DNA of 41,224 nucleotides from Bacillota bacterium. Its GTDB lineage: Bacteria > Bacillota > Sulfobacillia > Sulfobacillales > Sulfobacillaceae. The first letter of the stretch is position 1, and every line of letters starts with the position of its first letter. Below are positions 1 to 41,224 of the stretch, one piece after another. The notes under the pieces are model-generated. The model was given only the letters and a program-made list of their open reading frames with translations, did no database searches and was not told the DNA's origin. The DNA lies in the NCBI GenBank assembly GCA_021798975.1, contig JAJZBJ010000009.1, positions 1-41,224 of the forward strand. The letters are read 5' to 3'. The position numbers were made by a program, and so were the translations under genes.

Positions 1-186
1 CGGGATGCCGGCACGATTACCGCCGGGATGATTATTGCCGAATTTGTCGGCGACGTACCCTTCGCACATTTGGACATTGCCGGCAGCGCTTGGACCCCGG
101 CCGGCCCGCTCAACCGAACCAAGAATGGTCCCACAGGGGTGATGGTGCGGACCTTCGTCGAATTGGCGGAGCGTCTCGCGCACTAA
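1..186 (+). CDS. pepA: Leucyl aminopeptidase (M17 family), C-terminal end only
   Basis: The frame is open from the first base and ends at TAA 184-186, giving the last 61 residues of a protein whose start lies outside the window. The segments DAGTITAGM, HLDIAGSAW and GPTGVMVRTF are characteristic of the C-terminal catalytic domain of M17 leucyl aminopeptidases, which are di-metal cytoplasmic enzymes that remove N-terminal residues from peptides. The gene ends with a strong intrinsic terminator. The family assignment is firm; substrate preference cannot be judged from this fragment. Confidence 0.9.
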   Translation, partial: RDAGTITAGMIIAEFVGDVPFAHLDIAGSAWTPAGPLNRTKNGPTGVMVRTFVELAERLAH

Positions 187-205
187 ACGCTGTCCCTGAT
201 TCATC

Positions 206-236
206 AGCCGACCGAGCTTTTCGGTCGGCTTTTTTT
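206..236 (+). terminator. Rho-independent terminator after pepA
   Basis: A perfect 10 bp stem (AGCCGACCGA at 206-215 with TCGGTCGGCT at 221-230) has a 5 nt loop and is followed by a run of T to 236. It lies 20 bp after the pepA stop and separates that gene from the next transcription unit. Confidence 0.95.
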
Positions 237-293
237 CTGGGAGGAATAAATTCCCAAATGGACGGTATACTGGAGTCGAGAGGAGGCGACACG

Positions 294-497
294 ATGGTCT
301 GGGTCCGTAACCCGGAGCAAGAGATCGTGCGGCTGCAAGAGCAGGTGCATAAGTTAGAGAGGGAAATGTTGCGCTTGCGGGCCAGCCGGCGCGTGCTGTT
401 GGATCTGGTCGCCTTCCAGGACCGGCAGCAACGGCTGCGGATCGGAGCGCTGGAGCGCGAAAACCGGCGGCTAAGGCATCGACGCTACAACCCATGA
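294..497 (+). CDS. Small coiled-coil protein, unknown function
   Basis: A 67-residue, very charged protein. The ATG at 294 is chosen because GAGAGGAGG (279-287) lies about 6 nt upstream; an earlier in-frame ATG at 258 has no such site. Leu, Glu and Arg recur with heptad-like spacing (for example IVRLQEQVHKLEREMLRLRA), predicting one long alpha-helical coiled coil over most of the length, with an Arg-rich end. A TATACT at 266-271 could be its -10. There is no membrane segment. I recognise no family. It could be a small structural or DNA-associated protein, but that is a guess. Confidence 0.6.
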   Translation: MVWVRNPEQEIVRLQEQVHKLEREMLRLRASRRVLLDLVAFQDRQQRLRIGALERENRRLRHRRYNP

Positions 498-556
498 CTC
501 GCTTGGTATGAACTGCAACCGGGGACGCATGCTACCAGCAAAGGGGAGATGCGTCC

Positions 557-1636
557 GTGGACTGGCAAGATTGGCTCAAGAACAATCGCACCATGGCGGC
601 AATCGTGGGGGGGCTCATCGCCCTGCTTCTGGTGATTTGGGCGGTGGAGGCAGCCTTTAAACCGTCCTCCGCCCCGGCTCCGGCGGCCATGCCCAAGGGC
701 CGTGGACCCTTTCAAGTCGTAGGCTTCTACGAAAACAAAGTGGCGGGCGATGGGATTCCCAGCTCACGGGTTTCGTTTGACGCCCACCATCGTCAGCTGA
801 CATCGGTGAGTCCCCTGTGGTTTGCGGTCAACACCGATGGAACCGTGACGGATACCGGATATGACAACAGCCTCGTCACCGATGCGCATTCCCACCACAT
901 CCCGGTGGTTCCACTCTTTACGAACGCCCAGGGCAGCACCAACGTGCTGTGGTCCGCTGCCACCCGGCATAAAGCGGCCAAGTCGATTGCGGCGGTGGTC
1001 AAGACCGACAACCTCGACGGGGCCAATATCGACTTCGAACTTTTGAACCCATCAAGCCGCGCCGACCTATCTGATTTTGTCCATGACCTGGCCCTGCAGC
1101 TTCACCCCATGCACAAGATTGTGGCGGTTTCCGTGTTCCCTCTGGTGGGCTTGCCCGCCTCCATCAACGGGGCGTACGACTACCATGCGTTGGCCCAAAG
1201 CGCCACCTATCTGGTTTTGATGGCGTACGACCACCACTACAGTGGAGGACCGCCGGGCCCGGTAGCGTCGTATGGATGGGTGCAGCAGAATGTGGCCGCG
1301 GCGTTGAAACAAGCACCGGCCAACCGCTTGGTTCTGTCCATCGGCATGTATGGATATGATTGGGTGAATAATGGCGCGGCTGGTGCGGCGGCGACAGTAC
1401 CGGACGTGACCGCCAAAGAGATGGCGGCGCGTTACGGGGCCCCGGTCCGCTACATCGCCTCCGAGTCGCAGAACGAGTTCACCTATTCCCAGGGCGGCGT
1501 GTCGCACGTGGTGTGGTTCATGGGCGATCGGTCAGCCAAGGCCCGCGTCGCCTTGGCGCGCCAGTACCATCTGGCGGGCGTGTCGTTGTGGCGTTTGGGG
1601 ATGGAGGATCCGCAATTTTGGGGCAACGTGCCTTAG
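557..1636 (+). CDS. Membrane-anchored glycoside hydrolase family 18-like protein
   Basis: A 359-residue protein starting at GTG 557, preceded by AAGGGGAG (541-548). Residues about 13-33 form one hydrophobic membrane anchor, followed by a Pro/Ala linker and a TIM-barrel domain. The GH18 signature DGxxxDxE is intact (D154, D159, E161 within LDGANIDFE), and VLMAYDHHY and LSIGMYGYDW match later GH18 strands. Its closest architecture is the YaaH/YdhD-type proteins of spore-formers, which act on peptidoglycan or cortex glycan; chitinase activity is less likely. The protein should face the cell exterior. The substrate is inferred from context, not shown. Confidence 0.75.
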   Translation: MDWQDWLKNNRTMAAIVGGLIALLLVIWAVEAAFKPSSAPAPAAMPKGRGPFQVVGFYENKVAGDGIPSSRVSFDAHHRQLTSVSPLWFAVNTDGTVTDTGYDNSLVTDAHSHHIPVVPLFTNAQGSTNVLWSAATRHKAAKSIAAVVKTDNLDGANIDFELLNPSSRADLSDFVHDLALQLHPMHKIVAVSVFPLVGLPASINGAYDYHALAQSATYLVLMAYDHHYSGGPPGPVASYGWVQQNVAAALKQAPANRLVLSIGMYGYDWVNNGAAGAAATVPDVTAKEMAARYGAPVRYIASESQNEFTYSQGGVSHVVWFMGDRSAKARVALARQYHLAGVSLWRLGMEDPQFWGNVP

Positions 1637-1648
1637 GGGGACGGCCGG

Positions 1649-2197
1649 TTGGCCAACGATTATGTCACGGTGCTGATCACGATGGCGATGGCTTATCAGA
1701 TTAGCGGGCCGCGCTGGGATGGGCGATTGCGCCCGGCTCTTGAAGCCGTGGCGGTCGGCCTTGTCGGCTTGGGCGTCGTGCTGCTCTTGCCGGCCTTAAG
1801 TTTTGATGGCCTGCGGCTGGGATGGAGCGTTAGCGGGATTATACTGTGCGCCTATGCGGCTCGATCGGTGGCGAGCGGACGCACCGATCGGGCTGCATGG
1901 CTCAGCGTGTTGGATGGAGCCGGCGCGTGGGCGGCGCTGGTCTTGTCCGGCGCCAGCCCCTTAGCCGTGGCCGCCGGGGCTCTTGCCGGCGGCGTTCTGC
2001 CACTGGCGATCGGCCCCTGGCCGGTCGTTCTCAAGCGGTTTATTGAGCCCTTGGAAGTGGTGCTGATGGGGGCGGTCGGCCTGCGGGTGTTGGGCCAAGC
2101 CGCCCTAGGCCCTGAGATGGAATCGTGGCCGCTGCTCGTGTTCTCGCTGCCGTGGTTGGTTATTTGGGATTGGCGCGCCGCCGCGCGAACAGCATAA
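1649..2197 (+). CDS. Hypothetical polytopic membrane protein
   Basis: A 182-residue protein starting at TTG 1649, 12 bp after the GH18-like gene and preceded by AGGGGGA. Most of the chain is hydrophobic, with about five or six predicted membrane segments (around residues 5-16, 32-50, 58-72, 88-105, 108-125 and 160-175). I recognise no family. The close spacing suggests co-transcription with the GH18-like gene. Its last 38 bp overlap the end of dedA on the other strand, so the two convergent genes share sequence with no room for a terminator between them. Confidence 0.6.
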   Translation: MANDYVTVLITMAMAYQISGPRWDGRLRPALEAVAVGLVGLGVVLLLPALSFDGLRLGWSVSGIILCAYAARSVASGRTDRAAWLSVLDGAGAWAALVLSGASPLAVAAGALAGGVLPLAIGPWPVVLKRFIEPLEVVLMGAVGLRVLGQAALGPEMESWPLLVFSLPWLVIWDWRAAARTA

Positions 2198-2750
2198 TGA
2201 TCCAGATAATGAACAGTACCAGCACCGCGCCGAGGAAATAGTGGGTCCACCCGCCCAAGTGCTTCCAACCAGGTCCGAAACTATAGCCGAGATAGGTGAA
2301 GAGCACGGTCCACGGCAAAGCGCCCAGCAGGGTGAACAGGATGAAGCGCCCAAACGGCATGTCGGCAATGCCCGCCGGGAGGGAGATGTAGGTCCGAATG
2401 CCGGGCAACAGTCGCCCGAAAAAAACCGCGCCGTCGCCGTGGCGCTGGAACCACGCGTCAGCCCGATCAATTTCATGGCTGCGGACGCCAATATAGCGCC
2501 CATAGCGCTCCACCAGAGGCCGTCCACCGAAGCGTGCCAAGAGATACCCGATTACCGCTCCGACCAATCCGCCTGCTAGGCCGGCCGCCATGGCCTCGAT
2601 GAGCGAGGTGCGCCCCGTATAGGCCAAATATCCCGCATACGGCAGGATGAGCTCGGACGGTACGGGAATGTAGCAGCTCTCTAAGACCATGCCAATAAAG
2701 ATTCCAAAGACCCCCAGGGCCAAGATGGCCTGGGTTGCGTGTGTCAGCAT
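2160..2750 (-). CDS. DedA/SNARE-associated family membrane protein
   Basis: A 196-residue integral membrane protein of the DedA (VTT domain) family. Diagnostic stretches are ESCYIPVPSELILPYAGYLA near residue 24 and the re-entrant FFGRLLPGIRTYISLPAG near residue 110, with a conserved GxLPW-like segment further on. DedA/VTT proteins are linked to flipping of lipid carriers such as undecaprenyl phosphate and C55 lipids across the membrane, which fits an operon headed by a peptidoglycan carboxypeptidase. The start codon shares its A with the upstream stop (TAATG), so translation is likely coupled. It is the last gene of a four-gene minus-strand operon. Confidence 0.9.
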   Translation of the reverse strand: MLTHATQAILALGVFGIFIGMVLESCYIPVPSELILPYAGYLAYTGRTSLIEAMAAGLAGGLVGAVIGYLLARFGGRPLVERYGRYIGVRSHEIDRADAWFQRHGDGAVFFGRLLPGIRTYISLPAGIADMPFGRFILFTLLGALPWTVLFTYLGYSFGPGWKHLGGWTHYFLGAVLVLFIIWIIMLFARRRANPK

Positions 2751-3754
2751 TAATGATCCCCCTCAGCGCCATACAGCGCAGTTAGAAAGTCGGTTGGCGG
2801 CATGGGATGCTCAGCCCGATAGCGTTCTTGGTACCACGCCAGCCGATCTAGGGAAATGACCCCAGAAATGAGTTCTTCACCCACAGACAAGTGCGACTCG
2901 GCTAGGACCCCGGAACCATCGTCGGTCAGGGGTGCAGGCAAATAGATGCCCGCTTTGCCTGTCAAATGCAAGCCAAATAGGCGTCCTGTGGCAGCCGAGA
3001 CCACACCCACCATGGGAACGTCTTGGACACGGGAAAAACAACCGCGCCGGGCCTTGCCCGCCGTATAGCGCGCATCCGCGTCGGCGATGGGGACGACCGC
3101 GATGCGGGCGCCTTGGGAGGCAATGAGCCGAAAGCTCTCGGGATACGTAGCATCGTTGCATACCAATGTCGTCAGGCCCCACGGACTCAGCGGCGCGGAT
3201 GGCGGGCTGTCGGCCTGCGCGACGCCCCAACGGATCTCTTCCGGGGTCAAATGCCATTTGCCCTGGCGGACGCGTTCCTGCCCCTGGCTGTCGAAGATGA
3301 TACCGGTGTTGACTAATCGGCCCCGGTCCCAGGTCAGGGCCGATCCGGCCGCGGTGACCAGGTGATATTGCCGGCTTAGCGACGACATCCAGCGGTACCA
3401 AAAACGAAAGGACGGCGGGGCCAGGGCCCCCAGCACCTCCCGGATGGTGGCGTCGGTCAGGGTATGGGCGCTGGTGCGCTCCGGCATGACCACGCCCAGC
3501 AACGACAACGGCATGTATTCGGGAAACGCCAGGAGGTGACAATGGGTGTCGGCCGCCTCTTCGAAGAACCGGGTGACGCGGCGACTCCAATCCTCCACCG
3601 CTCCGACCGGTTCGGCGTTCCACTGGACCGTCGCAATTTTTACCCGGTCGAGCGGGAAGGTGACAGGGACAGCGTTGCCCGGCGCGGGCGGGGTTGTGCG
3701 GCCCAGTTTCGCGCCCAGCCAGAAGCGCAGCAATCCGCGTGACAGCGGGTTCAT
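2750..3754 (-). CDS. Carbon-nitrogen hydrolase (nitrilase superfamily)
   Basis: A 334-residue protein. The ATG at 3754 is used because it overlaps the stop of the upstream gene by 4 nt (ATGA); a longer frame exists but runs inside that neighbour. The Glu-Lys-Cys catalytic triad of the superfamily is present: E79 in LLAFPEY, K166 in GKWHLTPEE and C199 in LVCNDATYPESF. These enzymes hydrolyse amides or nitriles, or transfer acyl groups, through the cysteine. The substrate is not evident. It sits directly after an inactive-looking paralog and downstream of dacF, so a role in cell-wall or amide metabolism is an inference from position only. Confidence 0.85.
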   Translation of the reverse strand: MNPLSRGLLRFWLGAKLGRTTPPAPGNAVPVTFPLDRVKIATVQWNAEPVGAVEDWSRRVTRFFEEAADTHCHLLAFPEYMPLSLLGVVMPERTSAHTLTDATIREVLGALAPPSFRFWYRWMSSLSRQYHLVTAAGSALTWDRGRLVNTGIIFDSQGQERVRQGKWHLTPEEIRWGVAQADSPPSAPLSPWGLTTLVCNDATYPESFRLIASQGARIAVVPIADADARYTAGKARRGCFSRVQDVPMVGVVSAATGRLFGLHLTGKAGIYLPAPLTDDGSGVLAESHLSVGEELISGVISLDRLAWYQERYRAEHPMPPTDFLTALYGAEGDH

Positions 3755-4365
3755 GAGTGCCACCACCCATTCTCCCGGTAGAAGGACATGCGCAGCCCAG
3801 GCAGTACTGGCAGCAGGCGCCGTGCGTCCGCCAGTTCCTCGAAGCGGAGGGTGGCGCGCCATCCTCCGGGTTCGGCCGCCAGCGGCATGCTGCCCTCCTG
3901 GGCCGGGTCGATTTCGCAGGGCAGGTACAGCACTGGCTCGGCGCCGAGAGCCAATCCAAACACTTGGTTAGCCTGGGCGGCGCGCCAGAGTGGATCCAGC
4001 GCCGGGTCTCCGACAGAGGTTGACCGCGACCCGATCATGAGTTCGACACCGGCTAGGGCCAGGGCGCGCGGCACCTCGGGAATTTGATAGAGAGCCGGCG
4101 TCAGCCAGGCCACGAAACGGTGGTTAAACCGCCAGATTTTTCCGCCCCCTAGGGCAAAGTCCGTGCCGGGCCAGAGATCGGGACGCGGTTCGAAGCCTGT
4201 CAGGACGCTGGCGGGGTTCCCTGCCAGCAAGTGCGTCTCCGCCCAGCCCGCCCAAGTTCGCATCTGGGTTTCCGAGGGAAGGTCCGCGGTCTCCCAAATG
4301 GTGAGATCATATCCGGCCGCCGGTGGAGGCAATTCCGCGCCCCGCACTACCCACAGCTCAGCCAC
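3751..4365 (-). CDS. Degenerate nitrilase-like protein lacking the catalytic Cys
   Basis: A 204-residue protein starting at GTG 4365 behind GGGAGGAGG and overlapping the dacF stop by 8 nt. Residues about 93-135 align by eye with the nitrilase core: YQIPEVPRALALAGVELMI resembles the usual CYDxxFPExxRxLAxxGAE block, and WRAAQANQVFGLALG resembles the RARAxENQxF block. The position of the nucleophilic Cys is occupied by Pro90, and no clear Glu or Lys partner is seen. It is also much shorter than an ordinary family member. I read it as a catalytically dead paralog, translated with the active enzyme next to it, and perhaps its partner subunit or a sensor. This is an eye alignment only. Confidence 0.6.
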   Translation of the reverse strand: MAELWVVRGAELPPPAAGYDLTIWETADLPSETQMRTWAGWAETHLLAGNPASVLTGFEPRPDLWPGTDFALGGGKIWRFNHRFVAWLTPALYQIPEVPRALALAGVELMIGSRSTSVGDPALDPLWRAAQANQVFGLALGAEPVLYLPCEIDPAQEGSMPLAAEPGGWRATLRFEELADARRLLPVLPGLRMSFYRENGWWHS

Positions 4366-5569
4366 GATTCACGCCTCCTCCCAATCGACGCCGCCCGGCG
4401 TTGGGCCCCAGGCGGCGCGTCCCAATCCCCAGGGAAGCGGCCACCGCGACCGGCAGTAACAGCCAGGCCCAGTTCCACCGAAGCGGGGGAGGCAAGGGCG
4501 CCACGGCCCTGGCCGCACGCACCGGCACCTGGGCCACGAGGTGCCGATTCACGGTAATCTCCGCTTCCCCAATCGTTTCATGCTGGCGAATGGGACGGTT
4601 GCTATGCGGGGTGAGGGCCGCCAACTGGACACCAATCTCTGGATGCGCGGTTTTCTCGACGGTATAGGTCAGGCCTTGAGCCGACCGGACCGGCACCCGC
4701 CGGCCGCCCACATCGAGCGTCCCCAGTCTCTGCCCTCTTGTGACCAGCGTCAACGGCCGGAAGTTTCGAAAACCCCATGAAAGCAAGTTCTGCGCGTCCG
4801 GCCAGAGTCCTGCTGGCGTGTCCTTCAGAAGCACTTCGATGAGGAGCAAGTGGTGGCGCCGCGCTGCCCCCACAATGGTTTCATCTGCTTCAATGGTGTA
4901 ACCGATTTTGATGCCGACAGCGCCTGGGAAATTGTATAGCAGCTGGTTCTGGTTATAGTACACACGCGGGGTGGGATCGGGCGGCAGGGTGGATTCCTTG
5001 GTGGACACAATCCGCCGGAATACCGGGTTCTGCATGGCATGTTCGGCAATAACGGCCATACCTAGAGCACTTACCACGTGCTTGGGATCCGGCAGCCCGT
5101 TGGGGTTGTCAAAATGGATGCCCGGAGCACCCCAAATTCGTGCTTGGCGATTCATCATACGGACGAAGTTCGGCACCGTTCCGCCCACGGTTTGGGCAAT
5201 GGCGTAGGCGGCATCGTTGCCCGACACCAGCATCATGGCGGTGACGACTTTGGGCATGGGCAGTGACTGACCGGCCCGCAGATAGGCGCTGGATCCGATT
5301 TGGTCTTGGGCTTGGACTGAGACGTGTACGGTGTCGTGCCAACCGTGGGTGATAGCCAGATAGGCTGTCATAATCTTCGTGATAGAGGCCGGATAGAACT
5401 CCCCGCGGATATTTCGTGCATAGAGTATCTGCCCGGTGCTGCCATTGACGAGAATAGCAGCGTGAGCAGACAGAGCTGGCGCGCGGTGAGCCCAGACCGG
5501 GGGGGTCAAGGTAGAGACAAACACCATGGCCGCGGCCGACAAAAGCGCCTCTTTCCAGCGATGAATCAC
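4358..5569 (-). CDS. dacF: D-alanyl-D-alanine carboxypeptidase (PBP5/DacF type)
   Basis: A 403-residue low-molecular-weight penicillin-binding protein. GTG 5569 follows GGAGGAG. There is a signal segment (residues about 8-26), then the three catalytic motifs of peptidase family S11: SITK (S62-K65), SGN (116-118) and KIG (221-223). The last is usually KTG. A beta-rich C-terminal domain follows, then a membrane anchor at about residues 368-388 and an Arg/Gly tail. It trims the terminal D-Ala of peptidoglycan stem peptides at the outer face of the membrane. The name dacF is by resemblance to the sporulation paralog; dacA/dacB cannot be excluded. It heads a four-gene operon with its own promoter. 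Confidence 0.88.
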   Translation of the reverse strand: MIHRWKEALLSAAAMVFVSTLTPPVWAHRAPALSAHAAILVNGSTGQILYARNIRGEFYPASITKIMTAYLAITHGWHDTVHVSVQAQDQIGSSAYLRAGQSLPMPKVVTAMMLVSGNDAAYAIAQTVGGTVPNFVRMMNRQARIWGAPGIHFDNPNGLPDPKHVVSALGMAVIAEHAMQNPVFRRIVSTKESTLPPDPTPRVYYNQNQLLYNFPGAVGIKIGYTIEADETIVGAARRHHLLLIEVLLKDTPAGLWPDAQNLLSWGFRNFRPLTLVTRGQRLGTLDVGGRRVPVRSAQGLTYTVEKTAHPEIGVQLAALTPHSNRPIRQHETIGEAEITVNRHLVAQVPVRAARAVAPLPPPLRWNWAWLLLPVAVAASLGIGTRRLGPNAGRRRLGGGVNRG

Positions 5570-5601
5570 CCGGTCTCCTCCTACCGCAAATCAGTACTCC
5601 C

Positions 5602-5610
5602 ATTCTACCA
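5602..5610 (-). promoter_or_regulatory. Extended -10 promoter of the dacF operon
   Basis: On the minus strand the sequence reads TGGTAGAAT, that is TG-n-TAGAAT, an extended -10, about 32 nt upstream of the GTG start. No good -35 is visible at the expected distance. The same TGGTAnnAT form recurs at other genes in the window. Confidence 0.6.
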
Positions 5611-5658
5611 GAACTGTTCCGCGATTCCTGCATGGGGTGGGGGCTCAAGAGGCCGGTT

Positions 5659-5667
5659 TGGTATAAT
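5659..5667 (+). promoter_or_regulatory. Extended -10 promoter of the ppx-mutS-mutL-miaA unit
   Basis: TGGTATAAT combines the consensus -10 TATAAT (5662-5667) with the upstream TG of an extended -10. The expected -35 position holds G/C-rich sequence. It lies 70 bp before the GTG of the first gene of the run. Confidence 0.7.
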
Positions 5668-5736
5668 ACGGCTAATCAGGTCGATTGATGGATAGGAATG
5701 TCGGGTCGCCCCCGGCCAGGAAGGCGGAGACACCTC

Positions 5737-6474
5737 GTGCCCCCAGCGGCCATTATCAAAATTGGATCTACCAGCAGCACTCTGCTCGTGGCCGAGCGCC
5801 TGAGCCAGCCGCTCGTTCGCGACCAACGCCTGTTCAATCTATTTGAGGCCGAGGGGCAGCGAGCGCTCCTCGGCCAGGTCGCCGACTGGCGCCGTGTGGC
5901 GCGGGACTACGGGTCGGAACCGATCGGGGCGGGCGGTGAGGCGGTGCGGCAGTGCGCGGCCCTTGCCGACGCGTTGCGGTCCTTGCTGGCCGATTGGTGG
6001 GACTTGAGTGGCGATGCCGAAGGGCGCTTGGCCTGGATGGCGGTATCAGCGGAAGACGCCCACACCGACGGGGTGCTGGATATTGGCGGCGGGAGCACCG
6101 AAATTGTGACTCGCACCGGGGTGGCATCGCTCCCCTGGGGCGCCGCCCATCAAGCCCCGCATATGGACTGGCCCGAGCTACCCACCCTCACCAATCCAGC
6201 GGCGGTTGGGGGAACCGTCTCGGCCCTGGCCGCGTGGTGCGGCCGCGACCGGGTGAGTCGCAAGGACGCTCGGGCATTGGCGGACGCGCTCGAGACCAAC
6301 CCGGGTCAGTTTGAGTCTTTGGATCCGCTCCGCCGGCGCATTTTACCGGGAGGCTTGGCGGTTCTCGAGTCATTGTGGGATCGGACCGGATGGCCGTGGC
6401 TGCGGATCAGCAGACGGGGGCTTACTGAAGGATTGTGGCTGGCAGCCAGTCTCGGGCGGGGGGTGCAACCATGA
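5737..6474 (+). CDS. Short Ppx/GppA phosphatase family protein
   Basis: A 245-residue protein. GTG 5737 is chosen because AGGAAGGCGGAG lies just upstream and the conserved fold starts right after it. It has the two nucleotide/phosphate loops of the ASKHA fold: IIKIGSTSSTLLV at the N-terminus and DIGGGSTEIV in the middle. Family members hydrolyse polyphosphate or pppGpp. It is shorter than an exopolyphosphatase, whose N-terminal phosphatase module alone is normally about 300 residues, and it has no C-terminal HD-like domain. Whether it is a working Ppx or GppA is uncertain. Its stop overlaps the mutS ATG (ATGA), so it is translationally coupled to mismatch repair. Confidence 0.75.
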   Translation: MPPAAIIKIGSTSSTLLVAERLSQPLVRDQRLFNLFEAEGQRALLGQVADWRRVARDYGSEPIGAGGEAVRQCAALADALRSLLADWWDLSGDAEGRLAWMAVSAEDAHTDGVLDIGGGSTEIVTRTGVASLPWGAAHQAPHMDWPELPTLTNPAAVGGTVSALAAWCGRDRVSRKDARALADALETNPGQFESLDPLRRRILPGGLAVLESLWDRTGWPWLRISRRGLTEGLWLAASLGRGVQP

Positions 6475-9011
6475 CACAGACAAAAAAGGTCACACCCATG
6501 CTGGAACAATACTGGCGTCTCAAGGCCCAGCAGCCCGGGGCGCTGCTGTTGTTTCGGTTAGGAGATTTTTATGAACTTTTCGAGCAGGACGCGGAGGTCG
6601 CAGCCCCGGTTCTAGACCTTCAGCTGACCACCCGGGACGGACGGGTGCCGATGTGCGGAATCCCCCATCATGCGCTGGGCTCGTATGCGCGCCAGTTGCT
6701 CGAGAAGGGATACACAGTCGCCATTGCCGAGCAGATGGAAGACCCGCAGGCGGCCAAGGGACTGGTCGACCGGCAAATCGTACGCGTCCTCACGCCGGGC
6801 ACCGTAATCCCTGAAGAAGATGGAACCGCGGCGCCGCGGCTGGGCGTCCTCTATCAGCATCGAGGGGGCTGGGTGGCTTTGGCGGCCGAGTTGTCTACCG
6901 GGACCCTGCACGTGGCTGAATGTACGACGGAGCCCAAAGAGCGGCGGCGCCTGGAACAGTTGTGGGCGCTCTGGCGGCCCGATGAGTACCTCAGCAATGC
7001 GGATGTGCCGTGGGCCGGGGGCCGGCTGAAGGTGGATGCCGAGCCCTTTTTCCGGCGGACAGAGCCCCTTCGATTGGAACGTATGATTGTCGAGGAGATG
7101 GGACTCGGCAGTCTCCGGAGATGGGACCTGGAAGCGCGTCCGGCCGTGCAGGAGGCGCTGGCAGCGTTATGGAGATATCTAGACTCTCTAGCCGGGCGCT
7201 CGCCGCAACATCTGAAGGACATCCGGGTCCATGCCCTGGCCGGTGAGATGATGGTCAGCGAGCGCGCCTTGAAGCAGCTTGACATTGTGGACGGAGCGTA
7301 CTCGCTGCTGAAGCGGATCGACCGATCGCAGACGCCCATGGGATCACGCCGAGTGAAAGAGTGGCTGGAACATCCTTTAGTCGATGCCGCGCTCTTGCAG
7401 GCGCGGCACCGGGCGGTGGCTGCGCTTGTCGGCAAGCCTATGGACCGTGCGAGGATCAGGGAGAGGCTCGGGCGGGTGGGCGATCTTGGCCGCCGGGTGG
7501 CGCGGCTGGTGATGGGGATTGGCCGGCCCCGCGATGCGGCCGGGGTTGCGGCCGCGCTCGCGGAGTTGCCGGCGATTTGGGAGATGGTCCACCAGACCGG
7601 CTGGTGGTCGTATCAGGGCGACATCTCGACGGAGCGCATCGGGCGGTTGGCCGAAGTCTTGGAAATGCTGGAGACACCGCCGCCGGCCCGATGGGAGGAT
7701 ACCCCTCTGATTCGCGCGGGCGCCGATGAAGCCATTGAGGGGCACCGCCGCCTGTTGGAGGACCAGCGGCAGTCGTTGCTGGCCTTGGAAGACGAAGAGC
7801 GGGAACGCTCCGGCATCAAGTCGCTCCGGGTTGGCTACCACCGCACCTTTGGCTATTACTTGGAAGCAACCCGCAGCCAAGCGAAGAACGTGCCCGCGGA
7901 CTGGCATCGCCGGCAGACGACCGCCCACACGGAGCGGTTCGTGTCCGAGCGCCTCCGGAAACTGGAAATCGCGATTCAAGAGGCCGAGGTGAATTTGAAG
8001 TCGCTGGAGAGGGCCTGGGCAGAGCGGATCCAAGCCAGCATCGCGGGGGAGGCGGCTTGGTTGTCCGAGGCCGCTGCATGGCTTGCCGACGTTGATGCCT
8101 TGAGCGCGCTGGCCGAAGCCGCGGTCTTGAATCGGTATTATCCCCCGGATTTCCAAGCCCCCGGCTCGGAACTCAGGGCCGGCGGGCTCCGGCATCCGGT
8201 GTTGGACGGGCTGCTCGCGGACTATGTGACCAGTGACTTGGCGGTGCCCACGACGCACCGCACACTCATCATTACTGGGCCCAATATGGGCGGAAAGTCT
8301 ACTTTTATGCGGGCCTTGGCGCAAAACGTCATTCTCGCCCAGAGCGGGTCATGGGTGGCCGCCGATCAGTTTCGGTCGCCTCTGTTTGATGCGGTGTTGA
8401 CCCGAATCGGGGCCGACGACGACCTGGTGCGTGGCCAATCCACGTTCATGGTGGAAATGGAAGAAGTGTCCGCGATTTTGCATCAGGCCTCCTCCGAGAG
8501 TTTGGTACTGCTGGACGAACTGGGCCGGGGCACCTCCACCTATGATGGGCTGGCCATCGCCCAAGCGGTTATTGAGCGGCTGGCCATGCCAGACGGACCG
8601 CTGACCCTCTTCGCGACGCACTACCACGAGATTACAGCGCTGGCGGAGGGGCATGACAGCATCGACAATCTCACGGTTGAGGTGTTGGAAGCGGCTCACG
8701 GCTTGGTCTTCACCCACCGGGTGGTGCCGGGCCGGGCCTCGCAGTCGTACGGGATTGAAGTGGCCCGGCAGGCGGGATTGCCGGCCGCTGTTGTACGCCG
8801 GGCCGAAGGCCACTTGAAGGCACTGGAACAGGGGGTCCGCCCGGAGATGCGGGACGAGCGGTCAGCCCAGCTGACCTTTGACAATCCTGATCCCGAGGCC
8901 GGGCCGCTCCTGGCAGCGATGCGGGCGCTGGATCTGGATGATCTGTCTCCGCGAGAAGCGTGGCTTTGGATACAAGAATGGCAGCGACGGCTTCGTCGGG
9001 AGGGATCGTAA
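6471..9011 (+). CDS. mutS: DNA mismatch repair protein MutS
   Basis: An 846-residue protein of normal MutS1 length. The ATG at 6471 overlaps the upstream stop. It carries the mismatch-probing Phe-x-Glu motif (F33, E35 in GDFYELF), the connector and lever domains, and an ABC-type ATPase domain with Walker A GPNMGGKST (about residues 603-611), Walker B LLDELGRGTSTYDG and ATHYHE. MutS recognises base mismatches and small loops after replication and, with ATP, recruits MutL. mutL follows with a shared base (TAATG), so the two are made together. Confidence 0.98.
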   Translation: MTQTKKVTPMLEQYWRLKAQQPGALLLFRLGDFYELFEQDAEVAAPVLDLQLTTRDGRVPMCGIPHHALGSYARQLLEKGYTVAIAEQMEDPQAAKGLVDRQIVRVLTPGTVIPEEDGTAAPRLGVLYQHRGGWVALAAELSTGTLHVAECTTEPKERRRLEQLWALWRPDEYLSNADVPWAGGRLKVDAEPFFRRTEPLRLERMIVEEMGLGSLRRWDLEARPAVQEALAALWRYLDSLAGRSPQHLKDIRVHALAGEMMVSERALKQLDIVDGAYSLLKRIDRSQTPMGSRRVKEWLEHPLVDAALLQARHRAVAALVGKPMDRARIRERLGRVGDLGRRVARLVMGIGRPRDAAGVAAALAELPAIWEMVHQTGWWSYQGDISTERIGRLAEVLEMLETPPPARWEDTPLIRAGADEAIEGHRRLLEDQRQSLLALEDEERERSGIKSLRVGYHRTFGYYLEATRSQAKNVPADWHRRQTTAHTERFVSERLRKLEIAIQEAEVNLKSLERAWAERIQASIAGEAAWLSEAAAWLADVDALSALAEAAVLNRYYPPDFQAPGSELRAGGLRHPVLDGLLADYVTSDLAVPTTHRTLIITGPNMGGKSTFMRALAQNVILAQSGSWVAADQFRSPLFDAVLTRIGADDDLVRGQSTFMVEMEEVSAILHQASSESLVLLDELGRGTSTYDGLAIAQAVIERLAMPDGPLTLFATHYHEITALAEGHDSIDNLTVEVLEAAHGLVFTHRVVPGRASQSYGIEVARQAGLPAAVVRRAEGHLKALEQGVRPEMRDERSAQLTFDNPDPEAGPLLAAMRALDLDDLSPREAWLWIQEWQRRLRREGS

Positions 9012-10732
9012 TGCCCCGCATACATCGCTTGGAGGCGGTGGTGGCCAACCAAATCGCGGCCGGCGAGGTGGTGGAGCGGCCCGCGTCGGCGGTCAAGGAA
9101 CTGGTAGAAAACTGCCTCGACGCGGAATCCAGCCGCATTACCGTGCAGGTGGATGGCGAGGGCAGGAGTCTCAGCGTGATAGATGACGGGGTTGGCATTG
9201 CGGGAGACGAGCTGGCTTTGGCGGTAGACCGCCACACCACGTCCAAAATATACCGCATCGAAGACTTGGAATCCCAGACGAGTCTCGGCTTCCGCGGGGA
9301 GGCGTTGGCCGCCATTGCGTCGGTGAGCCGCTTCACGATTCGTTCGCGGGTTCACGGCGCGGCGGCGGGGACCCAGTTGACGGTCGACTACGGCCGTGCC
9401 GGCGGCCTCCGCAGTGTGGCCATGCCAGAGGGCACACGCGTGACGGTGGATGACTTATTCCATCTGCACCCGGCCCGACTTAAAGGACTGAAGACACCCG
9501 CCGCCGAGTTCGGAGCGATCCAGCACACCGTGCAGCAACTGGCCGTGGCCCGCCCGGACGTGCGCATGACGCTGATGCGGGACGAGCGGCACGTGCTCGA
9601 AACGCCGGGCCAAGGAGATGCGGCGGAGACACTGCTCGCGCTCTTCGGCCGGGAACTGGCCTCCCATCTCATCGGCATCGATTACGCGAGCGAATCGGGC
9701 CTGCGCGTTCATGGCTATGTAGCCCCAGCCCACGTGCATCGGGCCAATCGCTTCGGCGAGGGGTTGTTCGTCAACGGGCGGTGGATTACGAACTGGGGGC
9801 TCCGGGCCGCGATTGAGGAGGCCTTTCGGCCGAACCTTCCCGAGCGGCGCTTTCCCTATTTCTGGCTGTGGCTGGAGATGCCGCCGGCCGACTATGACCC
9901 GAATGCCCACCCGACCAAGGCTGAGGTTCGGCTCTATCAAGAAAACCGGATTAAAGCGCTCCTGTTCCGGCAGGTCCAAGACGCGCTGGCCCGGCGCTCG
10001 ACGCCCGTTTCCTGGGGGGCCGAGGGGCGTATGCCGGATGTGGCGCGAGCCGCCGAAGGGTCACTCGACCTCGGCTGGGATCGAGCGGATCGCGCCGAAT
10101 CCGCGGCGGATGACTCGGGCCGCGTGCTGCACCGCCAATTTCAGGAGTTGACGCCGCTGGGGCAGTGGCGCGCCAAGTACATTCTGGCCCAGGGCGTGGA
10201 TGGCCTGTACCTCATTGACCAGCACGCGGCGCACGAGCGGGTGTACTTCGAGCGGTTTCGGCGCCAGGGGGCCGAGGTCACGTTGAGCCAGCCGCTGCTG
10301 GTGCCCGTGCCTGAGAGCCTGACCGCGGACGAATGGGCGGTCTGGAAGCGCCACCAGCGCGACTTGGCCCGCTTGGGGTTTGAGGTGGAGGATCTGGGAG
10401 GCAGTACGGTCGCAATCCGGTCGGTGCCTACAGCGTTTCATGACTTGGAGACCCACCAGGGATTGTTCCGTGTGGTGTTGGAAATGTTGAGCGGAGGCGA
10501 ATCGGCGGAAGGGCGCCTGCATCCCGTGTCCTGGGCGGAGGAAGCCGCCTATGCCATGGCCGCCTGCAAAGCCGCCATCAAGGCCAACCGGCCCATGTCG
10601 CACGATGAAATGCGGTGGCTGTTCGGGCAGATGAGCCAGGTGGAGGATCCGCGCGGCTGTCCGCATGGGCGGCCCACCCTGATTGTGTTGTCGTTGGAGG
10701 AGGTGGACCGGCGCTTTGGACGGCGTGGCTAA
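9011..10732 (+). CDS. mutL: DNA mismatch repair protein MutL with endonuclease motif
   Basis: A 573-residue protein; its ATG shares the last base of the mutS stop. The N-terminal GHKL ATPase is clear from IAAGEVVERPASAVKELVEN, DDGVGI and TSLGFRGEAL. The C-terminal dimerisation domain contains the metal-binding endonuclease motif DQHAAHERVYFE, plus ACKAAIKANRPM and CPHGRPT. This is the type found in bacteria without MutH, where MutL itself nicks the newly made strand. The start of miaA lies inside its last codons. Confidence 0.97.
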   Translation: MPRIHRLEAVVANQIAAGEVVERPASAVKELVENCLDAESSRITVQVDGEGRSLSVIDDGVGIAGDELALAVDRHTTSKIYRIEDLESQTSLGFRGEALAAIASVSRFTIRSRVHGAAAGTQLTVDYGRAGGLRSVAMPEGTRVTVDDLFHLHPARLKGLKTPAAEFGAIQHTVQQLAVARPDVRMTLMRDERHVLETPGQGDAAETLLALFGRELASHLIGIDYASESGLRVHGYVAPAHVHRANRFGEGLFVNGRWITNWGLRAAIEEAFRPNLPERRFPYFWLWLEMPPADYDPNAHPTKAEVRLYQENRIKALLFRQVQDALARRSTPVSWGAEGRMPDVARAAEGSLDLGWDRADRAESAADDSGRVLHRQFQELTPLGQWRAKYILAQGVDGLYLIDQHAAHERVYFERFRRQGAEVTLSQPLLVPVPESLTADEWAVWKRHQRDLARLGFEVEDLGGSTVAIRSVPTAFHDLETHQGLFRVVLEMLSGGESAEGRLHPVSWAEEAAYAMAACKAAIKANRPMSHDEMRWLFGQMSQVEDPRGCPHGRPTLIVLSLEEVDRRFGRRG

Positions 10733-11645
10733 TCCCATCCCGCTCTTGGTCATCGCAGGACCGACGGCGGTGGGCAAGACGGAACTCAGCTTGCAGGTGG
10801 CCGAGCGGCTGGGCGGCGAGATTGTGTCCGCTGATTCGGCGTCGGTATACCGCGGGCTGGATATTGGCGCGGCTAAGCCGAGTCCAGAGGACCAGCGGCG
10901 GGTTCCTCACTGGCTCATTGATGTGGTCGGTCCGGAAGCGTCGTTCTCCGTTGCGGATTTTCAGCGTCTGGCCAAGCAAGCTGTGGCGGACATCCACGGA
11001 CGGGGGCGGTTGCCGATCGTGGTGGGAGGTACGGGACTATGGATTCGCGCTTTGGTCCGCGATTTTAGTTTGCCCGCTGAGGCTCCGCCCACGATCCTGC
11101 GCGAACACCTCCACGCGACCGGGGAAACATACGGATTTGAGAGTTTGCGGCGCCAACTGAGAGTAGTCGATCCCGTCAGCTACCACGCTATTGCGGGCAA
11201 TGACCACCGCCGCATCGTGCGGGCCTTGGAAGTGTTCCAAGCGTCCGGCCGGAGACTGGCGCGCAACGCCCCCGACCGTTCTCCGTTCCGGCCTGTGTAT
11301 TGGGTACTCACGCGGTCCGTCCAGGAACTGCACGACCGCATCCGGGATCGGGTGCAGGGCATGTTGGCGGACGGCTTAGTGGAGGAGGTCACAACCCGGC
11401 TGCATGCCGGCCTGGCTCCCCGGTCCCAAAGCCTCTTGGCCATCGGGTATCGTGAGACCGTCGATTGGTGGTTCGGGCTCTTGAGCGAACGCGAGCGCGA
11501 CGCGCTCATTGTCCGCCACACCCAGCAGTTTGCTAAGCGCCAGCTAACCTGGTTCCGATCCGAAAAGGATGCCCGGTGGCTGGATTTATCGGCCTGGTCA
11601 TTGGACGAGGCGGCGGCCAAAATCGCCGCGTCGCGCCCCTCCTAG
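10716..11645 (+). CDS. miaA: tRNA dimethylallyltransferase MiaA
   Basis: A 309-residue protein. TTG 10716 is preferred because GGAGGAGGTGG (10696-10706) stands at the right distance; GTG 10725 is the alternative. It has the P-loop GPTAVGKT (about residues 15-22), SADSASVYRGLDIGAAKPS for tRNA and isoprenoid binding, and VVGGTGLWIRAL. MiaA adds an isopentenyl group to A37 of tRNAs that read UNN codons. The mutS-mutL-miaA order is common in Firmicutes and other bacteria; hfq, which often follows, is absent. The stop codon overlaps the stop of the convergent gene in a CTAG. Confidence 0.97.
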   Translation: MDGVANPIPLLVIAGPTAVGKTELSLQVAERLGGEIVSADSASVYRGLDIGAAKPSPEDQRRVPHWLIDVVGPEASFSVADFQRLAKQAVADIHGRGRLPIVVGGTGLWIRALVRDFSLPAEAPPTILREHLHATGETYGFESLRRQLRVVDPVSYHAIAGNDHRRIVRALEVFQASGRRLARNAPDRSPFRPVYWVLTRSVQELHDRIRDRVQGMLADGLVEEVTTRLHAGLAPRSQSLLAIGYRETVDWWFGLLSERERDALIVRHTQQFAKRQLTWFRSEKDARWLDLSAWSLDEAAAKIAASRPS

Positions 11646-12646
11646 CGGCAAAAGACCTGATCGCCGATGGTTGCGGTGACGGGCAAGGTGTTCATCCAGG
11701 CGACGTGCGGCATGGATGGATTGAAAAAGTACAACGCGCCGCCGGTTGGGTCCCATCCGGACGCAGCTGCTTTGACGGCCATCATGGCCAAAGGACCGGG
11801 AGCGTTCCAGAAGGTGCCGTTGGACACCGTTTCAAATTGACCGGGCGCGAACACCACGCCATCCACTGTTTTCGGGAATCCCGGCGTTCGCAGGCGATTG
11901 AGGACGACAGCGGCCACAGCCACCTGGCCCAGAAACGGTTGGTCTCCAGCTTCCGCCTGGACTAAGTGGGCGATGGTCAGCATCTCCTGAGAACTCAGCG
12001 AGGCAGGCAGGGCGTTGAGTCCGCGCGATGGTTGGGCCGGTACTGGCGACTGGGCGGCTGTTGCGCCGCCGTAGCGTGCGTGCGGAATGTGTCCGGTATA
12101 CGGAATGACCAGCACCTGTCCAGGTTTGAGCTTGTCGTGGCTAAGACGATTGGTGTGCCAGAGCATCACCAGAGGCACGTCCCACTGGCGGGCCACGGAG
12201 GCCAGGGAGTCGCCGGGCCTGACGTGATACAGGTGGGGGATGACCAAGTACTGGCCCGCCACCAGATCAGGGGCTGGCATGTGGTTGGCCTTCTCGAGGT
12301 CTTTCATGGGAATATGGAATCGTTGGGCCAGGCTCCACAACGTGTCTCCCCAGCGGATGTGATACAGATGTCCTTGGGGGGGCACGTGATGCGGTCCGGT
12401 CTTCAGAGCCAATCGAACGCGCTGACCAGCCGCCCGTGCGACCAGTTCTCGCAAATCGGGCGGCGGAGCTGCTTGAACGATGGAACTGGGCTTCACGGGG
12501 GTAGGAGGGGAGGTTGGGGCCGAGCCCACGGGCTGATGGCTGGCGGCAGCGAAGCCCAGTCCCAGCACCACTGCGCCGACGGCTGTCACTAGGGGTTCCG
12601 TCCAGCGGGACCGAGTCAGACGGGGAAGAGTCGTCAAGACAGACAT
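11642..12646 (-). CDS. LysM-SleB cell wall hydrolase (spore cortex lytic type)
   Basis: A 334-residue protein. ATG 12646 lies 9 nt after GAGGAG; a GTG two codons earlier is too close to it. An N-terminal signal or anchor (about residues 18-38) is followed by a Pro-rich linker and two LysM repeats that bind peptidoglycan (YHIRWGDTLWSLAQRF and YHVRPGDSLASVARQW). A C-terminal Hydrolase_2 domain of the SleB/CwlJ family follows, with LVQAEAGDQPFLGQVAVAAV and GGALYFFNPS. The domain includes the catalytic-type Glu of SleB (in QAEAG). Such enzymes open spore cortex or vegetative peptidoglycan. Two LysM plus SleB is typical of spore-formers. Confidence 0.9.
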   Translation of the reverse strand: MSVLTTLPRLTRSRWTEPLVTAVGAVVLGLGFAAASHQPVGSAPTSPPTPVKPSSIVQAAPPPDLRELVARAAGQRVRLALKTGPHHVPPQGHLYHIRWGDTLWSLAQRFHIPMKDLEKANHMPAPDLVAGQYLVIPHLYHVRPGDSLASVARQWDVPLVMLWHTNRLSHDKLKPGQVLVIPYTGHIPHARYGGATAAQSPVPAQPSRGLNALPASLSSQEMLTIAHLVQAEAGDQPFLGQVAVAAVVLNRLRTPGFPKTVDGVVFAPGQFETVSNGTFWNAPGPLAMMAVKAAASGWDPTGGALYFFNPSMPHVAWMNTLPVTATIGDQVFCR

Positions 12647-12818
12647 GGACACGCTCCTCTCGGGGTTTGTCCTACCTTATTCGCCAAAGTGGTAGAAATT
12701 GCCTGCAAGAAAATGGAAAAAACTGACGGAATTTTCCTATTCCACAAAACGGACAGATTTACGCCGCTCCCTCGCATAGTCTTGGGTAAAGATTGGAGGA
12801 GGGGGTTGGTTTGTCCAG

Positions 12819-13799
12819 GTGTATTCCACAGACATGACTCCCGGTTCGCCCGACGAGGTTTTGCAGTGGATGGAGGCCGGTCGGCTGCCCCCGGATGCAG
12901 CGGTTCAGATGCTGGCTCGCTTTCAAAGTTCGGCGGCGCTCCGCGAGGACACCAAGCGGGATCGCGCCGAGACCGTGCCGGAGAGCCCCGATGAGGTCCT
13001 GCAGGACTTAGATCGACTGGTGGGGTTGGGGGAGATTAAACGCGTGGTACGGGACGTGCGGGCCTTCGTGGAGATTCAGCGGGTACGCGAAGAGCATGGC
13101 TTGTCCCGAACCCAGCAAAGTTTCCATATGATTTTCACGGGTGCGCCGGGCACAGGCAAGACCACGGTGGCCCGGGTTGTGGGGCGGATGTTCCGGTCGC
13201 TGGGCGTTCTCTCGAAAGGCCACATGGTGGAGGCCGAACGGGCGGATTTAGTGGGCGAGTACATCGGGCATACCGCTCAAAAAACCCGCGAACTCATTAA
13301 ACGTGCCCTCGGGGGCGTTCTGTTCGTGGATGAGGCCTATTCCCTGGCCCGGGGCGGGGAGAAAGACTTCGGCAAGGAAGCTATTGATACGCTGGTGGCT
13401 GCCATGGAAAATTATCGGGATGATTTGTTGGTCATTTTGGCCGGCTATCCCGACGAGATGTCCGCGTTTCTCGCCACCAATCCGGGACTCATGTCCCGGT
13501 TCCCCCTGCGCCTCCAGTTCCGGGATTACAGTGCCCAGGAACTGGTCACCATTTGCCGCCGCATGGTGCGGGAACGGGACTACGCTCTCAGTCTGGAGGC
13601 GGAGTCGGGACTCTTGATGCTGTTCAGTGATCATCAAGGGTATTGGCACAAGAATGCCGGGAATGCGCGCATGGTCCGAAACTTGCTTGAGCACGCCATC
13701 CGCCGGCAAGCGGTGCGACTCGTCAATCGTCGAACGCCGTTGACCCGGCATGACTTAATGACCCTCACCTGGTCCGACTTCGAGGGAGGGGCGGGCTAG
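12819..13799 (+). CDS. spoVK: Stage V sporulation protein K-like AAA ATPase
   Basis: A 326-residue AAA+ ATPase of the CbxX/CfxQ/SpoVK group. GTG 12819 is the first usable start; the purine-rich site GGAGGAGGGGG ends 13 nt upstream, so ATG 12834 remains possible. Walker A is GAPGTGKTT (from residue 108), Walker B is GVLFVDEAYSL (D171, E172), and the pore-loop and sensor regions follow. In Bacillus this protein is needed for spore maturation in the mother cell. The position next to a GTPase and a ynbB-like gene mirrors the Bacillus order spoVK-hflX-ynbB. The stop overlaps the next start (TAGTG). Confidence 0.87.
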   Translation: MYSTDMTPGSPDEVLQWMEAGRLPPDAAVQMLARFQSSAALREDTKRDRAETVPESPDEVLQDLDRLVGLGEIKRVVRDVRAFVEIQRVREEHGLSRTQQSFHMIFTGAPGTGKTTVARVVGRMFRSLGVLSKGHMVEAERADLVGEYIGHTAQKTRELIKRALGGVLFVDEAYSLARGGEKDFGKEAIDTLVAAMENYRDDLLVILAGYPDEMSAFLATNPGLMSRFPLRLQFRDYSAQELVTICRRMVRERDYALSLEAESGLLMLFSDHQGYWHKNAGNARMVRNLLEHAIRRQAVRLVNRRTPLTRHDLMTLTWSDFEGGAG

Positions 13800-14407
13800 T
13801 GGACCTTCTCATATTGGGCAAACCCAACGTCGGGAAGACCTTGCTCATGATTAACTTGGCGGCGTATTTGGGACTTCGGGAAATCCAACTGGATGTAGAA
13901 GATGCGGATGGCCGGAGCCGGAGTCTGCGGCTGGGACTGGAGCGGGCGCGCCGGGAACTGGTCTCCATGCGCGCACCCAAGACTCTAACGGTACAGTCGG
14001 TCGGACTGGAGGCATCATTGGGGCGGCAGAAGGTCCGGTTGGTCGCGGTGGACACTCCCGGAATCGGAGAGGGAATTCCGGATGAGAATCATGTCCGCCA
14101 CCAGATGGCATTGACGCTGGAACGGCTGATGTCGGCAGCACTTGTCTTCCACGTTGTCGATGCCTCCACGGTGGGAATGCGGCGCGTGGAAGCGCCTGGG
14201 CCCTTCGATTGGGCCCTGATGGAATTGGGCCGCAACATGGCGGCCGCATATCTGCTAGTGGCCAACAAGATGGATAAGCCGGGAAGCCAGGAGGGCATGC
14301 GCCACCTCAAGGAGCGGGCCCGGGGCATCACCATAATTGGGGTGTCAGCCGTGACGCGGCGGGGATTCCGGGACGTTAAAAGCTGGATGATGCGCACCTT
14401 GGCTTAA
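13799..14407 (+). CDS. Small TRAFAC-class GTPase coupled to spoVK
   Basis: A 202-residue single-domain GTPase. The GTG start overlaps the spoVK stop. All guanine-nucleotide motifs are present: G1 GKPNVGKT (residues 7-14), G3 DTPGIGE, G4 NKMD and a G5-like SAV near the end. It lacks the N-terminal domain of HflX, which occupies this place in Bacillus, and has no transmembrane or KH domain as in FeoB or Era. I cannot name its family. Coupled translation with a sporulation ATPase suggests a shared role, possibly in spore morphogenesis as with the SpoIVA-type GTPase/ATPases, but that is inference. Confidence 0.75.
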   Translation: MDLLILGKPNVGKTLLMINLAAYLGLREIQLDVEDADGRSRSLRLGLERARRELVSMRAPKTLTVQSVGLEASLGRQKVRLVAVDTPGIGEGIPDENHVRHQMALTLERLMSAALVFHVVDASTVGMRRVEAPGPFDWALMELGRNMAAAYLLVANKMDKPGSQEGMRHLKERARGITIIGVSAVTRRGFRDVKSWMMRTLA

Positions 14408-14410
14408 ACT

Positions 14411-14438
14411 TTGTCCACGCCCCAGTTTCGTGTATGAT
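14411..14438 (+). promoter_or_regulatory. Candidate promoter of the ynbB-like gene
   Basis: TTGTCC (14411-14416) and TATGAT (14433-14438) are separated by 16 nt, close to a standard vegetative promoter. It starts just after the stop of the GTPase gene and lies 25 nt upstream of the ATG at 14463. Confidence 0.55.
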
Positions 14439-14462
14439 CGCGGAGCGAAAGGGGACCGGACC

Positions 14463-15635
14463 ATGCAGATTGACGAACAGCTATGGAAACGATGGCGGCA
14501 AGTCGACGGGGTGGTGGCCGCCAACACGGCACGGGTGGTGAATGCCTTCCGACTCAGCGGGTTGGCAACGCCGGATTTGATGGGGACCACCGGCTACGGA
14601 TATGACGATCGAGGCCGAACCATTGTGGACCGTATTGTGGGAGAAATTTTTGGCGCCGAGGCGGGCTTGCTGCGGCCGCAGTGGGCGTCGGGCACCCATG
14701 CGCTGGCTACCGCTCTGAAGGCGTTGGTGGTACCGGGACGAGACCTCTGGATCCTGAGCGGGATTCCCTATGACACCATTCAACCCACGCTGGGAAGACT
14801 CGCAGCGCGGGGTTCGGGCGTTCACATCGTGGAGCCGCGGAGCGGCCGCCCGGACGTCGCGGGACTGGGCGGCGCGAAGACCGGGGACATTGTCTACGTA
14901 CAGCGGTCCCGGGGCTATTCATCGCGACCCTCGTGGGGAGAAGAGCAAATCGCGCCGCTGGCGGAGCACTGCCGGGCGCATGGATTGACCCTCATGGTGG
15001 ATAATTGTTACGGCGAGTTCACCCAGATGGAGGAGCCGGGACACTGGGGTGCGGACTTGGTCGTGGGTAGTCTGATGAAGAACCCCGGCGGAACGATTGC
15101 CCCGACCGGAGCGTACGCGGCCGGGCGCCAAAGGCTCATAGCCCAGGTCGCCGAGGAACTGTTCGCGCCGGGCATCGGCGGGGAAGTGGGAGCGACTGGT
15201 CCGTATCTGCGGTTAGCGGCTCAAGGGTTGTTTCTCGCTCCGCAGATGGTGGGTGAAGCGCTGAAGGGCGGTCTTTATGCCAGCGCCGCGGCATCGCGGC
15301 GGGACATTGCGGCCGACCCCGCCCCGGATCAGGTGTCCCGCAACGACATCGTGGTTGCGTTGGAATTGGGTTCCGCCGAGCGCGTGGTGGCCTTCTGTCA
15401 GGCCATTCAGGCCTGGTCGCCGGTGGACGCTTTGGCTCAGCCGGAGCCGTGGGATATGCCCGGCTACGATCATCCGGTGGTTATGGCGGCCGGGGGCTTC
15501 GTGGCAGGCGGATCGTTAGAGCTTTCTGCGGACGCCCCCATTCGGCCGCCTTATCGCGTCTACTTGCAGGGCGGAGTTAATCGCTGGCACACCCAGTTGG
15601 CCGTAGACGCCGCCCTTGACGCCCTCGACCCCTAG
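14463..15635 (+). CDS. ynbB: YnbB-like PLP-dependent enzyme (aluminium resistance/Met gamma-lyase fold)
   Basis: A 390-residue protein. The ATG at 14463 follows AAAGGGGA (14448-14455) at 7 nt. It is a fold type I PLP enzyme of the family called aluminium resistance protein or methionine gamma-lyase-like. Features are TGYGYDDRGR near the start, LMVDNCYGEFTQMEEPG, and the PLP lysine in VVGSLMKNPGG. Its physiological reaction is not established in the family as far as I know. In Bacillus and relatives the gene sits downstream of spoVK-hflX, matching its place here. The end overlaps the lexA stop in a CTAG. Confidence 0.85.
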   Translation: MQIDEQLWKRWRQVDGVVAANTARVVNAFRLSGLATPDLMGTTGYGYDDRGRTIVDRIVGEIFGAEAGLLRPQWASGTHALATALKALVVPGRDLWILSGIPYDTIQPTLGRLAARGSGVHIVEPRSGRPDVAGLGGAKTGDIVYVQRSRGYSSRPSWGEEQIAPLAEHCRAHGLTLMVDNCYGEFTQMEEPGHWGADLVVGSLMKNPGGTIAPTGAYAAGRQRLIAQVAEELFAPGIGGEVGATGPYLRLAAQGLFLAPQMVGEALKGGLYASAAASRRDIAADPAPDQVSRNDIVVALELGSAERVVAFCQAIQAWSPVDALAQPEPWDMPGYDHPVVMAAGGFVAGGSLELSADAPIRPPYRVYLQGGVNRWHTQLAVDAALDALDP

Positions 15636-16228
15636 AGCGAACGAATGAGGCCGATCACGCGGCCGATGACCTGGATGTCGGGGCTGATAATCGGCTGGTA
15701 GCGAGGGTTGGCTGGGTTCAACTGGATATGCCCCGCTTCGCGGTGCAGATATTTGACGGTCGATTCCTCGCCGATTAAGGCGATCACGATTTCGCCGCTG
15801 GCCGCCGTTTCGGTGGCCTCGACCGCGACTAAGTCGCCGTCAAAAATGCCGGCTTCAATCATGGAGTCGCCTTCGACCCGGAGAAAGTAGTCCGGTACAC
15901 GGCCAAAAAACTGGGGGGATAAACGCAGCCGCTCTTCCTGGTTTTCAATAGCGAGCACGGGTTCCCCAGCCGTAATACGGCCTACCAAAGGCGCTTCGCC
16001 CGCCGAGGGGCGGTCTTGAAGGCTCCAAGCGCGCCGTTTGGTTGGCGGATGGCTAAGGCGGCCGTCGGACTCCAAGGCTTTCAGATACCGGGCGACGCTC
16101 GCAGTGGATTTGAGCCCCACGGCGGCACCAATTTCCCGCACCGACGGCGGAAAGCCGTTCTGGTCCGTGTAGGTTTGGATGAACGCAAGGATGTGGTGTT
16201 GGCGCTCCTGGCCATTTTGTCTCGGCAT
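15632..16228 (-). CDS. lexA: SOS repressor LexA
   Basis: A 198-residue protein. ATG 16228 follows GGGAG and begins the winged-helix domain; a longer open frame upstream is not used. The helix-turn-helix region includes GFPPSVREIGAAVGLKSTAS. The self-cleavage site is A87-G88 in RITAGEP, and the Ser-Lys dyad is S122 (GDSM) and K159 (STVKY). LexA represses DNA-damage genes and cleaves itself when RecA is activated. No clear Firmicute LexA box was found at its own promoter, which is odd for an autoregulated gene. Confidence 0.97.
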   Translation of the reverse strand: MPRQNGQERQHHILAFIQTYTDQNGFPPSVREIGAAVGLKSTASVARYLKALESDGRLSHPPTKRRAWSLQDRPSAGEAPLVGRITAGEPVLAIENQEERLRLSPQFFGRVPDYFLRVEGDSMIEAGIFDGDLVAVEATETAASGEIVIALIGEESTVKYLHREAGHIQLNPANPRYQPIISPDIQVIGRVIGLIRSL

Positions 16229-16251
16229 GGCGACTCCCGTTTTTGTGGGAT

Positions 16252-16260
16252 AGTATACCA
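16252..16260 (-). promoter_or_regulatory. Extended -10 promoter of lexA
   Basis: On the minus strand the sequence reads TGGTATACT, an extended -10, ending 23 nt before the lexA ATG, so the leader would be short. The expected -35 position reads GCCTCC and does not match consensus. Confidence 0.65.
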
Positions 16261-16286
16261 TGGCAAGCTCACGGGGAGGCGGAATA

Positions 16287-17276
16287 GTGGCCGTTTGGCA
16301 ACGGTATCTGGCGGGATTGGCCGGCACGGGCCTGCTCTGCGTCAGCTGCGGGGTGCTGCCCGGGCAAGCGGGGCCTTCCACCCTGCTGTGGGCCTTGGCC
16401 GGTGAGATGGGACTGGCGGTCATGGCCTACGCGTGGCAGTGCTGGTGGCTCTCCCTGGCGGTTGCGGGCAGTGCGGTGGCGGGCATGGGGCTGGCTTACG
16501 GGGCCGTGCATCCCGCCACCGTGGGCACGGCGGCCCTGCTGGGAGCCGTGGTGGGATGGTGGTCGCGTCAGCGATGGGCATGGCCCTTTCGGCCATGGCA
16601 GGCCCTGATGGCCGTGGGCGTCCTGGTGACGGTGTCCATGGCGTTATCCGGACTGGTGGCGGTGGCGGATCGACCGGTGGCGGCGCATGGCGTCGCGGCC
16701 ATGGTGGTCTTGTATTTGAGCACCCCGCCCTGGGAGGGGGCGGTAGTGCTGACGGCATTGGGCCAGGGCTCAGCGCTGAAGCGGTTTTGGGTCCAGAACT
16801 ATGGGTGGACGGCCCGGGCTTGGGGCAACGTCGCGATGGGCGTGGCGGCGGGCCTGGGAATCTTAGTCGTGACCGCCCTGGTGGTGTCGCTGGAGAGCCG
16901 GACCTTCCGCGTGCGGGCCAACAATCCGTTCGTAACCGCGTCCGCGCTGGGGCATCATCTTGGATTCGCCGCGGCGGCCATTGCGTGCGGGGTGGTGCTG
17001 TTGGCACCCATGGCGGAAGAAGCCCTCTTCCGGGGCATTTTGTTCGGGTCGTTGTCGCAACGCTGGCGCTACCTCCCGAGCACCGCCGTATCGGCGGCCA
17101 TCTTCGGATTGGCACATCTCAATCTGTCTCTTCTCCTGCCTCTGGCTGTAGCCGGGGTGGTGTTCAACGCCCTGTACCGCCGCACAGGCTCCCTCATTCC
17201 CTCCACGATGGCCCACGCCACCCTAAACGGGGTATCGGTAGCGGCGGCATTGGGTCTGGCGGGACTTTTACATTAA
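16287..17276 (+). CDS. CPBP family intramembrane metalloprotease
   Basis: A 329-residue polytopic protein. GTG 16287 lies 7 nt after GGGGAGG. Many membrane helices run from residue 5 onward. The C-terminal CPBP (Abi/CAAX) domain has the motif EExxxR at E244, E245 and R249 (MAEEALFRGILFG), then FGLAHL and the late HATLNG histidine, all expected metal or catalytic residues. Members cleave prenylated or signal-like peptides in the membrane, or take part in bacteriocin self-immunity. The substrate is unknown. It is divergent from lexA, with starts about 58 bp apart. Confidence 0.85.
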   Translation: MAVWQRYLAGLAGTGLLCVSCGVLPGQAGPSTLLWALAGEMGLAVMAYAWQCWWLSLAVAGSAVAGMGLAYGAVHPATVGTAALLGAVVGWWSRQRWAWPFRPWQALMAVGVLVTVSMALSGLVAVADRPVAAHGVAAMVVLYLSTPPWEGAVVLTALGQGSALKRFWVQNYGWTARAWGNVAMGVAAGLGILVVTALVVSLESRTFRVRANNPFVTASALGHHLGFAAAAIACGVVLLAPMAEEALFRGILFGSLSQRWRYLPSTAVSAAIFGLAHLNLSLLLPLAVAGVVFNALYRRTGSLIPSTMAHATLNGVSVAAALGLAGLLH

Positions 17277-17311
17277 GTACGAGCTCTGCTCTGGCCATAG
17301 AAAAGTTGCCG

Positions 17312-17320
17312 TGGTAAAAT
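17312..17320 (+). promoter_or_regulatory. Extended -10 promoter of the fatty-acid degradation cluster
   Basis: TGGTAAAAT is an extended -10 located 35 bp before the acyl-CoA dehydrogenase start. The -35 position reads TGGCCA and is not a consensus match. Confidence 0.6.
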
Positions 17321-17355
17321 AATGCCGAATGCAGGTATCGGAAGGAGAGGACAGG

Positions 17356-18495
17356 ATGGAATTTGCGCTTACGCCAGAACAACTGGAGCTGCGCGAGTGG
17401 GCCCATGGATTTGCCGAACGCGAAATCCGCCCGATTGCTCAAGAATACGACGAGCGGGAAGAAATTCCTTGGGAGCTCTTGCACAAGGCTGCCAAGGTGG
17501 GGCTGCTGTCGTATGCCATCCCGGAAGAATACGGCGGCAGCGGGGTGTCTAGCCTGTTGTCCAACTTAGTGATATCGGAGGAGCTGTTCTGGGGCTGTGC
17601 CGGCATTGCCACGGCCATGGGCGGCATCGGCTTAGCTTCTCTGCCGATCCTCGAAATGGGCAGCGAAGAGCAGAAGAAGCGCTGGCTGCCCCTGTTTACC
17701 GATCCCGACCACGTTCGCCTCGGGGCTATGTGCCTCACCGAACCGGGGGCGGGCTCGGATGTGGTCAACATGAGCACCCGGGCTGTTCGGGACGGCTCAG
17801 ATTATGTGATTAATGGCACCAAGACCTTCATCACCAACGGCGGTATTGCCGACCTTTACGTGGTATTTGCCAAAACCGATCCGGATGGTGGATACGCGGG
17901 CGTGTCGGCCTTCGTAGTCGAGGCGGGCACCCCGGGGCTTTCGGGCGGAAAGAAGTTCAAAAAGCTGGGATTGCGCGCCAGCCACACCGCTGAGGTGCAC
18001 TTCGACAATGTGCGCGTGCCCGAGGAGAATCGATTGGGACCCGAAAACATGGCGTTTTTGGGCGCCATGAAAATGTTGGAGCACTCGCGCCCGTCGGTAG
18101 CTATTGCGGCGGTGGGCGTGGCCCGGGCGGCCTACGAGTATGCATTGAATTACGCGAAGGAGCGGGTTCAGTTTGGCAAGCCCATCATCCACAATCAGGG
18201 AATTGCCTTTCCGCTGACGGAAATGCTGACCAAGATTGACGCGGGCCGCCTCTTGGCCTATCGTGCCGCATGGTTGGCTGACCAGCATGAGTCCTGCAAC
18301 CTGGAGGGATCCATGGCGAAGGCGTTCTGCGGTGATATGGCCATGGAGGTCACGACCCAAGCGGTGCAAACCCTGGGCGGCTATGGATATATGCGGGACT
18401 TTCCGGTGGAAAAATGGTTCCGTGATGCGAAGATTATGTCGATATACGAGGGGACAACCCAAATTCAGAAGCGCGTGATGAGCCGGCTGCTATAG
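17356..18495 (+). CDS. Acyl-CoA dehydrogenase
   Basis: A 379-residue FAD enzyme of normal family length. ATG 17356 follows GAAGGAGAGG. The flavin signature CLTEPGAGSD, the strand YVINGTKTFITNG, and the C-terminal GGYGYMRDFPVEKWFRDAK and IYEGTTQIQ are present. The catalytic base is E365, in the position used by short- and medium-chain enzymes. It introduces the first double bond of beta-oxidation and passes electrons to ETF. SCP2 and thiolase genes follow, so this is a fatty-acid or branched-chain acyl degradation cluster. Chain-length preference cannot be told from sequence alone. Confidence 0.95.
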   Translation: MEFALTPEQLELREWAHGFAEREIRPIAQEYDEREEIPWELLHKAAKVGLLSYAIPEEYGGSGVSSLLSNLVISEELFWGCAGIATAMGGIGLASLPILEMGSEEQKKRWLPLFTDPDHVRLGAMCLTEPGAGSDVVNMSTRAVRDGSDYVINGTKTFITNGGIADLYVVFAKTDPDGGYAGVSAFVVEAGTPGLSGGKKFKKLGLRASHTAEVHFDNVRVPEENRLGPENMAFLGAMKMLEHSRPSVAIAAVGVARAAYEYALNYAKERVQFGKPIIHNQGIAFPLTEMLTKIDAGRLLAYRAAWLADQHESCNLEGSMAKAFCGDMAMEVTTQAVQTLGGYGYMRDFPVEKWFRDAKIMSIYEGTTQIQKRVMSRLL

Positions 18496-18525
18496 TGGGC
18501 CGCAGAGACACAGGAGGCGATGGGA

Positions 18526-18849
18526 ATGACGACCAAGGAAGTATTTGAAGAACTGAAGGGACGGCTGGAAGGGAAGGGCAGCGCTCAACTGGCAAACTCG
18601 CGCGGCGTGTACCAATTTGCCCTGACTGGCGAAGATGCTGCGTCGTACTATGTCGCAGTGGGCGACGATGGGGTGACGGTGGCCGAAGGGACAACCGAAA
18701 ACGCGGGCGTCACCATTACGATGGCTGCGTCCGATTTTAAGGCGTTGGCCCAAGGGGCGCTGAACCCGATGTCTGCCTTCATGAGCGGCAAGCTGTCGGT
18801 GGCCGGAGACATGAGTATGGCCTTGAAGCTGCAGTCCCTGATTTCGTAG
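18526..18849 (+). CDS. SCP2 sterol-carrier domain protein
   Basis: A 107-residue stand-alone SCP2 domain. ATG 18526 stands 8 nt after AGGAGG (18512-18517); the earlier ATG at 18520 is too close to it. The pattern YQFALTGEDAASYYVAVGDD, then VTITMAASDFKALAQGALNP and a late SGKLSVAGDMSMALKLQSL, is the SCP2 fold that binds lipids or fatty acyl-CoA in a hydrophobic tunnel. Between acyl-CoA dehydrogenase and thiolase it probably carries acyl-CoA substrates. Confidence 0.9.
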   Translation: MTTKEVFEELKGRLEGKGSAQLANSRGVYQFALTGEDAASYYVAVGDDGVTVAEGTTENAGVTITMAASDFKALAQGALNPMSAFMSGKLSVAGDMSMALKLQSLIS

Positions 18850-18857
18850 ATTGGCGG

Positions 18858-18880
18858 GGCCGCCTTGCGCGGCCTTTTTT
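18858..18880 (+). terminator. Rho-independent terminator after the SCP2 gene
   Basis: GGCCGC (18858-18863) pairs with GCGGCC (18869-18874) around a 5 nt loop, followed by six T. It lies within the beta-oxidation cluster, before the thiolase, so it may only attenuate. Confidence 0.85.
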
Positions 18881-18915
18881 AAGTATTGAGACCATGTTGC
18901 AAAGGAGAGAGCCGA

Positions 18916-20058
18916 ATGCCTGAAGCATTTATTGTCGACGGGTTGCGATCGCCGTTTGGCCGCCGCGGCGGCGGGCTGTCCCGGATCCGCCCCGATGACC
19001 TGGCGGCGCGGACCCTTAAGGCCTTGACCGAGAAATCCGGTGTGAATCCGGCAGAAGTCGAGGATGTGCGGCTCGGCTGCGTGACGCAGGTCGCAGAGCA
19101 AGGATTTAATATTGGCCGGTTGGCACCGCTGATTGCGGGGTTTCCCGTGGAGGTGCCCGGTGTAACCATTAACCGCATGTGCGCCTCGAGTTTGGAGGCG
19201 GTCAATCAGGCCGCCCAGGCGATCCGCGCGGATGTGCACGACCTCGTCATCGCCGCCGGTGTTGAATCGATGTCGCGCGTGCCGATGGGCTCCGATGGGT
19301 CGACCTTCAGTGACGGGCTGCTGGGCCAATACAATATTGTTCCGCAAGGGGTGTCGGCGGAGATGATTGCCGAGCGTTGGCACCTATCTCGGCAGGCCCT
19401 GGACGGGTTCTCGTATGAAAGCCATCAACGGGCGCTGCGGGCCGTCGAAAAAGGATATTTCGCGGAGGAAATCGTGCCCGTCGACACCGTAGACGCCGAG
19501 GGCCAGCCGGTGACCATTGCGCGCGACGAAGGCCCCCGAGCGGATACCTCGCTCGAGAAGATGGCGACGCTGAGGACCGTCTTTAAGCCCGATGGCGTCG
19601 TGACGGCAGCCAACTCCAGCCAGATTACGGACGGCAGCGCAGCCCTGCTGCTGGCGTCGGAGCGGGGACTGAACCGGCTGAACCTGAAGCCGCGAGCTCG
19701 GATTGTCGCGATGTCGGTTGTGGGGGTGGATCCGGTCATCATGTTGACAGGACCCATTCCAGCCACTGCCAAGGTCTTGGAGAAGGCTGGGCTGCGATTC
19801 GAGGATATGGATGTCATTGAAATTAACGAGGCTTTTGCATCGGTTGTGTTGGCGTGGGGCGAGGAGTACCATCCGGATTGGTCGCGTGTCAACCCCAATG
19901 GAGGCGCGATATCGATGGGCCATCCGCTGGGCGCTTCAGGCGGACGTCTCGTGCTGACCGCCCTGCACGAATTGGAGAGGCGGCAAGGCCGGTATGCGCT
20001 CATTACCATGTGTATCGGTTGGGGCATGGCGGTCGCGACGATTATCGAGCGCGTGTAA
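18916..20058 (+). CDS. Acetyl-CoA acetyltransferase (thiolase)
   Basis: A 380-residue thiolase. ATG 18916 follows AAGGAGAG at 6 nt. The nucleophile is C89 in NRMCASSLEAVN, H336 lies in SMGHPLGASGG, and the second catalytic Cys is C366 in TMCIGWGMA. It cleaves 3-ketoacyl-CoA to acetyl-CoA, or runs in reverse to make acetoacetyl-CoA. Next to the acyl-CoA dehydrogenase a degradative role is likely. The cluster here does not include the hydratase or hydroxyacyl-CoA dehydrogenase. Confidence 0.95.
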   Translation: MPEAFIVDGLRSPFGRRGGGLSRIRPDDLAARTLKALTEKSGVNPAEVEDVRLGCVTQVAEQGFNIGRLAPLIAGFPVEVPGVTINRMCASSLEAVNQAAQAIRADVHDLVIAAGVESMSRVPMGSDGSTFSDGLLGQYNIVPQGVSAEMIAERWHLSRQALDGFSYESHQRALRAVEKGYFAEEIVPVDTVDAEGQPVTIARDEGPRADTSLEKMATLRTVFKPDGVVTAANSSQITDGSAALLLASERGLNRLNLKPRARIVAMSVVGVDPVIMLTGPIPATAKVLEKAGLRFEDMDVIEINEAFASVVLAWGEEYHPDWSRVNPNGGAISMGHPLGASGGRLVLTALHELERRQGRYALITMCIGWGMAVATIIERV

Positions 20059-20070
20059 CCATTAGACGAC

Positions 20071-20135
20071 GGGGCCTTCCGACTCCTTCACCCGATTCGT
20101 GGGGTGGCAGCCAGTCAGAAGGCCCTGTTTTGTTT
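20071..20135 (+). terminator. Long hairpin terminator after thiolase
   Basis: GGGGCCTTCCGACT (20071-20084) pairs with AGTCAGAAGGCCCT (20113-20126), a 14 bp stem with one G-U pair and one mismatch. Its loop holds a second small stem (CACCC with GGGTG). TGTTTTGTTT follows. It is 12 bp after the thiolase stop. Confidence 0.7.
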
Positions 20136-20265
20136 GGCTAGGGCCACAGAGCGGGGACCTTGGGTGGAGTCGTTGGATTCTTAAGGGGATTCCGCAGTCG
20201 CGCGAACCACCGCAGCAAACAAAGAAAAGGGTGGACAAAGGCGCAAGGATGGCCCCGTGCCCCAC

Positions 20266-20299
20266 GAAAAAACGGATGCCGGCACACGGCATCCGTTTT
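20266..20299 (-). terminator. Bidirectional terminator after the anti-sigma gene
   Basis: A perfect 10 bp stem (ACGGATGCCG 20272-20281, CGGCATCCGT 20287-20296) is flanked by A-rich sequence on the left and T on the right, so it can work on both strands. It stands about 20 bp past the end of the minus-strand anti-sigma gene. Confidence 0.9.
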
Positions 20300-20319
20300 C
20301 AGCTGTCTCTCGTTGACGC

Positions 20320-21867
20320 TTAGGGATTTCGGACCTGAGCGGCCGGCTTGTGTGCGGCTGCTTTGGGGTGGGCGGGTCCGGTCGCCTCTCCGGGGGGTTC
20401 CCAGAAGATTTGCCAACTGGAGGGATAACCCGCCAGGACTTGATTGTTGCCGATGGCTTCTAGGGGCGACGGCGCCACACCCGAGGGGTCGACGTGGCGC
20501 GGCGCCGGAATGAGGAGCCACTTTTGCGACTGCTTAATCCACTGATAGATGTCGCCTCCGGGTGCACCGTAGAGCAAGTCGCCATTGCCGCTGGCGGCCA
20601 ACTGGCCCAGACCCAGATTGTCCTGTTGAGCCGGGACCGGGAAGACCGACCACTGTTGGGTCTTGGGCGAATATCGAACCACTACTGGGCCGTTGGAGTT
20701 GACTAGAGCCGAAATCCCACCGTCCGTGGTCATGGCCATGGTGGTCGGTGCGGCTCCGGTCGCTGGGAAGTTGGGTACCTCGGACCAGGTGCGTCCGCCG
20801 TTTGCGGTTTGTAGAACCGGTCCGACCCCATCGCCACTGATGGGGATGAGGGACACCGTGAAGATGTTCGGGTTGGCGGGATTAATAGCATAGGTCTCCA
20901 CCTGCCAGCGATGGGTGTTCAGCGGCAGCACGTTGTGCCAGTGATTGCCGTCCACACTCCACGCCAGGGTACCGTTGAGAATAGCCCAGTACCGGTTGTT
21001 GATGGAAATGAGATCCGCAATGGATTGAGTACCGAGTGTCCACGCGTGCCACGTTACCCCGCCATCCTGGGTGATGAATCCGCGGCTGAGCCCAGAGGGA
21101 TTCTCTTCCAGCAATAGGGCGCTGTCCGGATGGGCCGGGAGGCCTGCGATGCTGTCCTGCACATTGTCCTTGGGGTCCGTCGGGGACTGGCGCCAAAAGT
21201 CTTGGGTGCTGCCAATCTGATCTGCCCAGAGATTTCCGTGGGTCACATACACGTGTGCTCCAGCCGCCGAAAAGGAGGTAATCCCGACATTGGTTCCGTT
21301 GTCGGACCACCATGTGCCCTTGGCAGGCTTGGCCTTGGAGGTGGCCGGGATGGCCGTGCCGGAATCGATGGACGCACTGGAGAAATTGTAGACCGGGGTG
21401 CCGTGGCTAAACAGCATGCCGCCCTGCAGTTGCATACGGTTGTTGACCAAGAGGGACAACGAGTCACCCGAGACTGAGCCAATCTGGAAGGACCCGCTCA
21501 CTGTCAGAGCGTGGCCGGTGGGCCGTGCCATCGGGTAGGTGCCGTAGACCGGGACCATACTTTCCACTTGAAAGCGGCCCTGACTCACAGCGTCAATGGA
21601 CGCAGACAACGCGGTCGGCAAATGCACGGCACTAAGGCTGGTATTTCCCACCGCACGCTGCTGTACGGGCAGATGCACCGTCAACGGCAGGGCAATGACC
21701 ACTGCAGCGGCCGCAGCGGCGCCCAAGAGTCCCATGCGCCATTGCCGGGACCGACGCCGGCCCTCTCGATGCTTGGGATGCCAAGCAGGCTGAAAGTATA
21801 GTCCCAACTCGTCGCCCAATGCCTGGTCCAGCAATTCGCCTACACGTTTTTCCGGCTCGTAACTCAC
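20320..21867 (-). CDS. Putative anti-sigma factor with external Asp-box propeller
   Basis: A 515-residue single-pass protein. GTG 21867 overlaps the sigma factor stop (GTGA) and follows AAGGAG. A cytoplasmic part of about 45 residues is followed by one membrane helix (about 45-65) and an external part of about 450 residues. That part has three Asp-box (BNR) motifs, TQDGGVTW, SVDGNHW and TANGGRTW, near residues 266, 304 and 354, suggesting a beta-propeller sensor. No zinc-binding HxxxCxxC is seen, so the sigma-binding part is not of the ZAS type. Coupling to an ECF sigma gene and the topology make an anti-sigma or sensor role likely, but it is inferred. Confidence 0.65.
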   Translation of the reverse strand: MSYEPEKRVGELLDQALGDELGLYFQPAWHPKHREGRRRSRQWRMGLLGAAAAAAVVIALPLTVHLPVQQRAVGNTSLSAVHLPTALSASIDAVSQGRFQVESMVPVYGTYPMARPTGHALTVSGSFQIGSVSGDSLSLLVNNRMQLQGGMLFSHGTPVYNFSSASIDSGTAIPATSKAKPAKGTWWSDNGTNVGITSFSAAGAHVYVTHGNLWADQIGSTQDFWRQSPTDPKDNVQDSIAGLPAHPDSALLLEENPSGLSRGFITQDGGVTWHAWTLGTQSIADLISINNRYWAILNGTLAWSVDGNHWHNVLPLNTHRWQVETYAINPANPNIFTVSLIPISGDGVGPVLQTANGGRTWSEVPNFPATGAAPTTMAMTTDGGISALVNSNGPVVVRYSPKTQQWSVFPVPAQQDNLGLGQLAASGNGDLLYGAPGGDIYQWIKQSQKWLLIPAPRHVDPSGVAPSPLEAIGNNQVLAGYPSSWQIFWEPPGEATGPAHPKAAAHKPAAQVRNP

Positions 21868-22400
21868 AGCGAGTTCTCCTTCCACACCGGTTCCAACAGC
21901 GGTTTCAAATGCTGTCTTGCCCGGTACAACCGAGTTTTAACCACCTGTTCCGTGACACTCAAAGCCTCGGCGGTCTCCTTGAGACTACGGTCCATGTAAT
22001 AGAAGAGCAAAATGCATTGGCGCTCAGGGGCGTTCAATTGCATGACGGCTTCCAACACCAAGGCGCTGTCTGACAGCAGGGGCGTATCATCGACTTCGCC
22101 TTGAGTCACTTCCAGCAGGTCCGTGGGATCTTCAGGATGACGTTTGAGGTGGCGCATGCGGTCGCGGCACAAATTGGTTACGGTGTGGAACAACAACGCG
22201 GCAGACAACGTGTCGACACCGCGCCGTCCACAATGGCGCCACAGGCGCAAAAACGCTTCCTGGGCGACATCTTCCGCATCGGGACGGGAATGCAGGGTGA
22301 CATAGGCGTAACGAACCGCCTTGTCGCCGTATTCGGAAATGAATTCGTCAAAAATCTTTTGTTCGTGCGCGTTCGTGAGTGGCACCCCTCTTTGTGTCAT
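21864..22400 (-). CDS. ECF-type RNA polymerase sigma factor
   Basis: A 178-residue protein with region sigma-2 (about residues 15-85, including RPDAEDVAQEAFLRLWRH) and sigma-4 (about 118-168, LNAPERQCILLFYYMDRSLKETAEALSVTE and a final helix-turn-helix, of which only short parts are quoted here as landmarks: APERQCILLFYY and VVKTRLYRARQHL). ATG 22400 has no ribosome binding site and lies right at the predicted transcription start, so the message may be leaderless. It directs polymerase to a small regulon, most likely in response to an external signal sensed by the coupled downstream membrane protein. Confidence 0.93.
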   Translation of the reverse strand: MTQRGVPLTNAHEQKIFDEFISEYGDKAVRYAYVTLHSRPDAEDVAQEAFLRLWRHCGRRGVDTLSAALLFHTVTNLCRDRMRHLKRHPEDPTDLLEVTQGEVDDTPLLSDSALVLEAVMQLNAPERQCILLFYYMDRSLKETAEALSVTEQVVKTRLYRARQHLKPLLEPVWKENSL

Positions 22401-22409
22401 CCAACTAGT

Positions 22410-22438
22410 ATAACGCCACGTGAAGTCATGAGGTTACA
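22410..22438 (-). promoter_or_regulatory. Candidate autoregulated ECF promoter
   Basis: On the minus strand TGTAACC (22438-22432) and CGTTAT (22415-22410) are separated by 16 nt. This matches the usual ECF layout of an AAC-containing -35 and a CGT-containing -10. It lies directly upstream of the sigma gene; ECF factors commonly drive their own operon. A TATACT that could serve as a housekeeping -10 overlaps it. Confidence 0.6.
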
Positions 22439-23020
22439 TCACAGGGCTGCGACCTGGCCGAAGCCCAGAACAATGGCCACGATGCCGAACAAGATGGCGG
22501 CTCCGCGCTGCAGCCAGAGGCCGGAAATGCGCTTCAACACCGCATCACCAAATAAGACGACCGTGCCGTTGGCGAGAATCAGGGCCGCCGCGGCCACAGA
22601 CCCCAAGAGCCACAATTGGTGTGCATAATGGGACGCATAGGCTACAGTGGCCATCTGGGTCAGATCCAGAAATTCGGCCAGGAAGACCAAGCCGAAAACT
22701 TGGGCCATGACTCGGACGGGACGGCCTCCAAACGCCGGAGCGGTGGCATCAGGCGGTTCCGATTCCGACGCTTCATGCCACATCCAGACAGCGAATCCTA
22801 AAAACAGAATGACTTCGACCCACACCAGGGGCCGTTTGGGAACCAGAGCCAGGAGACGGCCCGCAGTCAGGGCGACGACGGTTTGGACCACCAGCGCCGC
22901 GCTCGCTCCCGCCCAGACCAGCGCACCCCGGTGGCGGCCCAGCAGGGCCAGAGTCACCAGAGAGGTCTTGTCAGGAAGCTCGGCTGCATACAAGCTGAAA
23001 AACATCAATAACCAAATCAT
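22439..23020 (-). CDS. GDT1/UPF0016 family cation transporter
   Basis: A 193-residue membrane protein with about six helices. ATG 23020 follows GGAGGG. The family motif E-x-G-D-K/R-T/S occurs twice in typical members. Here the first copy is ELPDKTSL (residues 14-21) and the second is EFLDLTQM, in which the basic residue is Leu. GDT1 proteins move Mn2+ or Ca2+, probably against H+. The altered second motif makes exact ion and mechanism uncertain. Its last codons overlap the ECF promoter of the next gene. Confidence 0.8.
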   Translation of the reverse strand: MIWLLMFFSLYAAELPDKTSLVTLALLGRHRGALVWAGASAALVVQTVVALTAGRLLALVPKRPLVWVEVILFLGFAVWMWHEASESEPPDATAPAFGGRPVRVMAQVFGLVFLAEFLDLTQMATVAYASHYAHQLWLLGSVAAAALILANGTVVLFGDAVLKRISGLWLQRGAAILFGIVAIVLGFGQVAAL

Positions 23021-23070
23021 GGACTACCCTCCGTCACCCCAAGGCTAGTCCACTCAGCCCGGATGTGCAA

Positions 23071-23096
23071 CAAGCAGGCAGATGGCTGCCTGCTTG
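23071..23096 (-). terminator. Hairpin after the 3D-domain protein gene
   Basis: CAAGCAGGCA (23071-23080) pairs perfectly with TGCCTGCTTG (23087-23096) around a 6 nt loop. Read on the minus strand it lies 17 bp after the stop and is followed by TTGCAC, a poor U-run, so termination may be partial. Confidence 0.6.
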
Positions 23097-23112
23097 CGCG
23101 GGTTAGGAGACG

Positions 23113-23874
23113 TTAGTTTCCGAGGACATAGACCACGACGGGCTGGATACCGAAGTTGGAGACTACGTTGGAATTGTCGTTCATAAAGATGTCAACCCGC
23201 ATCCCCTGGATGGCTCCGCCGGTGTCCATGGCCTGTCCCAGGAACCCACCCTGCGGCAAGTAGCTGTCTTTGTAGCCGGTGACGTAAACGGTCGACTTCA
23301 AGGGAATCACGGACGGGTCTACGGCAATCATACCCGCCTGCAGCGGCTGACCAAAGGCGTCAGTCGGCCCGTAGGGGTAGTTGTCCGCCAAGCTGGGGCC
23401 GTAGGCGGTCGCCAACATGTGGTACACATGCAGGATCGGGTGCCCGTCGATGGTGTTGCTGCTCGGCGTCGGGGCTGCACTGCTTTGGGCGACCGCACCG
23501 TTGGTCGCGCCAGCTTGCCCCACCGGGGGCACGAGGCCGTATCCGGCCAAAATGTCTTGCCAGGTTGCCGCATCGGCAATTCCGGTGACCGGGAGGTTCT
23601 TCGCAGACTGAAAAGCCTTCACGCCAGCCTCCGTCTTAGGTCCGAAAATTCCGTCGACCGGGCCCGAATTGAATCCCAGGCCGTTGAGGTCGGCTTGCAG
23701 GGTCATTACCCAATGGCCCGTATCCGAATACTGCAACACCTGCTGCATCGCCGGATGCACGGCTGCAAGCTGGGCCGTGGTGGGAACTGCGGCCCCATTG
23801 GTACTCTGGGCAAAAGCCGGCACCGTCATGGCCATAGTTCCTATCATTGCCGCACCAATCATCCACTTTTTCAC
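23113..23874 (-). CDS. Secreted peptidoglycan-binding 3D-domain protein
   Basis: A 253-residue exported protein. GTG 23874 follows GAGGGGGA. A signal peptide (1-22, ending PAFA) is followed by a PG_binding_1 domain (about 45-110; LQADLNGLGFNSGPVDGIFG) and a Ser/Thr/Ala linker. The last domain, about residues 148-253, is a 3D (double-psi beta-barrel) domain with MLATAYGPS and AMDTGGAIQGMRVDIF. 3D domains with the three Asp are found in YocH/Rpf-like cell-wall lytic enzymes. It probably cuts or remodels peptidoglycan. A c-di-AMP riboswitch precedes it, which is typical of such genes. Confidence 0.88.
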   Translation of the reverse strand: MKKWMIGAAMIGTMAMTVPAFAQSTNGAAVPTTAQLAAVHPAMQQVLQYSDTGHWVMTLQADLNGLGFNSGPVDGIFGPKTEAGVKAFQSAKNLPVTGIADAATWQDILAGYGLVPPVGQAGATNGAVAQSSAAPTPSSNTIDGHPILHVYHMLATAYGPSLADNYPYGPTDAFGQPLQAGMIAVDPSVIPLKSTVYVTGYKDSYLPQGGFLGQAMDTGGAIQGMRVDIFMNDNSNVVSNFGIQPVVVYVLGN

Positions 23875-23888
23875 GCAAATATCCCCCT

Positions 23889-23997
23889 CGTAGTGCCTCC
23901 GAGGTTAGCTGACGGGTTCGGGACCGAGAGAGATCGCCCTAGGGCCGTGCGGCCCATTCACCCCTAACGTGGTTTCCCCGGTTCCTCTGCAGGAATT
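23889..23997 (-). ncRNA. ydaO/yuaA-type c-di-AMP riboswitch
   Basis: The leader of the 3D-domain gene on the minus strand contains, in order, the conserved blocks GAACCGGGGAAACCA, AGGGGTGAAT, and CCGTCAGCTAACCTCGGAGGC. These are recognisable as the hallmark sequences of the ydaO riboswitch, which binds cyclic di-AMP and usually turns genes off. They are joined by variable hairpins such as GGGCCGCACGGCCC. This class commonly precedes cell-wall hydrolase and K+ transport genes. Boundaries are approximate. Confidence 0.85.
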
Positions 23998-24002
23998 AGG
24001 CA

Positions 24003-24029
24003 ATTTTATGACACGGTCCGAGTCTACAA
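24003..24029 (-). promoter_or_regulatory. Weak candidate promoter of the riboswitch transcript
   Basis: On the minus strand TTGTAG (24029-24024) and TAAAAT (24008-24003) are 15 nt apart, a short spacer, just upstream of the riboswitch. The next consensus-like pair was not found. Confidence 0.35.
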
Positions 24030-24162
24030 ATGTTTCGAATTTGTGTCAGACCGCGTGTGAGCGCGATGCTGAGAGTGGGGACATACTAGGTCTTCGACGC
24101 GTGGGGGCGCTCGAGTGGGCGCACATAGAGAGGCCATGTCCGATTTATGGTGCGCAAGGAAA

Positions 24163-24203
24163 TCTCTTGCAGCCGGCGGGTTCGTCACTAAAATGGCAAG
24201 AGA
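24163..24203. repeat. Inverted repeat in the long intergenic region
   Basis: TCTCTTGC (24163-24170) and GCAAGAGA (24196-24203) form an 8 bp perfect stem around a 25 nt loop, followed on the plus strand by GCTTTTA. It could be a weak terminator or part of an RNA. No coding region is evident from 24010 to 24370. Confidence 0.5.
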
Positions 24204-24242
24204 GCTTTTAGAGCAAGGGTTTGGGATTCAGAAACCGTAAGG

Positions 24243-24308
24243 AGCGGGCCGCCTGTGTCGAAAATTGGCTCCATAACTCGCCTAAACATTGGATCAGGCG
24301 GTCCCGCT
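24243..24308. repeat. Long inverted repeat upstream of odhA
   Basis: AGCGGGCCGCCTG (24243-24255) pairs with CAGGCGGTCCCGCT (24295-24308), 13 bp with one bulged T. The loop is 39 nt. It lies upstream of the odhA promoter and does not belong to a recognised RNA family. Confidence 0.55.
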
Positions 24309-24375
24309 GGCAACCCTTGCCCGAGATGGAAAGCGGCTTTTGGGTCGGCTTAATTTAACCGCTCAAGCCATTTTC

Positions 24376-24384
24376 TGCTATGAT
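24376..24384 (+). promoter_or_regulatory. Extended -10 promoter of the odhAB operon
   Basis: TGCTATGAT is an extended -10 about 106 bp before the odhA start. TTTAAC at 24354-24359 could be a -35 at a long 19 nt spacing. The leader in between holds no clear motif. Confidence 0.5.
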
Positions 24385-24489
24385 ATCAGCGAACACCGCA
24401 TCTCCAGAGCGTTCCCGTTGGGACTGTGGAGACGTATTTTGATGCGTGTAAGACGGAAGAGATGGTGCTTCTGATGGGAGGGAGTTTCG

Positions 24490-27324
24490 TTGCAGGCAGA
24501 GGACGACCAACAGACGTTGAGAAACCTCTTCATCGGCCCTAACGCGGGTTATCTTGTCGAGGCTTATGAGGCGTATCGACGAAATCCGGAGGCAGTAGAC
24601 GAAGACGCACGGGCATTGTTCAGCCAGCTTGGTCCCGAGGCTATTGAGGCCTTGGTTCAGGGCGAGCGGCCGACAGTCCCGGCGTCTTCTGCTTTACCGG
24701 TTGAAAAGATGGTGAAAGCGGTCCAACTGGCTCGAAACATTCGGGAGTTTGGACATTTGCAGGCTAGCTTCGACCCGCTCGGGGTGGCGACCCGCCGGGT
24801 CGTCGACGATCCCGAGGTCATGGGCATCTCAGACAGCGATTTGCGCGCCATGCCCTCCACGGTTGTCTGGCCGAACCGATTGCGCACCGCGCCGACGGCG
24901 CTGGATGCCATCAATATGTTGCGGCAATTTTACTCCGGTCCCTTAGGGTATGACTTCAGCCACGTTCATAATGTTGAGGAGCGGGACTGGTTGCGTCAGC
25001 AGGTGGAGGGCGAGTCGTCTGAAGCGCCCTTGACGGCGGGAGAAAAGGTCGGCATTCTCAAGCGGCTGACCGAGGCCGAGGCGTTCGAACGGTTTTTGCA
25101 CACAACCTTCGCGGGGCAAAAGAGGTTTTCCATTGAAGGGACCGATGTGCTGGTTCCCATGCTTGATAATCTGGTGACAGCTGGGGTTAAGGCGGGCGCC
25201 CATGAAGTAGTTATCGGCATGGCCCACCGGGGCCGTCTCAATGTATTGGCGCACGTGTTGGGGAAACCCTATCACAAGATATTTGCCGAGTTTCACAGCA
25301 CGGTGAACAAAGACATGGTGCCGTCGGAGGGATCGATGGGCATCAATGCCGGATGGACGGGCGACGTCAAGTACCACTTAGGCGGGCATAAACTTTTGCG
25401 GGATGGTGAATTGGCCGGGGTTCGCATCAGCCTCGCCAACAATCCCAGCCACCTAGAATTTGTGAACCCGGTCATCCAGGGACTGACACGGGCGGCCCAG
25501 GAGGAAGTCGACCATCCCGGACAGCCCCGGCAAGACTCGGACCGGGCCATGGCCATTGCCATCCACGGCGATGCGGCCTTTCCCGGCGAGGGCGTCGTGG
25601 CCGAAACGCTCAACTTGTCTCAACTGCGCGGGTATCGAATCGGCGGCACGGTGCACATCATCATGAACAATGGCCTCGGGTTCACCACGGAGCCGGAGGA
25701 TGACCGCTCCACGCTCTATGCCAGCGACCTGGCTAAAGGCTTCGAGATTCCGGTGGTGCATGTCAACGCTGACGACCCGGAAGCTTGCCTGAAGGCTGCG
25801 CATTTGGCGTTTGAATACCGGCAGAAGTTCCATAAGGACTTTCTTATCGACCTGGTGGGATACCGGCGCTGGGGACACAACGAAGGCGACGAGCCCTTAT
25901 ACACCCAGCCCATGCTATACCAGAAGATCGCGGCGCATCCGACGGTGCGGGCCTTGTATGCGGAACAATTGGAGCGGGACGGTGTCATGACCCCCGGTCA
26001 GGCTCAACAGCTGGTCGAAGAGATTCAATCGGTGCTGCGGGAAGCCAAGGACACTCTGGGCGAGGACAGTACGCCGGACGGTTCCGAAACCAGCACCTGG
26101 CGCGATGCCTTGGTGGGATTGGCCGAGCCAACCGAAGTTCCCGTGGATACGTTGAAGCGGTTGGTTGATGAAGTCCATCACATGCCGGACCACTTTCACA
26201 TGAACCCTAAGCTGGAACGGCAGTTCAAGCGCCGTGTGGACAATATTGAGAATCCCGGCGGCGTTGACTGGGGGCTCGCCGAGACCCTGGCATTCGCCAG
26301 CATCCTTAGCGATGGCACAGCCATACGGCTGACGGGTCAAGACAGCGAGCGGGGTACGTTTAGTCACCGCCACGCCGTTTTGCATGACGCCAAGACCGGT
26401 GCGACCTATACGCCTCTGCAGCATATTCCCGCAGCCAAGGCAGCATTCGCGATTTATAATAGTCCGCTGTCGGAAGCGGCGGTGCTCGGATTCGAATACG
26501 GCTACAGTGTCGAATCGCCCAAGGTATTGACCTGCTGGGAAGCGCAGTTTGGCGATTTTGCGAACGCAGGGCAGGTCATTTTAGACCAGTTCGTCGCGGC
26601 AGCGCGCTCCAAGTGGAAAGAGCAATCGGGGTTGGTCGTGTTGCTCCCGCACGGATACGAGGGGCAAGGTCCCGAGCATTCCAGCGCCCGCCTCGAGCGC
26701 TATCTTCAATTGGCTGGAGATAACAACATGCGGGTGGTGAACTGCACCACCGCGGCGCAGTATTTCCATCTTCTGCGCCAACAGGCCAACCTGATTCATC
26801 GGGATCCCCGGCCACTGGTCGTCATGTCCCCGAAGAGTCTCTTGCGCCATCCGATGGCCGCCAGCTCCTTGGCCGACCTGGCCAGCGGAACGTTCCAGCC
26901 CGTGGTCGATGACCGCACCAATCCCGCTGAGCGCGTCAAGCGCCTGGTGTTCTTGAGCGGCAAGGTGGTAGTTGACTTGGCGGCAGCGATGCAGGATCAG
27001 CCGACGGACACCGTCAGTGTCATCCGGGTCGAGCAGTTGTTCCCATTCCCCCACCACGAGGTGGCCCAAGTGCTGGCACGCTACCCGCACTTGGAGGAAG
27101 CGGTATGGCTTCAGGAAGAGCCGCAAAACATGGGGGCTTGGCGCTACATTCAGTCGCGGCTGGCCAGCGAGCTGCCGGACGGAGTGCCCCTCAGATACGT
27201 CGGGCGGCCAGAACGGGCGGCGACGGCTGAGGGATTCCCGGAAATGCACAATGAGGAGCAGGCTCGCATCACGCGTGAAGCACTCCAGCCACGCGAAGTT
27301 TCCACACGGGGAGGGCAACGTTAG
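24490..27324 (+). CDS. odhA: 2-oxoglutarate dehydrogenase E1 component
   Basis: A 944-residue ThDP enzyme of normal E1o length. TTG 24490 follows GGGAGGGAG. The N-terminal E2-binding helix region ([20 protein letters not shown]) is present. The ThDP domain has [33 protein letters not shown] and MNNGLGFTT, and the C-terminal domain has [20 protein letters not shown]. It decarboxylates 2-oxoglutarate and passes the succinyl group to the E2 lipoyl arm in the TCA cycle. The E2 gene follows with overlapping stop and start (TAGTG). No E3 gene is present here, so it is probably shared from elsewhere. Confidence 0.97.
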
Positions 27325-28517
27325 TGTCAGAGTTGAAGGTACCAGAACTGGGCGAATCGGTTGTTGAGGCCACCGTCGGCCATTGGTTGAAGCAGGTCGG
27401 CGAGGCGGTTAAGACTGGGGATCCCGTGGTTGAGTTGGAAACGGACAAGGTGAATTTGGAAGTGGCGGCGGAGGAAGACGGGGTGTTGGCCGCCATCGTC
27501 GCCGAGGAGGGAGCTACGGTTGCGGTAGGCGCCGCCCTGGCGGTCATTGACGCGGGAGCTGCGGCGGCTCCCCAGCGGCAGCAGGCTCCGTCCGAGCCTC
27601 CTGCCCAGGCGGTCGCGGCCGAGCCGGAGGCAGGGCCGCGGGCGACTCCGGATGTCCGTCGTCTGGCGCGCGAACAAGGCGTCGACTTGAACCAGATTAG
27701 CGGCAGTGGACCGCGCGGGCGGATCGTGCGTGAGGACTTGGCGCCTCCACCGCCTGTCAGCGCTCCCGCGCCACAAGCGCCGGCAGCCCCGGCCGCCGCT
27801 CCAGCTATGGAGACCAACCGGGGTGACGAACGCGTCCCGATGTCGTCCCGCCGGCAGACTATTGCCCGCCGGTTGGTGGAAGCCCAGCACACCGCGGCGA
27901 TGTTGACCACTTTTAACGAAGTGGACATGACGAACATATTAGCGGTGCGGGCGCGCCGCAAGGACAGCTTTAAAGAACGTTATGGGGTGGGGCTGGGGTT
28001 CATGTCCTTCTTCACCCGTGCTACGGTAGGGGCCTTGAAACTGTTCCCGCGGCTCAATGCTGAAATCCAGGGCACGGATATGATCTTGAAGCACTACTAC
28101 GACATTGGGGTGGCGGTGTCTACGGAATCCGGACTGGTGGTACCCGTGGTGCGGGACGCCGACCGGCTGAGTTTCGCGGAAATCGAACGACAGATCGCTG
28201 ACATGGCGCAGCGCGCCCGCCACAACAAACTGAGTCTGAAAGAACTGCAGGGCGGCACGTTTACCATCACCAATGGCGGCGTGTTTGGATCGCTGCTGTC
28301 GACCCCGATTCTGAATGCTCCGCAGGTGGGCATTTTGGGAATGCATAAAATCGAGGAACGGCCTATCGCCTTGAACGGGCAGGTCGTCATTCGACCCATG
28401 ATGTACTTGGCGTTGTCGTATGACCACCGGATTGTGGACGGGAGTGAAGCGGTACGCTTTCTGGTGGCCATCAAGGAGTTCCTCGAAGATCCGGAAAAGT
28501 TGTTGTTGGAGGGCTAG
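27324..28517 (+). CDS. odhB: 2-oxoglutarate dehydrogenase E2 (dihydrolipoyl succinyltransferase)
   Basis: A 397-residue protein; the GTG shares a base with the odhA stop. A single lipoyl domain (lipoate on K42 in [11 protein letters not shown]) is followed by an Ala/Pro linker, an E1/E3-binding domain ([19 protein letters not shown]) and a long second linker. The catalytic domain ends with [15 protein letters not shown], where H368 and D372 are the active residues. It transfers succinyl from lipoamide to CoA. The next gene begins one base after its stop. Confidence 0.96.
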
Positions 28518-28518
28518 G

Positions 28519-28920
28519 ATGTCAGCCGGCACCGCACTCCGACTTGTTCTGTCAGCCATCATCGTGCTGGCCTCGACGGCCACGCTGCTGGTGGTCCATC
28601 ATCCCAGCGTGCTGGGATGTCCAGGGTCCGCCGTGAGTCCTTTGGTGGACTGCCGCCTGGTGGTGAGCAGTGCTGGAGGGCGCGTGCTGGGACTGCATCT
28701 GGGCATGTGGGCGCTGTTGTGGCTGGTGTTCTACTGGCTGGTTGTGCTGGTGCGGCGGGATCTGCGGTGGATCCCGCCGGCGCTGGCGTTTTTGGGGGTG
28801 GCCTACGCGATTGGCACGGAGCTGCGCGTGGGCCACCTGTGCATGTGGTGCACGGTCGATCAGGCAGCTCTGGTGGCGTTGGCCATTGTGACGCTGGGGT
28901 CGCAGGAGCAGGCGGCTTGA
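28519..28920 (+). CDS. VKOR family disulfide-forming membrane protein
   Basis: A 133-residue membrane protein. ATG 28519 follows GGAGGG. It has about four helices and the four cysteines expected of bacterial vitamin K epoxide reductase homologs: the outer pair C34 and C45 (LGCPGSAVSPLVDCRLVVSS) and the CxxC C108-C111 (LCMWCT). Such proteins reoxidise DsbA-like thiol oxidases using quinone. It lacks the fused thioredoxin domain found in many bacteria, so a separate DsbA should exist. Sitting between odhB and udg gives no clue to its partner; exported Cu and heme proteins are possible clients. Confidence 0.82.
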   Translation: MSAGTALRLVLSAIIVLASTATLLVVHHPSVLGCPGSAVSPLVDCRLVVSSAGGRVLGLHLGMWALLWLVFYWLVVLVRRDLRWIPPALAFLGVAYAIGTELRVGHLCMWCTVDQAALVALAIVTLGSQEQAA

Positions 28921-29528
28921 ACGGCATGACGCGCGCGGAGCGGATGGAGCTGCTGCGCCCGCAGGTGTTAGCGTGCCAGGCGTGCGGATTGCGCCCTAGT
29001 GCGCACCAGGTGGTGTTTGGCGAGGGCCAGCCGGAGGCGCGCGTGGCTTTCGTGGGGGAGGGGCCGGGGGCGCAAGAGGATGCGGCGGGACGACCGTTTG
29101 TGGGACCAGCGGGGCAGCTCTTGGACAAGATGCTGGAGGCGATGAACTTCCGCCGCGAGCGCGACGTCTATATCCTAAACGTGGTAAAGTGCCGGCCCCC
29201 CGGCAATCGGGCACCCGAGACGTCGGAGGTGAACCAATGCCTGCCGCACTTGGCTCGGCAGTTGGAGATTTTAGACCCGGTCATCGTGGTGCTGCTGGGG
29301 AGTACGGCCGTCCGTGCGCTGATCCATGCAGAGGCCCGGATTACCCGGGTGAGGGGCGACTGGGTGGTGCGGGATGGCCGCTGGTGGATGCCCACATACC
29401 ATCCCGCGGCCCTTTTGCGCAATCCGGAGCTAAAACGGCCTGTATGGTCGGACCTTAAGCGTGTTTTGGACAAGTACCGGGAACTGGTGGATCCGAGCCA
29501 CGACTCGCCGCATTATCCGATCTCTTGA
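28917..29528 (+). CDS. Family 4 uracil-DNA glycosylase (Fe-S)
   Basis: A 203-residue protein. TTG 28917 is preferred because AGGAGC lies 7 nt upstream and the start overlaps the VKOR stop; ATG 28926 is possible. The four [4Fe-4S] cysteines are C20, C23, C92 and C108. Motif A is VAFVGEGPGAQEDAAGRPFVG and motif B PTYHPAALLRNP (only parts quoted). It removes uracil from DNA, an important repair step for heat-loving organisms because cytosine deamination is faster. Assignment is firm from motifs and Cys spacing. Confidence 0.93.
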   Translation: MNGMTRAERMELLRPQVLACQACGLRPSAHQVVFGEGQPEARVAFVGEGPGAQEDAAGRPFVGPAGQLLDKMLEAMNFRRERDVYILNVVKCRPPGNRAPETSEVNQCLPHLARQLEILDPVIVVLLGSTAVRALIHAEARITRVRGDWVVRDGRWWMPTYHPAALLRNPELKRPVWSDLKRVLDKYRELVDPSHDSPHYPIS

Positions 29529-29547
29529 AAAAAATTCCGGTGGAATT
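29528..29547 (-). terminator. Possible minus-strand terminator
   Basis: AATTCC (29533-29538) and GGAATT (29542-29547) form a small stem. On the minus strand it is followed by seven T. It would end a transcript coming from the tiny minus-strand gene at 29834. Confidence 0.4.
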
Positions 29548-29571
29548 GCCCAATCATGTAATTTCGAGTAA

Positions 29572-29584
29572 TGTTAAGTTAACA
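29572..29584. promoter_or_regulatory. Palindromic operator-like site
   Basis: TGTTAA-G-TTAACA is a perfect 13 bp palindrome in an AT-rich stretch, 35 bp upstream of the 34-residue membrane protein start. It resembles a repressor or activator half-site pair; the regulator is not known. Confidence 0.4.
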
Positions 29585-29618
29585 CCTACCATTTTGCTGG
29601 TGAAAGGGGTCTAAAACG

Positions 29619-29723
29619 ATGGGATACGTTGACTCGATATTTCTCTCGGTCGTGCCGCTCTTCATTATTACGGTAATCGTGTTGTCGCGGTATCTCCTGA
29701 TTGACTACGACTTCGAATCGTAA
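29619..29723 (+). CDS. 34-residue single-pass membrane protein
   Basis: A tiny gene of 34 codons plus stop. ATG 29619 is preceded by GAAAGGGG (29602-29609). One membrane helix (about residues 7-28, IFLSVVPLFIITVIVLSRYL) is followed by an acidic tail ending IDYDFES. Its stop is directly next to the stop of a similar-size gene on the other strand. I recognise no family. Small single-helix subunits are common in respiratory oxidases, and the oxidase operon begins about 2 kb downstream, but no direct link is shown. Confidence 0.5.
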   Translation: MGYVDSIFLSVVPLFIITVIVLSRYLLIDYDFES

Positions 29724-29834
29724 TCAATCATCGTCGCGGGCGTGGCCGTAGCGCCGTTCTCCGACCCAGATATAGGCCGCGAGAGCGACTGCGAGGATAA
29801 ATACGATACCAGAGGCAATCAGATAAGATTTCAT
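29724..29834 (-). CDS. 36-residue single-pass membrane protein
   Basis: A tiny minus-strand gene of 36 codons plus stop. ATG 29834 stands 8 nt after a strong GGAGGGA. One helix (about residues 4-24, YLIASGIVFILAVALAAYIW) is followed by a basic patch and an acidic end (GERRYGHARDDD). The topology resembles small oxidase or heme-exporter accessory peptides such as CcmD or CydX-like proteins, but no conserved motif supports one of these. It converges with the 34-residue gene with no gap. Confidence 0.5.
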   Translation of the reverse strand: MKSYLIASGIVFILAVALAAYIWVGERRYGHARDDD

Positions 29835-29936
29835 CGGATAAGTCCCTCCTACAGTTCCTGAATCCCATTGTACTCGTTTTGTGGGTGGAGGAGCTCGAGT
29901 GTGGGGATTTATCTGTTCAGAAAGGAATTAGGCCGC

Positions 29937-30179
29937 ATGAGCCACGCGCTAATCATCACGTATTTCGGCCTGTTGATTACAGCGGCCACGGGCGGGTTTG
30001 TATTCTTTGGATTCGCCTTGTTCGGTCCGCCAAAGCCGAAGCGCCGGGGGACGACCGTCACCATGCCGCGCCGCACCATCCCGCTCAATTGGGTGGTCCT
30101 GCACATATTTTTCGCCTGCGTCACGCTGGTCTTATTTACCTTGGCGGTCTTTGATCCCGGTGCGTTATCATCACTTTAG
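29937..30179 (+). CDS. Small membrane protein, unknown function
   Basis: An 80-residue protein. ATG 29937 follows AGAAAGGA at about 11 nt. Two membrane helices (about 5-28 and 52-74) flank a basic loop (PPKPKRRGTTVTMPRRTIP). The second helix begins with a histidine (WVVLHIFFACVTLVLFTL), a possible heme ligand or just a polar residue. It is followed closely by two more membrane protein genes and then a terminator, so these three probably form an operon. I recognise no family. Confidence 0.55.
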   Translation: MSHALIITYFGLLITAATGGFVFFGFALFGPPKPKRRGTTVTMPRRTIPLNWVVLHIFFACVTLVLFTLAVFDPGALSSL

Positions 30180-30197
30180 ATTAATGGGGACATCAGC

Positions 30198-30497
30198 ATG
30201 ATATGGATTGACATCAGCTACGCTCTGTATGTAGTGACATTTCTGACAGGAATGCTGTTCTTTTTGCGGTTTGATGCCCGTCGGCGGCCGCTGCGGCGCC
30301 GGCTTATAGGCCTTCATCTGGTCATGGCGGTGGCTACCTTCATCATGATTACGTCTATCATGGCCGTCAATGCGTTTCCGCAACATGTGTCCAAGCCACC
30401 GGCGAATCCCAAACATTCCACCATGTGGGACTATGTCCGCCAGCACCAAAGTGAGTTGAAGGCGCACCACCGCAAGTACCTGTGGAAGAAGCCGTAA
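30198..30497 (+). CDS. Small membrane protein, unknown function
   Basis: A 99-residue protein starting at ATG 30198 after a GGGGA. Two helices (about 6-24 and 36-58) with a very basic loop (DARRRPLRRRL) resemble the upstream 80-residue protein. The second helix also starts with a histidine (IGLHLVMAVATFIMI), which suggests the two are distant relatives. The C-terminus is hydrophilic and rich in His and Lys (HQSELKAHHRKYLWKKP). No known family was recognised. Confidence 0.55.
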   Translation: MIWIDISYALYVVTFLTGMLFFLRFDARRRPLRRRLIGLHLVMAVATFIMITSIMAVNAFPQHVSKPPANPKHSTMWDYVRQHQSELKAHHRKYLWKKP

Positions 30498-30512
30498 GGG
30501 AAAGGATTGGAT

Positions 30513-31262
30513 ATGAGTCCACGTTGGCAGGAGAGTTGGGTCCAAGCGACCGCATATTGGGGAGACCACTGGCGCCAGTGGATTACCGTGGCAGCAGCCG
30601 TGACGGTGTGGTTGTGGGTTGTGTTTCTGGCCGCGCCGCAGGCGACCCCGTTTCTTCTCATGCAGTTTCAACCGATTAACGACAAGTCGGTAGTACTTCA
30701 GTACCATCAACAATTGACTGCGTTCCAAGCGCACCTGCCCGTATTGGCCATTGCGGCCGCTGTCATCGGCCTAGTGGGCTTGTTTGTGGTGTCCTCCATG
30801 CTGCGGGGGTGGCGGGGCGGACAGGTTTCGGCCGTGTTAAGCAATGCTCTCATGACCTTATTGGCCCTGGTGGCCGTGGCGGCGACGCGTGTCCCGATGT
30901 CGGGCACCGGGCATAATCCCACGGCGGAAGCAATGCGCTGGCTCTTTATCGGGGTTGTGTTCGTGGTAATTGTGCCCTGGCTGTTTTGGTATGCTCCGAC
31001 GCGAGGCCAAAGCGGGGGAGGGTTTTGGGCTCTTTTGCGGCATCATTGGCGTGATGCGCTGTTTATGCCGTGGGCCTGGCTTGCCCTGTTGGTGGTCTGC
31101 GAGCTTGTGAGCGCGTCCTTCGCCTGGACTACCACGGTTAACGACATTGGCACCTTTGTGCTGGCCGTCCTCATCGCCGCCGGCGGTCTCCTCTTTCAAT
31201 CGGTGGCCAGCTGGTATGCGGCACCGTCCGGCGGACCGGCCCAATTGAAACAGACTTCGTAG
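30513..31262 (+). CDS. Polytopic membrane protein, unknown function
   Basis: A 249-residue protein. ATG 30513 stands 6 nt after AAAGGA; a TTG two codons earlier is too close. About six helices are predicted (near 22-40, 70-95, 103-120, 138-158, 178-200 and 210-230). There are no Cys-rich or P-loop motifs. It is the last gene of the three-gene membrane run before a terminator. The neighbouring oxidase cluster suggests a role in respiration or membrane-protein assembly, but this is inference only. Confidence 0.55.
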   Translation: MSPRWQESWVQATAYWGDHWRQWITVAAAVTVWLWVVFLAAPQATPFLLMQFQPINDKSVVLQYHQQLTAFQAHLPVLAIAAAVIGLVGLFVVSSMLRGWRGGQVSAVLSNALMTLLALVAVAATRVPMSGTGHNPTAEAMRWLFIGVVFVVIVPWLFWYAPTRGQSGGGFWALLRHHWRDALFMPWAWLALLVVCELVSASFAWTTTVNDIGTFVLAVLIAAGGLLFQSVASWYAAPSGGPAQLKQTS

Positions 31263-31272
31263 GGAAATCGAC

Positions 31273-31305
31273 AAGCGCTCCCCGAAAGAGGGGGCGCTTT
31301 CTATT
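31273..31305 (+). terminator. Rho-independent terminator before the oxidase operon
   Basis: AAGCGCTCCC (31273-31282) pairs with GGGGGCGCTT (31290-31299), ten bp with one G-U, followed by TCTATTCT. It ends the small membrane-protein unit 11 bp after the last stop. Confidence 0.8.
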
Positions 31306-31388
31306 CTCCCGTGAAAAGAAAAGATTTTTTGTCGCCAAAAATCTACATAACTTTGCAGGAATTTTTCTTCGTCTGTAGAAGTGTACGA

Positions 31389-31421
31389 GCGAGGTAGGAT
31401 GAAGCATGTATCCTGCTTCGC
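31389..31421 (+). other. Alternative hairpins in the oxidase operon leader
   Basis: Two mutually exclusive stems overlap: AGGAT (31396-31400) with ATCCT (31410-31414), extended by GCGA with TCGC; and GAAGCA (31401-31406) with TGCTTC (31414-31419). The 256 bp upstream region is AT-rich at first and carries no gene. It may be a regulatory leader or chance. Confidence 0.3.
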
Positions 31422-31518
31422 GCGAATACAGCCTTACTAGACCGAGTGAGCTATCAGGCAAGGGGTCTTGAAGGTTGTTTTGTGTGTGTTACGAGTCTCG
31501 CAGAAGGAGGAAGATAAA

Positions 31519-32166
31519 TTGGACAACACGCCGGAACGTGGTCAGTCGGTCCCCAGCGAAGCTCCTGAAGAAATGCGCTGGAGTCGGCGCCAATTTATCT
31601 GGGGTACCGCCGGCGCTGCCGTAGTCGGCACCGCGACCTTGTTTGGTCATGGTGTGATTGCGAATGCGGCCCGCGGTGTCTTTGGTTCTCCGGTTTCTAC
31701 CGGGCTCATTCACGTCTACCAAGAGGACTTTTATTTCGTCCCCAACTACATGACCTGGCGTGTCGGTGACAAAATGACGCTTCGGCTCCACAACATGAGC
31801 CTGACGCGTTATCACGAGATGCAGCTAGGTCGGGATGTGAGCACCGAGAATACCGTGTTTGGAACCTTAACAGCGGACGGTTTTACCAAGGACTTCTGGG
31901 AAGGGGTGCACGTTACCGCATCCAGTCCTTACCTGATTGACAACTTCGTCACCAACAAGGCCATCATGACCTTCGAGGGGCCGAAGAGCGCCTTCCAGTT
32001 GGCGACCGGCGGAGGATTTAGTCCGACGCTCAAGCCCGGGGGAAGTATCGATCTCAGTTTCACGGTTCCTGACAAGCCTGGTATTTGGCACTACGGGTGA
32101 TTTGTGCAACACGCCGCTCATTGGCGTTTCGGGATGCGTGGCATCCTCAACGTAGTGCGGGCCTAA
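31519..32166 (+). CDS. Tat-exported cupredoxin with in-frame TGA at the copper Cys
   Basis: TTG 31519 follows AGAAGGAGG. A Tat signal (SRRQFIWGTAGAAVVG) precedes a cupredoxin domain with the first His ligand in YHEMQLG. The reading frame meets TGA at 32098-32100 (codon 194), then continues without break to TAA at 32164. The continuation, FVQHAAHWRFGMRGILNVV, is plainly a cupredoxin C-terminus with the His and Met copper ligands. The TGA sits exactly where the type 1 copper Cys belongs (GIWHYG-X-FVQH). A hairpin with a G-initiated loop follows it at 16 nt. Possible readings: selenocysteine, a nonsense mutation, or a sequence error. It leads the cox operon and would feed electrons to the oxidase. 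Confidence 0.75.
32098..32127 (+). promoter_or_regulatory. Candidate bSECIS-like hairpin after the in-frame TGA
   Basis: After TGA 32098-32100, ACGCC (32111-32115) pairs with GGCGT (32123-32127) around a 7 nt loop, GCTCATT. The loop starts with G 16 nt after the TGA. Bacterial SECIS elements need a hairpin of this general layout with a loop G, but they are loosely defined, so the match is only suggestive. Confidence 0.3.
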
Positions 32167-32214
32167 CCGTAGTCCTTCAACAGGAACAATTAGGGAAGGA
32201 GGCCCGAATTCTCA

Positions 32215-33039
32215 ATGGCTAATATGGTTCTGTTTGGAGTCCTGTGGATTGTGATTTCGCTGCTCGGCGAGTGGGGAGTCACAGCTTGGATTAATTCTGC
32301 CCCTAACGGGACAGGACCATACTTTGGTTCGTTTTCGAACTTGGGCATTATCGGGGCCGGCGCCTTTGACTTCTTGCTGTGGGTCGCGGTGCCGATCTTT
32401 GTGTTCGTCGTACTGATGTTGGTCTTCGCCATGATTCGGTTCCGCGTCAAGAAGGGCGAAACGCCTGACGAGGCCAAGAACCAGAGCCGGGTGAACAAGA
32501 CTTTTATCGGTATCTGGGTGGTGGCCAGCATTCTGGTCAACATCTTGATTTGGCTGCACCCCAACGCCAGCGGTTTAGAGCAGGTGTTCGCGGCACAGAA
32601 AGTGACGGCCAAACAACATCCGCTGATTGTTGACGTGACCGCTCGTCAATGGGAATGGATTTTCAGCTATCCCCAATATGGGATCTCCCAAGCGGTGAAC
32701 TCGCAGGGTGACGACGTGCTCTACTTGCCGGTGAACCGTCCGGTTAAGTTTGTGCTCCAGTCGTTTGACCCGTTCCACACCTACGACTACCAAGTCGATG
32801 TGATTCACAGCTTCTGGATTCCCGGATTTGGCGTGAAGCAGGACGTGGTTCCGGGTGAGACCCGCACGCTGGTTCTCACACCGACTCAGATTACGTCCAC
32901 CGAAAAGAACCCCATGGTTCGTGTGCAGTGCGCCGAAGACTGCGGACCCGGTCACCCGTACATGGAGGCCAACGTCCACGTAGTGAGCGCCAGTGCGTTT
33001 GCTCAGTGGGCCAAGGCTCAAGCCGCGGGAGGGTCTTAA
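32215..33039 (+). CDS. coxB: Cytochrome c oxidase subunit II (CuA)
   Basis: A 274-residue protein. ATG 32215 follows GGAAGGAGG. Two N-terminal helices are followed by an external cupredoxin domain. The CuA site is complete: upstream His in DVIHSFWIPGFGVKQD, then VQCAEDCGPGHPYM with the two Cys, the bridging Glu, the His and the Met. This subunit accepts electrons from a soluble or membrane carrier and passes them to heme a. The preceding cupredoxin is the obvious candidate donor. The membrane part is longer than usual, with a helix at residue 3-20 before the two canonical ones. Confidence 0.95.
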   Translation: MANMVLFGVLWIVISLLGEWGVTAWINSAPNGTGPYFGSFSNLGIIGAGAFDFLLWVAVPIFVFVVLMLVFAMIRFRVKKGETPDEAKNQSRVNKTFIGIWVVASILVNILIWLHPNASGLEQVFAAQKVTAKQHPLIVDVTARQWEWIFSYPQYGISQAVNSQGDDVLYLPVNRPVKFVLQSFDPFHTYDYQVDVIHSFWIPGFGVKQDVVPGETRTLVLTPTQITSTEKNPMVRVQCAEDCGPGHPYMEANVHVVSASAFAQWAKAQAAGGS

Positions 33040-33087
33040 TCTGATGGCCGCTAAACACGAGTCGATAGGAAAGGGGTTGAAGTAAAG

Positions 33088-34965
33088 ATGGCGCAACGCG
33101 CTTCGGTAGAGGTTAAGACCTCCACTCCCGTCGCCCCTGACCGCCGCATGATGCCTCCGGTATTGCGCGCGCTGCTGTTCGCGGCGATCGGGTTTGTAGT
33201 TCTTGATGCTCTCACCGTTTTGCTGGACTACAGCCCGCAATCCCCGTATCTCAGTCAAACGGGAGCGGTAGCAGGCTGGTTCGGAGCCTTAGTGGGCTGG
33301 CTTCTCGGGATCGGCGGCTACGAGCATATCATTAAGCCGATGCTCGGTTTCGACGACCCGGGTTACAAGCAAGTCGGCTGGCGGCGCTTTTTCCAGTTGG
33401 CTGACGACCACAAGGTCATCGGCGTTCAATATCTGGTGTTCTCGACCGGTACGTTCTTGATTGCAGGTCTCGTGGCGATGGCTATGCGCTTCCAGCTTAT
33501 GTCCTGGCAGCCGACCATCTTCCAGTACCCGCAGAGCTACCTGAACGCGGTTGGTATCCACGGTACCCTGATGATGTTTACAGTGGCGACTGTGGCGATG
33601 TTCGGCGGACTCGGGAACTACATGGTGCCGCTCATGATTGGCGCCAAGGAAACCGTGTTCTCCAAGGCCTCTGGAATTGGCGTGTGGCTGGTTCCAGTCG
33701 GTGTGTTGACCGTGGCATTCAGTCCCTTGTTGGGGGCGTGGACGACCGGATGGCGTGGATACGAGCCGTTGGCCGCTTCGGACGGCGTCGGCATGTTGTA
33801 CTACTATCTGGGCGTTTTCGCGTTGACCCTGTCCTCGTTGATTGTGGCCCTCAACTTGGTGACGACCATTCTCTTCAAGCGCACCAAGGGTTTGACCTGG
33901 AATCGGCTGCCCCTCTTCGTGTGGGGTATTTTGACGGTCTCTTTGCTGACCGTTATCTGGTTCCCGGAAATTCAGACCACCTTCTTGCTGGCCTTGACCG
34001 ACAAGATGGCCATGTTGAACATGTTTAACGGCCTCGGTCATGCGCTGGGATTCTCGGAGTTCTTCTGGCTGTTCGGTCACCCCGAGGTGTACATCGTCGT
34101 GGTGCCGGCGTTGGCCATGTGGAACGAAATTATCCCGGTCTTTACCCGCAAGTCGTTGTTCGCGCGGCCGATGGCTGTGCTGGGCTTGGTGTTCGTGATG
34201 ATGCTGAGTGGTATGGTCTGGGCTCACCACATGTTCACCAACATGCGGTACAGTGAAATGCTGCCGTTTTCCTTCTTCACGGAGATGATCTCCATTCCCA
34301 CCGGGTTTGCATACTTGGCGGCCATCGGGACCATCTGGAACTCGCGCATGCGTTTGACAACCCCGATGTTGTTGGTCTTGATGAGTATGTTCAATTTCCT
34401 CATCGGTGGTTTGACTGGATTGTTCGTCGCGGACGTACCGGCTAACCTGCAGCTGCACAACACCTTCTTCGTGGTCGGACACTTCCACTTCACCATTATT
34501 GGTGGGATGGTGTTCAGCTGGATGGCTGCTATGTACTACTGGCTGCCGAAGTTCTCGGGCCGGACCTACAACGAGTTCTGGGGCAAGTTCGGGGCCATCT
34601 GGGTATTCGTGGCCTTCAACGCGACCTTCCTGAACTTCTTCATTCTGGGTCTGCACGGCATGAACCGGTGGGTCAGCGCATATCCGAAATACCTCCAGCC
34701 GGAAAACTTCTGGACCTCCATTGCGGCCTTCTTCCTCGGTGCGGGATTTGGCATCAACCTTATCCACATCGTTTGGGCGTGGGTCAAGGGACCCAAGGTT
34801 CAGGAAAACCCCTGGCAGGCCAAGACTCTGGAGTGGCAGACATCCTCGCCGCCGCCGCGTTACAACTTCGAGGAGCTTCCGGTTGTCGTCGCTGGGTTCT
34901 ACAACTACGGCGAGGGCGCTCCGGAACCCGTGATTGTTGCAAAGCAGGCCGGTACTCAAGCTTAA
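33088..34965 (+). CDS. coxA: Cytochrome c oxidase subunit I
   Basis: A 625-residue heme-copper oxidase core subunit, ATG 33088 after AAAGGGG. The heme and CuB ligands are present: H158 (GIHGTLMMF), H331 with the cross-linked Y335 (FGHPEVY), H380-H381 (WAHHMF), and H465 and H467 (VGHFHF). E333 of the A-type D channel is there, but the usual K-channel Lys of PTGIK is replaced (PTGFA, A408), and the D-channel entrance Asp is Glu (GAKE, E188) without the following Asn residues. It has an extra N-terminal helix before the standard core. It reduces O2 to water and pumps protons. Confidence 0.96.
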   Translation: MAQRASVEVKTSTPVAPDRRMMPPVLRALLFAAIGFVVLDALTVLLDYSPQSPYLSQTGAVAGWFGALVGWLLGIGGYEHIIKPMLGFDDPGYKQVGWRRFFQLADDHKVIGVQYLVFSTGTFLIAGLVAMAMRFQLMSWQPTIFQYPQSYLNAVGIHGTLMMFTVATVAMFGGLGNYMVPLMIGAKETVFSKASGIGVWLVPVGVLTVAFSPLLGAWTTGWRGYEPLAASDGVGMLYYYLGVFALTLSSLIVALNLVTTILFKRTKGLTWNRLPLFVWGILTVSLLTVIWFPEIQTTFLLALTDKMAMLNMFNGLGHALGFSEFFWLFGHPEVYIVVVPALAMWNEIIPVFTRKSLFARPMAVLGLVFVMMLSGMVWAHHMFTNMRYSEMLPFSFFTEMISIPTGFAYLAAIGTIWNSRMRLTTPMLLVLMSMFNFLIGGLTGLFVADVPANLQLHNTFFVVGHFHFTIIGGMVFSWMAAMYYWLPKFSGRTYNEFWGKFGAIWVFVAFNATFLNFFILGLHGMNRWVSAYPKYLQPENFWTSIAAFFLGAGFGINLIHIVWAWVKGPKVQENPWQAKTLEWQTSSPPPRYNFEELPVVVAGFYNYGEGAPEPVIVAKQAGTQA

Positions 34966-34996
34966 CCAACCGTAGGCGGAAGGAGGAAAGACTGTC

Positions 34997-35557
34997 ATGG
35001 CGATACAAAAGACTCGCGGCGAAATGGAAGACATGCGTGCCATTCGCACAGGTTTCGGGATATTTCTCGCCAGCCTCAGTGTGATGTTGGTCACCTTGGT
35101 TGCCGCGCGTTACCTGACAGCCGGATCGACGGTGGGTCCGTACAGCCAATGGCTGGGCGCGATTACCACGCTGTTCATGCTGATTAGCGGCTTCGCCGCC
35201 CGGTCGGCGCGAACGGCCATCGTTCGCGGCAACAATCAGGCGATGCAGAGTCGTCTCGGTCTCGGATTCTGGTTCGGCGTTCTGACGGTAGCAGCGGTTC
35301 TTCTGCAGTGGATACTGCTGAACAACCAAGGTGTTCCAGTCACACTGCCTGCCGCAGAGGTGTACTATGTACTTACGGGAATATGGATGCTTCTTGCCGT
35401 GGTCTCGGGATTTGTACTGTACGCTTCGAAGGCGCGTGGACGCCGTATTGGCGGATACACCGTGGATAACCACTGGGATGTAGACGCAGCCACGTATTTC
35501 TGGACTTGGACAGCGATGGGCTGGATTGTCCTCTACATCGTGCTGTACTTCATTTGA
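34997..35557 (+). CDS. coxC: Cytochrome c oxidase subunit III-like protein
   Basis: A 186-residue protein; ATG 34997 lies 9 nt after AGGAGGA. Five helices match the core of subunit III, and the end, TYFWTWTAMGWIVLYIVLYF, resembles its last helix, where YWHFVD is usual. It is shorter than the classical seven-helix subunit III. It supports stable proton pumping by subunit I and sits directly downstream of coxA. Confidence 0.85.
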   Translation: MAIQKTRGEMEDMRAIRTGFGIFLASLSVMLVTLVAARYLTAGSTVGPYSQWLGAITTLFMLISGFAARSARTAIVRGNNQAMQSRLGLGFWFGVLTVAAVLLQWILLNNQGVPVTLPAAEVYYVLTGIWMLLAVVSGFVLYASKARGRRIGGYTVDNHWDVDAATYFWTWTAMGWIVLYIVLYFI

Positions 35558-35589
35558 GTCTGGCGTGACTAGGGAAAGGAGGAAATGAA

Positions 35590-35820
35590 ATGGGATTTTT
35601 TCCCCATTTTCCGTTTTTCATTCCGCACAGCCCCGGCATGCCGCACTGGTGGGATATCTTCTGGTGGTGCTTCCAGTTGGTCGTGATGGGTGGCGTGTTG
35701 TTGGGTTTGCGGAGCATCGCTTTGCGCGTTGACCGCGAACGCGACGCCGAAAGCTTCGGCACGCGCGCAGCACGTCCGGAGGCGCCGATTCCGCCGGATG
35801 GACCGGGGATCCCGGGATAA
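35590..35820 (+). CDS. Small oxidase-associated membrane protein (subunit IV position)
   Basis: A 76-residue protein. ATG 35590 follows AAAGGAGG. Aromatic-rich N-terminus (FFPHFPFFIPHSPGMPHWW), one membrane helix (about 20-43), and a charged, Pro-rich tail. It occupies the place of oxidase subunit IV but shows no recognisable motif of that family. Role is inferred from position in the cox operon. Confidence 0.65.
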   Translation: MGFFPHFPFFIPHSPGMPHWWDIFWWCFQLVVMGGVLLGLRSIALRVDRERDAESFGTRAARPEAPIPPDGPGIPG

Positions 35821-35828
35821 AGTGGGTG

Positions 35829-35859
35829 CCAACGGTGGGGCCTGGGGTCTCACCGTTGG
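35829..35859 (+). terminator. Hairpin between cox genes and ctaB
   Basis: CCAACGGTG (35829-35837) pairs with CACCGTTGG (35851-35859). The following sequence is GCTTGCTCGC, not a U-run, so it may be an mRNA-stability or partial termination element. Confidence 0.45.
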
Positions 35860-35910
35860 GCTTGCTCGCTTGTAGAATTATTTTAAATTGGACAAGGTGT
35901 GTGTCAGCCC

Positions 35911-36777
35911 ATGATGAAACGGGTTAACGAGACAATACGTGCGTACACAGAGCTCATGAAGCCCGGCATTGTGCTGTGGCTTCTGATTACGGCGTATTGT
36001 GCGATGGTTGTGGCCCATCACGGACTACCGCCGATCGGGCAAACAATCTTTACCCTGGTCGGGCTGGGACTGTCTGCCGGTGGCGCCCATGCGGTCAACA
36101 TGTGGTATGACCGAGACATCGACCAAATTATGAAGCGGACTCGGCGACGTCCAATCGTGACCGGCCGCGTACGGCCTCAAGATGCTCTCATTTTCGGTAT
36201 TGCCTGCGGCGTGGTGGCGTTCCTAGGAATGGGCCTTCTGGTTAACTGGCTGGCCGCAGCATCATCTTTGGCTGGATATTTATTCTATGTGTTTGTCTAC
36301 ACCATCTGGCTGAAGCGCCGTTCGGCTCAAAACATTGTCATCGGCGGAGCCGCGGGCGCGTTCCCGCCCATTGTGGGCTGGGCTGGCGCGACGGGCCACT
36401 TGGGCATTGCCCCGGGATTGATGTTTCTCTTAATCTTTATGTGGACTCCACCGCATTTTTGGGCACTGGCGCTGTACAAGCAGGATGACTACCGCAACGC
36501 CAAGATTCCCATGATGCCGATTGTCCGTGGGGCGTCGACGACCAAGGTGCAAAGTTTGGTGTATGCCGTGTTGTCGGTGGCGGTGTCGGTGATGCTGTAT
36601 TTGACCCATACGGTCAGCCAGGTGTACTTGGTAGCCGCGCTGGTGCTGGGCGTGACATTCGTCATGTACAACATTCAGCTCTTGCGGGAACCGGCGGATG
36701 AACTGCGTTGGGCCAAGCGGACGTTCCGGTTTTCCCTGATTTATATCGCAGCACTGTTTGTGGCGATGGTTGTTTGA
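35911..36777 (+). CDS. ctaB: Heme O synthase (protoheme IX farnesyltransferase)
   Basis: A 288-residue UbiA-type prenyltransferase. ATG 35911 is used; GTG 35899 and ATG 35914 are alternatives, and ribosome binding sites are weak. The first Asp-rich motif is NMWYDRDIDQIMKRT, the second region YKQDDYRNAKIPMMP, with IGGAAGAFPPIVGWAGATG between. It adds farnesyl to heme B, the first step to heme A or O used by the oxidase upstream. A TAGAAT at 35873-35878 may serve as its own promoter. A strong terminator follows. Confidence 0.95.
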   Translation: MMKRVNETIRAYTELMKPGIVLWLLITAYCAMVVAHHGLPPIGQTIFTLVGLGLSAGGAHAVNMWYDRDIDQIMKRTRRRPIVTGRVRPQDALIFGIACGVVAFLGMGLLVNWLAAASSLAGYLFYVFVYTIWLKRRSAQNIVIGGAAGAFPPIVGWAGATGHLGIAPGLMFLLIFMWTPPHFWALALYKQDDYRNAKIPMMPIVRGASTTKVQSLVYAVLSVAVSVMLYLTHTVSQVYLVAALVLGVTFVMYNIQLLREPADELRWAKRTFRFSLIYIAALFVAMVV

Positions 36778-36790
36778 CCACATTCCGTCC

Positions 36791-36822
36791 GGGCTCTATG
36801 GTATCCATAGAGCCCTTTTTTT
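36791..36822 (+). terminator. Rho-independent terminator after ctaB
   Basis: GGGCTCTATGG (36791-36801) pairs perfectly with CCATAGAGCCC (36805-36815), with a 3 nt loop, followed by seven T. It is 14 bp after the ctaB stop. Confidence 0.97.
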
Positions 36823-36854
36823 GTGGGCCGGGAGACGTCCAAGGAGGATAAACC

Positions 36855-37099
36855 ATGGCCCATGAGCGGTTTTTGGGGAATTTGACGCGCAGCCCGGAAG
36901 AGGACCCGACCGGGAGACGGTGGCTTTTGTGATGGCAGCTGGTCCCTCGTCTTGGAAAAAAGAGGAGGTGGTGCTGTTCTCGACAGAAGGGGTGCGCACG
37001 GGATTGGCGGCGGCGGTGGATGGTGTCGAAGAAGCCAACTTCACCGCGGGGAGCGCCATCGAGCGGGTCTGTGAAGCGGGCGTCAGCGTTTCCTTCTAG
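36855..37099 (+). pseudogene. Frameshifted and truncated DsrE-family gene
   Basis: AAGGAGG (36841-36847) and ATG 36855 begin MAHERFLGNLTRSPEEDP, then the frame hits TGA 36930. One base lost near 36906-36908 would restore DRETVAFVMAAG, and the shifted frame continues with EEVVLFSTEGVRTGLAAAVD to TAG 37097. Together these follow the DsrE/DsrF-like pattern (NLT..DDPDRATVAF.....VVVFLSTEGV). The end stops just where the family has its conserved Cys region, so that Cys is also missing. DsrE-type proteins handle sulfur transfer; this copy cannot work as read. Its stop overlaps the next gene's stop in a CTAG. Confidence 0.65.
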
Positions 37100-37839
37100 A
37101 GCGCGTTGAAGTATTGCACAAGCGCGTGGGATTGACTGGACGACACGGGACTTCCCGGAGGCATGCGCGAGGCGATGAATTGCTGCATATTGGCGGCCCC
37201 CATCGACGAGACCAGAGAATGGGTGAAGGGCGGGGTCGGTCCGTGGCACCGGGTGCAGGTGGTGGTATAGATTTGTTTGCCCTGCGCGACGGCCGCTGTG
37301 GTGGAAGACGGAGTACGCGTGGTGGTCGTGCCGGAGGCCGGGGGACGCGCGCTCTGCACCGCAGTGGGAGGCAGGGCTGCCACGCCCAGACCGTGGTCGT
37401 ACACCATGCTACCTCCCAGGATACCGGTGGTGGAAATCATGATCAATCCGAGAATATAGGCCGCGCTGGCATAATACCAAGGTTTTAGGGTGTCGCCAGG
37501 CCCGGCCGCGCTTAGATCACCGCTCTTTGTCCACGCGCGGTGGGCGCGCATGCGCAAGGCCACGATCGCGGCAATCACCAGGCCGGTGATAATGCCGTCG
37601 CGCCGGTGGGCACGCAGCAGCGGCCGCACACTGGGTGTGACCAATAGGTGACCGGCCGCGTAGAGTCCGGCCAGAATGGCAAAAAATACTGCGATAAGCG
37701 TCAGCCAGAGTAGGACCAGACCCGCCCGTTCAAAAAACCGGTCACGCCGCCAGACGGCAATGGCGTCAAGGAGAAACGCCGTAAACAGGAGGGCGATGGG
37801 AAAGTGCACCAGCATGGGATGTACGGTGGGTGGAATCAT
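37096..37839 (-). CDS. DUF2231 membrane domain fused to cytochrome c domain
   Basis: A 247-residue protein. ATG 37839 has AAGGGGGA just upstream; the longer frame start at 37857 does not. The N-terminal part, with HPMLVHFPIALLFTAFLLD and about four helices, is DUF2231. A Ser/Thr/Pro linker leads to a C-terminal c-type cytochrome domain with one heme site CTRCHG and a likely Met ligand (SRMPPGSP). It is probably a membrane-anchored electron carrier outside the cell. The first-domain His residues could bind a second heme. Role in electron transfer is inferred. Confidence 0.8.
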   Translation of the reverse strand: MIPPTVHPMLVHFPIALLFTAFLLDAIAVWRRDRFFERAGLVLLWLTLIAVFFAILAGLYAAGHLLVTPSVRPLLRAHRRDGIITGLVIAAIVALRMRAHRAWTKSGDLSAAGPGDTLKPWYYASAAYILGLIMISTTGILGGSMVYDHGLGVAALPPTAVQSARPPASGTTTTRTPSSTTAAVAQGKQIYTTTCTRCHGPTPPFTHSLVSSMGAANMQQFIASRMPPGSPVSSSQSHALVQYFNAL

Positions 37840-37893
37840 GGAGTCCCCCTTAGTCATGCCGGGAGGCGCCGCACCCCCCGGCTCGTGTTGATA

Positions 37894-38010
37894 TTACGAC
37901 CCGCAGCCGCAGTCGTTGCAGGCGCATTGTCCGGCGCAAGAGCAGGTGTCGGCGCAGTGCCCTTGAGCGCAACTAGCGCAGCAGCATTGCCCAACCACAG
38001 AGTTTTCCAT
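37894..38010 (-). CDS. Cys-rich metallothionein-like peptide (38 aa)
   Basis: A small gene not extending beyond 38 codons. ATG 38010 is 8 nt after a perfect AAGGAGG. The peptide has 11 Cys and one His in 38 residues (Cys at 9, 10, 11, 14, 19, 23, 25, 29, 31, 34, 36) in C-x-C and C-x2-C steps such as CSCAGQCACNDCGCG. It has no signal peptide. The composition fits a cytoplasmic metal-binding peptide like a metallothionein, perhaps for copper, zinc or cadmium. No known bacterial metallothionein family is recognised. The upstream neighbour on the same strand is the GH31 gene. Confidence 0.7.
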   Translation of the reverse strand: MENSVVGQCCCASCAQGHCADTCSCAGQCACNDCGCGS

Positions 38011-38116
38011 AAGATAAACCTCCTTCCAGCATTCAGGGTGTAGCGTGTCGGTTATGGAAGAAACTTATGCGGGCAAAGCCTGCCTCCTGATAGCAATGTT
38101 ACGGAGTCTGTTGCGG

Positions 38117-40465
38117 TTAGCGGTCGAGTCGGCGCAAGGTCACGCGCAGGTCGTGCAGACCGGACCAGGAGAGGCGCACACCCGAGGCCGCCACGGAGCT
38201 GCGGGCGGGGATGCGGAAGGCGGACCCCGGCCGGGCCAGCCAGGGCGCGTGGTCGGTGAAGCGCGGGATTTCGGTGGCAGAGGCCGGGGACGTGTCTCCG
38301 TCGTCACCCGGTGCAATCGCGAGCGTTCCGCCCGGCAGGATGAGATGCTGGGCCTCAATAGGCCCGAAAGCGAGCAGACTGATGCTGTCGCGGGCGGCGC
38401 GCTGCCCATCGGGAGAGGCCACCGTTTCCAAGAACCCTAACGGTGCGCCCTCCGAAGCCCACCCCTCGTGGCATGGGACTACGGCGCCCCGGCGAATCAA
38501 GAGCGGCACTTCGCCCAGCGGGGCGCGGACGCGAATGGTGGACGGGCCCTGCCAGTGTTGATCGCTCCACCAGTCGTGCCAGACGCCGGGAGGCAGGGCG
38601 ATCCGGGTGGTGCGCGTGCCGCGGTTGGTCACCGGCGACGCCAACAGCTTGTCACCCAGTAGAAACACCGTATTCAGTCGCTCGAAACCGTACTCGGGGT
38701 ATTGCAGCCATAGGGGCCGGAGGAGCGGCATGCCGCATTCTTGCGATTCAGCGGCTAAGTGGTGGAAATAGGGCAAGAGCAGCATGTGCAAACGGGCAAA
38801 GCGGGCGAACACCTGTTCTGTTTCTAAATCCCGGGTCCAGTGCCAATTGCGAGGCCGGGCCGTACCATGGTGGGTGCGCATGAGGGGGAGGAGGGACGCT
38901 AGGGCTGTCCAGCGCAGATACAGCTCCCGGGACGACGGGCGCGTCAAACCCAATGTCATGTAGCCGGCGATATCGGTTCCCCAGATGACATTCCCCATGA
39001 GACCCGCGGAGAGCGCTTGGGGAATGACCGTGGCCAGTCCGTCGGCGGCGTCCCAATCGGTATCATTGTCTCCACCCCACATGGCCGGGGCCCAGGCGGG
39101 GGTCTCAAGGCCCGCGGAACGCACAAAGAACGTATAATCGCCGTCGGGGCGCTGCCGGTCCCAGAATTCGCGGTTCACGGACTGCCACAGCACCGGGTAG
39201 CGGTTGTGCGATGTCCAACCGGTGGTCCCATCTGCCAAGCGGCTCTCAGGCGGCAGGTATTCGCCGAAGTCCGCCATCCAGCCGTCGAATCCGGCCTGAG
39301 CCAGTGGCGCAAAGATCCGTTCTTGAACCCACTGGCGTGTTGCGGGGCGGCTTAGGTCGAGTTCCCCGTGGTGTCGCCCTAAAATATTGATATCGACCGG
39401 GGTTCCTGCGTCATCGCGCACCAAGTGACCCCGCGCCTCTGCCTCGTCGTATAACGGCGTGTCCACGGCCACCTCCGGGCATAGATAACCGAGCAGCTTG
39501 TATCCTTGCTGGTGCAGGTGGTCGGCCATCTGGTCAATCTGAGGATAGAGCTGGGGACTGACCTGGTGGGACAGGGGGCGCATCCAAAATCGGCGGTTAT
39601 CTTGCCAGGAGCCCATCCAGTCTTCGACCCACATCGCGCTGGCGGGGATATGGCGGCGTCGGGCTCGGTCGGCCAAGCCGAGCACCTCATCTTCGCCTTG
39701 AACGGCATCCAGCCAGGGTGCAAACACCCACAGCGGCGGGATGGCCGGACCGCCCAACAGCTGGCGGCGGCGAGCCAGCACGTGGACGAGACTGGGGCCT
39801 GCCAAGAGGTGCAGGGTAAAGCGGTCATTCCACACGCGCATGGAGCGCCGAGCGCCCTGGAGCGACCAATCGACGCGCTCCGTGTTGTCGAGCCAGGCTG
39901 CATAACCCAAAGAGCTCAGCCAGGCCGGAGCGGGTGAATAGGTGGTGCGATATCCGCGGGGCAGCGGGACCCGGCCGGTCCATCGGAACCATGGCGACAA
40001 GGGACCCAAGCCCACGGGCCCTTCTTCCGTCCAAGTCGTCCAGCGGCCGGGGCGCGCCTCGGGGCCATCATTGTAGGTACCCCATCCATACAGGACTTCC
40101 GGCGCCGGGGCGAACCAACGGAACCCGACACGGTCTGCCCGGTCAGCTTCAAAGGACAAAATCAGGTGGTCAGGCGCGGGCTGCTCGATGGAAAGCCGGG
40201 CGCGCCGTATCCGGTCTTGGTCCACAAGAGTCCAGAGGCCGGGCTCGGAGGGCATGAAGCGATGTCCCTTGGACACTCGACGGCCGTGTTCGGTATAGAA
40301 GTCCCAAGCAATAAAGTGGCGCCGAGAGACGCGCTCAACGGTTTCGAGAAGCCAGTGTTGTACATCGATGGCCATGAGCGGCCGGTTCTGGTTACGGATG
40401 ACCAGACGACTGCGGGCGTCGATGGTAACATGAAGCGGAGAGGCTGGTGCGCCGATTATATCCAT
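38117..40465 (-). CDS. GH31 glycosidase, probable sulfoquinovosidase
   Basis: A 782-residue GH31 enzyme. The nucleophile is D399 in GWMADFGEYLP, and the acid/base is D466 in WGGDNDTDWD, 67 residues apart as in E. coli YihQ. Residues that hold the sulfonate in sulfoquinovosidases (QQRWY or KERWY) are matched by Q256 (AVQGED), E281 (WVEDW), R291 and W294 (RRFW) and Y502 (AGYMT). The spacing from D466 to Y502 is 36, equal to YihQ as I recall it. So it probably releases sulfoquinovose from plant or algal sulfolipid glycosides. No sulfoglycolysis genes are in the window. The start ATG has only a weak ribosome site. Confidence 0.8.
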   Translation of the reverse strand: MDIIGAPASPLHVTIDARSRLVIRNQNRPLMAIDVQHWLLETVERVSRRHFIAWDFYTEHGRRVSKGHRFMPSEPGLWTLVDQDRIRRARLSIEQPAPDHLILSFEADRADRVGFRWFAPAPEVLYGWGTYNDGPEARPGRWTTWTEEGPVGLGPLSPWFRWTGRVPLPRGYRTTYSPAPAWLSSLGYAAWLDNTERVDWSLQGARRSMRVWNDRFTLHLLAGPSLVHVLARRRQLLGGPAIPPLWVFAPWLDAVQGEDEVLGLADRARRRHIPASAMWVEDWMGSWQDNRRFWMRPLSHQVSPQLYPQIDQMADHLHQQGYKLLGYLCPEVAVDTPLYDEAEARGHLVRDDAGTPVDINILGRHHGELDLSRPATRQWVQERIFAPLAQAGFDGWMADFGEYLPPESRLADGTTGWTSHNRYPVLWQSVNREFWDRQRPDGDYTFFVRSAGLETPAWAPAMWGGDNDTDWDAADGLATVIPQALSAGLMGNVIWGTDIAGYMTLGLTRPSSRELYLRWTALASLLPLMRTHHGTARPRNWHWTRDLETEQVFARFARLHMLLLPYFHHLAAESQECGMPLLRPLWLQYPEYGFERLNTVFLLGDKLLASPVTNRGTRTTRIALPPGVWHDWWSDQHWQGPSTIRVRAPLGEVPLLIRRGAVVPCHEGWASEGAPLGFLETVASPDGQRAARDSISLLAFGPIEAQHLILPGGTLAIAPGDDGDTSPASATEIPRFTDHAPWLARPGSAFRIPARSSVAASGVRLSWSGLHDLRVTLRRLDR

Positions 40466-40507
40466 AGGACCACCATATCACGCGGACTAAGGGCAGGGAA
40501 ACAGGGG

Positions 40508-41224
40508 ATGCGAAGGATGCTGGAATGGTCGGATAGGCTGTCGCCGTACGTCGGACAACCGGTATCGATGGAGCGCCTGACGAGCGCCGGCGGCGGGGGG
40601 GCGTTTCATGTTCGGGGAAGCCGCCGTGCGGCCGTGTTGAAGATCGGTGTGGAGGCACCGGAGATGGCCTTCTACCGGTCCGTCGCAGATCCGCTGAGGG
40701 ATCGGGGAGTGATGGTCCCGGCCTTGCTCGCGTCCGGGGACGATCCCGCTTGGATTCTCCTCCAATACTTTCCGGGAAGCCTGTCCCGCGACCGATGGGG
40801 GGTTGACCGGGACGTTGTCCAGTACCTGGCACGCTGGCATGCGGTGGCGCCTACGGTTTTGGATGCGCACCCGATCCCGGCGCACGTGTTTCGCTGGGAG
40901 GACGCCTTGCGGAGCCTGCCCCAGTATCCCGCGCCGGGGAGCGTATCGGCGGAACTGGACGACATCTTCTCGCCGGTCGGGTGGGTGCATGGGGATCCCA
41001 ATGTCACGAACTGGGTCGCCACCGAGGACGGTGTCTTAGCCCTCACGGATTGGGCCCGGGTGGGTCGAGCCCACCCCGCCGTCGACCTGGCCATTCTGCT
41101 GCCGGGGCTGCCCGAGGCGAACGCGTTTCGCGAGTTGGCGGAGGCATACTGCACCGTGCGGCCACGGGCTGGGCCAGCGCCCCGTTTGGCGCGGCTCATG
41201 GCGGTGGCCAAGTGGTGGACGGCG
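40508..41224 (+). CDS. APH family phosphotransferase (partial, 3' end missing)
   Basis: An open frame of 239 codons from ATG 40508 to the window edge; ATG 40517 is the alternative start, as both have AGGG-type sites at similar distances. The kinase signatures are WVHGDPNVTNWV, equal to HGDxxxxN, and LTDWARVGRAHPAVDLAILL, equal to the DWE...P..DLA block. The N-terminal nucleotide-binding part includes AAVLKIG. It belongs to the aminoglycoside/choline kinase-like family, whose substrates range from antibiotics to sugars and homoserine; none can be named here. It diverges from the GH31 gene by 43 bp. Confidence 0.8.
   Translation, partial: MRRMLEWSDRLSPYVGQPVSMERLTSAGGGGAFHVRGSRRAAVLKIGVEAPEMAFYRSVADPLRDRGVMVPALLASGDDPAWILLQYFPGSLSRDRWGVDRDVVQYLARWHAVAPTVLDAHPIPAHVFRWEDALRSLPQYPAPGSVSAELDDIFSPVGWVHGDPNVTNWVATEDGVLALTDWARVGRAHPAVDLAILLPGLPEANAFRELAEAYCTVRPRAGPAPRLARLMAVAKWWTA

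Follow-up and report, generated by a model that had tools for sequence, protein, structure and literature searches.

The window, a stretch of 41,224 nucleotides from a member of the Sulfobacillaceae (contig JAJZBJ010000009.1), carries four overlapping genes on the minus strand across positions 2160-5569. These encode a DacF-like carboxypeptidase, two proteins that we refer to as P0002 and P0001, and a DedA-family protein, and their features are as follows:

4358..5569, minus strand: dacF-like D-Ala-D-Ala carboxypeptidase gene, which heads the gene run; 8 nt overlap with P0002
3751..4365, minus strand: P0002, shortened dead partner with a predicted nitrilase fold; 204 aa, GTG start
4098-4096, minus strand: Pro90 codon of P0002, which occupies the catalytic-Cys position
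3751..3754, minus strand: ATGA overlap of P0002 stop and P0001 start; 4 nt, translational coupling
2750..3754, minus strand: P0001, active-looking nitrilase-superfamily protein; 334 aa, ATG at 3754
3520-3518, 3259-3257, 3238-3236 and 3160-3158, minus strand: P0001 catalytic codons for E79, K166, E173 and C199, respectively
2160..2750, minus strand: DedA-family membrane protein gene, DedA identity by sequence; 1 nt overlap with the end of P0001

An earlier note on this DNA had both nitrilase genes overlapping their neighbours, which these coordinates bear out (8, 4 and 1 nt). We took the ATG at 3754 as the start of P0001; an in-frame start further upstream, at 3862, falls within P0002. The top NCBIfam matches of the dacF-like product are D-Ala-D-Ala carboxypeptidases, with scores under their cut-offs. 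On the plus strand, two genes (557-1636 and 1649-2197) converge on dedA and stay beside it in most loci of the family; a Pfam scan of the latter gave no significant match.

P0001 belongs to the CN_hydrolase family (PF00795), which it matches in Pfam with 45.4 bits versus a cut-off of 23.2, and is remote from every named NCBIfam group, with bits far below all cut-offs. Its Glu-Lys-Glu-Cys tetrad (E79, K166, E173 and C199), three residues of which had been picked out in the earlier note (E79, K166 and C199), is invariant across 16 orthologues in genomes of the family. The corresponding catalytic residues of beta-ureidopropionase are C233, E119, K196 and E207 (PMC10741476). Because the tetrad is present, P0001 is expected to carry out hydrolysis by the usual mechanism, via a covalent Cys. 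An identity as apolipoprotein N-acyltransferase (Lnt) was dropped, as the NCBIfam Lnt family model matches neither P0001 nor P0002 up to an E-value of 10. Ahead of its nitrilase core, P0001 has an N-terminal extension (residues 1-36) that is predicted to be helical at 3-18. Active partners class-wide carry such an extension too, and many elsewhere show a W-R-S-R-P-like motif in it; a docking or membrane-touching element is possible.

The homology of P0002 to nitrilases emerged only through profiles and intermediates. As a single sequence, P0002 matched no Pfam family up to an E-value of 10, and NCBIfam and PDB searches were also without match; among its 16 orthologues, one matched CN_hydrolase in Pfam (E 0.01). 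Direct similarity between P0002 and P0001 is weak (hhalign probability 93 over 93 columns). A profile of the 16 orthologues, searched against the PDB, had nitrilases as its top matches; these are weak (E 0.015), and the P-E motif that follows the catalytic Cys falls in register. The P0002 profile also retrieves the full-length partners in other families with E-values of 1e-12 to 1e-21, and a full-length dead relative, the one that was scanned, itself belongs to PF00795. The fold model of P0002 (pLDDT 87.7, pTM 0.85), compared with the PDB, gave nitrilase superfamily members as all 50 matches listed, the best at E 5e-9. Profile search, fold model and intermediate homologues all speak against the possibility, raised in the earlier note as a test of its own claim, that the 204-residue protein is not related to nitrilases. 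P0002 is, judging from model and alignments, a protein with a shortened alpha-beta-beta-alpha nitrilase fold that lacks the catalytic Glu, Lys and Cys. Specifically, the catalytic Cys of nitrilases corresponds in P0002 to Pro90, six residues ahead of the conserved P96-E97 and just where the note had placed it, and the Glu and Lys positions are also lost. The gene is indeed shortened, with 204 aa versus about 280-300 aa in full-length orthologues of other families. The Nesterenkonia amidase 3hkx and Pyrococcus PH0642 1j31 (both PF00795) have the fold common to P0001 and P0002 and a tetrad like that of P0001, but are entered as single proteins with their own catalytic residues, whereas here a dead paralogue is kept beside an active one.

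Both members of the pair appear to be under purifying selection, with dN/dS of 0.07 for P0002, 0.05 for P0001 and 0.09 for dacF (window versus its closest relative, rough values as dS is near saturation), and 16 residues of P0002 are invariant across the family. Within the family, P0002-like and P0001-like genes are adjacent in 16 of 34 genomes; the same 16 have both, and neither is ever found alone. One locus (L020, G027:C143:1-177) adds a second P0002-like gene, partial and located where a contig begins; a complete pair is present in that genome too.

Searches of 154 genomes of the class and 399 of the phylum showed that the active partner recurs well beyond the family, with matches of >270 bits in 71 of the 399 phylum genomes, representing 36 families. 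In all 60 loci that were read (L084-L103 and L114-L153), a dead-type gene is the immediate 5' neighbour of the active gene or is fused to it; for L084-L087 it was detected with the dead-partner model. Among 20 further loci, 12 are new independent full-family loci, all with the pair, while L156, L157 and L166 run into contig ends and were therefore counted neither way, L168 duplicates L138, and L162-L164 (about 190 bits) represent a separate nitrilase branch without a partner that was left out of the counts. The order in the loci read is invariably dead then active, and this pair is present at each full-family locus examined, across about 40 families, other than those truncated by a contig edge. 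The concern that the pair might lack conservation is answered by its retention far beyond the genus of the window and in many families, and it is near certain that the pair is real and conserved. Spread by plasmids was considered and rejected: four plasmids carry only distant nitrilases, with <36% identity in the best places.

To score catalytic residues, 72 active and 68 dead copies were aligned to the active-partner model. The full tetrad is present in 71 of the 72 active copies. Among the dead copies, by comparison, not one of 68 holds even two of the Glu, Lys and Cys (the Glu position being unaligned in 30). The Lys position is occupied by Gln in 65 of 68 and the Cys position by Gly in 48, with Cys kept in nine, while the Asp of the C-x-D motif is retained in every copy. 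The recurrence of the Lys-to-Gln and Cys-to-Gly replacements, together with the retained Asp, indicates a fixed signature and not random decay. In a tree of 44 dead copies, 44 active copies and 16 other nitrilases (quick search), the dead copies form one clade (SH-aLRT 96) and the active copies another (85), with longer branches for the dead copies than for the active ones. Dead partners from beyond Sulfobacillales are full length, at about 280-300 aa; Sulfobacillales copies, which form one clade (support 96), have lost most of the N-terminal half and are about 190-222 aa long.

A P-C-E motif, at residues 149-151 of P0002, occurs class-wide in dead partners and is absent from active ones, with its P-C invariant in 16 of 16 family copies. 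The exception among the aligned active copies, L098 (G076), reads Asp-Lys-Glu-Thr, and L165 (G475), one of the 20 further loci, has a pair in which both members lack catalytic residues, the second reading Ala-Lys-Glu-Ser; these two complexes perhaps have a non-catalytic role. Selenocysteine at the Cys position was also considered and rejected, as the TGA codons in flagged matches were, in all those examined, at gene ends or upstream of the start.

The two partners are also tightly coupled. Among 46 unfused two-gene pairs, 18 show the -4 overlap and in 39 the two genes are no more than 20 nt apart, and the dead and active partners occur as one ORF in four lineages (L096; L099; L118, L121, L122 and L124; L145), always with the dead part first. 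Fusions, ATGA overlaps and invariant order strongly imply a physical heteromer. Moreover, the two genes have remained together in many families of a single phylum, which makes it very probable that the live partner is aided or controlled by the dead one. We therefore consider it likely that P0001 and P0002 constitute an obligate enzyme-pseudoenzyme heteromer of the nitrilase superfamily, the physical complex being deduced from gene arrangement, alignments and models.

We hypothesize that an ancient duplication of the nitrilase fold gave rise to the P0002 lineage, in which catalysis was lost. P0002 retains two helices, P-E-x-x-R and W-R-x-x-Q-x-N-Q, as well as R-x-x-x-Y at the C-terminal end. 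It would very likely dock on P0001, replacing the second subunit of a nitrilase homodimer, and once docked may stabilise, gate or regulate the P0001 active site. P0001, in turn, would hydrolyse a C-N bond, most likely that of a small-metabolite carboxamide, through a covalent Cys thioester. Both the docking surface and the activation of P0001 by P0002 are what we infer. In the dead partner, the two helices that follow the Cys position rank with the best-conserved columns, and we take them, from general knowledge of the superfamily, to belong to the A-interface. Conserved in this way, they fit a P0002-P0001 heterodimer over that surface, as nitrilase superfamily members dimerise across the A-interface (PMC6637149). 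The same conservation could also stem from the fold rather than from an interface.

Heteromers of this general type have precedents. In Poaceae, nitrilase activity depends on a heteromer of the two paralogues NIT4A and NIT4B (PMC3537687). The likeness lies in a nitrilase heteromer of two paralogues, deduced here from the genes; NIT4A and NIT4B, however, are isoforms of one NIT4 enzyme of plant branch-1, whereas the dead partner here is an ancient phylum-wide lineage with fixed replacements and gene fusions. Similarly, the trypanosome prozymes of AdoMetDC (PMC5201418) and deoxyhypusine synthase (PMC3663545) are dead paralogues required for the activity of an active partner. These are unrelated protist enzymes in which activation is proven, while in our case dead and active paralogues are kept together and activation is deduced.

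The genomic context outside Sulfobacillales suggests a setting in which such a heteromer may act. A GH125-like gene (PF06824) lies near 24 of the 60 pair loci and an MFS_2 sugar transporter gene near about 19, and a PIG-L deacetylase gene is found at 4 loci. Across the 399 genomes, 50 have both the GH125-like gene and the pair, 21 the pair only, 9 the GH125-like gene only and 319 neither (p 2.7e-37, kinship ignored), and the reverse strand of L129 encodes a 973-aa ORF in which an active nitrilase is fused to a GH125-like protein, with the dead partner just upstream. This recurrent neighbour shares the C-terminal region of the GH125 alpha-mannosidase family, but at about 600-700 aa it has an N-terminal part outside the Pfam match, and we regard it as a putative glycosidase. 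A tentative reading, which we hold at somewhat less than even odds, is that the system breaks down imported sugar conjugates: the MFS_2 symporter would import the conjugate, the GH125-like enzyme would remove an alpha-linked sugar, and the nitrilase pair would cut an amide of the aglycone or amino sugar, with Sulfobacillales retaining the amidase step alone. Such a pathway refines the heteromer proposed above and is not exclusive of it. The ancestral setting may well have been of this kind; in Sulfobacillales the pair is placed between dacF and dedA, with no glycosidase beside it and the dead subunit down to about 200 aa. Against a universal pathway link, no GH125-like protein was found in the genome of the window (assembly 87% complete), its genus or most of its family, and lineages other than those with the GH125-like gene have a hotdog thioesterase gene near the pair instead (14 of 60 loci).

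A more speculative proposal, and a rather doubtful one, is that the dead subunit is an allosteric sensor. Its old active site would have been remade as a conserved ligand pocket, in which Lys gave way to Gln, Cys to Gly and Glu to either Ala or Gly while the Asp stayed, such that the nitrilase is on only with a pathway metabolite bound; in Sulfobacillales the pocket would later have disappeared, leaving a minimal scaffold for activation.

The immediate surroundings of the pair in the window could suggest another substrate, an amide of peptidoglycan or of a carrier lipid that the pair, the neighbouring carboxypeptidase and the DedA protein would process together, with P0002 helping P0001. In the window both of these flanking genes overlap the pair. 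Most Sulfobacillales loci examined have dacF ahead of the pair and nearly all have dedA behind it, and dacF-like genes are also near the pair in L116, L151 and L152. In one Sulfobacillaceae genus, however, dacF is replaced directly upstream by a gene for a 172-aa regulator with HTH_11 and 3H domains (L052:4743-5261 and L055:4848-5366, domains scanned in L055), and it is missing in L084 and L085 of a sister genus. Moreover, dedA is not adjacent elsewhere, the linked genes outside Sulfobacillales are GH125-like and MFS_2, and neither protein matches Lnt, so that we consider this explanation improbable. The earlier note had joined an active/dead paralogue pair to a cell-wall or lipid-linked substrate, and proposed looking for the same pair beside dacF in other genomes: the coupled paralogues stand, both as nitrilase relatives and as a pair recovered in many families, while the substrate is poorly supported, given the inconstancy of dacF even within this family. 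A nicotinamide or NAD role, hinted at by the 3H-domain regulator, was dropped as it concerns two loci only. In L151 and L152, the dacF-like gene and spmA- and spmB-like genes (identified by eye) follow a few genes downstream of the pair, hinting at sporulation in those lineages.

Two further explanations fare worse. P0001 and P0002 could act separately in one pathway, with P0002 as a stand-alone binding protein, and the non-random changes of the dead pocket at its Lys and C-x-D positions and its own P-C-E motif are compatible with this; fusions in four lineages, ATGA overlaps, fixed order and zero solo occurrence make it very unlikely. That P0002 is a decaying gene, a chance or misread ORF without function, as its shortened length, lost catalytic residues and want of a Pfam match of its own might suggest, is refuted by purifying selection, invariant family residues, a confident nitrilase fold and conservation of the pair over many families.

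Activation of a live paralogue by a pseudoenzyme partner is best known from eukaryotes, and our search of the literature for a nitrilase pseudoenzyme or a link between GH125 and nitrilases found none. As a bacterial case that extends across a phylum, in forms ranging from split or overlapping genes to fusions and shrunken copies, the pair would offer a natural series for what a dead subunit must retain. The heteromer would also supply a role for a nitrilase clade and for a GH125-like family, both left unnamed by curated models. If the dead subunit does act as an allosteric sensor, the pair would represent a kind of enzyme-pseudoenzyme system not yet described in the nitrilase superfamily, spread across a bacterial phylum.
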